Virus record (IMG/VR): IMGVR_UViG_3300044960_000727
Coordinates: 1 to 41,356 of that record
Direction: 5' to 3' (one strand)
Source of the DNA: a virus
Length of the DNA: 41,356 nucleotides
Position numbers and translations under genes: made by a program. The notes beneath the pieces are model-generated. The model was not told where the DNA came from and searched no databases. It saw only the letters and a program-made list of their open reading frames with translations. Below, piece after piece: positions 1 through 41,356 of this stretch (the first letter of the stretch is position 1; every line of letters begins with the position of its first letter).

Positions 1-108
1 CCGTTTTTGCCGTTTTTGCCGTTTTTGCCGTTTTTGCCGTTTTTGCCGTTTTTGCCGTTTTTGCCGTTTTTGCCGTTTTTGCCGTTTTTGCCGTTTTTGC
101 CGTTTTTA
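1..108. repeat. Left terminal tandem array of a 9-bp unit (CCGTTTTTG)
   Basis: Eleven perfect head-to-tail copies of CCGTTTTTG fill 1-99, and a twelfth degenerate copy ending in A (CCGTTTTTA) fills 100-108 before unique sequence begins. The same unit forms the right end of the window in the same orientation. It lies between two divergently transcribed early operons, a usual place for iterons of a replication origin or a shared control region. An open frame runs through it, but that is only the repeat translated as a Leu/Pro/Phe tripeptide. Role is inferred; the repeat is directly visible. Confidence 0.95.
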
Positions 109-264
109 CTGCGTTGCGTTAGACATGCCGTCTTACCACCTTCGCGGCTCGTTATAACAGGATGCGTGACCGGTGTCAAATGCCGAACACTAGAGCAGTG
201 CACCTATATAGCATCCTTGACAACAGCTGCAGACTCAAGTTCCATTCATGTGACAAACGCGTGG

Positions 265-274
265 TGCTATAAAT
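265..274 (+). promoter_or_regulatory. Candidate rightward early promoter (extended -10)
   Basis: TGCTATAAAT gives an extended -10 (TGn followed by TATAAA) about 155 nt upstream of the first rightward gene at 429. No good -35 hexamer sits 16-18 nt upstream; a TTGACA at 217-222 is too far from this -10 and has only a weak TTCCAT at 17-nt spacing. The stretch 109-428 otherwise holds no gene that I can support. Confidence 0.4.
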
Positions 275-306
275 AACCGCAAGTGAGATAAAACGGCACG
301 CATCCC

Positions 307-343
<37 letters not shown>

Positions 344-428
344 TATACATACGTCTGGTGGTGTTGGTGCTCATTGCTCTACCGCTCGACCACGCGCTTA
401 TTATCATTCGCAAGAAGGAGTCCGGATT

Positions 429-665
429 TTGCACACCAAAAAGAGCCAAGAAAAAGATGCTTTTGTTGATTGGATTCGAGATTACGGCGTTCATCGCCTA
501 GTCGGAGAACTACGGTGCCACCAGATAACGGTTGAGTCCTGGATGCGTCGGCGTTTCATCCCGAACCCTGAACATTTGGTTGAACTGGTGAGACTCAGCG
601 GAGGAAAGATTTCTTACGCGGACATCATTGAGCCATTCGTGCAACGGTCGCGACAAACCGAATGA
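429..665 (+). CDS. Small early HTH-like protein
   Basis: A 78-residue basic protein beginning at TTG, chosen because AAGGAG at 415-420 lies 8 nt upstream and there is no better start. The middle (VGELRCHQITVESWMRRRFIP) looks like a Cro/YdaS-type helix-turn-helix in which a recognition helix follows a short turn, so DNA binding is likely but not certain. It is the first gene rightward of the terminal array and may regulate the divergent early operons. It ends 7 nt before the likely start of the primase/helicase gene, implying one transcript. Function is inferred from position and weak HTH resemblance. Confidence 0.65.
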   Translation: MHTKKSQEKDAFVDWIRDYGVHRLVGELRCHQITVESWMRRRFIPNPEHLVELVRLSGGKISYADIIEPFVQRSRQTE

Positions 666-672
666 GAAGTTA

Positions 673-2880
673 ATGGACGAAATCCTTTCTGCAGCAAAGT
701 CGTACCATGAAGCCGGCTTCGCCGTACACTGGCTCTACGCGCGCTCGAAGCGGCCTATTGGTACCGGCTGGCAACTCGGGGCCCGCCAGGAATGGACTGC
801 TCTTGAACAGAGCTATCAGAAAGGAAATAATCTCGGAGTCCGGCTCGGCACACCATCTAAAATCGGGGAACTCGGTTATCTCGCATGCCTCGATGTCGAC
901 GTACACGGAGAGCAGTTTCGGGCGGAAGCACAGCGAGCACTGCGAGTCGCACTTTCTGAACTTGGCTGGACGCGATCGGAACTACCGGCTTCGCAAGTTA
1001 TCTCCGGCAAAGGTTGGGGCTCTGGACACTTTTATTTTGTTACTGATCGTCCATTTCGACAGCTCACGTTCCGGCGGACTGCCGGTTGGGAGATCGTGGC
1101 TTACTCGGATGGTCGACAGATGGTGCTACCACCATCGATTCATCCGGAGACTGGGCGCAATTACCGCTGGAAAAAGGAAAACGCCTGGCGCGATTTACCC
1201 CGATTAGAAGTACCAGTCGGCTGGATAGATAACAATAAAAAAGAGCGCACACCATCGCTCGGAAACTTCAAACCGGTAGACGGCGCCGAGCTTTTGCTTG
1301 TAGAGCTTTCACCGGAGATACGCGCGATGATAGTCGACGCCGACGTCGACGACCGCTCCTCGGCATTGATGCCAGTCACTCGCGCACTGCTGTCGGCTGG
1401 TGCCTCTCGGGAAGAAGTACTGACCATACTTACTGATCCGAAGTTCGCACTCTCCTCCTGCGCCTACGACCATGCGAGAACCGGAGATAGGCAACGCGCC
1501 GCCGACTGGCTCTGGAAGTACACGGTCGAGCGACTCTGGCGCGAGTCTCGCGCTGAAGGCATCTTCCAGCCAGTCCGAGATGGTGCACCAAAGGACCCAC
1601 CACGACTTGTTGAAGCTCTTGCTATAAAGGAGCAGCAGGCAGAATTGGGCGTATCTGACCGACCACTACATACTTCCCGGGATGGGAAGATCATGGCGGA
1701 TTGCCATAATGCGGTGGTGCTGATGGAGGAGCACCTAGGAACGACTGCGTTATGGTTCGATGAGTTCTCGCGGCGTATCCATTGGGGAGTCCAAGTCCCA
1801 TGGGGAGAAGCTGGCCGTCCTTTTGTGGACTCCGATGCGCACCACTTACAGCACTGGTTTTCGAGCCGCTTCCGACTCAACATCGGGCCACAACTTATCT
1901 GGACCGCAGTCTCAGTGCTGGCCAATAAAAACGCAGTACATCCAGTTCGCAATTACCTGAAAGGACTCGATTGGGATGGTGTTCCACGCGTCGATACCTG
2001 GCTTCGGGACTACTTGGGCGCGGAGATGCCGGAACCGTACCTCACCGAGGTTTCCCGTAAGTTCCTCGTCGCGTCGGTGGCTCGCATCTTTGAACCCGGC
2101 TGTAAGTTTGACCACATCTTAGTGCTCGAAGGCGCCCAAGGCATCGGAAAGTCTACTGCTGTTGCCGAACTCGCCGGTCCTTGGGGATTAGGGTCTTTAC
2201 CGAACATCCGAGATAAGGACGCGCTTATTGCTCTTCAAGGTATCTGGTGGGTTGAAATCTCGGAGCTTGCAACGCTGCGACGAGTCGACGTCGAATCCTA
2301 TAAAGCGTTTTTCTCGGCATCGGTGGACAAGTTCCGAGTACCTTACAGTCGTGGCTGGGAAGAGTTCCCGCGCCAGTGCGTCTTTATTGGGACGACTAAT
2401 CACGACGACTACTTATCGGATAACACTGGCAATCGCCGGTTTTGGCCAGTAAAAGTTACCCGCTACGAATTCGGATCGTTAAAGCGAGATCGTGACCTGC
2501 TTTACGCCGAAGCTCGGGTACTCTGGGAAACCTTCCGCGAGCCACTTCATCTATCGGGTGAAGCCCACCATCAAGCATTGGAACTACAGCTGGCTCGGGT
2601 AGCAGATAACGAAGAGATGGCGATGACCACCGCGCTCGATGAGTGGTTGGAGCGCCAGAAACAACTTCCGGCGGATGAACGCATGCTCGACATCCACTCT
2701 CGATTCCGTCTTCAGGTCCTTTTTTCCATTGACGGGCCCTGGCCGAAGGAGCGTTGTACGAATTGGACGATGCAACTCGCATCCCGTGCCCTACGGGCTC
2801 GTGGGTTTCGTCGAACAGTTAGCTGTGGCAGAGCATTCTGGCGTGCTCCAATAGAACCCCATCATCTCTATCCCTATTGA
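673..2880 (+). CDS. Primase-polymerase / VapE-type helicase
   Basis: A 735-residue replication protein with two modules. Residues about 1-200 match the bifunctional DNA primase/polymerase (PrimPol, archaeo-eukaryotic primase) family, with the metal-binding LDVDV at 73-77 and a GSGHFYF strand. The C-terminal half is a VirE/VapE superfamily 3-like ATPase: GAQGIGKST Walker A at 487-495, WWVEISEL Walker B-like strand at about 523-531, then GTTNHDDYL and NRRFWPV. It should prime and unwind DNA at the fork. An in-frame TTG at 628 would add 15 residues but overlaps the upstream gene; ATG at 673 has GAGAAG just upstream. In cyanophage S-2L, a known Z-genome phage, a PrimPol copies the genome, so this protein may face Z-containing templates. 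Confidence 0.93.
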   Translation: MDEILSAAKSYHEAGFAVHWLYARSKRPIGTGWQLGARQEWTALEQSYQKGNNLGVRLGTPSKIGELGYLACLDVDVHGEQFRAEAQRALRVALSELGWTRSELPASQVISGKGWGSGHFYFVTDRPFRQLTFRRTAGWEIVAYSDGRQMVLPPSIHPETGRNYRWKKENAWRDLPRLEVPVGWIDNNKKERTPSLGNFKPVDGAELLLVELSPEIRAMIVDADVDDRSSALMPVTRALLSAGASREEVLTILTDPKFALSSCAYDHARTGDRQRAADWLWKYTVERLWRESRAEGIFQPVRDGAPKDPPRLVEALAIKEQQAELGVSDRPLHTSRDGKIMADCHNAVVLMEEHLGTTALWFDEFSRRIHWGVQVPWGEAGRPFVDSDAHHLQHWFSSRFRLNIGPQLIWTAVSVLANKNAVHPVRNYLKGLDWDGVPRVDTWLRDYLGAEMPEPYLTEVSRKFLVASVARIFEPGCKFDHILVLEGAQGIGKSTAVAELAGPWGLGSLPNIRDKDALIALQGIWWVEISELATLRRVDVESYKAFFSASVDKFRVPYSRGWEEFPRQCVFIGTTNHDDYLSDNTGNRRFWPVKVTRYEFGSLKRDRDLLYAEARVLWETFREPLHLSGEAHHQALELQLARVADNEEMAMTTALDEWLERQKQLPADERMLDIHSRFRLQVLFSIDGPWPKERCTNWTMQLASRALRARGFRRTVSCGRAFWRAPIEPHHLYPY

Positions 2881-3234
2881 GACACACCAATGTGTGGAAC
2901 ATCTCTTATGCTCAATGCCTCAGAATTCGTCAAAGCTTCCCTATTCTTACTTGCTAAAGAGATAAGTACCTCTTCACCATGCAAGAAACTACTCTACCGC
3001 GTTCGGTCTATACTCAATGCTTCGGGCGCCGCGTCCTTCTTTGCTTTTCCGTTTTTTCCTTTTTTAGTAGGTAGGTAGTGGTAGGTTTTTTTTAGAAAAT
3101 AGTAGAAGAGAGAAAAGTGAAAAAGAAAAAAGAAACAAATACACGTAAAAAAAAAGTAAAAAAAGTGAACCACTACTACTACCCTACTTTGGTACTGACG
3201 CACTGGGGATTGGCCGCTTTTTAAAGGAGTAACG
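2881..3234. other. Long intergenic region with AT-rich purine tract and imperfect hairpin
   Basis: This 354-bp gap holds no gene that I can support. From about 3086 it is extremely A-rich on the + strand: T8 at 3086-3093, a purine tract from about 3094, and A9 at 3147-3155. The flanks are partly complementary: AGTAGGTAGGTAGTGG at 3066-3081 pairs imperfectly with CCACTACTACTACCCTACTT at 3170-3189, and T8 can pair with A9 inside. A short open frame at 2890-3078 has no ribosome binding site. Candidates are a replication origin/unwinding element or a structured leader controlling purZ. Confidence 0.6.
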
Positions 3235-3237
3235 GTG

Positions 3238-4356
3238 ATGCAAAAAGGCAAGTTTAACATTCTGGTGGACGCGGCCTGGGGTTCGTCGGGCAAAGGAGCT
3301 GTGGCAGCGAGGCTCGCCGACATCTATCGGCCAACAGACTTATCGGCGTCTAACTTCCCCAATGCTGGGCATACGGTCGAAATCGTGGGGCGACGGGTGG
3401 TCTTTAAAGTCCTGCCGTCGGCTGCGGCGCTCATTCTTCGAGACATCCATTATGCGCCGAGGCTCTGGATTGGTCCAAACTCCGGGTTTTGGCTCGACGA
3501 CTTTGTTAAAGAACAGTCTGTACTGCTTTATCCTAAGAATCGCGTGCACGTGCACGCGCGTTCCATCATAATGGACTGTCGACACCGCGACGCCGAGGCA
3601 CCTCATGGTGAGCTATCGGTCGAGCACATCTCGTCGACGATGTCTGGCGCGGGTGCCGCGTTCTCTGAGAAGGCAATGCGGCGACCGGAAGTTCAGACTG
3701 CGGCTCGGGCGGGTATCGCCGACATGCTCTTTCAAGCCCGTTTCGATGAGCGCTTGGCCTCGGGCAAGACCGTGTTACATGAGGTTTCGCAGGGTTACGC
3801 GCTGTCTATTAATCATGGAACTCATTACCCGTACTGCACCTTCCGGGACTGCACTCCGCAACAGGCAATTGCTGACTTCTTGGTCAAACCTCATCAAGTC
3901 GGTGATGTGTACTTGAATGTGCGGACGTTTCCAATCCGAGTCGGGAATAACTTTCGGGATGGGAAACAGACTGGGTACTCGGGTGACTTCTATCCGGACC
4001 AGCAGGAAGTGAACTGGGAAGAGGTTGGTGCGATGGCCGAGATGCCAGCAGAGGAGATAGCAGCGCTGGCTGAGCGCGAACGTACGACTGTGACCCGAAA
4101 AGTTCGGAGAGTCGCGACGCAGTCGTTTCAACTCTGTCGTGAAGCTGCCTTCCGCTGTGGAGCAACGAAGATCGTGCTGAACTTTCCACAGTACATCCAT
4201 TGGTCGGCACATAAACTGCGTGGTGGCCCGGAGATGCGGCAAAAGCTACATCCATTGGTGCGCGCGCACATCGACCGACTTGAGGATTGCACTGGATTGC
4301 CAGTGGTGATGCTGGGAACTGGTGCTGAGCATGAGGATTATATTGTGTTGGAGTGA
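3238..4356 (+). CDS. purZ: PurZ, 2-aminoadenylosuccinate synthetase (Z-genome biosynthesis)
   Basis: A 372-residue member of the adenylosuccinate synthetase family, shorter than cellular PurA (about 430). PurA joins aspartate to IMP; phage PurZ joins aspartate to dGMP, giving the precursor of 2-amino-dAMP (base Z). Near the N-terminus (residues 14-21) the P-loop reads WGSSGKGA where PurA has WGDEGKGK. Loss of the catalytic Asp to Ser is the published hallmark of PurZ and makes room for the 2-amino group. NAGHT, carrying the conserved active-site His, and the VLPS motif are kept. AAAGGAG at 3223-3229 precedes tandem GTG/ATG codons; ATG at 3238 has the better spacing. It is followed 8 nt later by a MazZ-like gene. 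The substrate is inferred from this signature, not measured. Confidence 0.92.
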   Translation: MQKGKFNILVDAAWGSSGKGAVAARLADIYRPTDLSASNFPNAGHTVEIVGRRVVFKVLPSAAALILRDIHYAPRLWIGPNSGFWLDDFVKEQSVLLYPKNRVHVHARSIIMDCRHRDAEAPHGELSVEHISSTMSGAGAAFSEKAMRRPEVQTAARAGIADMLFQARFDERLASGKTVLHEVSQGYALSINHGTHYPYCTFRDCTPQQAIADFLVKPHQVGDVYLNVRTFPIRVGNNFRDGKQTGYSGDFYPDQQEVNWEEVGAMAEMPAEEIAALAERERTTVTRKVRRVATQSFQLCREAAFRCGATKIVLNFPQYIHWSAHKLRGGPEMRQKLHPLVRAHIDRLEDCTGLPVVMLGTGAEHEDYIVLE

Positions 4357-4363
4357 AAAACCG

Positions 4364-4795
4364 ATGAAAAACAAAAAATCGCGGCGTCTGCCGTCTAAGA
4401 CAGGTTCAGATAATAGTAATCGTTGCGGCAGCGGTCGGGTAAGAGCTGGAAGTATCTCGGTGTCTGAGACTGATCCCAATGGGAAGTCACAACATGAGCC
4501 TGGGGCAAAACTCGATGCTGGGAAGGTGCGTCCTGGACTCATTATGTTGTCGATGCCAAGAGCGATGCTCGCCATCTCTCAAGTGGCGACTTATGGTGCA
4601 AAGAAGTATTCAGAGGATGGCTGGCTTCAAGTACCTGACGGTGAGAAGCGCTACACCGACGCGATGCTCAGGCACCATTTGGCTGAGGGTTACGAGTTTG
4701 TGGACGAACCCTCGGGACTTTTGCATGCGGCGCAAGTCGCCTGGAATGCGATGGCTCGGCTTGAACTGATGCTGCGCCGGAAAGAATCCGAGTGA
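4364..4795 (+). CDS. mazZ: MazZ-like dATP/dGTP pyrophosphohydrolase
   Basis: A 143-residue protein whose region 48-137 matches the dATP/dGTP diphosphohydrolase N-terminal family (formerly DUF5664): K-D-GK-RP, GAKKY, W, RY..A..RH, E.GLLHAAQVAWN. In Z-genome phages MazZ removes pyrophosphate from dGTP to supply dGMP for PurZ and can lower dATP. The first 45 residues are polar, low complexity and probably disordered. It starts 8 nt after purZ, with GGAG at the end of purZ serving as ribosome binding site, and ends in a GTGA overlap with the resolvase gene. The adjacency to purZ supports the assignment; the exact preferred nucleotide cannot be read from sequence. Confidence 0.82.
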   Translation: MKNKKSRRLPSKTGSDNSNRCGSGRVRAGSISVSETDPNGKSQHEPGAKLDAGKVRPGLIMLSMPRAMLAISQVATYGAKKYSEDGWLQVPDGEKRYTDAMLRHHLAEGYEFVDEPSGLLHAAQVAWNAMARLELMLRRKESE

Positions 4796-5310
4796 AGACG
4801 TTGTGGGTTATTGGCATTGATCCTGGGCTTTCGGGTTATTTGGTGCGTCTGCGCGGGCCCCAAGTTCAATGGGCGCCGATGCCGGTGACTAGATACGACC
4901 GGGTGCGGACGATTGATTACCGTGGAGTGAAAAATTTGCTTTGTGATTGGAAGCCATCTGCACATGCGTTTCTTGAACGAGTGCATCCGTACGCGATGTC
5001 GGCGCAATCGGCGTTTTCATTCGGCGCCGGTTTTGCGATGGTCGAAGTCGCATTACGCGAACTTGAGATTCCATACACTATGGTGGAACCGTCGAAGTGG
5101 ATGCGGGAGATGCATCAGGGAGTGCCTGCGAATTTGAAGCCTAAAGCCAAGTCGCTCATTGCTCTTGAACGCAGGTTTCCACAATTTCGCAGCCGGGTGC
5201 CTGCGAACTCCAAAGGCGTGCCTTATGATGGTGCGGTTGATGCGTTATTGCTCGCTTGTTGGGGAGAGTGCCAGATAGGTCTTTCTAGGTCTGGTGAGGA
5301 CTTTTATTAA
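4792..5310 (+). CDS. RuvC-like Holliday junction resolvase
   Basis: A 172-residue RNase H-fold nuclease. Visible acidic residues are in GIDPGLSG (Asp10), FLERVHP (Glu near 64) and PYDGAVDALLLA (Asp near 154-158), the usual RuvC order. Phage enzymes of this kind resolve branched DNA before packaging and help recombination-dependent replication. It starts at GTG overlapping the mazZ-like stop (GTGA), so translation is coupled, and it is the last gene of the rightward early operon, followed by a strong hairpin at 5324. The residues are visible; junction specificity is inferred from the family. Confidence 0.8.
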   Translation: MKTLWVIGIDPGLSGYLVRLRGPQVQWAPMPVTRYDRVRTIDYRGVKNLLCDWKPSAHAFLERVHPYAMSAQSAFSFGAGFAMVEVALRELEIPYTMVEPSKWMREMHQGVPANLKPKAKSLIALERRFPQFRSRVPANSKGVPYDGAVDALLLACWGECQIGLSRSGEDFY

Positions 5311-5323
5311 GTCAAGTAAAGCG

Positions 5324-5354
5324 AAACCCGACGAGAAGTTCTCGTCGGGTTTCA
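5324..5354. terminator. Bidirectional hairpin terminator between convergent genes
   Basis: GAAACCCGACGAGA (5324-5337) and its exact reverse complement TCTCGTCGGGTTTC (5341-5354) form a 14-bp stem with an AGT loop. It lies just downstream of the rightward resolvase gene (stop 5310) and beyond the end of the leftward gene at 5474. Neither side has a long T-run, but A/T-rich tails flank both arms. It would separate the early rightward transcript from the leftward small-gene cluster. The stretch 5355-5473 holds nothing else that I can identify. Confidence 0.8.
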
Positions 5355-5473
5355 GTCTGAATCATCCCGTGAGAAACCGCGAGCCGGTACTTGGGTTTAA
5401 TTGCTTCCAAATGCAATCTCGTGTTGTTGAGTATCTGTGGTGCGAAGCTTTTCGCGGTGAATGGGGCGCCTGC

Positions 5474-5647
5474 TCATCCGAGCTTTTTCAGTTCTGACCT
5501 TGTCGGATGATAATTGGTCGCCGCGAACCGTAGCCATTGGCAGACGTTGCCATTGGTATAGCGGTTCGCTAGTCGTTTCATCGCTATTTTTTGCGGCAAC
5601 GCGACTTTAAGCAGGATGTTCTTTTTCACAGTCTTTTTACTTTTCAT
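5474..5647 (-). CDS. Small ribbon-helix-helix-like protein (paralogue of 6933-7127)
   Basis: A 57-residue basic protein starting at ATG with AGGAG 7 nt upstream; the longer frame to 5716 has no better signal. The core LLKVALPQKIAMKRLANRY followed by NGNVCQWLRFAATNYHP aligns with the rightward gene at 6933 (MIKVSAEQRRALQDRANRL, DGNVSELLRTAALEYEP). Both fit the strand-helix-helix pattern of small Arc/MetJ-like DNA-binding dimers. It is the last gene of the leftward cluster. DNA binding and regulation are inferred from the fold pattern. Confidence 0.65.
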   Translation of the reverse strand: MKSKKTVKKNILLKVALPQKIAMKRLANRYTNGNVCQWLRFAATNYHPTRSELKKLG

Positions 5648-5725
5648 GGGTTTCTCCTCTTTTTCCGGGTTTGGTTTTCGCGACCGGAACTTTGAAATCT
5701 TTTGTGAGCAATACATGTTACGGTT

Positions 5726-6076
5726 TCACTCCTCGACGAGGGCGCCGCGACGGTAAACTAGGGTTCCGTCTTGGAGTCGGTCGATGTCTTTTTTACTCGC
5801 GCCTAGTGCTCGCGGATATTCGATTGCGATGATGTAGCTCACGAGGCTTTCAATCGATTGGCCGAGCAATTGATGATGCGCGGTAGGGTCAGTCGGGAAA
5901 CCGTTGCGAGTCGCCTGGAACTGGCGACAGCCAAAATAGCGGTATGTTTCTGTGGCTAATCGAATTTCGATGTCGATGCTAATGCCGTCTTCGAGAGCAC
6001 CGTCGAGTTCAAAGATGCGATACGAAAAGAGTCCGGCGATAGGGAGTAAGTGACCATACGGTAAAATTTTGAACAT
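5726..6076 (-). CDS. Hypothetical protein of leftward cluster
   Basis: A 116-residue protein that I do not recognise. ATG at 6076 is preferred over an upstream in-frame start at 6133 because TTTGGAG lies 8 nt before it. The sequence is of ordinary globular composition, with an acidic stretch (FELDGALEDGISIDIEIRLATE) and no obvious membrane segment or nuclease motif. It sits in a run of four small leftward genes opposite the late regulator genes. A middle-expressed host-takeover role is plausible but only inferred. Confidence 0.6.
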   Translation of the reverse strand: MFKILPYGHLLPIAGLFSYRIFELDGALEDGISIDIEIRLATETYRYFGCRQFQATRNGFPTDPTAHHQLLGQSIESLVSYIIAIEYPRALGASKKDIDRLQDGTLVYRRGALVEE

Positions 6077-6129
6077 TGATAAACTCCAAATCGAATGTTG
6101 TTCCAACAGTCGAGTGGTGGGCGCCATGC

Positions 6130-6291
6130 TCATGCAATCGCCGTCGTCGAGACATCACGAAGAAATTCTTCATGATTAAGCTGCACCATGCGCAGAGTGG
6201 CGCCGTCCTGAAAGGTGACGAGGATGTTATCTCGGCTCAGGAACGTGATGTTGACGACGCGATAAAAGTTACCCAGATATCGAACGTTCAT
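6130..6291 (-). CDS. Small hypothetical protein
   Basis: A 53-residue protein. ATG at 6291 follows GAGGAG, which is formed by the last codons of the upstream gene ending at 6296, an efficient coupled arrangement. The sequence (FYRVVNITFLSRDNILVTFQDGATLRMVQL) suggests a small beta-rich fold with alternating hydrophobic residues, something like an SH3 or OB barrel, but no family is recognised. No function is assigned. Confidence 0.6.
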   Translation of the reverse strand: MNVRYLGNFYRVVNITFLSRDNILVTFQDGATLRMVQLNHEEFLRDVSTTAIA

Positions 6292-6295
6292 TGTC

Positions 6296-6583
6296 TTACT
6301 CCTCGAAATTGACATATCGGACTAAAATACGAAAATCGATGGTGACTTCATTGCTGTTAGGCCAGGTTGACCGGAGCTCTTCTGCCGGGACCGAGCGAGT
6401 GAGCAATTCATGGGCGAACTCCGCCATTGCTTTTTCAGCCATAACGTGAGTGAGTGTCTCGGTGACGTCGAAGAAATCTTTGTGGCTCAAGATGTCGCCG
6501 GTTTTGCCATAACCGGCGTATGGTGCCGTAAGTTTCAGCGGATGCGAGAGTTTAGCCTGAATGACGAAAGTTTTGGTGACCAT
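6296..6583 (-). CDS. Hypothetical protein, first gene of leftward cluster
   Basis: A 95-residue protein starting at ATG with AAAGG about 9 nt upstream. It shows alternating beta segments around a helical, Ala-rich centre (MAEKAMAEFAHELL). It has no recognised family. A CGGCG-TTAT-CGCCG hairpin at 6606-6619 lies in its 5' leader, and a candidate leftward promoter lies at 6641-6669. It shares the control region 6584-6932 with the rightward regulator gene. Confidence 0.6.
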   Translation of the reverse strand: MVTKTFVIQAKLSHPLKLTAPYAGYGKTGDILSHKDFFDVTETLTHVMAEKAMAEFAHELLTRSVPAEELRSTWPNSNEVTIDFRILVRYVNFEE

Positions 6584-6640
6584 CGCTCGGAACCTTTCTA
6601 GAGTTCGGCGTTATCGCCGCTCTTTTAACCTTCACCTTTA

Positions 6641-6669
6641 AGTTTAACACAGCGCGTTATGGGATGCAA
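6641..6669 (-). promoter_or_regulatory. Candidate leftward promoter
   Basis: On the - strand, TTGCAT (6669-6664) and TAAACT (6646-6641) are separated by exactly 17 bp, a moderate sigma70-like match (3/6 and 4/6). It would drive the small leftward cluster starting at 6583. Assignment rests on spacing and position only. Confidence 0.4.
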
Positions 6670-6687
6670 TACTTACCGTGCATGTGG

Positions 6688-6695
6688 TATATACT
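6688..6695 (+). promoter_or_regulatory. Candidate extended -10 promoter, repeated upstream of terS
   Basis: ATGTGG followed by TATATACT resembles ATGTGG followed by TATACT at 8140-8151. Both have TGG just before the -10, the TGn extended -10 pattern, and neither has a good -35. If used, transcripts would carry a leader of more than 200 nt to the regulator gene at 6933 and would read through the operator-like repeats at 6795-6824. Confidence 0.35.
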
Positions 6696-6794
6696 GTTTG
6701 TACTGTTGTTGTAATTCGGGCGGTTTTCGGGTGGGTGGCACGAGAGCCGTTCGGTCTTTGGGAACAGGTTTCGAGTGCCCGAGCGCACCGCGTT

Positions 6795-6824
6795 ATCTAG
6801 GTAGATCGCTATAATGGTAGCGAT
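6795..6824. promoter_or_regulatory. Two adjacent inverted repeats, candidate operators
   Basis: ATCTA-GG-TAGAT (6795-6806) runs directly into ATCGCTA-TAATGG-TAGCGAT (6805-6824); both are perfect inverted repeats sharing the two bases AT. TATAAT at 6810-6815 lies inside the second. They also share a GGTAG half-site motif. They sit about 110 bp upstream of a ribbon-helix-helix-like gene, so binding by that protein or by the HTH protein encoded after it is a natural guess. Confidence 0.6.
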
Positions 6825-6875
6825 ACCTTTTCGCTGAGCGCCTTCGAAAGCCTTTGGTGCGGTGTACCAGGAATC

Positions 6876-6904
6876 TTGACAGGGTGAACCGTCTATGCTG
6901 TATT
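6876..6904 (+). promoter_or_regulatory. Sigma70-like promoter of the late/middle regulator operon
   Basis: A consensus TTGACA (6876-6881) and TGTATT (6899-6904, 4/6) are separated by 17 bp, with TGC just upstream of the -10 (extended -10). AAGGAGGTG and the ATG at 6933 follow within 30 bp, giving a short leader. This is the best host-like promoter I see in the window. Confidence 0.7.
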
Positions 6905-6932
6905 GGTTGCTTGGTCTTGAAGGAGGTGTTTA

Positions 6933-7127
6933 ATGGCACAGGACACGGTTCAGCAGAAGCCCGGGCGACCTTCGGGTGGCTCGACTCGACTCCGGAAACT
7001 CATGATCAAAGTCTCTGCTGAGCAACGCCGAGCACTGCAAGACCGAGCGAACCGTTTGTTTGATGGTAACGTTTCTGAGCTTTTGCGGACGGCGGCGCTT
7101 GAATACGAACCTGTAAAAAAGAGGTAA
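6933..7127 (+). CDS. Ribbon-helix-helix-like regulator (paralogue of 5474-5647)
   Basis: A 64-residue protein with a Pro/Gly/Ser-rich N-terminal arm, then MIKVSAEQRRALQDRANRL and DGNVSELLRTAALEYEP, a strand-helix-helix pattern typical of small Arc/CopG-like dimers. AAGGAGGTG gives a near-perfect ribosome binding site. It is the first gene after the TTGACA promoter and downstream of two inverted repeats, so it may repress or switch this operon. It shares the NR...GNV...LR.AA..Y.P signature with the leftward gene at 5474, implying duplication. Confidence 0.7.
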   Translation: MAQDTVQQKPGRPSGGSTRLRKLMIKVSAEQRRALQDRANRLFDGNVSELLRTAALEYEPVKKR

Positions 7128-7133
7128 TAACTA

Positions 7134-7463
7134 GTGGAGAGAAAATCACGAGAAAGACAAGCGAGTCCAAGAGTGGCGCGGGTGTTGCCTAAGATGCGCG
7201 AGATGCGCGCCGCTGGCCGGACCTATCGAGAAATAGCGAAAGTCTGTAAAGTTTCGTATCAGACTGTGATGGATTATCTCTCGGTGGCAGGCGTAGATGC
7301 TCGGCGAAAGAAGAAGAGGACTGCGGATGAAAGCGTGCGGTCCGCGAAGCCAGTCTTTTCCGGGCCCGAGAAACGGAATTTTATCATTGTGGCCGTTTCC
7401 GCCGAGAATGGCGCGCAAGCGCTGATCGAAGCGGCGTTATCTTTGATGGGAGGCGAGCGATGA
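7134..7463 (+). CDS. Helix-turn-helix protein
   Basis: A 109-residue protein beginning at GTG with GAGGT upstream. Residues about 20-53 (MREMRAAGRTYREIAKVCKVSYQTVMDYLSVAG) form a clear resolvase/transposase-type helix-turn-helix, here without any recombinase domain. A basic linker (RRKKKR) and a short mixed C-terminal domain follow. It is probably a transcription regulator of the late genes, co-transcribed with the ribbon-helix-helix gene. The DNA target is unknown. Confidence 0.75.
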   Translation: MERKSRERQASPRVARVLPKMREMRAAGRTYREIAKVCKVSYQTVMDYLSVAGVDARRKKKRTADESVRSAKPVFSGPEKRNFIIVAVSAENGAQALIEAALSLMGGER

Positions 7464-7750
7464 ACTGCGAGGAGGCAATTGAAGAGATGGCCACGGAATT
7501 AACCGAGGCCGTGATGCGGTCTGAATCGGTGGTAAAAGCTATTTATACTATTTTGCAGCGTGAGCGACCGAGTCCGGCCAGTATCATTTTTTCCGCGTGT
7601 ATCTTGGATGAATTCCTGGATAAGCATATTCCTGAGTGGTCCGACACCAAGCATTTAGTTATTAGCGCTTGGAAGCATGTTCAACAGAGCGGCGCTATTC
7701 TGGATTTTACGAATTGTTGTGTTGAAGGTAGTAAGAATGACGTTCACTAG
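7460..7750 (+). CDS. Hypothetical protein
   Basis: A 96-residue acidic, mostly helical protein overlapping the upstream HTH gene by ATGA, with GGGAGG as ribosome binding site; translation is probably coupled. Four cysteines are present but no zinc-ribbon pattern is clear. I do not recognise the family. A partner of the neighbouring HTH protein is possible but not shown. Confidence 0.6.
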   Translation: MNCEEAIEEMATELTEAVMRSESVVKAIYTILQRERPSPASIIFSACILDEFLDKHIPEWSDTKHLVISAWKHVQQSGAILDFTNCCVEGSKNDVH

Positions 7751-7807
7751 TTTCTGGTGGGTGACTGCCAAAAATTAGAATGATCCCAGGTTTATAGAGG
7801 AGGATTG

Positions 7808-8032
7808 ATGCAAGAGCTTATCAAGCCCGGGGACTTCGTTGAGCGCGTGGCCACCGATCAGGAAATACCAGAATTGACCTATGCGTCGGCGGCACGTCTT
7901 GCTAATCGGCGCATTCAGCCATTGATGGTGGCGCTTGATGCTCTTGAGGCGGCGTTGACGTCGGGTTCGGGAGATCGTGAATTACAGGAGCGGGTAGTTG
8001 AAGTGCTTGCTGTGCGTCGTAGTCTGTTGTAA
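7808..8032 (+). CDS. Small hypothetical protein before terminase
   Basis: A 74-residue protein starting at ATG with AGGAGG 4 nt upstream, which rules against the in-frame TTG three bases earlier. The C-terminal half is helical and Ala/Leu-rich (LMVALDALEAALTSG). No family is recognised. It is followed by a 129-bp gap with an inverted repeat and a promoter-like -10 before the terminase genes. Confidence 0.6.
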   Translation: MQELIKPGDFVERVATDQEIPELTYASAARLANRRIQPLMVALDALEAALTSGSGDRELQERVVEVLAVRRSLL

Positions 8033-8100
8033 AATCGGCGCGCATCCAGAGCATCGCTAGTTTCTTTCGCGATTTCTGGGGGTTGAGCTGCTGAATCTTC

Positions 8101-8134
8101 TGTGGGGAGTCTGCTTCAAAGCGGGTTCCCCACA
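8101..8134. other. Inverted repeat upstream of terS (operator, terminator or packaging-site candidate)
   Basis: TGTGGGGA (8101-8108) and TCCCCACA (8127-8134) are exact 8-bp arms around an 18-nt loop. They end 12 bp before a promoter-like -10. Small terminase subunits often recognise DNA near their own gene, so a packaging signal is possible, as are an operator and a terminator without a T-run. Confidence 0.55.
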
Positions 8135-8142
8135 GTCGTATG

Positions 8143-8151
8143 TGGTATACT
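8143..8151 (+). promoter_or_regulatory. Extended -10 promoter for terminase and structural genes
   Basis: TGG followed by TATACT (8146-8151) matches the extended -10 form. The likely start point, about 8158, falls only a few bases before the terS ATG at 8162, so the mRNA could be almost leaderless. No ribosome binding site is visible before that ATG. Confidence 0.5.
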
Positions 8152-8161
8152 AAAAACAGAT

Positions 8162-8704
8162 ATGTCTTCCAAAGCTGAGTCAAAACTTCGTCGCGCGCTC
8201 TTTGTTCAAGAGTACATCAAAGATCGCAACGGTACGCGAGCCGTGAAAGCGGCGGGTTATAAATGCAAGACGGATGCTGCAGCAGCCGTTCAGGCATCAA
8301 TGCTTCTTAGAGACTCTAAGATTGCTGCGGCGATCGATGCGGCAATTGAAAAGCGCGCTGCAGCTGTAGCTTGGGAAGCTGTCGACGTACTCCGGCGGCT
8401 CATCGAACTCGCCGATGTCGATATTTCCAAAGCTTTCGATGAAAATGGGCAATTGTTGCCGCTGCATCAGATGCCGGTATCGTTGCGTCGAGCCATCGCT
8501 GCCGTCGAGACACAACAAGTAGGCCGAGATAATTCGGTGACCGTTAAAAAGATCAGATTCTGGGATAAGACGAAAGCGTTGGAGCTTATTGGTCGCCATC
8601 TCAAGATGTTCACCGATAAAGTCGAAGCGACGGGCCCCAATGGTGAGCCACTCCAGGCACCGCAAGTCGTTGTAGTTCTTCCCCCAAAGAATTCGAGCGG
8701 ATAA
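8162..8704 (+). CDS. terS: Terminase small subunit
   Basis: A 180-residue protein from ATG 8162. The N-terminal region (RALFVQEYIKDRNGTRAVKAAGYKCKT, then ASMLLRDSKIAAAIDAAI) is the HTH-containing core of the terminase_2/P27-like small subunit family that recognises phage DNA and stimulates the large subunit. Helices follow at 60-110 and a basic C-terminal part. A longer frame begins at GTG 8102, but its codons span the inverted repeat and promoter. It lies two genes before terL, the usual order. Confidence 0.85.
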   Translation: MSSKAESKLRRALFVQEYIKDRNGTRAVKAAGYKCKTDAAAAVQASMLLRDSKIAAAIDAAIEKRAAAVAWEAVDVLRRLIELADVDISKAFDENGQLLPLHQMPVSLRRAIAAVETQQVGRDNSVTVKKIRFWDKTKALELIGRHLKMFTDKVEATGPNGEPLQAPQVVVVLPPKNSSG

Positions 8705-8741
8705 ACTTTCAATATCCAGTACAGTTTGGGGGCCGGAGGCG

Positions 8742-8960
8742 ATGAAAATTAGGCAGTGGACTATTAAGAAATTGGTGGACGAACTTGTTTGTACAGCCAA
8801 TCGATATGAAGCGTGGGATGTACCAGTCGATTTATTCGTTGGAGTGAAAGTTCCGGAGCAGACGGTAGAATTGCGAGTGCAAGCAGCGCTCCAGAATATA
8901 GTTTGGGATTCGAAGCTAAGACGGGTTGTGCTCGTCAATGAAGATTTCGACGCTTCATGA
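8742..8960 (+). CDS. Small hypothetical protein between terminase subunits
   Basis: A 72-residue protein with GGAGG before its ATG and an ATGA overlap with terL. It has an N-terminal helix (WTIKKLVDELVCTANRYE) and a beta-rich C-terminus (AALQNIVWDSKLRRVVLVNED). The family is not recognised. Placement between terS and terL suggests a packaging or regulatory accessory, without direct evidence. Confidence 0.65.
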   Translation: MKIRQWTIKKLVDELVCTANRYEAWDVPVDLFVGVKVPEQTVELRVQAALQNIVWDSKLRRVVLVNEDFDAS

Positions 8961-10312
8961 AGACGATTCGTCCTCAAGACGGACCACAAACTGCGTTCCT
9001 ACAATCTTCTGCTGATATCGCATTCTATGGTGGAGCAGCGGGCGGAGGGAAATCTTTTGCGTTGTTGCTTGATCCGCTATATCACTGGAATAATCCACGC
9101 TTTCAAGCAGTAATTTTTCGTCGTAACACTACACAAATTCGTAATCCTGGTGGTCTTTGGGATGAGTCTGTAGAGCTGTATGCGCCGCTAGGTGCAAAAC
9201 CGCGTGAAGCTTCGCTCGAATGGCAGTTTCATCGTGGCATGCATATGAAGCTCGCGCATCTCGAACACGAAAAGACCGTATTAGAATGGCAAGGTTCACA
9301 GCTTTCTTGGTTGGGTTTCGACGAGCTTACGCATTTTACTGCTAAGCAGTTTTGGTATATGCTCTCTCGGTTGCGTTCTATGGCTGGAGTTCCAGGCCGG
9401 GTACGCGCGACGATGAACCCCGACGTCGACCATTGGGTGCGTCGTTTTATCGATTGGTGGATTGGCCCAGATGGCTATCCGATACTTGAGCGTTCCGGCG
9501 TCCTGCGCTGGTTTGTTCGCATCAACGACGAAATCATTTGGGGAGACTCGCGCGAAGAACTCGTAGCGAAGTATGGCGAGGAATCGTTACCTAAATCATT
9601 TACGTTTATTCCGGCGAAACTTCAGGATAACCGTATCTTGATGGAAAAAGACCCAACATACGCTGCGAATTTACGTGCATTACCGCGCATCGACCGGTTG
9701 CGGCTTGAAGGCGGGAATTGGAATGTGCGTGCTGAAGCGGGCATGTACTTTCGCCGTGAATGGTTTGGAGTGCTCGACGCAATTCCCGCCGGTTGGATTC
9801 GTGCGGTTCGCTATTGGGATCGTGCGGCGACTGAACCTTCGGAAGCTAATCCTGATCCGGATTACACGGTCGGTCTTAAGATGTACCAGTATCCAAATAA
9901 CACGTATTTGATAGTGGATATCCGGCGTGGTCAGTTATCCTCACTCAAGGTAGAGTCGTTAATTCGAAATACCGCGTCCGCCGATGGTCCTGAAGTCGAG
10001 CAGGTTGGTGAGCAGGAACCTGGAGCTGGTGGGAAAGCGGACGCCGATAACTTTATTCGGTTGCTCTCGGGTTACGTCGTTGATGTTGAGCGCTCGACTA
10101 CCGCAAAAGACGTTCGAGCCAAGCCAGTTTCAGCGCAGTGTGAAGCCGGTAATGTCTCGGTACTTCGCGCACCATGGAATGAAGCATTTTTTGCCGAGGT
10201 TGAAAACTTCACTGGCCGAGACTCTGGCGGGCATGATGATCAGGTAGATTGCCTTGCCGGAGCTTTTAACCGGTTGGCCAGTGCACAGCGCTCGATTCTT
10301 GACGCATTTTAA
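8957..10312 (+). CDS. terL: Terminase large subunit
   Basis: A 451-residue packaging motor. The ATPase domain has GGAAGGGKS Walker A at residues 25-33 and LSWLGFDEL Walker B at about 117-124 with Asp122-Glu123. The RNase H-like nuclease follows: YWDRAATEP, a DPDYTVG strand, and GGHDDQVDCLAGAF near the C-terminus. It pumps DNA into the prohead through the portal and cuts the concatemer. Length and motif order are normal for the family. ATGA overlap with the upstream small gene. Confidence 0.96.
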   Translation: MKTIRPQDGPQTAFLQSSADIAFYGGAAGGGKSFALLLDPLYHWNNPRFQAVIFRRNTTQIRNPGGLWDESVELYAPLGAKPREASLEWQFHRGMHMKLAHLEHEKTVLEWQGSQLSWLGFDELTHFTAKQFWYMLSRLRSMAGVPGRVRATMNPDVDHWVRRFIDWWIGPDGYPILERSGVLRWFVRINDEIIWGDSREELVAKYGEESLPKSFTFIPAKLQDNRILMEKDPTYAANLRALPRIDRLRLEGGNWNVRAEAGMYFRREWFGVLDAIPAGWIRAVRYWDRAATEPSEANPDPDYTVGLKMYQYPNNTYLIVDIRRGQLSSLKVESLIRNTASADGPEVEQVGEQEPGAGGKADADNFIRLLSGYVVDVERSTTAKDVRAKPVSAQCEAGNVSVLRAPWNEAFFAEVENFTGRDSGGHDDQVDCLAGAFNRLASAQRSILDAF

Positions 10313-10332
10313 TGATAGAATGAAAGCCTGTT

Positions 10333-11802
10333 ATGGTTAAAAAACCGAAGTCTTCAAATTCAAAATCTGCGAGTGCGAAGCCGGTTATTGCAAATTCCGG
10401 CAGTTTACAAGAAGCGTTGTTCGGTAGTAGCTGGCCGTTTCCTAGTGAACAGATAAGCCAGACCGACACGATGTTCAAAAATTTGCGTGGTTACCTTATC
10501 TCAAATATGAGGCAACTGCTCTCGCAGGTTTATTGCGAGTATGGCATCGTCCGTACGGTGATCGATGTGCCAGTCGACGATGCGTTTCGTGGTGGCGTGA
10601 TTATAAAATCTAAGCAGCTATCTGAGGATCAGGTTCGGATGTTGTCGGCGGAGATGGACCGCGAAGGCGACATCTTGGTTTATGCGCAGTCGCAGAAGTG
10701 GAAGAGACTTTTTGGTGGTAGTGGTACATTGATCCTCACCGATCAAGATCCGAAGACTCCGCTTGATCTCAAAGCTATTCGAAGGGATTCGCCGCTTGAA
10801 TTTCGTGATGTTGACATGTGGGAGCTGTACTACACGCAATATCTCGGTGCGGACCACTCAGTGCAAATTGTGCCACGTGAGCAGGCGTTGAATGAGCAGG
10901 AGTTCTACGATTACTATGGTCAAAAGGTGCACTTTTCACGAGTGCTCAAACATGTAGGTATCAAACCGCCGTCGTTCATTCGGCCTCGTCTGCGTGGTTG
11001 GGGTTTGTCTGAGCTTGAAGTAATGGTGCGTTCTATTAATCAGTATTTAAAGTCCACTGATCTCGTCTTCGAAGTGCTCGACGAGTTCAAAGTCGATGTG
11101 TTCAAGATTTTTGGTCTTGCAAACACGCTAGCTCAGAAGGATGGACTGCGTAAGGTCTACGAGCGAGTACGCGTCGCAAACTCAGAGAAGAACTATCGTA
11201 AAGCGCTCACCATGGATTCCCAAGACGATTGGGACCATAAAGAACTATCATTCGCAGGAGTCGCGGAGACTATGTCGGGCATCCGAATGCAATTGGCATC
11301 CGATGTTCGTATGCCACTTACTAAGTTATTTGGTATTTCCGCCACTGGTTTCAATTCGGGCGAAGACGACATCGAGAATTACAACTCGATGGTCGAGTCT
11401 ACTATTCGCCATCCAGCTAAATACGACGTGCGGCATCTTGCTGAGATCCGTTGCCAACGGCTTTTTCAGATGATCCCTGATGACTTGGATATCAGCTTCC
11501 GACCGCTGCGTGTGCTCGGTGCCGAACAAGAAGAGAATGTCAAAACGCAGAAGTTCAATCGGGTTATTGGTGCACGGCAGGCTAGCGAGATCACTCCAGA
11601 AGAATTCCGTGATGCGGTCAACGCCGACCAGCTGTTGCCTATCCAATTGAAAACCGATGCGGAAATTTTCGATGAAGTCGGTATGAATAAAGATGAAGAT
11701 AACGAAAGCATAGAGACGCTACCAGACGGCGGTGAATCTACATCAAAGATTCAAGCCCGAGAAGCGAAAGATGCAAAAGAGGCGAAGGAGGCCAAAACGT
11801 GA
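10333..11802 (+). CDS. Portal protein (DUF1073 family)
   Basis: A 489-residue protein matching the DUF1073 portal family: YGIVRTVIDVPVDDAFRGG near residues 60-80, RLRGWGLSELEVM, and MPLTKLFGISATGFNSGEDDIENY in the C-terminal half. It forms the dodecameric ring at the capsid vertex for DNA entry and tail attachment. The last 20 residues are a charged Ala/Lys/Glu repeat (AREAKDAKEAKEAKT) that probably protrudes. It follows terL directly and ends in a GTGA overlap with the next small gene. Confidence 0.92.
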   Translation: MVKKPKSSNSKSASAKPVIANSGSLQEALFGSSWPFPSEQISQTDTMFKNLRGYLISNMRQLLSQVYCEYGIVRTVIDVPVDDAFRGGVIIKSKQLSEDQVRMLSAEMDREGDILVYAQSQKWKRLFGGSGTLILTDQDPKTPLDLKAIRRDSPLEFRDVDMWELYYTQYLGADHSVQIVPREQALNEQEFYDYYGQKVHFSRVLKHVGIKPPSFIRPRLRGWGLSELEVMVRSINQYLKSTDLVFEVLDEFKVDVFKIFGLANTLAQKDGLRKVYERVRVANSEKNYRKALTMDSQDDWDHKELSFAGVAETMSGIRMQLASDVRMPLTKLFGISATGFNSGEDDIENYNSMVESTIRHPAKYDVRHLAEIRCQRLFQMIPDDLDISFRPLRVLGAEQEENVKTQKFNRVIGARQASEITPEEFRDAVNADQLLPIQLKTDAEIFDEVGMNKDEDNESIETLPDGGESTSKIQAREAKDAKEAKEAKT

Positions 11803-12104
11803 TTACATGGCAACCCGGGATGAAGCTCGCTGAACTCGAACGTGATGTGGTGAACTTAGCATATCGATTCTATCAAGGATACGAAGCCACGGCGCAATCT
11901 CTCGGCATTTCGGTTGAAGATTTGAAAAAGAAACTCGAAATTTCGTCGGCTGAAAACACCGCAGGATTGTACCCATCAACTGCAGAAAATACCGCAGGCA
12001 TCGCGCCGCGTCCGTTAAAAGACGAAGGAACTGGGGAGATTAAGTCGATTACATCATCGAGTCCAAAGCCTAATAAACCTAAACCTAAACCGAAAGGAAA
12101 ATAG
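11799..12104 (+). CDS. Small protein with Fis-like HTH and Pro/Lys tail
   Basis: A 101-residue protein starting at GTG overlapping the portal stop. Residues 8-47 (KLAELERDVVNLAYRFYQG, ATAQSLGISVEDLKKKLE) resemble the Fis/NtrC-type C-terminal helix-turn-helix. Two AENTAG repeats and a tail of alternating Lys-Pro (KPNKPKPKPKGK) follow. It could be a DNA-binding minor head protein or a regulator. A head-gene location is unusual for a transcription factor. Functional reading is tentative. Confidence 0.65.
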   Translation: MITWQPGMKLAELERDVVNLAYRFYQGYEATAQSLGISVEDLKKKLEISSAENTAGLYPSTAENTAGIAPRPLKDEGTGEIKSITSSSPKPNKPKPKPKGK

Positions 12105-12109
12105 AAAGC

Positions 12110-12361
12110 ATGCTCCGGGTTGGTGAGCTTATTTTACTTCTCCAGCAGCTCCCACCAGAGACGCAAATATTCACCAATGGACTTGAAGGTGTTTATCCCA
12201 TTGAACTCGGCAATTTTTGTCCGTTCAAAGTGCTGGAGACTCCGTTTTGTATTCGCTTATACATAGACGACGGATTATCAAGTAGGGATAGTCAATTACT
12301 TAAACGTTGGGAGCCGCTCGACGAGTGGATCATTCGATGGCGCAAAAAGAACTTCCCGTAG
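12110..12361 (+). CDS. Small hypothetical protein in head operon
   Basis: An 83-residue protein starting at ATG with AAAGGAAA upstream. It begins VGELILLLQQLPPETQIFTNG, a pattern seen in small phage proteins of unknown role, and ends in a Trp- and Arg-rich segment (WEPLDEWIIRWRKKNF). Its last 25 bases overlap the head morphogenesis gene in another frame. Cytoplasmic by composition; function unknown. Confidence 0.65.
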   Translation: MLRVGELILLLQQLPPETQIFTNGLEGVYPIELGNFCPFKVLETPFCIRLYIDDGLSSRDSQLLKRWEPLDEWIIRWRKKNFP

Positions 12362-13326
12362 TTCGTGGGCATTCGGATGATTGGAAAGAACTCGAAGATG
12401 CACTTATCGAGTTATTTCGACAAGAGTTATACATTCCATTAATCCGGGCGTTGCGAGTATCCAAGCGCGAAATCATAACTAACGCCGCAGACGATTTGCT
12501 CGCTGCAATCCGTAAAGACCGGGTGCGTTACTATCGCGGTGCATTTCGTGGCAAGTTTTCGGCGGAGATTTCGCGAGAGCTGAAATCCTATGGTGCGCGT
12601 TGGGACCCGAGTTCATCCAGCTGGCGAATTGCGGCGTCGGACCTTCCACTTTCTATCCGGACTGCTATTCGAGTTTCGATGGCCCGCTTCGAGAAGACTG
12701 TTCAAAAGATAGATGAACGGCTTCGTGAATTGCTACCTGAAGACCTCGCCGAGAAGATACAGTTCGATAAAATTTTTGATCGCATAATTTTTAGAGCTGA
12801 TAAGCGAGTAAGAAAAACTCTGGAGAAAATAACCGTTCAGCCGGAAATTTCTCCGGTGACGCGCAAGCGGCTGGTAGAAGAGTACACTCAGAACATGAAG
12901 CTCTACATCCAGAATTTCACGAAAAAACAGATAGTCGAACTTCGCGAACGTGTTCAAAAGCGCGCAATTTCGGGTTCTCGCTATGAAGATTTAGTTAAGA
13001 CTGTGCAGAAATCCTATGGTGTCTCAAAGAGCAAAGCAAAGTTTCTAGCGCGCCAGGAAACTAACATCCTTCTTTCGAAACTCAAGACATCGTGTTATAC
13101 TGAAAATGGAGTCACACATTACAAGTGGCGCAGCGTAATCGGTTCCCCTAAGCATCCGGTTCGTCCGAGGCATAAAGAACTCAACGATCAGTCGCTTAGA
13201 GGAAAGCTGTTTCGATTTGATGATCCCCCAGTAATGGACGACGGCCAAAAGAAAAATCCCGGCGAAGACTACAATTGTCGCTGCGTGGCCGTTCCTGTGG
13301 TAAACTTCTCTAAAGGTAAAAAATGA
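12337..13326 (+). CDS. Head morphogenesis protein (SPP1 gp7 / Mu gpF family)
   Basis: A 329-residue minor head protein. The C-terminal part has the family signature: ARQETNILLSKLKTSCY, YKWRSVIGSPKHPVRPRHKELN, and GEDYNCRCVAVPV. The N-terminal half is helical and charged. Members bind the portal and are packaged in the capsid. ATG at 12337 is chosen over an in-frame start at 12307 because the ten extra residues have no ribosome binding site. It overlaps the upstream small gene. Confidence 0.9.
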   Translation: MAQKELPVVRGHSDDWKELEDALIELFRQELYIPLIRALRVSKREIITNAADDLLAAIRKDRVRYYRGAFRGKFSAEISRELKSYGARWDPSSSSWRIAASDLPLSIRTAIRVSMARFEKTVQKIDERLRELLPEDLAEKIQFDKIFDRIIFRADKRVRKTLEKITVQPEISPVTRKRLVEEYTQNMKLYIQNFTKKQIVELRERVQKRAISGSRYEDLVKTVQKSYGVSKSKAKFLARQETNILLSKLKTSCYTENGVTHYKWRSVIGSPKHPVRPRHKELNDQSLRGKLFRFDDPPVMDDGQKKNPGEDYNCRCVAVPVVNFSKGKK

Positions 13327-13409
13327 ACGGTACTGAGTTCGGACTTCCTTTTCGAGAAATGGATTGGGTTTTCTTTTGTGGTCTACACGTTGAAGATTGG
13401 TGCGTATAA
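13323..13409 (+). CDS. Possible 28-residue ORF coupled to the head morphogenesis gene
   Basis: ATG at 13323 overlaps the stop of the preceding gene (ATGA), with AAAGG upstream, and the frame runs 28 codons to TAA at 13407 (MNGTEFGLPFREMDWVFFCG and eight more). It is below common annotation limits. The only support is coupling geometry, so it may be a real microprotein or chance. A second tiny frame starts with an ATG near 13429 and ends overlapping the next gene. Confidence 0.35.
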   Translation: MNGTEFGLPFREMDWVFFCGLHVEDWCV

Positions 13410-13463
13410 AGAAGGATATTTATTGCGGATGGACAACGAAGCGCAGCGAATAGAGTATCTGCA

Positions 13464-14543
13464 ATGATTCAGAACGCACGTATTCTACCAAAACGCTATT
13501 TTGGACTCCACATGCTCCCGGGAGTCGCAGAGTATCGTGAACCTGGCGTAGAACCCTTCCGAATCTTTATCGGCGAAGAAACTATCAAAGCGATGGATAG
13601 GTCTTTCGAGGGTAAGCCGGTTTATGTGTACCATGTCGAGGACGTCAATCTCGAAAAGCTGCAGACTGAAGCCGATGGCTACGTGGTCCGTTCGTTCTTC
13701 AATAGCGTTGATGGTAAGCATTGGGTAGAGTTTCTCGTCGTCTCCGATCGCGGGCATGAGGCATTAGCCAAGGGTTGGAGGCTTTCAAACGCTTACATAC
13801 CGAAATCTTATGGTCCGGGTGGGTTCTGGAATGGCGTCGAATATCAAAAAGAAGTGACGTCTGGCGAGTACGAGCATCTCGCGATCGTTCCGAATCCACG
13901 TTATGATGAGTCTGTAGTTTTTACTCCTGAACAGTTCCGGGAGTATAACGAACGAAAAACAATCGAGCTTGAAAAGCTCACCAACTCTAAGGGGAAAACT
14001 GTGAAGTTTAAATGGTTCAGGAAGGAGAAAGTCGAGAACGCGGCAGACCTAGAATCGATGGTCGTGACGCTTCCTACGTCCAAGCGCGAACTCACTGTCG
14101 AACAATTGGTGAACGAGATGGACGCCGTCGATGCGATGGATGGCTTCGCTAATCTCGACCATAAAGTTCGAGTGGGCGAAGACGTGATGTCTATCAATGA
14201 ACTCTTGGCTCGGTTCAATGAGATGTGCGCCACGTTGAAGAAGAACAAAGAAGACGCCGAAGCTGAGGAGAAGAAAAAGGATAAGGCGGAAGAGGAAACG
14301 AAGAAAGAAAACGTCGAAGAAGAGAAAAAAGAAAGCTCCGAGGAAGCGAAGAAGGAGGGCTCCGAGAAAGAAGAAAAGAAGATGAACTCGGATGATCCTC
14401 GTCTCGACGATGGAAAGAAATTTTTCGATCAGCTGAAGAATGCACGCGAAGCCGCGCGCGGTGGCGAAGACGGTAGCGAAACTGTGGAGACGCCAGCGGC
14501 TCGTACACAGCGTGGCCGAGTTCGTTATGGTTCGGGCAAGTAA
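13464..14543 (+). CDS. DUF2213 head protein, probable prohead protease/scaffold
   Basis: A 359-residue protein. Residues about 1-150 match DUF2213 (FEGKPVYVYHVEDV, WRLSNAYIPKSYG, EYEHLAIVPNPRYDES), a family found in phage head operons and thought to include a maturation protease. The C-terminal half is a long acidic/lysine coiled segment (EEKKKDKAEEETKKE and similar) with scaffold-like composition, which suggests protease and scaffold parts in one polypeptide, as in some other phages. It precedes the decoration and major capsid genes. No catalytic Ser/His pair can be assigned from sequence alone. Confidence 0.8.
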   Translation: MIQNARILPKRYFGLHMLPGVAEYREPGVEPFRIFIGEETIKAMDRSFEGKPVYVYHVEDVNLEKLQTEADGYVVRSFFNSVDGKHWVEFLVVSDRGHEALAKGWRLSNAYIPKSYGPGGFWNGVEYQKEVTSGEYEHLAIVPNPRYDESVVFTPEQFREYNERKTIELEKLTNSKGKTVKFKWFRKEKVENAADLESMVVTLPTSKRELTVEQLVNEMDAVDAMDGFANLDHKVRVGEDVMSINELLARFNEMCATLKKNKEDAEAEEKKKDKAEEETKKENVEEEKKESSEEAKKEGSEKEEKKMNSDDPRLDDGKKFFDQLKNAREAARGGEDGSETVETPAARTQRGRVRYGSGK

Positions 14544-14576
14544 CTAAACACGCTTAAAACTTGAAGGAGATACCTG

Positions 14577-15044
14577 ATGACTCAGTTCATGAATCAGTTC
14601 GCCCAGACGCCGGAAAAAGGGCAACTGGATCAACATCCGCAACCGGCGTTGATTCCTTGCGCAGTCGATTCTTCGCAGTCGACACCACTAGTTCCTGGCC
14701 AAGCGGTGACCATCGTCGATTCGGCGGGTGGTGTTCCGAAGGTAATTGCGGCGGCAACGGACACTTCCGACGTCTGGGGTTTCGTTCCCTATGATGCGCG
14801 CAAAACGTCTTACGCTGCTGGTGATTACGTGGAAATCGCCGCATTCCGTGGTAACGTGCTTTACCTCGAAGCTTCGGCAGCCATCGCGCGCGGTGCTCAG
14901 GTGATGCTTGTCATCGCGGGCTCGAAGGTGGCGACTGCGGCAGGCGCCGGTAAGCGAGTGGTGGGACGAGCTCTCGACAAAGCCACGGCGAACGGTGATC
15001 TCATCCGAGTTTACGTGGATTTGCCGGGTACCACACTTCCCTAA
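14577..15044 (+). CDS. Capsid decoration/cement-like protein
   Basis: A 155-residue protein, Ala/Gly/Val-rich and probably all beta, located just before the major capsid gene, the usual place of a head decoration protein. It resembles the DUF2190-like structural cement pattern in AVDSSQSTPLVPGQAVTIVD and AAIARGAQVMLV. AAGGAG lies 8 nt before ATG. Expected to sit on the capsid surface as trimers. The assignment rests on position and composition more than on a firm motif. Confidence 0.75.
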   Translation: MTQFMNQFAQTPEKGQLDQHPQPALIPCAVDSSQSTPLVPGQAVTIVDSAGGVPKVIAAATDTSDVWGFVPYDARKTSYAAGDYVEIAAFRGNVLYLEASAAIARGAQVMLVIAGSKVATAAGAGKRVVGRALDKATANGDLIRVYVDLPGTTLP

Positions 15045-15061
15045 TTAGTGGCTGAAACTAC

Positions 15062-15084
15062 TTATTTTTAAGGAGCAAAATAGA
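15062..15084 (+). promoter_or_regulatory. Translation-start cassette of the major capsid gene
   Basis: TTATTTTTAAGGAGCAAAAT just before the capsid ATG is almost identical to the leader of the tail tube gene (19659-19679: CTATTTTTAAGGAGCATAAT). Both combine a U-rich enhancer-like stretch with a strong AAGGAG, as expected for the two most abundant virion proteins. Confidence 0.7.
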
Positions 15085-16113
15085 ATGAAGCCGAAAAAGG
15101 TTTTGAACTCGAAGGGCGAACCTATCGTCCTTGATGAACGTGCACAGCGCGTTGCTGATATCAATCAACGGTTCTGCAACGCTTTGGGTTATCAGATCGA
15201 CATCACCACGTTGACGACGATCATCGCGTCGGTGTCGGAGCAGAAGTTCTTCCAAGTCGCACCAGCGGATTATTTGCCGGTGCGGGTTGGCCAGGGTGCG
15301 TGGAGTCTCTCGCTCACCACGTTCCGATCTTTTTTGCTCGGTGACGAGTTCGAGAAAGGGATCATTAATCAAGGCACTTCTGGTGCTCGTCTCGCCGAGA
15401 CTGGCGTCGGTATCGACGCGCTGTCGGTTTCGGTGCGGAACTGGGCAAAAGAAATCACGTACACGTTGTTCGACATTGAGTTCGCTCAGAAGTCGGGCAA
15501 CTGGGATATGGTGACGGCACTTGAGAAGGCACGCAAGACCAACTGGGACCTTGGCATCCAGAAAATTGCGTTTCTTGGTGCGAAAGGTGATTCTGCCGTT
15601 CGTGGCTTCCTCAACCAAACAGGTGTCACGGTCAACACGAGCACGATCACTAAGCCCATCTCGACGATGACTAGTGCGGAACTGAAAACGTTCCTCACGG
15701 CAGTGATCGCGGATTACCGTGCGAACTGCAATTATACTGCGTGGCCGACGCACTTTACTATTCCGGAAGACGATTATTTGGGACTTGCGTCGCAAGCATC
15801 GGCGGATTTTCCGATCAAATCGACTTTGCAAGTGCTTCGTGAATCTTTCGCGGAGATCACGGGCAAGCCGGACTTCAAAATCCAGCCACTGGCATACGCT
15901 ATTCCTTCGAAATCGAGTGGTGTGCTGACAGTGCCGCGCTACGTGCTGTCGAATTACGACGAGGATTCGTTGCGCATGGATATCCCGGTTGACTACACGT
16001 CGACGCTGGCAAACTCCATGAACTCGTTCTCGTTCCAAAACGTCGGATACGGTCAATTCACTGGCGTGCTCGCGTATCGTCCAGCAGAAATGCTGTATTT
16101 CGACATCGTTTAA
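15085..16113 (+). CDS. Major capsid protein (DUF2184, HK97 fold)
   Basis: A 342-residue protein of the DUF2184 capsid family: FFQVAPADYLPVRVGQGAW near residues 52-70, NWDLGIQKIAFLGA at about 152-165, and a C-terminal PVDYTSTLANSMNSFSFQNVGYGQFTGVLAYRPAEMLYFDIV-type beta region (described here only in part). These proteins adopt the HK97 fold and form the icosahedral shell. It follows the decoration gene, has a strong ribosome binding site, and is followed by an intrinsic terminator, which would raise its transcript level over downstream genes. Confidence 0.93.
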   Translation: MKPKKVLNSKGEPIVLDERAQRVADINQRFCNALGYQIDITTLTTIIASVSEQKFFQVAPADYLPVRVGQGAWSLSLTTFRSFLLGDEFEKGIINQGTSGARLAETGVGIDALSVSVRNWAKEITYTLFDIEFAQKSGNWDMVTALEKARKTNWDLGIQKIAFLGAKGDSAVRGFLNQTGVTVNTSTITKPISTMTSAELKTFLTAVIADYRANCNYTAWPTHFTIPEDDYLGLASQASADFPIKSTLQVLRESFAEITGKPDFKIQPLAYAIPSKSSGVLTVPRYVLSNYDEDSLRMDIPVDYTSTLANSMNSFSFQNVGYGQFTGVLAYRPAEMLYFDIV

Positions 16114-16139
16114 CATCTGCCACACTGGCATCCCTCAGT

Positions 16140-16173
16140 GGCCGGTGGGGCCTTCCCTACCGGCCAATTTTTT
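16140..16173 (+). terminator. Intrinsic terminator after the major capsid gene
   Basis: GGCCGGTGGGG (16140-16150) pairs with CCCTACCGGCC (16155-16165) through one G-U pair, with a CCTT loop, followed by AATTTTTT. It ends 14 bp before the next gene. It should end part of the capsid transcript while allowing some readthrough to the tail genes. Confidence 0.9.
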
Positions 16174-16186
16174 GACGAGGTAACTG

Positions 16187-16618
16187 GTGGCGTACACAGC
16201 TCCAACGGTCGCGGATTTTAAGGCGTACTTCGACCGAGACTTTCCGTTTGGTGTGACCAACGCAGAAGTCAAGGACTCGGACATCACGCGCGCACTCACT
16301 GAAGCTGGGCTTTGTATTAATGAGGCTCTCTGGAGTGAGCAGGCTGAGTACACCACAGGTTATTTTTATCTCACGGCTCATTATCTAGTAATGAACCTGC
16401 GAGCTTCGAGCCAAGGCATCGCCGGAAATTATGCATGGCTGCAAAATTCGCGATCGGCGGGTTCAGTCTCCGAGTCGGTTTCTATCCCCGAGCAGATTTT
16501 GAGGTCGCCGACGCTCTCGATGCTTGCAAAAACTAATTATGGTGCGCGCTATCTTGAGATGATTTTGCCAAAACTTATCGGCGCAGTTCATGCGGTCTGT
16601 GGAGCAACGACACCATGA
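16187..16618 (+). CDS. Head-tail connector (DUF4054-like)
   Basis: A 143-residue protein starting at GTG, matching DUF4054-type connector proteins: PTVADFKAYFDRDFPFGV at the N-terminus, then DSDITRALTEAG and a helical stretch HYLVMNLRASSQGIAG. These adaptors bind the portal and extend the neck channel. It is the first gene after the capsid terminator and overlaps the next gene by ATGA. Confidence 0.82.
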   Translation: MAYTAPTVADFKAYFDRDFPFGVTNAEVKDSDITRALTEAGLCINEALWSEQAEYTTGYFYLTAHYLVMNLRASSQGIAGNYAWLQNSRSAGSVSESVSIPEQILRSPTLSMLAKTNYGARYLEMILPKLIGAVHAVCGATTP

Positions 16619-17082
16619 ACGATTCGGACACAGTAGAAGTTCGTGGACCCGGTTTCGAAGCGGTCTTGCAGCTGTTCAAAGATCCGCCGATAGTCAAAGT
16701 CGGTATCCTTGGTGATGGCGTTATTCGCTCGACTGGTGGTCCTAGCAACGCACAAATTGGTATGAAGCATGAGTTTGGGACAACCGAGCTCCCACAGCGC
16801 TCATTTTTACGTATGCCACTCATCGAGAAATTGGATTTTGCGCTATCTCGCGCTGGGTTTTTCTCAGAAAACACTGCTGAAGAAGTAATAAAGACCAAGT
16901 CAGTAGGAAAGTTTTTTCAGAAAATAGGTTTTACTGCGGTTGCAGTAGTGCTCGACGCGTTCAACACTGGTGGCTTCGGACAGTGGAAACCGTCGAACAT
17001 GAAACGAAAGAAAGTCCGCCAAACACTGGTTGAGACGCAGCAACTGCGGAATTCAATCAGTTCTGCGGTGGTTAAGGAATAA
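16615..17082 (+). CDS. Tail completion / virion morphogenesis-like neck protein
   Basis: A 155-residue protein with the features of Mu gpG/HK97 gp10-type neck proteins: VKVGILGDG, a short GMKHEFGTTELPQRSFLRMPL segment, and a C-terminal QTLVETQQLRNSISSAVV. It likely joins head and tail or caps the tail. TGGAG precedes its ATG, which overlaps the previous stop. Family resemblance is by pattern, with fair confidence. Confidence 0.72.
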   Translation: MNDSDTVEVRGPGFEAVLQLFKDPPIVKVGILGDGVIRSTGGPSNAQIGMKHEFGTTELPQRSFLRMPLIEKLDFALSRAGFFSENTAEEVIKTKSVGKFFQKIGFTAVAVVLDAFNTGGFGQWKPSNMKRKKVRQTLVETQQLRNSISSAVVKE

Positions 17083-17087
17083 ATTGC

Positions 17088-17489
17088 GTGCCTATTTACG
17101 ACGCAAAAAATCGGTTGCTCTCGGCGAATTCTGGCACTGTGCCTAATGTTTCTGGTGCATTGCACGGCTGGATGCAGCCAATGACTTTTACGCGAGTAAC
17201 TACCACCATCGTTGACTTCCAGGCGCGCGAAGTCGGTGTAGATTTCTCGTTCATGGGTGTCTGGCAGCCTTTCACGGCAAAGCAGCTGCAGATTTTGCCC
17301 GAAAAAGAGCGTTCGCGCTCCTGGTTCACACTGCACGCAGAATTGGGAGTCGTCCTTGATACTGATGAAGTGGTAAAATACCTAGGAATCCAGTATCGAG
17401 TGATGGAGAAAATTGATTATACCATTTACGGATACGTGGAGTATCATTTAGTACAAGACGATACTGGTGCAGGACCGGAAATAGAGTAA
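17088..17489 (+). CDS. Neck or tail-associated protein
   Basis: A 133-residue protein starting at GTG. It lies between the neck protein and the tail terminator, and its beta-rich pattern (TFTRVTTTIVDFQAREVGVDFSF, and KYLGIQYRVMEKIDY) resembles neck/stopper proteins of small myoviruses. The characteristic spacing (6 nt after the previous stop) puts it in the same operon. I do not recognise a named family; neck function is from context. Confidence 0.7.
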   Translation: MPIYDAKNRLLSANSGTVPNVSGALHGWMQPMTFTRVTTTIVDFQAREVGVDFSFMGVWQPFTAKQLQILPEKERSRSWFTLHAELGVVLDTDEVVKYLGIQYRVMEKIDYTIYGYVEYHLVQDDTGAGPEIE

Positions 17490-17490
17490 G

Positions 17491-18216
17491 ATGCCACTGG
17501 CTATCCAAATCAATACACAGGCACTTGCGCCACGATGCAAAGCGGCAGCCGGAGCTTTCGGCGGCGTTGAACCATACGTGTTTTCGGTAGTACCGGGTGG
17601 TGCTGGTGGGTCAATTGATCCGGTGACTGGACTTTATACTGCTCCGGCGGTTTACGGCTTCGACATCGTTCGGGTTACTGATAGCAGTGGTGCGACTGCC
17701 GATGTTCGAGTGCTCGTAGCTTCGGCTCTTGAACTGTTTTGCGACATCCTGCGTCGAGAACTCAACCTTGAAAACGATCAAGTGTATTTGTGGGATCAGA
17801 AGTTTCAGCCGCCGAAGGACACCAGACTCTATATTGCCGTCGGCGTAGTTTCGTCGAAGCCTTTTGGGAATGGAAATTATCCAGACGGCTCGGGCCCGGG
17901 ACTCAGTCAGGATCAGTCGGTGAACATGCAGGCGACGCTTTCGGTCGATATCTTCTCACGTGGCGTCTCGGCTCTCCAACGTCGTGAAGAAGTGCTCATG
18001 GCTCTTACGTCTTGGTACTCAAAAAGCCAGCAAGAAACGAATTCGTTTTATATTGCACCACTGACCACGACATTCGTGAACATTTCTGAACTCGACGGCG
18101 CGGCGATTCCTTATCGGTTTTCTTTGGCTGTGAACATCCAGTACATGGTGCGCAAGGTGTCGCCGCAACCTTACTTTGATACATTTAACGCACCACAAAT
18201 TGAACTGGAACAGTAA
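17491..18216 (+). CDS. Tail terminator with N-terminal Ig-like domain
   Basis: A 241-residue protein. From about residue 80 it resembles the LIC_12616/neck-terminator type (ELFCDILRRELNL, RLYIAVGVVSSKPFGN, then a long beta/helix core ending in SLAVNIQYMVRKV), which caps the tail tube. Residues about 18-75 form a separate module (FGGVEPYVFSVVPGGAGG, DPVTGLYTAP, VTDSSGATADVRV) typical of bacterial Ig-like/cadherin-like domains. Such an addition would decorate the tail-neck surface. It sits just before the sheath gene. Confidence 0.78.
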   Translation: MPLAIQINTQALAPRCKAAAGAFGGVEPYVFSVVPGGAGGSIDPVTGLYTAPAVYGFDIVRVTDSSGATADVRVLVASALELFCDILRRELNLENDQVYLWDQKFQPPKDTRLYIAVGVVSSKPFGNGNYPDGSGPGLSQDQSVNMQATLSVDIFSRGVSALQRREEVLMALTSWYSKSQQETNSFYIAPLTTTFVNISELDGAAIPYRFSLAVNIQYMVRKVSPQPYFDTFNAPQIELEQ

Positions 18217-18237
18217 CTCTTTCGAGGAGACTTAAAA

Positions 18238-19656
18238 ATGGCAGAACTGGCGTTAACTAACATCATCAATGTTTCGGTGGCGGATGCTCCAGCCGGTGCC
18301 GGTGAATATAACACATCTAACTTGGCCTGTTTCACCGAAGAAGCTTACAACCCAGCAACCTTCGGAAGTGATGGTTATAAGATTTATTTGACGCCGGATG
18401 AAGTCGCAACCGACTTCGGGAGTAGTTCGAAGACGTATGCGATGGCGCTACAAGTTTTTTCGCAGCGGCCAAACATTCTAGCTGGTGGTGGTTACTTTGT
18501 GGTGATCCCGTTCATCGTTGAAGTGCAGACGATTACGCCGTCGGCAGTTCCGACTTCGGGCACGTATGAGATCAACTTCAACGGTGATGTTACACCAGCA
18601 ATTAACTGGAATGATACGGCATCGCAGATTCAGACCAAAGTTCGGACGTTGAACGGTCTCGAACAAGCAGTGGTAACAGGCACTCTTGCTACCGCAATTA
18701 CCATCACTTTCAAGGGATATTATGGTGATGCCCCAATGCTCACCATCACCAACAACACACTGGACAACGGTATTACGCTGACCGTCGCGCAGGCGACGGC
18801 TGGTGAAACTTTCGCCCAAGCCATTACTCGCGCGTCGGCATTGGTGCAGTTCTTCGGTGTTATGGCCACGCAAATTTTTGCCGAGGCGCCGATGCTGGCT
18901 GCTGCAGCGGTCGTACAGTCCAAAATCAAAATGGCCTTTTTTGTGTCGCGAACCGCAGCAGACGTCGACCCAGGCGGTCTACTCGACAAGCTCGCCACTG
19001 GTAATTGGGACCAATCCCGTGGTCTTCTCTACGCTTCGGCAACGACTGATCTCGCAGCGCTTTTGTTCATGGCGTCTTATGCTAGTCGCGCTCTTTCAGT
19101 CGACTTCAGCGGCTCGAACACGACCATTACGATGCACATGAAGGATTTGGTGGGCGTGCAGCCAGATACTGGCATCACGCAGAACATCCTTGAAAAATGC
19201 GAGAGTGCTGGCGTCGACTTCTACGGCAATTTCCAAGGTGTTCCGAAAGTCTATTCGACTGGTGGTAACACGTTCTTTGATCGAGTCTATAATCGTCTGG
19301 CGTTCGCTGGTGCACTACAGATCGCGGGCTTTAACTTCTTAGCGCGTTCGTCCACCAAAGTGCCACAGACCGAATCCGGAATGGACGCTTTCAAAAGCGC
19401 GTATCGTGCTGTCTGTGAGCAATATGTAACAAACGGTTTTCTCGCGCCAGGCCGGTGGACGAGTCCTACAACGTTTGGGAATCAAGAAGACTTCTACTCA
19501 AATATTGAGCAGCGAGGATATTACATGTTTTCCAAGCCAATTGCGCAGCAATCGACTGCAGCGCGCGAGAATCGCCAGGCACCACTTCTGCAAATCGCAG
19601 CAAAAGAAGCTGGCGCGTTTCAAAAAGGCAATGTGTTGGTGAATTTGAACGCATAA
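18238..19656 (+). CDS. Tail sheath protein (DUF3383)
   Basis: A 472-residue protein of the DUF3383 contractile sheath family. The N-terminus (NIINVSVADAPAGAGEYNTSNLACFTEE) and C-terminal part (GYYMFSKPIAQQSTAARENRQAPLL) are family-typical, with a variable beta domain inserted at about 100-190. The sheath surrounds the tube and contracts to drive DNA injection; its presence defines this as a myovirus. CGAGGAG lies 8 nt before the ATG. It is followed by the tube gene. Confidence 0.9.
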   Translation: MAELALTNIINVSVADAPAGAGEYNTSNLACFTEEAYNPATFGSDGYKIYLTPDEVATDFGSSSKTYAMALQVFSQRPNILAGGGYFVVIPFIVEVQTITPSAVPTSGTYEINFNGDVTPAINWNDTASQIQTKVRTLNGLEQAVVTGTLATAITITFKGYYGDAPMLTITNNTLDNGITLTVAQATAGETFAQAITRASALVQFFGVMATQIFAEAPMLAAAAVVQSKIKMAFFVSRTAADVDPGGLLDKLATGNWDQSRGLLYASATTDLAALLFMASYASRALSVDFSGSNTTITMHMKDLVGVQPDTGITQNILEKCESAGVDFYGNFQGVPKVYSTGGNTFFDRVYNRLAFAGALQIAGFNFLARSSTKVPQTESGMDAFKSAYRAVCEQYVTNGFLAPGRWTSPTTFGNQEDFYSNIEQRGYYMFSKPIAQQSTAARENRQAPLLQIAAKEAGAFQKGNVLVNLNA

Positions 19657-19658
19657 CC

Positions 19659-19679
19659 TATTTTTAAGGAGCATAATAG
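19659..19679 (+). promoter_or_regulatory. Translation-start cassette of the tail tube gene
   Basis: CTATTTTTAAGGAGCATAAT is the near duplicate of the leader before the major capsid gene (15062-15084). It gives AAGGAG about 7 nt before ATG after a U-rich stretch. Confidence 0.7.
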
Positions 19680-20135
19680 ATGGCAACGATTTCGCTTACC
19701 GGTGCTGATACGGTAATCATCGATGGTCGAGTCATTCGCGACTTGGCCGACGGTGACGCCGCAGCGCTCACGTTTCCAAATGATATCGCTAACGTTCAAA
19801 CCGGAAAGAACGGCAACGCAATCTACGGGTTGAACGAATCGGGCAAGCAAGCGGAATTCAAACTTAGGGTTATCCGTGGCTCTAGCGATGATAAATACCT
19901 GAATGGCCGGATGGTGCAGCAGGAGAACGATTTTTCCTCGTTCGTATTGCTCAATGGTGAGTTCATCAAAAAAGTCGGCGATGGCAAAGGCAACACAACT
20001 AAAGACACGTATATTGCGTCGTTCGGTGTGTTTACTAAGCGCATCGAAGCCAAGACCAATGTGAACGGCGAGACCGAGCAATCGGTAGCCATTTATACGA
20101 TGAAGTTCGCAAATGCGCCGAGGGCATTGACTTAA
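19680..20135 (+). CDS. Tail tube protein (DUF3277-like)
   Basis: A 151-residue beta-rich protein directly after the sheath, as tail tube proteins are. The pattern TVIIDGRVIRDLADGDAAAL, NGNAIYGLNESGKQAEFKLRV, and FGVFTKRIEAKTNVNGETEQSVAIYTMKF fits the DUF3277 tube family. It polymerises in hexameric rings inside the sheath. Its last base is shared with the ATG of the chaperone gene (TAATG). Confidence 0.85.
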   Translation: MATISLTGADTVIIDGRVIRDLADGDAAALTFPNDIANVQTGKNGNAIYGLNESGKQAEFKLRVIRGSSDDKYLNGRMVQQENDFSSFVLLNGEFIKKVGDGKGNTTKDTYIASFGVFTKRIEAKTNVNGETEQSVAIYTMKFANAPRALT

Positions 20136-20548
20136 TGGAACGTAAACTTCCGTCTGGGGCCAAGCTAAAAGTTAACTTGGCCCCTTTTTCTGAAGCTCGG
20201 GCGCTACTTCGGGCGATTGCTGCTGAAGCTAAAGATATACCGCTTCGACGCACCATGGATGTGATCGAAGTAGCAAAGTTCATTATCTGCTCGTCACTTG
20301 CGAGTGAGTCAATTGAAGCGGCGTTACGACCTTGTCTTGAACGATGCTTATATAATGGAGAGAAGATCACGGCAGATACGTTCGAAGACGAAAACGCTCG
20401 TGTGGACTTTATCGAAGTCTGCTTGGAGGTGGCGAAGCACAATCTCGCCCCTTTCGTGAAAAGCCTTTATGCCGAGTACGAAATGCACATCAAACGAGCG
20501 ATGTCTATCCTGACGTCGAATACGGAGGAGGCGACGACACCCTCTTAA
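20135..20548 (+). CDS. Tail assembly chaperone (short form)
   Basis: A 137-residue helical protein between tube and tape measure, the position of tail assembly chaperones that coat the tape measure before tube polymerisation. It begins KLPSGAKLKVNLAPFSEARAL, a typical start for this family. The reading frame contains a canonical -1 slippery heptamer, C CCT TTC, at 20449-20455, from which ribosomes could enter a second open frame. The zero-frame product ends in a low-complexity TSNTEEATTPS tail. Confidence 0.85.
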   Translation: MERKLPSGAKLKVNLAPFSEARALLRAIAAEAKDIPLRRTMDVIEVAKFIICSSLASESIEAALRPCLERCLYNGEKITADTFEDENARVDFIEVCLEVAKHNLAPFVKSLYAEYEMHIKRAMSILTSNTEEATTPS

Positions 20549-20694
20549 TTCTTTTTCGATTGGTGCGCGCAGGTTATGGAAGCCTGAACGAGGTACAGAA
20601 CTTCGACGCTCGAACAGTAATACAAGCGCTGTATTACGAAACTTTCCAAGATGAGTTCGAATCGACGTATCTGGAGCTGAATCGATGCAAGTAG
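20455..20694 (+). CDS. -1 frameshift extension of the tail assembly chaperone
   Basis: The -1 frame is open from 20356 to TAG at 20692-20694. After slippage at CCCTTTC (20449-20455) it would add 79 residues, starting RELP-like coding (REKPLCRVRNA) and including GGGDDTLLILFRLVRAGYGS and an acidic helical end. That segment matches the second chaperone domain (the T part of G-T type proteins). The fusion would be about 186 residues. It ends by overlapping the first codons of the tape measure gene. A GGAGGAGG at 20524-20531 could instead serve as a ribosome binding site for an internal start. Confidence 0.65.
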   Translation, partial: REKPLCRVRNAHQTSDVYPDVEYGGGDDTLLILFRLVRAGYGSLNEVQNFDARTVIQALYYETFQDEFESTYLELNRCK

Positions 20695-21854
20695 GCGAGT
20701 TCTTCGTAAAATTAGGCGTCACCGGCGCGGACGTCGCGACCAAATCCGTAAAAAGCGCCACCGGCGCAATGAGTTCACTCCGAGAGACGAGCCTTGCCAC
20801 GAAAGCCGCGATTCTCGCGGTTTTCTATGGACTGCAACGTATCACTGGTACGGCAGGCGAACGCGGCATGGAACTCAAGCAGTTCGCTGACGCTACTGGC
20901 CTTTCGACTGATAAGCTCCAGCGATGGCAGTATGCGGCTCGTCAGTACGGTGTGGCCGGAAGTGAAGTGGTAGGCGTGATTAAGAGCATTCAGAAAGCAA
21001 TGCTCGATATGCAGATGGGTAAAGGCGCGCCCGAAGGTATTGGTCTACTAGCGAACGCAGTCGGATTCGATACTGCTAAAGCTCGGGACGCGTTCTACGT
21101 GATGGACAAGCTTCAACAGTTCGCGCAATCTGGCGTTTCTGCGGACGTCGCCGGAGCTGTATTGAGATCGTTCGGCGTTGCAGACAGCATGCTAGCGTTC
21201 TTTCGTAAAAATCAGGTTGATATCGACAAAATCTCTTCATCGATGATCATCAGTCCTAAGACCATCGACCAGCTAGCAAAAGTCGACGTGATGTACGCTA
21301 ATGTGTACGCGAAATTTCAGCGCACCATGGAGCGGCTGACGGCGAAACACGGTATTGGTATCATCGCGGGAATGGACAAAGCAGCTAGTCAATTGCTGCT
21401 CGTGATAGACAGGCTTGCTACGCTAGCAGATAAACTTAGAATATTCGAAATCATCACCGAAGCTTTCAAAGGCTGGGCGATGATTCTGGAGCTGGTAACT
21501 GGACTGCTTGGTGACCTTGATCGAAAGACTGGAAAAAAGAAAGACTGGGATCCAGTAAAAGACATCAAAGATGGTTTTAAATCGATACTCGACTTGGTGT
21601 TACCGACGGACAAACTTGCGAATTACATGGCTGGTAATGGTTTTTCGACTCCTGAGACGCCGAAGCCACTACTAGCTAAACTTCCGAAAGTTACACAACA
21701 GAACATTCAACCGATTCAGAAGACAAATAACACCACGGTTCACCAGGTTAATAATTTCCATGGTGTGAAAGGTGCTAGTGACGCACTCGAATTGCTTCGT
21801 CGACAAACTAACGCGGCAGTAGATCAGAGTCCAGCAAAAGCACAGGTGAACTGA
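20685..21854 (+). CDS. Tape measure protein (short)
   Basis: A 389-residue protein starting at ATG within the end of the chaperone frame. The N-terminus (FFVKLGVTGADVATKSVKSA) and ATGLSTDKLQRWQYAARQYG are typical of tape measures. A hydrophobic segment lies near 250-265 (IITEAFKGWAMILELVTGLLG). Tape length sets tail length; 389 residues is short and predicts a short contractile tail, of the order of 60 nm by the usual 1.5 angstrom per residue rule. It ends with an amphipathic Asn/Gln-rich part. Confidence 0.87.
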   Translation: MQVGEFFVKLGVTGADVATKSVKSATGAMSSLRETSLATKAAILAVFYGLQRITGTAGERGMELKQFADATGLSTDKLQRWQYAARQYGVAGSEVVGVIKSIQKAMLDMQMGKGAPEGIGLLANAVGFDTAKARDAFYVMDKLQQFAQSGVSADVAGAVLRSFGVADSMLAFFRKNQVDIDKISSSMIISPKTIDQLAKVDVMYANVYAKFQRTMERLTAKHGIGIIAGMDKAASQLLLVIDRLATLADKLRIFEIITEAFKGWAMILELVTGLLGDLDRKTGKKKDWDPVKDIKDGFKSILDLVLPTDKLANYMAGNGFSTPETPKPLLAKLPKVTQQNIQPIQKTNNTTVHQVNNFHGVKGASDALELLRRQTNAAVDQSPAKAQVN

Positions 21855-21855
21855 G

Positions 21856-22713
21856 ATGCCAGACATTTCAGGGATAGCTTTATCTACGACTACAGCTACT
21901 TCACTTGCCAATTTGGTGTTGGTAAGTCCACAGAAGACTATCGGTTATCAGCCACAAGCAAAGTCGACCAAGAACGGAAAACTGCAGCCACAGCCACCGG
22001 CGATTCTCTTTCATTACGAAGGAGAACAGCAAATTTCTCTTGAATCGGATATCACTGACCATTATGTCGAAGACAACTCTACTATTCAAGACCAAATAGC
22101 ACTGCGGCCTGAACAAGTAGTAGTTAATGGTTACATCGGCGAACTTAACACAGTTCCGCCACGAGCACTAGAGACACTTAAATCAGCAGCGGATAAGCTC
22201 ACCATAATTTCAGCCTACACGCCGTCGTTATCTCTTACTGCACTACGTGCGTACAATCTGGCATTTGCCGCGTATCAAGTCTTAGATAATGCTGCTGCTG
22301 CGGCAATTTCTGCTTGGGGTTCGGTTACTGGTAAGACTGGTGAGCAAACTGTAATCGACGGCGTAAATGTCACCGTCGGGCGAAATCAGACTAAACAGGC
22401 TCTGGCGTTCCAACAATTTTACGGTTATTGGAAGAATCGAACGCTTTTCACAGTACAAACGCCGTGGGCGGTTTTTCAGAACATGGCTATCAAATCGTTA
22501 CGAGCGACGCAATCGGCGGAAACTCGAATGATCACCGACTTTGAAGTGACATTTAAATTGGTGCGTTTTGCCAATACGGTGGTAACTCCAGTAAAATTGA
22601 ACAATTTTGACGGTCGGGCTGCGGCTCAAGCAAGTCCTGTCGTTGACTTAGGTACTTCAGCGCCAGCGGTGTCCAATACTACTTTGCAGTCAAAGATTTC
22701 GGCGGTGAAGTAA
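21856..22713 (+). CDS. Dit-like baseplate/distal tail protein
   Basis: A 285-residue protein after the tape measure. The segment FHYEGEQQISLESDITDHYVEDNSTIQDQI and RPEQVVVNGYIGEL is the signature of Dit-like N-terminal domains in Pam3-type myoviruses. The central Ala-rich part is helical, followed by VQTPWAVFQNMAIKSLRA, again family-typical. It attaches the tube to the baseplate. Its stop shares a base with the next ATG. Confidence 0.82.
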   Translation: MPDISGIALSTTTATSLANLVLVSPQKTIGYQPQAKSTKNGKLQPQPPAILFHYEGEQQISLESDITDHYVEDNSTIQDQIALRPEQVVVNGYIGELNTVPPRALETLKSAADKLTIISAYTPSLSLTALRAYNLAFAAYQVLDNAAAAAISAWGSVTGKTGEQTVIDGVNVTVGRNQTKQALAFQQFYGYWKNRTLFTVQTPWAVFQNMAIKSLRATQSAETRMITDFEVTFKLVRFANTVVTPVKLNNFDGRAAAQASPVVDLGTSAPAVSNTTLQSKISAVK

Positions 22714-23063
22714 TGCGCAGAATCGAACAAGTTACTGACGATGCAGCTCAAAAGCAGCGGATAACATTACCTGATGGAACTACTTTTGAGTTCACCATGA
22801 GATTTTATCCGCAACAATATGGTTGGTTCATTACCGAACTTACTTATGGTGAAATGTTTACACTGCGAGGGATGCGAATCTGTGTAAGTCCGAACATCCT
22901 GCACCAGTTTCGCAACAAGCTACCGTTTGGTATTGCTTGCTTTTCCGCAAACTCGCGAGAACCTAGCCTGCAAGAAGACTTCTCTTCTGGTGCGGCTCAA
23001 CTCTACGTACTTGACCGAGACGAAGTCGAGTATGTAACCGATTTCTATAATGGACAAGTTTAG
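22713..23063 (+). CDS. Baseplate plug protein
   Basis: A 116-residue beta-rich protein matching the baseplate plug family described in cyanophage Pam3: ITLPDGTTFEFTMRFYPQQYGWF, then LRGMRICVSPNILHQFRNKLPFGI and LYVLDRDEVEYV. It fills the end of the tube below the distal tail protein. It overlaps the hub gene by 14 bases and the distal tail gene by one. Confidence 0.8.
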   Translation: MRRIEQVTDDAAQKQRITLPDGTTFEFTMRFYPQQYGWFITELTYGEMFTLRGMRICVSPNILHQFRNKLPFGIACFSANSREPSLQEDFSSGAAQLYVLDRDEVEYVTDFYNGQV

Positions 23064-23901
23064 TCGAAAATATAAATTGTCCATAGAAACTACTGATGGG
23101 AAGACGCTTACTATTGAGCCACCGCTCACGCTTAGCTTCAGCGTCGACCGTTCAATTTTGTCCTCAGCTAACAACGCGGTCTTTCGGATAATGAATCTTT
23201 CCGAGCGGACACGTAACCGCATTCGGAAAAATCGACTCGATTTTGCAGACTTGCGTTCGATTTCGGTTCGGGCGGGTTATGGTGACAACCTGCCAGTTAT
23301 CTTCTCTGGCAACGTCTCCGAGTGCGCGTCTACGCGCGAAGGCCAAACGTTTGTCACGCAGATCGAGTGTTTCGATGCTGGGTACGCATTTGCCAATACT
23401 ATTATCTCGATGGAATTCCCCGCCGGAACTTCCGAGCGGACCATCATCGAAACGATTATTCGTTCTCTTCCTGGTGTATCTGTTGGCACTATTGGCAGTT
23501 TTGATAACCAAATAACCCGAGGAAATTCATACTCAGGATCAGCTATTGATATCCTACGTGAAATCTCCGGCGGCACATTCTACGTAGATAATGGTCGAGC
23601 GTACGTCTTGCGCGACAATGAAGTCGTGTTAGGCTCTATTGCCGAAATCTCCTCGGCGTCAGGACTTCTTGGGACGCCAGTGCTACAAGAGACGTTTCTT
23701 ACTTTTGATATCTTGTTTGAACCTCGACTGTTTGTTGGGCAAAAAGTACGGTTGAACTCAATTACTGCGGCAAATTTTAATGGTGAGTATAAAGTAGTTT
23801 CGGTAAAGCACTCAGGTACCATTTCTGAAGCAATCGGTGATGATGCGCGAACTTCGGTGGCGCTTTGGGCGCCACCAGGCCGCTTAACTCTGGTGAATTA
23901 G
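23050..23901 (+). CDS. Baseplate hub protein (gp27-like)
   Basis: A 283-residue protein of the hub class: SFSVDRSILSSANNAVFRIMNLSERTRN, SVRAGYGDNLPVIFSGNVSE and KVRLNSITAANFNGEYKVVSVKHSG. These form the trimeric ring that carries the central spike. The start lies inside the end of the plug gene. It is followed by the spike gene, matching T4 gp27-gp5 order. Confidence 0.85.
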   Translation: MDKFSRKYKLSIETTDGKTLTIEPPLTLSFSVDRSILSSANNAVFRIMNLSERTRNRIRKNRLDFADLRSISVRAGYGDNLPVIFSGNVSECASTREGQTFVTQIECFDAGYAFANTIISMEFPAGTSERTIIETIIRSLPGVSVGTIGSFDNQITRGNSYSGSAIDILREISGGTFYVDNGRAYVLRDNEVVLGSIAEISSASGLLGTPVLQETFLTFDILFEPRLFVGQKVRLNSITAANFNGEYKVVSVKHSGTISEAIGDDARTSVALWAPPGRLTLVN

Positions 23902-23906
23902 AGCCT

Positions 23907-24596
23907 ATGTCTGGATCAAAGCCCACTACCTCTCTTCAGCCAGCAGAACCCGATCTTAGAACTTTCGGGGATATCATTAAACGCGAGGTGATGTTGGCAA
24001 TTAACTGCCACGCAATCGCCGTTGTGCAATCGTTCGATTCGACGCGGCAGACAGTAACAGCCACCATCAGTTACAAAAAAGCAATTCGCCAGCAAAACCC
24101 GACTACCGGAGTATACCAGACAGTATATCAAGATTATCCGGTATTGGTCGATTGTCCAGCAATAGTACTCTCAGGTGGCCCAGGAGCACTCACCATGCCA
24201 ATCGCGCAAGGTGACGAATGCTTGGTGCTTTTTAACGATCGGGCCCTTGATACCTGGTTCCAGAGTGGGGTTAATGCACCGCTGCCATCGTCAAGACTCC
24301 ATTCATTCTCTGACGCAATAGTCTTAGTCGGGCTTCGCTCGCAAATCCGTTCCATCCAGAATTACGACACTCAGCGCGTTGTACTGAGAAATGGTGCCGC
24401 AAAAGTAGCTATTGGTGATAAAATAGAAATATCAAACGGTCAAAACCTGAAAAACGCTCTAGACACTGTTATTTCATCAATCTTTGCTGCCGGATCAGCC
24501 ACTTGGCTTCAAGCAGGTGGTGATCCATTGACCAACCCGTTTGGTCCGCTGGCGGAAAACGCGGCTCGGGCTCAGATTGGAGCGGTGCTTGAATGA
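23907..24596 (+). CDS. Membrane-puncturing spike (gp138-like)
   Basis: A 229-residue spike protein. After a leader, residues 12-110 form an OB-like domain (DIIKREVMLAINCHAIAVVQSFDSTRQTV, DYPVLVDCPAIVLSGG, ECLVLFNDRALDTWF), typical of phi92 gp138-type spikes. A short beta region follows (RVVLRNGAAKVAIGDKIEIS). ATG at 23907 is preferred over an in-frame upstream start within the hub gene. The spike pierces the outer membrane, consistent with a Gram-negative host. ATGA overlap with the wedge gene. Confidence 0.83.
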   Translation: MSGSKPTTSLQPAEPDLRTFGDIIKREVMLAINCHAIAVVQSFDSTRQTVTATISYKKAIRQQNPTTGVYQTVYQDYPVLVDCPAIVLSGGPGALTMPIAQGDECLVLFNDRALDTWFQSGVNAPLPSSRLHSFSDAIVLVGLRSQIRSIQNYDTQRVVLRNGAAKVAIGDKIEISNGQNLKNALDTVISSIFAAGSATWLQAGGDPLTNPFGPLAENAARAQIGAVLE

Positions 24597-24964
24597 TTGT
24601 ACGTGCGCTTGATGCAAATGGCGATTGGACGTTTGGCAAAGGAAAAAACGACTACCTCGTCAATCGCGAAGCATTAAAACAGATTCTGCACACCAGGTTA
24701 CTATCGTTTCTGGGGGATTGCTTTTTTGCGCTTACTGCTGGAATTGACTGGTTTAATCTGCTTGGCAGCAAGGATCGGCTTGCACTAAGCCTGGCGGTTA
24801 ACGCTACTATCTTGAATACACCACAAAACGTAGTAACTGGTATTCTTCAGAAAAATTTTGAAGTCGACGAGCGAACCCGACAAGTTACGTTGGAGTATAA
24901 CGTACAATCGATCTATGGTAGCCTCGATGTGGTCTTTCAGTACGATTTGAACGGATTGGTGTAA
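24593..24964 (+). CDS. Baseplate wedge (gp25/W-like)
   Basis: A 123-residue protein with the gp25/W pattern: DWTFGKGKNDYLVNREALKQIL, LLSFLGDCFFALTAGIDWFNLLG, and a C-terminal beta strand pair. In contractile systems gp25 seeds sheath assembly at the baseplate. It overlaps the spike gene and stands directly before baseplate J, the standard order. Confidence 0.85.
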   Translation: MIVRALDANGDWTFGKGKNDYLVNREALKQILHTRLLSFLGDCFFALTAGIDWFNLLGSKDRLALSLAVNATILNTPQNVVTGILQKNFEVDERTRQVTLEYNVQSIYGSLDVVFQYDLNGLV

Positions 24965-24965
24965 G

Positions 24966-26147
24966 ATGCCCAACATTCTTGATAGCAATGGGTTACAAGT
25001 AAAGACTCGTGAAGAGTTAATCGCCGAGTACACCGCTGATTTCCAAGCTATCTATGGTGCGGATATCGTGCTTGATCCGGACTCGCCGGACGGGCAAATG
25101 ATGAACCTGCGAGTGCAGGCGGAGCTCGATCTTGAAGAGCTGCTTGTTCAGATTTACAACTCGTTCAATCCAGACCAAGCTATCGGCGTCACTCTTGATC
25201 AACGAGTGGCGATCAACGGTATCCAACGACGTGCGGCAACGTATACCACCACTAATATCACTATTACGACTGATCGAGCGCTTAACTTATACGGACTAGA
25301 TCAGAACACAGAAGAGATCTATACAGTTTCTGACAACGCTGGAAATCAATGGCAGCTTATTGATACCACAACTATTAGCGCTCCGGGTTCTTACCCGTTA
25401 GCGTTTCGATCCGCGGTACCTGGCGCAGTGCTCACCATCCCCAACACCATCACTCAACCGGTGACGATTGTGCTTGGTGTAACGGCCATCAACAATCCGA
25501 CGACTTATACGAATCTGGGTGTCAACGAAGAATCAGACGCCGCACTCCGGATTAGGCGTGCGCAATCGGTTGCGCTTCCATCACAAGGTTATGTCGATGG
25601 GCTTCGTGCAGCGTTGCTCAACCTTGAGGGTTTAACTTATGCGCGCATCTTTGAGAATACCACTAGTGGAGTAGATGCTGATGGTATACCACCACATAGT
25701 ATCTGGGTTATCGTCGGTGGCACCGCGAGCAACGCTGATATCGCCCGAGTGATCTACATGGAGCGTTCTGAAGGCGCTGATATGAAAGGTAATGAGACAT
25801 ACACGATTACTCGCGCCGATGGCTCACCGTTCTTGGTGCGTTGGGATGTTGTAGTACCCGAAAACCTCTACATTAAATTTGATGCTACTTCAATTGATGG
25901 CGTGACGCCAGTAGATGTTAACGCACTTAAAAATGGACTTGTTTTGAACTTTGTTCCGGGTGTGTACGAAGAAGTCGATATTACTTCACTTGGAACCGCA
26001 GTCCAAGCGATCGATCCTAATATATTGGTGACTAACGCCGGTTTTGCGCGTGTGGATATTGGTCCTTACTCGAACACGCTGGTACCGCTTACCCGTAATC
26101 GGCAGTTCGCCGTGGCCGCGAACCGAATTGAAATCACGGTGGTATAA
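24966..26147 (+). CDS. Baseplate J-like protein (wedge, gp6-like)
   Basis: A 393-residue protein of the baseplate J family: REELIAEYTADFQAIYGADIVLDPDSPDGQ at the N-terminus, LGVNEESDAALRIRRAQSVAL in the centre, and LYARIF-type and VDITSLGTAVQAIDPNI segments later. It forms the wedge ring of the baseplate that transmits the signal to contract. It follows gp25 by one base. Confidence 0.92.
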   Translation: MPNILDSNGLQVKTREELIAEYTADFQAIYGADIVLDPDSPDGQMMNLRVQAELDLEELLVQIYNSFNPDQAIGVTLDQRVAINGIQRRAATYTTTNITITTDRALNLYGLDQNTEEIYTVSDNAGNQWQLIDTTTISAPGSYPLAFRSAVPGAVLTIPNTITQPVTIVLGVTAINNPTTYTNLGVNEESDAALRIRRAQSVALPSQGYVDGLRAALLNLEGLTYARIFENTTSGVDADGIPPHSIWVIVGGTASNADIARVIYMERSEGADMKGNETYTITRADGSPFLVRWDVVVPENLYIKFDATSIDGVTPVDVNALKNGLVLNFVPGVYEEVDITSLGTAVQAIDPNILVTNAGFARVDIGPYSNTLVPLTRNRQFAVAANRIEITVV

Positions 26148-26149
26148 AG

Positions 26150-26845
26150 GTGACAACGACGGCTGAACTCCTCACGTACTACGCCGATCTGCTGATACTT
26201 CAGTATCGCGGAAAAGCAAAAGCTCGTGATACTATTCGAGCACTGGTCCGACCAATCGTAATGGACCAGTTACCAAAGCAAGTCGAAGAGGGCTTTAACC
26301 TCGATAACTGTGTAGGAACTCAGCTTGACATTCTTGGTAAATACCAAAATGTTGTTAGAACTGTTAACACTCCTGCTGGATTTATTACACTTTCAGATTC
26401 AAATTTTCGAGCGCTTATAAAACTTGCGATTGCACGTAACAACTCAAACGGTTCACTACATGCTATTGACCAACTGATTTTTAATTTTTTCGGCACTAAT
26501 GTTCTAGTATTTGATTACAAGAACATGCGAATTTCTTATTTGGTAAACTCTGCTATTGCAAATGCTGGACTTTTTACAGTTTTGACAGCTCAAGGATTAC
26601 TGCCTAGACCAATGGCAGTACAAATGGCCGCAATAGTTTATGCTCCAGTTATTGATACCTTCTATGGTTTCGTGACTTACGAATTGCCGACAGCGTTTCG
26701 TAACTCACCAATGAACACTTACGCGGCTTATCAGATGAACCGGCCTTGGCTGTCTTACTCTAGCGCTACATTAGTTAACTTGAATCTTACTGCCGAGAAC
26801 GGTGACGAAATTACCCAGGAAAACGGGGATGAGCTTTATATTTAA
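26150..26845 (+). CDS. DUF2612 baseplate/fibre-attachment protein
   Basis: A 231-residue protein, GTG start, of the DUF2612 type (YYADLLILQYRGKAKARDTIRALV, NLDNCVGTQLDILGKYQNVVR, FFGTNVLVFDYKNM). In related phages it follows baseplate J and is thought to link fibres to the wedge, in place of a P2 gpI. Its C-terminus ends in a repeated NGDE motif (LTAENGDEITQENGDELYI), a known fibre-docking-like tail. A 44-bp gap follows. Confidence 0.82.
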   Translation: MTTTAELLTYYADLLILQYRGKAKARDTIRALVRPIVMDQLPKQVEEGFNLDNCVGTQLDILGKYQNVVRTVNTPAGFITLSDSNFRALIKLAIARNNSNGSLHAIDQLIFNFFGTNVLVFDYKNMRISYLVNSAIANAGLFTVLTAQGLLPRPMAVQMAAIVYAPVIDTFYGFVTYELPTAFRNSPMNTYAAYQMNRPWLSYSSATLVNLNLTAENGDEITQENGDELYI

Positions 26846-26889
26846 TGGGAAGATTCCTCAACACTTGGTTGCAATGGAATTGAATAATT

Positions 26890-27945
26890 ATGGCGAATAG
26901 AAAAATCTCTGAATTAGCCTCAGTTTTAAACGCAGCAATTGGTGCGAATTCCGCGTTTCCAGTCGTAGATTCCGCCGATGGCACGACCAAAAAGATTCTT
27001 CTCTCGCAATTGGATTTGCGTTGGGCTCTCGTGGCATCTCTTGGTAATACACTGAACCGAGTGGTACTTACTGATGCCGATGGAAAACTGAAAACCGATG
27101 CAAGCCTCACCGGACTTATCAAACTTACCAACGGCGTGCTCAGTACGTTCCCTACACTCGGTGTAGCTGATGGGGGACTCGGACTCACCAGTGTCGCCGC
27201 AGGTGAGATTCTTTACGGCTCTGGGACGAATACCTATGGAAAACTTCCTGGTGCTCCTTCAGGCGCATATCTAAGATCGCAAGGTAACACATCTGCTCCG
27301 GTTTGGTACGAGCCAATCCAACCGACTGTACAAAGGTTTCTTAGTGGCAGTGGCACCTACAATCGACCGGCGGGTTGTATACGTATCCGCGTGCGCATGC
27401 TGGGCGCTGGTGGTGGTGGTGGTGGCAATAGTACGACACAAGGAGCGTTTCCGGGTGGCGCGGGCGGAAACACAACCTTCGGAACTCGTACCGCTGGTGG
27501 CGGTCAAGGTGGCAGTGCTGCACTTGGCGGAACAGGCGGCACGGTAAGCGGTTCGGGCTATACGATCGTTAATTCTGTTTCTGGGGCGGACGGAGCACGG
27601 ACGGGCTTAAACCCGTCAACCGCCAACGGAACACAACTGCCGGGTGGTATGGGGGGTTCGTCGTTCTTTGGCGGAGCAGGACGAAATGGTGCCGCCGGAG
27701 ACCCCGGCGGCGCTGCGGTAGCCAACAGCGGCTCCGGTGGTGGCGGTGGTGGCTGTGACAACACCGCAAGTCAGTGGGGCGGCGGCGGTGGTGGCGCTGG
27801 TGCCTATCTCGAATTTATCATTGCGAACCCGGCTTCTTCTTACCCGTACAGCGTGGGAGCGGGCGGCGCTGGAAGCACCGGCGCAGTTCGCAACGGCGGC
27901 CCAGGCGGCTCAGGCATCATTATCGTTGAAGAGTTTTATCAATAA
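26890..27945 (+). CDS. Glycine-rich tail fibre / receptor-binding protein
   Basis: A 351-residue protein. Residues 1-145 form an attachment/beta part (MANRKISELASVLNAAIGAN, LGVADGGLGLTSVAAGE), then TYNRPAGCIRIRVRMLGAG starts a glycine-rich domain of about 190 residues with many GGGGGG and GGAGG runs. Such domains form polyglycine type II helices in adhesin tips (as in S16/Mu-like fibres), with loops that bind the receptor. The GC- and GGC/GGT-rich DNA reflects composition. It is probably the host-range determinant. Confidence 0.8.
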   Translation: MANRKISELASVLNAAIGANSAFPVVDSADGTTKKILLSQLDLRWALVASLGNTLNRVVLTDADGKLKTDASLTGLIKLTNGVLSTFPTLGVADGGLGLTSVAAGEILYGSGTNTYGKLPGAPSGAYLRSQGNTSAPVWYEPIQPTVQRFLSGSGTYNRPAGCIRIRVRMLGAGGGGGGNSTTQGAFPGGAGGNTTFGTRTAGGGQGGSAALGGTGGTVSGSGYTIVNSVSGADGARTGLNPSTANGTQLPGGMGGSSFFGGAGRNGAAGDPGGAAVANSGSGGGGGGCDNTASQWGGGGGGAGAYLEFIIANPASSYPYSVGAGGAGSTGAVRNGGPGGSGIIIVEEFYQ

Positions 27946-27960
27946 AAAGGATTTCGAGTT

Positions 27961-28632
27961 ATGCCTAAACTTTCGCGAATTACTCAGTTAGTTTTCGGCT
28001 CAGGAGCTGGCCCAACCGACATCGGCAAATTCGGATCACTTGCCGCAGGTTCGGTGGTCTATTCGCAAGATCCTAGTGTGATTCAAACCCTCTCTCAGTG
28101 GTTGCAAGGTTGGGCATCCGCAGTAGTAGGTGCGAACTCACCAACTATTCAAGATCGCAACGCGGTCGACTTCGTACACTCTAGACAAATAGCTTATCTA
28201 CTCGAACAAGGCGTTGCCGAGTATGATCCTGGTACAACTTATTACATCGGTTGTATCGTCGCGGAACCTGCAACTGGTGTACTGTTCGTATCACTCACCA
28301 ATAACAACACCAACAATGCGCTGACATCAACATCTCATTGGAGGCGTATCGCTGGTGCACCAGTGGTACAATCGTTTTCAGTCGACACCGTGCTTAACGT
28401 CAACACGACCAATGCACGAATCACGTCGTTATCGCCTAACGTGACTATGCCCGACGCAACGACTAATCTCAATCGCGCGTATGTGATTAAGAATGCGGGT
28501 TCAGGCACTCCACATGTAATATTTACTGGTGGGCAATCTGCTGACGGCCAAACCGACATCGTGCTTCAGCAGTACCAATGTATTACTCTTCGTTCAAACG
28601 GCACCAACTACGATATCGAGGCATTCCTATGA
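27961..28632 (+). CDS. Tail fibre-like protein
   Basis: A 223-residue protein after the glycine-rich fibre. It has an N-terminal GSGAGPTDIGKFGSLAAGS segment also typical of short-fibre attachment, a central EQGVAEYDPGTTYYIGCIV carbohydrate-binding-like motif common in fibres, and a beta-rich C-terminus (YVIKNAGSGTPHVIFTGGQ). It probably forms a second fibre or tip. Its stop overlaps the next ATG (ATGA). Confidence 0.75.
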   Translation: MPKLSRITQLVFGSGAGPTDIGKFGSLAAGSVVYSQDPSVIQTLSQWLQGWASAVVGANSPTIQDRNAVDFVHSRQIAYLLEQGVAEYDPGTTYYIGCIVAEPATGVLFVSLTNNNTNNALTSTSHWRRIAGAPVVQSFSVDTVLNVNTTNARITSLSPNVTMPDATTNLNRAYVIKNAGSGTPHVIFTGGQSADGQTDIVLQQYQCITLRSNGTNYDIEAFL

Positions 28633-29204
28633 AAAATCTTCTTCTCCTTGTTCTGGCTCTTTCTTCGCAATTGGCACTCGCCATCACCAATAATCAAGTA
28701 TGGCGTATTCCCAACGGCGGATCAATTCCATCGTGGGGACCAATTAATCTTGCAGATACCGTTAACGCAGTCACCGGTTTGCTACCACCAACTAGTCTTG
28801 GTCCGACCAACCGTGTGCAAGCATCGAACCCTACCGGCGTTTTTTCTACGACGAGTAGTTCTTTTGTAGACGTCACTCACGCGACAGTTACTATCAACAC
28901 GGTGGTAAACCGTCCAGTATTAATTTACTGCATTCGGCAAAATACCAATGATGGAACCTACCCGTGGATCAGCTGTGGTACATCCACTTCGTCCTGCCTC
29001 TTCCCGGTGATGAGAAATGGGACAGATTACGTCGCGGGAGCTGCGATTGATGCTATATCAACTGCTGCATTCAAAGTTCCATTTCCGGTGATGATTGACC
29101 CTGAACCTCCTGCAGGCTCGACTACCTACAAACTCAGAGCATCAGCCGGTTCTAGTGCCGAAGCTAAAGTAGCTAATTGTATTTTTGCAGCGTTACAATT
29201 GTAG
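28629..29204 (+). CDS. Sec-signal protein in fibre cluster
   Basis: A 191-residue protein starting at ATG overlapping the upstream stop. Residues 1-18 (MKNLLLLVLALSSQLALA) form a textbook signal peptide with an ALA cleavage site. The mature part is beta-rich and Thr/Ser-rich with two pairs of cysteines (YCIRQNT, ISCGTSTSSCLF), suited to disulfides in the periplasm. Its end (YKLRASAGSSAEAKVANCIF) looks like a fibre-tip domain. A virion fibre should not need export, so it may act in the envelope, for example in superinfection exclusion or receptor masking. Confidence 0.7.
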   Translation: MKNLLLLVLALSSQLALAITNNQVWRIPNGGSIPSWGPINLADTVNAVTGLLPPTSLGPTNRVQASNPTGVFSTTSSSFVDVTHATVTINTVVNRPVLIYCIRQNTNDGTYPWISCGTSTSSCLFPVMRNGTDYVAGAAIDAISTAAFKVPFPVMIDPEPPAGSTTYKLRASAGSSAEAKVANCIFAALQL

Positions 29205-29251
29205 AACTTTTTTAGAAAACGCAACGAAAATCCAAAACAATGGAGAAGACT

Positions 29252-29494
29252 ATGCCAAAAAGATATGAAGACGCGATACGCTGGCTTTTTGGTCTTTTCG
29301 TTGTTGGAACGAGTTCGATGCTACTTTCTACTTTAAGAGATATTTCTAAATCTATTGATACTCTCAATGTACAAGTGGCAGTAGTAATTGAGAAAGTAGC
29401 AGGCCATGATCGTTCAATCCTTCAGCAAGACGAACGCATTCGCAGGGTCGAGGAGAAAATAAACCGTGCGACGCGCCGTCCTCAATCGTATTGA
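29252..29494 (+). CDS. Holin-like or XhlA-type small membrane protein
   Basis: An 80-residue protein. ATG at 29252 follows GGAGAAG, favouring it over ATG at 29240. One membrane segment lies at about 10-28 (AIRWLFGLFVVGTSSMLL), followed by a charged coiled coil (STLRDISKSIDTLNV, DERIRRVEEKINRAT). One transmembrane segment plus coiled coil fits XhlA-like hemolysin/holin partners. It opens the lysis cluster. The role is tentative. Confidence 0.6.
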   Translation: MPKRYEDAIRWLFGLFVVGTSSMLLSTLRDISKSIDTLNVQVAVVIEKVAGHDRSILQQDERIRRVEEKINRATRRPQSY

Positions 29495-29882
29495 ATCCGG
29501 AGATCAAGGCACTTTTGGTGTGCTTAAACTCGACTCCGGACTCATGCTGTTCACGGTGGAGCTTCCATGGCGAAACAATTTACCGGAAAAGTCATGCATT
29601 CCCGAAGGCGAGTATGAATGCCGATGGCGAGCAAGTCCGAAATTCGGTAACTGCTACCATGTACTAAATGTGCCTGACCGCTCAAATATCCTATTTCACG
29701 CAGGCAATTTCGGCGGCGATGTTGATTTAGGTTTTAAATCAGACCTTCTCGGATGCATCGCACCAGGATTGAAAATCTGCCGTATGTTCGGGCAGATGGC
29801 AGTTTCCAAGTCTCGAACCGCTCTTGACCGCATGCATCTGGATCTCAAAACTGCGCCGTTTATGTTGTCTGTGATAAAATAA
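29466..29882 (+). CDS. DUF5675 protein
   Basis: A 138-residue protein, GTG start, overlapping the holin-like gene by 29 bases. It matches the DUF5675 pattern: GTFGVLKLDSGLMLFTVELPWRNN, SCIPEGEYECRWR, and FHAGNFGGDVDLG. The function of this family is not established; it is repeatedly found beside lysis genes, and its conserved His and Cys suggest an enzyme. I see no classical endolysin motif. Confidence 0.8.
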   Translation: MRRAVLNRIESGDQGTFGVLKLDSGLMLFTVELPWRNNLPEKSCIPEGEYECRWRASPKFGNCYHVLNVPDRSNILFHAGNFGGDVDLGFKSDLLGCIAPGLKICRMFGQMAVSKSRTALDRMHLDLKTAPFMLSVIK

Positions 29883-29925
29883 AGCTTTTCAAAAACTGAA
29901 TTTATCTTTAAGAAAGGAACCCACA

Positions 29926-30195
29926 ATGGTTGAACTTGTCACAGTCAGTTATAAAGCTCCAAAAGAACTCAACGATTTTCGTGTGGCGCTGGTGGCGCTT
30001 ATTGAAGACTTGATGGCGAAAAAATCGATTTCTCAAATTGCACTTGAAAACGTGCAAAACTTCTGGACGGCCATCCAAGGTATTGATAAACTACCACAAG
30101 AATTGAAGTCGGAACTGCACGCAAGCCTTGAGACGATTGGTCACCTTGGTGGCTGCATCGCTGGCTGTTTACTCACGCCCCACAAATCCGTGTGA
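29926..30195 (+). CDS. Small helical protein of lysis/structural cluster
   Basis: An 89-residue protein with AAGGAA before the ATG. The sequence is helical (DFRVALVALIEDLMAKKSISQIALENVQNF) and ends with a glycine/cysteine-rich hydrophobic stretch (GGCIAGCLL). It is not recognised. Overlaps the next gene by GTGA, implying coupled translation. Confidence 0.65.
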   Translation: MVELVTVSYKAPKELNDFRVALVALIEDLMAKKSISQIALENVQNFWTAIQGIDKLPQELKSELHASLETIGHLGGCIAGCLLTPHKSV

Positions 30196-30506
30196 AATCA
30201 GTCTACCGGTCAAAGACAATCGGCGCGAACTTAGTGTTCGGGCTGCTTTGTCTTTGGCCGGCGTTTCGTAGGTATGTGACGCTCAATCCAGAGCTTGCAG
30301 TTATTACGCATTCACTAATTAACATTCTGTTACGATTGATTACTAAGGAACGGCTCGTAATTGGGAGAAGGAATGAACTTCATTACCATCATCATGTTGG
30401 TGCTGGAGATTTTGAAACTTATTTTCTCACGCACCAACAAAAACAATCGAGCGTCGTTACTGGCTCGGCTGCGAGAAGCTCGGAAAAAAGCGGAGACGAC
30501 CGGTGA
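30192..30506 (+). CDS. Membrane protein, holin candidate, with overprinted tail
   Basis: A 104-residue protein at GTG. Residues 10-50 contain two hydrophobic stretches (IGANLVFGLLCLWPAF and LAVITHSLINILLRLI), a small holin-like arrangement. After KERLVIG the frame overlaps the gene at 30373 for 134 bases, giving a His/Ser-rich tail of unusual composition (ELHYHHHVGAGDF). Yet its stop overlaps the GTG of the lipoprotein gene (GTGA), as if translation does run through. Either the tail is real overprinting or a frameshift extended an originally shorter gene. Confidence 0.6.
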   Translation: MKSVYRSKTIGANLVFGLLCLWPAFRRYVTLNPELAVITHSLINILLRLITKERLVIGRRNELHYHHHVGAGDFETYFLTHQQKQSSVVTGSAARSSEKSGDDR

Positions 30507-30555
30507 CACGAGTGATCTCGAAGCTCTTCTGGCCGAGCTTGGTGGTCGCAGTTAG
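30373..30555 (+). CDS. Small inner-membrane protein, i-spanin candidate
   Basis: A 60-residue protein with GGAG 5 nt before ATG. An N-terminal hydrophobic segment (FITIIMLVLEILKLIF) is followed by a charged helical part (ARLREARKKAETTGDTSDLEALL). The next gene, a lipoprotein, starts inside it in another frame, the Rz/Rz1 overlap arrangement. It is shorter than most i-spanins. Function is inferred from topology and neighbours. Confidence 0.55.
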   Translation: MNFITIIMLVLEILKLIFSRTNKNNRASLLARLREARKKAETTGDTSDLEALLAELGGRS

Positions 30556-30754
30556 CGCCTGTGTCCATGCACCAGACACACTCGACCAAGGAAAAGTTTA
30601 TATAAGCTTTCCTGATCGTGGTGGTCTGGTGCGTGAACAAGCAAAAGAGTTAATTCCGTATGAGAAGTCGCACGGGTATTATTGTATTTCTCCAGAAGAT
30701 TTAGAACTGTTTTTAATTGAGTGGGAGCACTCACAGCAAATTGATAGGGAGTAG
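30503..30754 (+). CDS. Lipoprotein, o-spanin (Rz1-like) candidate
   Basis: An 83-residue protein, GTG start. Residues 5-19 (ISKLFWPSLVVAVSA) form a signal ending in the lipobox AVSAC, so Cys20 should be lipidated and the protein placed in an outer membrane. The mature part includes YISFPDRGGLVREQAKELI and YYCISPEDLELFL. The overlap with the small membrane gene at 30373 resembles Rz/Rz1. It is the best evidence for a Gram-negative host. Confidence 0.7.
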   Translation: MTRVISKLFWPSLVVAVSACVHAPDTLDQGKVYISFPDRGGLVREQAKELIPYEKSHGYYCISPEDLELFLIEWEHSQQIDRE

Positions 30755-30755
30755 C

Positions 30756-31949
30756 ATGCACAAATATTTTGCTGTAATGGCAATGATTTGGTCTTCTGTC
30801 GTGATGGCTGATGGACCATCAGTGCAGTCGCTATCAAAAGAAGAGGTTGAAGCGACACGCGGATTACAGACGAACGACTGGACATTTGAACTCGCACCAA
30901 AATCGCAACGTTACTACTTGGGACTTAAAAAGGACGAATCTCGCCAAGCAGTGCCTGCGAGCCGTCGATTTCTCGAAGCTGACATCAAAGTTCCAGGAAA
31001 ATTTCACCTTAAAGAATTAGCCTCGCTGACAGGCATTTTTGACCAAGGTTCTTGTGGTTCCTGCGTTTACAATTCGGTGATGAAGAACGCATCGGACCAT
31101 TACCGGCTTCGTGGTATTCCGCTCGAATTGCTCTCGCGGCAACACAGCATGGATTGCATGGCCGAATGGAGCTGTTCAGGCTCGTTTTTCTCAAAAGTCG
31201 CAGGAGGACTTGTTAGGAATGGTGGCGCGGCGTATGAGACCGAGTACCCGTACCGAGCGCGTGACCAGCGATGCCTAGGTTTCAATGGTGTACTAAAAGG
31301 TAAATTTGAGAAATACGAAATCATTGATGGATCTGCGGAGTCTATTGCTAAAGCTCTCGTCAAAAGATATCCAGTTTCGGTGACGGTTGCCGCTGACCGA
31401 ACTTGGTCGGGCTACAGTACAGGCATCTACAACGGCTGCTCCTCGATGAGTACTAATCATCAAGTGCTCATCTACGGGTACGACTGTGAAACGTCGGTCG
31501 ACGAACAAGGCAACTGCGTCTTCGTGAACGGTTACCCAAAAAACGGCGATGGTTATGCTATTGTCGTAAATTCCTGGGGTACTCGCTGGGGCATGAATGG
31601 CGAAATGAAGTCGCGATGGCGCGGACGTTCGGGCCAAAAATGTAATAACCTCGCTGAGGAAGCGGGTATTCTAGTAGGCGGCGCGCCGGATGTCACTCCA
31701 GTCGATGGCGGTTGGTCGCCGTGGTCCGACTGGAGCGAATGCCAAGGTGGTTTCCAGTATCGTGAGCGCACGTGCACCAATCCCGCACCGTCGGATGGCG
31801 GAAAACCGTGCACGGGCCCTGCGCAGGAAACGCGGGCGTGCACTCCACCGAGTCCTGATGGTGGCATGCCATGGTGGGGTTGGGTTATTATTATTATTAT
31901 GTCCGTGGGACTCGTAATTGCCTTCTTACTTGGTCGTCGATCGAAGTAA
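30756..31949 (+). CDS. Secreted papain-like (C1A) protease with TSP1 domain and membrane anchor
   Basis: A 397-residue modular protein. Residues 1-18 are a signal peptide. The C1A peptidase domain starts near 80: DQGSCGSC carries Gln97 (oxyanion) and Cys103 (nucleophile), NHQVLIYGYD carries His235, and VNSWGTRWGMNGE carries Asn272; all equal papain's active-site residues. Residues about 319-364 form a thrombospondin type-1 domain (WSPWSDWSEC, YRERTC, TRACTPP). Residues 374-392 are a transmembrane segment ending in RRSK. Predicted to be exported and anchored with the protease outside the inner membrane. AGGGAG supports ATG 30756 over an in-frame start at 30717. This combination is eukaryote-like and unusual for a phage; it may serve lysis, surface proteolysis or an interaction beyond the host. 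Confidence 0.9.
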   Translation: MHKYFAVMAMIWSSVVMADGPSVQSLSKEEVEATRGLQTNDWTFELAPKSQRYYLGLKKDESRQAVPASRRFLEADIKVPGKFHLKELASLTGIFDQGSCGSCVYNSVMKNASDHYRLRGIPLELLSRQHSMDCMAEWSCSGSFFSKVAGGLVRNGGAAYETEYPYRARDQRCLGFNGVLKGKFEKYEIIDGSAESIAKALVKRYPVSVTVAADRTWSGYSTGIYNGCSSMSTNHQVLIYGYDCETSVDEQGNCVFVNGYPKNGDGYAIVVNSWGTRWGMNGEMKSRWRGRSGQKCNNLAEEAGILVGGAPDVTPVDGGWSPWSDWSECQGGFQYRERTCTNPAPSDGGKPCTGPAQETRACTPPSPDGGMPWWGWVIIIIMSVGLVIAFLLGRRSK

Positions 31950-31958
31950 GAGAACCGG

Positions 31959-32005
31959 GAGCTCTCCGGTATTCTATAGCGGAGGGCTCTCGTTATTTTC
32001 TTTTT
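31959..32005 (+). terminator. Intrinsic terminator after the protease gene
   Basis: GAGCTCTCCG (31959-31968) pairs with CGGAGGGCTC (31980-31989) through one G-U pair around an 11-nt loop, followed by TCGTTATTTTCTTTTT. Downstream, to 32128, there are further small hairpins (GGTCGG/CCGACC) but no gene. Confidence 0.85.
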
Positions 32006-32128
32006 CGGGTTAAAACCCCGGGGCCATCGCGTCGGTGCTTCCTACACTGGTTAAGGTCACGGTTCCGCCTGGTCGGGAAACGCGTAGAAGCCGACCAAAA
32101 ACATTTCGAATGATGGAGTCCAAACTGA

Positions 32129-32335
32129 ATGGACCTCACGCGAGTGCCTGATTCAGACCTCGAATGGGAATTAAAACGACGACAGCTGAGAGCGAAAGCC
32201 GCAAGTCTTCTTGAACAAAAACGGCAAGAAATCAGAGAAGCACAAATCATTATCGACCTGCTTGAACATGCGACCGACGAAAAATTGCAATCGATTCTGT
32301 GGCAGTTTGGAATAAGAGACGATGAATTACGATAA
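32129..32335 (+). CDS. Small coiled-coil protein
   Basis: A 68-residue, highly charged, entirely helical protein (ELKRRQLRAKAASLLEQKRQEIREAQIIIDLLEHA). No domain is recognised. It follows the terminator and overlaps the glycosyltransferase gene by 14 bases, so it is a likely operon partner. No strong ribosome binding site is seen. Confidence 0.55.
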   Translation: MDLTRVPDSDLEWELKRRQLRAKAASLLEQKRQEIREAQIIIDLLEHATDEKLQSILWQFGIRDDELR

Positions 32336-33281
32336 GTTCCATCTGATTACGGTTATCTCTAATCCTTGCAATTACTTGAAGCGGTACGAAAACTATGAAA
32401 AATTCCGCACCGAAATTCCCGACTGGGTAACTCTGTGGACGGTAGAACTCGTTACCGGCGCCAGAACTCCGATGATCACGAAAAAATCGGATAAAGACTG
32501 GCACATCACGTTATACCAATCAGCAATTGATGGTGAGCTTTGGCATAAAGAAAATCTCATCAATCTTGCCGTACAATTCGTCGTAGAGCGGTTCCCGGAC
32601 ACCCGATACCTAATGTGGTCCGACTCGGATTTACTCTTTGAACGCGACGCGTTTAATAAAGTCGTTGACCGGTTGCAGATTTGGCCGGTGGTGCAATGTT
32701 GGTCCCATTTGGTGAACATGGGCCCGCAAGGCGAAACTGTAAGCATCTTCAAATCTTTCGTCTATATGCGACAGTCGGATTCGACGCTACCACCAGCACC
32801 AGAATCTTACTCTCGATGGGGTTCACCCGGCGGCGCCTGGGCATTCAGACGCGAGTATCTTAATCAATTCGGTTGTGCGATTTCGGGTCCTATTCTTGAC
32901 TTCTCAATTATCGGTTCTGGTGATACCTATTTTGCAGCAGCGGCATTCGGCGAAATTGAGAGATTCATCAATCCGAAGTTCCATGCCAATTATCAGAAGT
33001 GGCTGCGCCGGTATCAGGTGAACTTGGAACCGGTACTTAAACGAAATGTTGGGTATGTACCCACCACAGTAAGACACTTATTTCATGGCCCATACTCGGC
33101 GCGAGGTTATGATTGGAGAAATCATGTTCTCATCGATCATCAGTTTGATCCGGAAACTGATTTGACGCGGGATGTCTCTGGACTCTGGCGTCTGGTCGTG
33201 CATTCGCCGCGACAGATGGCTATTCGTGACGCTATTCGCGCCTATTTCCGATCTCGTAACGACGACCGAAACACGCTATAA
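32322..33281 (+). CDS. GT-A type glycosyltransferase
   Basis: A 319-residue protein with a GT-A-like fold: an N-terminal FHLITVISNPCNYLKRYENY, a nucleotide-sugar DXD motif in RYLMWSDSDLLFERD (about 97-111), and SPGGAWAFRREYLNQFG with ISGPILDFSIIGSGDTYF typical of acceptor-side motifs. It could sugar-coat virion proteins, modify host surface glycans to exclude other phages, or glycosylate DNA bases. It is the last gene of the rightward arm. Sugar and acceptor are unknown. Confidence 0.78.
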   Translation: MNYDKFHLITVISNPCNYLKRYENYEKFRTEIPDWVTLWTVELVTGARTPMITKKSDKDWHITLYQSAIDGELWHKENLINLAVQFVVERFPDTRYLMWSDSDLLFERDAFNKVVDRLQIWPVVQCWSHLVNMGPQGETVSIFKSFVYMRQSDSTLPPAPESYSRWGSPGGAWAFRREYLNQFGCAISGPILDFSIIGSGDTYFAAAAFGEIERFINPKFHANYQKWLRRYQVNLEPVLKRNVGYVPTTVRHLFHGPYSARGYDWRNHVLIDHQFDPETDLTRDVSGLWRLVVHSPRQMAIRDAIRAYFRSRNDDRNTL

Positions 33282-33288
33282 TAAATAA

Positions 33289-33369
33289 GACGGGACCGGA
33301 ACCCTCAAGCCCGGCCTACCCAATCAATTCATACGGCCTTTTACTGCTTATGGTTCCGGTATCCCGTCA
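33289..33369. terminator. Long inverted repeat at the convergence point (terminator or structured RNA)
   Basis: GACGGGA-CCGGAACC (33289-33303) pairs perfectly with GGTTCCGG-TCCCGTC (33353-33369) apart from a two-base TA bulge, giving a 15-bp stem around a 49-nt loop that contains two CGGCCT copies and an AAGC/GCTT pair. On the - strand it is followed by TTATTTATTAT, consistent with termination of the leftward operon. On the + strand CCCGT can re-pair with ACGGG at 33374-33378, an alternative hairpin. TATAAT at 33277-33282 lies just before it, without a good -35. Confidence 0.65.
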
Positions 33370-33371
33370 CT

Positions 33372-33572
33372 TTACGGGGATCCAGTCAGTATGTTACACG
33401 TGCATATCTCACTTATCCAATTTGCTTGGGCGACAGCTCGTGGATAACAACGGCGTTGGCAATCGAGATTGAACGTAATTTCCTGGTGACCACAAAAGAT
33501 TACTACGGCTGCAACTATCATTAGCACTATGAGAACACCGTTAAAGAAAAAAGAAACGGTTCTATCAGCCAT
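33372..33572 (-). CDS. Small membrane protein
   Basis: A 66-residue protein. ATG at 33572 is preferred over a TTG at 33593 because AGAAG precedes it. One hydrophobic segment (FFFNGVLIVLMIVAAVVIFCG) near the N-terminus and a cysteine-rich remainder (CQRRC, ICTCN) suggest an inner-membrane protein with disulfides or metal ligands. It is the last gene of the leftward arm. Function unknown. Confidence 0.5.
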   Translation of the reverse strand: MADRTVSFFFNGVLIVLMIVAAVVIFCGHQEITFNLDCQRRCYPRAVAQANWISEICTCNILTGSP

Positions 33573-33623
33573 ATCACTTCTTCTCATCGTCAATATTGCT
33601 CTTCGTGATGCTTGAAGATGCTT

Positions 33624-33857
33624 TCACTTTTGAGCCATTGTCTCGGTCTTTTGGTGCTCCCAGAGATCTCGAATACCCTCGCGATTTTCTGGTAATAAAC
33701 CGCTGAGTTCGCAATACAGTGCTCGAAGCTGGTCAATACACGAAACTGACAACAAATTATTGGTGATTACTGAGTGAAGCGCACTCACGCGCTGGCGAAG
33801 TTCGTGAGGCTTCCAATACTTATAGACTAGATTTTCGTTCATCGTGTTCTTTTTCAC
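33624..33857 (-). CDS. Small hypothetical protein
   Basis: A 77-residue helical protein at GTG, overlapping the upstream gene (GTGA), with GGAG 7 nt before. It is charged and without membrane segments (YWKPHELRQRVSALHSVI, DLWEHQKTETM). No family is recognised. Coupled translation with the deoxyribosyltransferase-like gene suggests co-expression only. Confidence 0.55.
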   Translation of the reverse strand: MKKNTMNENLVYKYWKPHELRQRVSALHSVITNNLLSVSCIDQLRALYCELSGLLPENREGIRDLWEHQKTETMAQK

Positions 33858-34300
33858 TCACTTGCTCCATCAGACTTCAAACACGCCACCAGCGCCCGAA
33901 CTAGTTCATCGGCACTATCTGCTAGGACGCCATTACCACGAAAGGCGCGCTCTCGAATATAAAGCCCCAATGGTTTTCTAGTTCGGTTCCAAACAAAGAA
34001 ACGCCTTTGCCATTGTACTGCTAAATCGATTTCGACAGGAACTCCAAAGGAAGGAGAACCGTTCCAGACGAAGACTGCGGCGTCGCAATTCCGAAGCGCG
34101 AAGTTATTAATTTCCACCACGAATCGAAGTTCATCGAAAGTTTTCGCGTTTTCTGCATTAAGAAATGCGGCAAATGGATTGTAACAAACCGTCGACTCGC
34201 CGAGCGCGCCCACCACAAGTCCGGCCAAGTTCCGCATCTGTTGTTCTGGCGTTTCTTCGACGTTCGAGTGATCAATTGGACAGCCAAGGTAGACTTTCAT
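33854..34300 (-). CDS. Nucleoside 2-deoxyribosyltransferase-like protein
   Basis: A 148-residue protein with the fold signature of nucleoside 2-deoxyribosyltransferases and related deoxynucleotide N-hydrolases: VYLGCPID at the N-terminus, NCDAAVFVWNG with Asp73, then GVPVEIDLAVQ with Glu90 as probable nucleophile. Family members swap or remove bases on deoxyribose. In a phage predicted to replace adenine by 2-aminoadenine it may remodel the nucleotide pool, but that link is inference. It lies in the leftward replication arm between the methyltransferase and two small genes. Confidence 0.7.
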   Translation of the reverse strand: MKVYLGCPIDHSNVEETPEQQMRNLAGLVVGALGESTVCYNPFAAFLNAENAKTFDELRFVVEINNFALRNCDAAVFVWNGSPSFGVPVEIDLAVQWQRRFFVWNRTRKPLGLYIRERAFRGNGVLADSADELVRALVACLKSDGASE

Positions 34301-34324
34301 TTCTTTTTCCCTCTTACGATTGTC

Positions 34325-35440
34325 TCAGCCATCACCTTTATCCCCACTGCCACCTATACCATAAGCGGTTATGATGAGTGGCCGATGCACTGAAATGATG
34401 CCTCGGTGGTCAATGCTAAAATCCGGAGGGCCCAGTCTTTCTGGGCATAATTCATCGTTGCAGTCCAAACCGAAATTCATGGGTAGTTCACCGGACGTAT
34501 TGTTCGAAGCCTCAATACGTCGAGATGCCATATCGGCATATTCTGGATTGAGTTCAATCCCGATGTAACGGCGATTGTGTCTTGCGGCAACCTGGCCGGT
34601 GGTACCAGCACCAAAGAATGGATCGAGCACGATACCATCTGTTGGTGAACCCGCAAGGACGCATGGCTCAATAAGGTCCGGCGGGAACGTGGCGAAATGC
34701 GCGCCCTTGAAGCTCTTGGTGGACACGGTCCACACCGATCGCTTGTTGCGTCCCTCCGCAGCCTTTTTCTCCGCTTCATCGGTGCCATTGTATCGATGAA
34801 AATTATTCTGCACTCCACCAGGAAAACCGCGCGCCCGGTTACCGTTCCATTTACGAGTCAATCTTCTCGCGCTCACTGGCTTGAATGGCTCTCTCACCGC
34901 TTGGGCGTCGTAGTAATATTTTGCCGACTTCGCGAGCAGGAAGATGTACTCGTGCGCTTTCGTTGGGCGGTCTCGGACCGATTCTGGCATGGCGTTTGGC
35001 TTGTGCCAAATGATGTCACTGCGCAGGTACCAGCCGTCGGCGCGGAGTGCGAAGGCGACAAGCCACGGAATGCCGACCAAGTCTTTGGGTTTCAAATAGG
35101 CCACGTTTCGCGATGGCATGAAAACCGATCCGCGAACACTCTTTTGTTTCTCTCCAGCTTTATCATTAGCCTTTCGCTTTCCGGGACGAGAATTGAAGCT
35201 ATCCCCAAGATTGAGCCACAGCGTCCCATCATCCCGAAGTACGCGCCGCACCTCTCGGAACACTTCGACGAGTTTTGCGATGTATTCCTCGGGCGTTTTC
35301 TCAAGCCCAAGCTGTCCAGGAATGCCATAGTCGCGAAGGCCCCAGTAAGGTGGTGAGGTTACGCAGGTATGCACTGATTTTGCTGGAAACGTTCGTAAAA
35401 TGTCGAGCGCATCACCAACAAAGATGCGGCTTTCCATCAT
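34325..35440 (-). CDS. Site-specific DNA methyltransferase (N4-C or N6-A type)
   Basis: A 371-residue beta-class amino-methyltransferase: catalytic TSPPYW at 28-33 precedes the SAM-binding DPFFGAGTTG at 273-282, followed by YIGIELNPEYAD. Between them are a target-recognition region and HKPNAMPESVRDRPTKAHEYIFLL, typical of SPPY enzymes. SPPY fits N4-cytosine or N6-adenine modification. No partner endonuclease is nearby, so it is probably a stand-alone enzyme protecting phage DNA. The C-terminal extension after 300 is of unknown role. The second ATG (35437) may be the true start. Confidence 0.9.
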   Translation of the reverse strand: MMESRIFVGDALDILRTFPAKSVHTCVTSPPYWGLRDYGIPGQLGLEKTPEEYIAKLVEVFREVRRVLRDDGTLWLNLGDSFNSRPGKRKANDKAGEKQKSVRGSVFMPSRNVAYLKPKDLVGIPWLVAFALRADGWYLRSDIIWHKPNAMPESVRDRPTKAHEYIFLLAKSAKYYYDAQAVREPFKPVSARRLTRKWNGNRARGFPGGVQNNFHRYNGTDEAEKKAAEGRNKRSVWTVSTKSFKGAHFATFPPDLIEPCVLAGSPTDGIVLDPFFGAGTTGQVAARHNRRYIGIELNPEYADMASRRIEASNNTSGELPMNFGLDCNDELCPERLGPPDFSIDHRGIISVHRPLIITAYGIGGSGDKGDG

Positions 35441-35448
35441 TCCACCAT

Positions 35449-35477
35449 TAAATAGTGAATTGGATACACTTTTTCAA
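35449..35477 (-). promoter_or_regulatory. Candidate promoter for the methyltransferase gene
   Basis: On the - strand TTGAAA (35477-35472) and TATTTA (35454-35449) are 17 bp apart. The start point would fall close to the methyltransferase ATG, giving a very short leader. It would let the last four genes be expressed apart from the polymerase. Confidence 0.4.
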
Positions 35478-35504
35478 AATTGGCCCATAATACCTGTTTC
35501 GGCT

Positions 35505-37562
35505 TTACTTCCGATACCTCATGGCCTGATAACCTTTAGCTTCGATGATTAATCCTTCATCCGCCCACTGTGGGCGCTGGCAGAGAATCGCGTTGAATTC
35601 ATCAATGGAACCCTGTCCGCACTCTTTTTCGCCTACAATTTCATCATGGACAGAAAACAATATCCAATAACCCCGCCGACGAAGCTCTAAACAAGCATTC
35701 ACCATAATGTCTCGTGAGATACCTTGAACCGCATTTTCCATCAAGACTCCGCCCCAGGAACGCTCCAGGTTCCATTTCTTGGTCTTTGGATTAACCGCCC
35801 AATACTCAAGCTGCGGTTGTTCTTCTCCCCAAGAATTAATCTTGGTGGTAATACGCGGTTCACGATAAGCAATGCGCCGCTTTGATGGCAACTCCAGCCA
35901 TAGAAATCGATTCTCATAAATGAACGCACCATGTGGGAAGCGTACCCGCCGACCGGGTTCCAACACGGCTTCGATGGCGGCTTGCTCGATAGCGCGCCAG
36001 AACGCAGGCACCGCTGGAAATGTTTCTCGGTATTGCCTCACCGCAGCTTTCGATTGGTCATCTGATAGATGCAGGCGATGCAATTCAATTCCGGTACGTT
36101 GGAACTTTTCCCATCCCATGCCGTACTGACAACCCAGGATTTGATGCTTTGCCAGCTGCCGTTCGTGGCTATCATCATCAATCTGTTCGTAGGGAATACC
36201 CGAATTTATTGATGCGAGACGCTTATAGGGATCACCACCCAACCGCAGGATTTCGATACCTGGCCGATTTTCAGCAAGCCACCAACCGACCGCGACTTCA
36301 ATCTTCGAAAAATCGGATACAAACAGTTCGTGGCCATCAGTCGGAATTATCATGTTGCGAAGAATTGAGGAAAATAGCATCCCCAAATTTTCACCGTAGA
36401 GCAGTCGCAACATGTCGACGTCGAGATCACGCACATTCTCAACTGCCGCATATGGTTGACTCTTATCAATCGGAATTACTGGTCGAGGAAAGTTTTGGAT
36501 TTGGACGCCAGTACCAGAATCTCTCCCAGTAGACGCACCATGATACATTTGAATGTCGCGTACTCGCCAGTCTCTAGGGTCGGTACGGTCAATAAACGCC
36601 TTGTATTTCTTGGTCGAAGTCTTAGACAACAACTGTCGTAGCTCAAGAAGTCGGCGTCCTACTGGCGTAAGCTTACCTGATTCCAGCGCATCCTGCACAG
36701 TGTTGGCCCGGATATCCTGCAGTTCAATGCCTTCCATGCGCAAAAAATCAATGATGGCGGATCGAGCCGCAGGCCGAGTTACGAGTCCCATGGTGAGTTC
36801 ATCCAACTCATGCAATGATTGCTTTTCCTCACCAGCCATTATCTCCACAATTTTGTGAATAAGTGGCAAATCGACGCGGAAACCGCGAAAATTCATCTCC
36901 TGGTTGAGACGCCATACTTCGAGTTCCGCCGTGGTAAGATCAGGCAACGTGCGGTCCACCAGTTCTTCGGTAAGCACGTCTCTTTTACAATAGTGATAAA
37001 GCTGCTCAAACACCTCCGGATGACTGTCGGGTTCAATGAATAACCTAGGTTCCTGGCCTTTTGGTTTTCGTTGCCACGCGGTCCACTCACGAGATGGTCG
37101 ACAAGTGCGCATCATCGCAATCGCACCGCTGCGGTCTTTTTGAATTGTAAGCTTTAATACTTCACCGACGCCTTCGAGAGAACGAGGCAGCGCGACAGCT
37201 GCGGCTCGGGCCGCAGTACAACGCCATTGTAACGGATGAATCTCGGGCCATCCAAGTCTGCGCACCAAAATATTCTCATAGATAGCGCGCTCGAAGCCTG
37301 CATTGTGAGCGACGATAACCCAATCTTCGAGATGGGAATCCCAGTCACCTAAACATCGAAGCCAATCATGCCTTACTGCGGAGGGGAGATCCTTCCAGTG
37401 AAGATTGCAACGCTCGAATGGAAGTAAATGGACTTCTTCTTCGTCTTCTCGTTTCCAGGCCATGCAAGTAAGCCGCGTGGTCGGATGCAGCGAGTAGATA
37501 TAAGGACCAGTCTTCTTCAAATCAACGACTGAACGGGTTTCGAAGTCGAGAACTGTTCTCAC
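35505..37562 (-). CDS. Family A DNA polymerase with 3'-5' exonuclease (DpoZ candidate)
   Basis: A 685-residue polymerase. Exonuclease motifs: LDFETRS (Asp6, Glu8), IVAHNAGFE, and YHYCKRDVLTEE. Polymerase motifs: A, VSDFSKIEVA with Asp417; B, KHQILGCQYGMGWEKF; C, FSVHDEIV with His639-Asp640-Glu641. It copies the genome and should accept dZTP. Known Z-phages encode a family A polymerase (DpoZ) that discriminates against A; residues responsible cannot be read here, so the name is not assigned. GTG start; an intrinsic terminator lies upstream. Confidence 0.93.
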   Translation of the reverse strand: MRTVLDFETRSVVDLKKTGPYIYSLHPTTRLTCMAWKREDEEEVHLLPFERCNLHWKDLPSAVRHDWLRCLGDWDSHLEDWVIVAHNAGFERAIYENILVRRLGWPEIHPLQWRCTAARAAAVALPRSLEGVGEVLKLTIQKDRSGAIAMMRTCRPSREWTAWQRKPKGQEPRLFIEPDSHPEVFEQLYHYCKRDVLTEELVDRTLPDLTTAELEVWRLNQEMNFRGFRVDLPLIHKIVEIMAGEEKQSLHELDELTMGLVTRPAARSAIIDFLRMEGIELQDIRANTVQDALESGKLTPVGRRLLELRQLLSKTSTKKYKAFIDRTDPRDWRVRDIQMYHGASTGRDSGTGVQIQNFPRPVIPIDKSQPYAAVENVRDLDVDMLRLLYGENLGMLFSSILRNMIIPTDGHELFVSDFSKIEVAVGWWLAENRPGIEILRLGGDPYKRLASINSGIPYEQIDDDSHERQLAKHQILGCQYGMGWEKFQRTGIELHRLHLSDDQSKAAVRQYRETFPAVPAFWRAIEQAAIEAVLEPGRRVRFPHGAFIYENRFLWLELPSKRRIAYREPRITTKINSWGEEQPQLEYWAVNPKTKKWNLERSWGGVLMENAVQGISRDIMVNACLELRRRGYWILFSVHDEIVGEKECGQGSIDEFNAILCQRPQWADEGLIIEAKGYQAMRYRK

Positions 37563-37572
37563 TATTTTATCT

Positions 37573-37628
37573 TCGTAAAAACGGCTCGGGGTTTCGATGC
37601 GAATGAAACACGCACCGAAACCCCCGAG
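37573..37628 (-). terminator. Intrinsic terminator between SSB and polymerase genes (leftward)
   Basis: CTCGGGGTTTCG (37585-37596) and CGAAACCCCCGAG (37616-37628) form a 12-bp stem with one bulged C; TGCG/CGCA extends it toward the loop. Read leftward it is followed by CCGTTTTTACG, a T5 run. It sits in the leader of the polymerase gene and so could act as an attenuator, lowering polymerase relative to the binding protein. The tail CCGTTTTTA equals the degenerate end unit of the terminal array, perhaps by chance. Confidence 0.8.
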
Positions 37629-37642
37629 TATCTCCAGGCTTT

Positions 37643-38251
37643 TTATATGAAATCGTCGCCGTCGTCCTCGTCACCTATGATACTATTCGCGATCGAATTG
37701 GTGCGTGCAACCGGCTTGAATATCGCTTGACCTGGCTTTCTGCCACCAAATGGTTCCCCATCACGCTGTTTTTGCAAGTGATCCAGAATGAAACCGACGC
37801 CATGCCGACCATTGAATTCCCAGACGTAAGCAAAGCAATAGGCGATGGCGTAGCAACCTGGGTAAAACTGCGCCGGATCAGTAATGGGATTCACGTTTTC
37901 GTCGAACACACCCGGCTTCGAGTTTTTATTAGACGACGCCTTGATAGCATAGTGACCCGCAAAACCCTCATAAATTTCGCCGGTAGATGACGGCACATCA
38001 CCGTCCTTCACTGGGGATTCGATTTCTGGCCATTTGGTCTTATCTGGACCAAACGCAGCAACCTTCGCGGCCTTCATTGCCGTTTTCAGCGCTCGAAGGT
38101 CTGCGTCCTTCGGAAACAGCATTACCACCGAGTACTTAGGTTCGCCGCCTTTCATGGCCTGCGGCTCAAACACATTCGGGAATGCGACCCGAAAGACTGG
38201 AGTAATAAGACGTTGTTCATCAAGGATTCGAGTTTTACGTTTCTTTTCCAT
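37643..38251 (-). CDS. Single-stranded DNA-binding protein (DUF2815/Enc34-like)
   Basis: A 202-residue protein of the DUF2815 family: FRVAFPNVFEP, EPKYSVVMLFPKDAD, FAGHYAIKASSNKNSKPGVF, and an OB-like end QFYPGCYAIAYCFAYVWEFN. The last residues are acidic (GDEDDGDDFI), as in SSB tails that recruit replication partners. It coats single strands at the fork. It lies between the nuclease and polymerase genes, with 11 bp to the nuclease stop. Confidence 0.88.
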   Translation of the reverse strand: MEKKRKTRILDEQRLITPVFRVAFPNVFEPQAMKGGEPKYSVVMLFPKDADLRALKTAMKAAKVAAFGPDKTKWPEIESPVKDGDVPSSTGEIYEGFAGHYAIKASSNKNSKPGVFDENVNPITDPAQFYPGCYAIAYCFAYVWEFNGRHGVGFILDHLQKQRDGEPFGGRKPGQAIFKPVARTNSIANSIIGDEDDGDDFI

Positions 38252-38262
38252 TTTACTTACCT

Positions 38263-39000
38263 TTACGATTTTACAGGTGCGAACAGTAGTTTACCTTGCG
38301 CGATTTTCCGCTCACGCTGGACGGGACATATTGCCTTGGCTTTACAGAAATAACAGTAGCTACCCTCCTTGAAATGGTTACGTTGAGTACGCGTCCGCTC
38401 AACTGCTTCGCGGAACAACTGAACATACTCTCGCAATTCCGAAATAGAAAGTTCCCAAAAAACCGGCGCACCATCACAAACACGAGGTTGCAAAATCCAA
38501 AGCCTCGCTCGCTGGAAATTCCAATCAAAGCGATGAGCTACACCGAGCGCGTAAAAAATCATTTGCAAATTATTCTGTGGTGATACCGCGAAAGTCCCAT
38601 ACTTGAAATCAAGTACGTGAAGAGTGCCGAACAACTCGATCACCGCAGCATCATAAGTGCCCCAAAGACTCTCGTCGATAAATGCGAGAGATGCATGCTG
38701 CTCAATGAGCAAATCCGCACCAGTGCAACTCCGCCAGACGCGCAGAATATGCCGAGCCGAATCAGCAGCGTGCTGCCACATCTCACGCGAGACGTTGGAG
38801 ACTTGGCTTGTTGGTTCACCACCAATTGCGTGACGCAAGATAGTCTCAAGAACTTCATGCGCTCGGGTTCCCTCTTCCGAGGCGGGTGAACTTTTGTCCG
38901 GAATGCCTTCAGAGAGCGCCACCGAACCTGGGCAATTTACCCAGCGCTCAGCACCGCTCGCCGACAGTTTCGCATGCTTGCGTCTAGAATGGTCGGTCAC
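38263..39000 (-). CDS. DUF2800 Cas4-like PD-(D/E)XK nuclease
   Basis: A 245-residue protein matching DUF2800: LSASGAERWVNCPGSVALSEG and SEEGTRAHEVLETIL at the N-terminus, then GTYDAAVIELFGTLHVLDFKYG containing the D...D.K active site, and YCYFCKAKAICPVQ, a cysteine cluster as in Fe-S RecB/Cas4 nucleases. It probably trims ends during replication/recombination. GTG start with AAAGGAG 9 nt upstream. It precedes the binding protein in the same operon. Confidence 0.85.
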   Translation of the reverse strand: MTDHSRRKHAKLSASGAERWVNCPGSVALSEGIPDKSSPASEEGTRAHEVLETILRHAIGGEPTSQVSNVSREMWQHAADSARHILRVWRSCTGADLLIEQHASLAFIDESLWGTYDAAVIELFGTLHVLDFKYGTFAVSPQNNLQMIFYALGVAHRFDWNFQRARLWILQPRVCDGAPVFWELSISELREYVQLFREAVERTRTQRNHFKEGSYCYFCKAKAICPVQRERKIAQGKLLFAPVKS

Positions 39001-39119
39001 CGGGTGTCACTCCTTTAGACCTGTTCGCGCACCAACCGCAAAACATATTTGACGCATTCCGGACATTTCTACTGGTAATTGTGGAGATTCATTTAAGACT
39101 ACTTATCCAACCGCAGATT
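39001..39119. other. Intergenic spacer with a direct repeat
   Basis: CCAACCGCA occurs at 39032-39040 and again at 39107-39115, the same orientation. On the leftward strand it reads TGCGGTTGG. No gene or clear promoter is seen. The two copies may be sites for a regulator of the downstream leftward genes. Confidence 0.5.
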
Positions 39120-39647
39120 TTACTTCATCGCTTCGATAACTTCTCCGTACTGCTCCGCTCGAAGACTGGTAACTGATTTCACGTTGAACTTCTCTTTCAG
39201 GATGGCGAGAACCTCCGAGCGCGCTTCACTCGCACTACGACCCATATTGATAAGCGCATGTACCTTCGCTTTGCAGGCATTATTCACATCTTCGACCGAG
39301 AAGTTTTTGACTTTTGATTTTGCCTTCGGTTTCTCTTCTTCAAAGGTCAACTCGTCTTCCACGTCTTCGTCGTCCCAGCTTTTCACTTCAACCGGTGCCG
39401 CCGTGGCTTTCTTTTTAGTGGTGGCTTTTTTGGAAGACACCGTGGGCAGAAGTTCTTCGTCGTCCGCTTCGTCCACTTGCTGTTTGACCGGCGCCGCCGC
39501 GACTTGGGTTTTTGCGACGTTTTCACGCACCTCTTCCAGTTCCCGTTCTAGTGCTTGTGCAAGCTGAGTTTCTACCGCCGTCGCGAGAATGGCTAAATCA
39601 CCCGGGTCCATGGTCACTGAGAATCGGAACGTTACTGTCTTTTTCAC
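39120..39647 (-). CDS. Lys/Glu-rich protein with C-terminal helical domain
   Basis: A 175-residue protein. GTG at 39647 follows AAGGAGGAG, which strongly supports it over a longer frame to 39851 that overlaps the helicase gene. Residues 1-60 contain a helical N-terminal part (DPGDLAILATAVETQLAQAL); the centre is a low-complexity linker of Lys/Thr/Ala then Asp/Glu; residues 115-175 form a helical domain (DVNNACKAKVHALINMGRS, ILKEKFNVKSVTSL). It may bridge the helicase and nuclease. Not recognised. Confidence 0.7.
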   Translation of the reverse strand: MKKTVTFRFSVTMDPGDLAILATAVETQLAQALERELEEVRENVAKTQVAAAPVKQQVDEADDEELLPTVSSKKATTKKKATAAPVEVKSWDDEDVEDELTFEEEKPKAKSKVKNFSVEDVNNACKAKVHALINMGRSASEARSEVLAILKEKFNVKSVTSLRAEQYGEVIEAMK

Positions 39648-39672
39648 TGCTCTCCTCCTTACGACTATATCC

Positions 39673-41184
39673 TCAGCGGATTGTTCGGTCCACCAAAGAT
39701 TGTTTTTTGAACAAGACTTGAAGAACGATTTCATCGAGTGAATTCGGCATCGCGAGGTAATCGCAAGGCACGAACTCTGCGTTATTTCCACGGCGTGAAG
39801 CTCGTTTCTCGGCCTGCTTGTTGGTTTCATCTGTCCAAGAAAACTCGACAAAAATTACCCGACTGGCGTTCTGCAGATTCACACCACGACCCATAGCCTG
39901 TACGTTACCCAAAATCAGCTGCCGATAACCTGCCTGAAATTCATCGAACTGCGCGACTCGCTCCGCATTCGGCGTGTTACCACAGATTATCTCATCGTGG
40001 GCAAGCAGTCTCTTTAACTCATCACCAACTTCGCGGTGCCAGAAAAAAGCAAGGATGCGCTCGCCTACCGCGAGTCGCTCTCTGATGAACTTTGCGGCAT
40101 TCGGAGATTTCGCAAGCCCAATCATACGCCGAAGCGTCGCAAGCTCGCCTGAGCAGTCGTCTTCTCCGATGAAGTCCGTGAACGATACCCGAGAGAGATT
40201 ATCGCGTGACCAATTCCTGATTTCGACCGGTCGAGAATCGGGCAAAAAGATTATGCGACGCCGCCGCTCGGGATGTGATAACTGCTCCTCACGAACTATA
40301 TGCATAAAGAAAAGAGTGAGTTTCTGTCGTAACTCTTCTACGCGACTTGCACCACGAAACTCAAAACGGCCATAGCTATTTAAGCGCGCACCACAATAAC
40401 GCAACCCAAACTCCTGCTCAGACATAAAATCAATGGATTCTGGCGCCAGAGAAAAGGTAGGCCACCAAAGCTCCATTGGTCGATTAGGCATTGGAGAGCC
40501 ATCAAGCAATAGCGAATGGCGGGCCCGGTAAATGGGCGATCTGCGGTGAAATAAGACTCTCGACCGTAGAGCCGAGCGCTCCTTAAAGCGCGATGCTTCG
40601 TCGACGACTACCGTCGTGAATGAACGGCTGAACAGTTCTCGCTGGACATCTCTTTTGATGAGCACCGAGTCGGGGACTAGAACCCAACAAGGGCGAGCCC
40701 CAAAATCGCTGGCCGGAAACTCTTTATGGCCAGACCAAGACTCGTTGCATACTTCGGGTGCCCAGCGCGCAATCTCTCGCCGCCAGTTCTCGATAAGAAG
40801 TGGAGGCACGATAAAAAGCGCGTTACCGCCTGCAGTCGCCGCAGTGATTATCGATTGCACAGTCTTTCCCGCGCCTGGCGCATGGGCCAAGTAGGCGCGG
40901 GAACGAGTAAGTGCCCAACGGATTCCTTCAATCTGGTGCGCGTCGAGTGATCGTCCCTTCGGGACCACCATCCGAGCAGGGCAATCGTAATACCGGACGA
41001 TGTGACGTGAGAGCTCCTCTTTTGCACTTTCGTCGGCATACTGCTGAAGCTGGATGGCTGCCCGAAGGCTGTGGGTCCAAAAGCCGGAAGCTTCAGGAAC
41101 CCACCGATCCCGTTCCTCGCGCGGCAGTGACTCCACAAGACCGCGAGATGCATAGAACAGACGGTTTCTAAACGACAGTTTCAC
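39673..41184 (-). CDS. SNF2-type helicase
   Basis: A 503-residue superfamily 2 helicase. LDAHQIEGIRWAL and HAPGAGKT (motif I, 102-108), DEAS (motif II, 195-198), LLLDGSPMPNRPMELW (motif III region), and near the C-terminus QAMGRGVNLQNASRVIFVE with KQAEKRASRRG (motifs V and VI). It resembles phage SNF2 helicases that remodel forks and branched DNA. GTG start with AGGG upstream; a TATAAC -10-like element at 41211-41206 abuts the right terminal array. It is the first gene of the leftward arm. Confidence 0.9.
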   Translation of the reverse strand: MKLSFRNRLFYASRGLVESLPREERDRWVPEASGFWTHSLRAAIQLQQYADESAKEELSRHIVRYYDCPARMVVPKGRSLDAHQIEGIRWALTRSRAYLAHAPGAGKTVQSIITAATAGGNALFIVPPLLIENWRREIARWAPEVCNESWSGHKEFPASDFGARPCWVLVPDSVLIKRDVQRELFSRSFTTVVVDEASRFKERSALRSRVLFHRRSPIYRARHSLLLDGSPMPNRPMELWWPTFSLAPESIDFMSEQEFGLRYCGARLNSYGRFEFRGASRVEELRQKLTLFFMHIVREEQLSHPERRRRIIFLPDSRPVEIRNWSRDNLSRVSFTDFIGEDDCSGELATLRRMIGLAKSPNAAKFIRERLAVGERILAFFWHREVGDELKRLLAHDEIICGNTPNAERVAQFDEFQAGYRQLILGNVQAMGRGVNLQNASRVIFVEFSWTDETNKQAEKRASRRGNNAEFVPCDYLAMPNSLDEIVLQVLFKKQSLVDRTIR

Positions 41185-41229
41185 CAGATATGGCCCTCTT
41201 ACTATGTTATACCTGAGCTTCTATCTCTA

Positions 41230-41356
41230 CCGTTTTTGCCGTTTTTGCCGTTTTTGCCGTTTTTGCCGTTTTTGCCGTTTTTGCCGTTTTTGCCGTTTTT
41301 GCCGTTTTTGCCGTTTTTGCCGTTTTTGCCGTTTTTGCCGTTTTTGCCGTTTTTGC
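41230..41356. repeat. Right terminal tandem array of the same 9-bp unit
   Basis: Fourteen perfect copies of CCGTTTTTG plus one extra C run to the window edge. Phase, orientation and sequence match the left array. The trailing C does not join in register to the leading CC, so the window ends are arbitrary cuts inside the array and not a clean overlap. The likely explanation is a circular or circularly permuted map, or a terminally repeated molecule, with an array longer than the assembler could resolve; the true copy number is unknown. Confidence 0.95.

Follow-up and report, generated by a model that had tools for sequence, protein, structure and literature searches.

Some phages substitute 2-aminoadenine (Z) for adenine in their DNA, and PurZ is the synthetase of that pathway. 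A purZ-like gene at positions 3238-4356 of IMG/VR record IMGVR_UViG_3300044960_000727, together with its immediate neighbour at 4364-4795, raises the question of whether this uncultured phage makes Z-containing DNA and, if it does, with which enzymes. The window analysed was the whole virus record of 41,356 bp (49.8% G+C). Relatives were collected by scanning IMG/VR with a PurZ alignment and are labelled L0xx for loci and G0xx for genomes.

Genome organization

Perfect tandem repeats of one 9-bp unit, CCGTTTTTG, make up both ends of the contig: 11.9 copies fill 1-107, and 14.1 copies fill 41230-41356. The two ends belong to one array; the genome map is thus probably circular and the contig cut within the array, which suggests that the record is a nearly complete genome. 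The array sits between divergent replication operons and may be the replication origin. Rightward from it runs an early block encoding PrimPol-VapE, PurZ, a DUF5664 protein and a RuvC-like protein, and leftward a replication block encoding an SNF2-type helicase, a nuclease, SSB, a DNA polymerase (PolA), a methyltransferase and a DmtZ-like protein. Over its helicase half, the PrimPol-VapE primase-helicase (628-2880, + strand) shares 38% identity with its S-2L counterpart and 39% with the protein adjoining purZ in locus L031.

The structural module, comprising terminases, portal, MuF-like protein, capsid, tail sheath, tape measure and baseplate, is of the contractile-tailed phage type. On the + strand, 30717-31949 encodes a 410-aa protein in which a papain-family cysteine protease (E 1e-30) is combined with a thrombospondin type 1 domain; the combination is unusual in a phage, and the protein fell into no PHROG and matched nothing among 50,697 phage records. 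The 319-aa product of 32322-33281 (+ strand) matched neither Pfam nor PHROG.

The purZ-like gene

The 372-aa product of 3238-4356 (+ strand) begins at an ATG (3238) that follows AAAGGAG, a GTG at 3235 also being possible. The first-pass annotation had recognised an adenylosuccinate synthetase homologue in which GSSGKGA stands in place of the GDEGKGK loop of E. coli PurA, and this was borne out by Pfam (PF00709, E 1.8e-19), by PHROG 1211, '2-aminooxy adenylosuccinate synthetase' (E 1.3e-45), and by the PDB, where the top matches, at E ~2e-33 and above every PurA, were the PurZ proteins of S-2L (7odx) and phiVC8 (6fm1). At the level of sequence, these matches to the PurZ family are far beyond chance. 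The curated PurZ model NF038379 was the best NCBIfam model of the protein, which scored 180.6 bits, under the cut-off of 300; on the same model phiVC8 scored 397, TattModd 363, S-2L 350, OchOH 241 and Bacillus phage 140 211 bits. Because OchOH, with a Z-cluster that includes DatZ and MazZ matches, also falls under the cut-off, the score does not exclude function.

Ser16 of the protein lies at the position of the catalytic Asp13 of PurA; Ser was found here in all 78 PurZ-like sequences compared, as against Asp in PurA. The dGMP-pocket residues of S-2L PurZ are kept (G22, S23, N49, A50, T132, Q190, R240 and V241 in S-2L numbering), with roles named in PMC8342488, where V241 is described as hindering the ribose 2'-OH. 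The sole base-pocket difference from S-2L PurZ is Trp for Tyr21, a backbone contact. The ATP-base residues of S-2L (N305, F306 and Q308) are also retained, PurA and PurZ0 having Asp at 308; in the present protein the corresponding motif, NF-P-Q at 315-318, is of the NFxQ type that reads the adenine of ATP. Further marks are PIRV at 232-235, followed by a PurZ-type insertion, and the aspartate loop TTVT, which in PurA reads GTVT or GATT. With all diagnostic PurZ residues thus conserved, selection seems to be acting on the enzyme.

Phylogenies were built from 81 sequences with FastTree (SH-like support) and from 50 taxa with IQ-TREE (ultrafast bootstrap). The check proposed in the first-pass annotation, a PurZ/PurA phylogeny, placed the protein outside cellular PurA: it clustered with PurZ, apart from PurZ0, Pyrococcus PurA and bacterial PurA (bootstrap 100; SH-like 0.91). 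Within PurZ it formed a tight group with L020, L021 and L022 (bootstrap 100), and a wider, less certain one (bootstrap 71 in IQ-TREE, 0.997 in FastTree) that includes Flavobacterium phage MaF61 and contigs of up to 436 kb. Identity to the PurZ proteins of named phages was 29-37%, and to close relatives, found in uncultured phages, 39-58%. Assignment of the gene product as a PurZ-type succino-2-aminodeoxyadenylate synthetase is therefore well supported, and, as judged from its sequence, this divergent lineage is a new branch of PurZ.

The DUF5664 neighbour

The gene that follows (4364-4795, + strand) encodes a stand-alone, 143-aa protein with the domain PF18909, 'dATP/dGTP diphosphohydrolase, N-terminal' (DUF5664), at E 1.7e-23 and 82.9 bits against a cut-off of 27. 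Its ATG at 4364 lies 7 nt behind purZ, so that the close adjacency reported earlier stands with one nucleotide less than the 8 stated, and the two genes presumably form one operon. The same annotation had called the product MazZ-like. The family was right, and the MazZ identity was rejected because the DUF550/MazG catalytic half is absent and DUF5664 stands alone. The product is a probable dATP/dGTP diphosphohydrolase, and it could still do a MazZ-like job, since the stand-alone DUF5664 protein of Arthrobacter phage Wayne hydrolyses dATP, which it prefers, and dGTP (PMC12884076).

DUF5664 proteins matched 702 phage records and are common in phages without purZ. The closest phage homologues of the present protein, at about 50% identity, come from Vibrio and Curvibacter phages, none of which is among the purZ matches listed, and for this reason DUF5664 by itself is weak evidence for Z. 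Its value as such evidence is in its position behind purZ and in the precedent of the Wayne enzyme. DUF5664 lies directly behind purZ in separate lineages, namely this phage, TattModd (a PurZ0 phage) and L042, and a fusion of DUF5664 to DUF550 lies right behind purZ in SH-Ab 15497 and PMBT28.

A DmtZ-like gene in the replication block

DmtZ is a base-swapping enzyme known up to now chiefly from phages of actinobacteria. A candidate DmtZ-like gene, absent from the first-pass annotation, is located at 33854-34300 (- strand) in the replication block, just after an N6_N4 DNA methyltransferase gene with a TSPPY motif (34325-35440, - strand); the target base of the methyltransferase may be cytosine, adenine or Z, and its presence leaves the question of Z-DNA unsettled. 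In the PurZ0 phages from which it was described, DmtZ makes dZMP from dAMP and free Z base (PMC12884076). The generic nucleoside deoxyribosyltransferase (NDT) model PF05014 scored 21 bits on the 148-aa product, under its cut-off. An HMM built from four DmtZ proteins of PurZ0 phages only detected it at E 1.3e-9 and 38 bits among some 20,000 ORFs, and gave about 20 bits to the generic deoxyribosyltransferases of large relatives.

Tyr4, Asp10, Pro42, Asn65 and Glu90 of this protein align with Tyr6, Asp12, Pro57, Asn77 and Glu103 of DmtZ, of which Tyr6, Asn77 and Glu103 are the published triad and Asp12 and Pro57 further published residues (PMC12884076). The columns invariant over the DmtZ set are, in the numbering of the present protein, Tyr4, Asp10, Pro42, Ala45, Asn65, Gly86 and Glu90. 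No Trp aligns with the Trp124 lid of DmtZ, a residue that G002 and Bacillus phage 140 lack too, and identity to other DmtZ members is only 21-28%. The NDTs of Erebus and vir520, phages without purZ, have Asp at the equivalent of Asn65 and no equivalent of Asp10/Asp12, and among the phages checked the Asp10/Asn65 signature occurs solely in PurZ phages.

A tblastn search of the 50,697 phage records with this protein gave two matches at E <1, both of them DmtZ-DutZ genes of Arthrobacter PurZ0 phages. The homologue in G002 matched ten records, eight of them PurZ phages (Bacillus phage 140 and seven Arthrobacter phages), and that of Bacillus phage 140 matched only itself and Streptomyces phage Hiyaa; the DmtZ of TattModd matched Arthrobacter, Gordonia and Streptomyces phages and five marginal Listeria records. 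The predicted fold (pLDDT 76, from a three-sequence alignment) resembles deoxyribosyltransferases, DNPH1 and CMP glycosidases. We therefore describe the predicted product as DmtZ-like, that is, a deoxyribosyltransferase-like protein with the DmtZ signature, and regard its gene as the best independent support for a Z pathway in this phage.

Absent parts and the DNA polymerase

The canonical Z-cluster is purZ-mazZ-datZ, in which DatZ is a YfbR-like dATP triphosphohydrolase. Local HMM searches of the whole 41,356-bp record gave no match for DatZ, as did a search with PF12917 at E up to 1, and no dUTPase-like match for DutZ; neither the MazZ-1 catalytic half (DUF550) nor MazZ-2 was found in the record, where the DUF5664 part alone matches the MazZ-1 model.

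The family A polymerase (35505-37562, - strand) is, by profile scores and residues, of the Donnerlittchen/PaMx28 kind. It is about 36% identical at full length to the polymerases of Bradleyvirinae such as Janthinobacterium phage Donnerlittchen, a phage unlike the present one in that a search of it for purZ found none. On the NCBIfam models, it scored 20.6 bits for DpoZ_1 against a cut-off of 500 and did not match DpoZ_2, the controls passing at 939 and 1193 bits. The hallmark of DpoZ is a Phe replacing the steric-gate Tyr in helix O (PMC8599892), and the present enzyme keeps the Tyr (CQYGMG). By these scores and this residue it is not DpoZ. Elsewhere the position is Phe in the polymerases of PurZ0 phages and of most classical PurZ phages, and Tyr in L080. 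Six OchOH-like purZ phages (L007, L054, L078, L085, L096 and L097) have Ser, Asn or Thr at this gate, and the published Phe hallmark may not be valid for all.

The first-pass annotation had inferred that A in this genome is largely Z. A largely Z genome is plausible and unproven, and the statement goes beyond the evidence because DatZ, MazZ, DutZ and DpoZ were not found.

Relatives of the PurZ branch

The related PurZ branch (L020-L041, L045 and others) is found in uncultured phages, many of them of 100-436 kb. When PurZ, the NDT-like protein or PolA was used as a single query against IMG/VR, there were no matches, and the G002 DmtZ-like protein as a single query matched itself only; the PurZ of G002 is about 54% identical to the present one. 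Only seven matches came from a scan of cellular genomes; every one lay in a metagenome-assembled bin, and the contigs concerned may be viral.

Within 10 kb of purZ, the DatZ and MazZ models matched at none of the 21 loci in the wider group of this phage; the comparison loci had DatZ at 16 of 23, MazZ-1/DUF550 at 14 of 23 and MazZ-2 at 5 of 23. Four of the largest relatives (G004, G006, G008 and G019) carry YfbR-like (DatZ-family) genes far from purZ, several relatives carry dUTPases, which in G002 adjoin the DmtZ-like gene, and some large relatives carry generic NDT genes. This distribution of YfbR-like genes and dUTPases indicates that pool-control genes vary around a shared PurZ, and the notion of 'functional convergence' of pool-control genes (PMC12884076) fits these relatives. 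A dUTPase-like gene, as a DutZ candidate, was also seen close behind purZ-type genes other than PurZ0 in L031 (4185-4946), L032, L041 and L042, the order in L042 being purZ, DUF5664, dUTPase.

A proposed route to Z-DNA

On balance we think it probable that Z nucleotide is produced during infection and built into the DNA of the phage by means of PurZ, the DUF5664 protein, the DmtZ-like protein and control of the nucleotide pool. The DUF5664 enzyme (4364-4795) would cleave dGTP to dGMP and dATP to dAMP. PurZ (3238-4356) would then join dGMP to aspartate, with ATP or dATP, to give N6-succino-2-amino-dAMP, which host PurB and nucleotide kinases would carry on to dZTP. The DmtZ-like enzyme would either destroy dAMP, with release of adenine, or transfer its deoxyribose-phosphate to free Z base and so yield more dZMP. 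Finally PolA, aided by PrimPol and having no preference for Z, would incorporate Z because dATP is drained and dZTP raised, as in S-2L, where pool control operates with a non-selective polymerase (PMC8342488, PMC8065100). The best reading is thus that Z enters the DNA by pool control and not by polymerase choice. That the enzymes act in these ways, and that the DNA contains Z, we infer from what was observed of gene identities, residues, phylogeny and absent parts.

A broader proposal, which we put forward tentatively and would not press, is that a PurZ-type enzyme, a stand-alone DUF5664 protein and a DmtZ-like protein, with no DatZ, MazZ, DutZ or Z-selective polymerase, make up a third route to Z-DNA. 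Since the same PurZ branch occurs in large uncultured phages, it would extend to Z-DNA in jumbo phages.

The serious rival is a mixed A/Z genome, in which PurZ is active but weak removal of dATP and an unselective polymerase leave part of the adenine in place. We judge this unlikely, and weigh it because the phage lacks DatZ and DpoZ, the most powerful of the known safeguards against A, and because an incomplete Z-cluster in E. coli lowered substitution, the lack of datZ and mazZ being synergistic (PMC8342488). S-2L, however, is fully substituted without DpoZ, and the DUF5664 and DmtZ-like enzymes could replace DatZ and MazZ (PMC12884076).

It is less likely still that the DUF5664 and NDT-like proteins serve a general nucleotide scavenging unrelated to purZ, in which case purZ would be newly acquired or idle and would alter the DNA little. 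The frequency of DUF5664 in phages without purZ, the generic NDT genes of some large relatives, and the distance of some 30 kb, on the opposite strand, between the NDT-like gene and purZ would fit such scavenging, but the repeated purZ-DUF5664 adjacency in separate lineages, the restriction of the Asp10/Asn65 signature to PurZ phages among those checked, and the conserved residues of a PurZ that appears to be under selection argue against it.

The structure predicted for the product of 3238-4356 (pLDDT 94.5) has the adenylosuccinate-synthetase fold, and Foldseek gave the best E-value to Pyrococcus PurA with PurZ close behind; the fold comparison does not separate the two, so that the case for PurZ is made by residues and phylogeny. 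An auxiliary phage PurA, using IMP and GTP to boost adenine synthesis, would share this fold but is already largely refuted and very improbable, PurA identity having been rejected on the change of Asp13 to Ser, the NFxQ motif in place of the GTP-binding Asp, the TTVT loop and the grouping with PurZ at 100.

If the DNA is Z-substituted, the phage would show which steps of the Z pathway can be done without, and that DmtZ also occurs outside PurZ0 phages. Each class of enzyme is known already; what is new is the combination of PurZ-type, DUF5664 and DmtZ-like proteins without DatZ, MazZ, DutZ or DpoZ, together with the occurrence of DmtZ-like genes in phages other than those with PurZ0 and a PurZ branch that extends across large uncultured phages, none of which was found in the literature searched, a body that covered few subscription journals and preprints. 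The PurZ branch of very large uncultured phages is undersampled and leads to the testable prediction of 2-aminoadenine in jumbo-phage genomes, and a set of three enzymes that needs neither DatZ nor DpoZ would aid the production of Z-DNA in bacteria.

Comparison with known systems

The phage shares with the S-2L and phiVC8 Z-cluster (purZ-mazZ-datZ) the PurZ substrate-pocket residues and the ATP-type motif, and with S-2L in particular a PrimPol-VapE protein and the absence of DpoZ. It differs from both in being without DatZ and MazZ, in place of which it has the stand-alone DUF5664 and the DmtZ-like protein, and in a PurZ that is 34-35% identical to theirs. The MazZ of Acinetobacter phage SH-Ab 15497, a DUF5664-DUF550 fusion, likewise places a DUF5664 domain right after purZ, but the DUF550 half is absent from the present protein. 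In Bacillus phage vB_BpsS-140, a PurZ-type enzyme (37% identical) occurs with a DmtZ-like protein of the same signature, and no YfbR/DatZ match was found, whereas its dUTPase lies elsewhere in the genome and the genome organization is different. Compared with the PurZ0/DutZ/DmtZ/DUF5664 system of Wayne (Arthrobacter) and Ghobes (Gordonia) (PMC12884076), the phage has a PurZ-type enzyme and not PurZ0, has neither DutZ nor DpoZ, and carries its DmtZ-like gene within the replication operon, but it resembles that system in the stand-alone DUF5664 close behind purZ (as in Wayne) and in a DmtZ-like protein whose catalytic and specificity residues are those of DmtZ.
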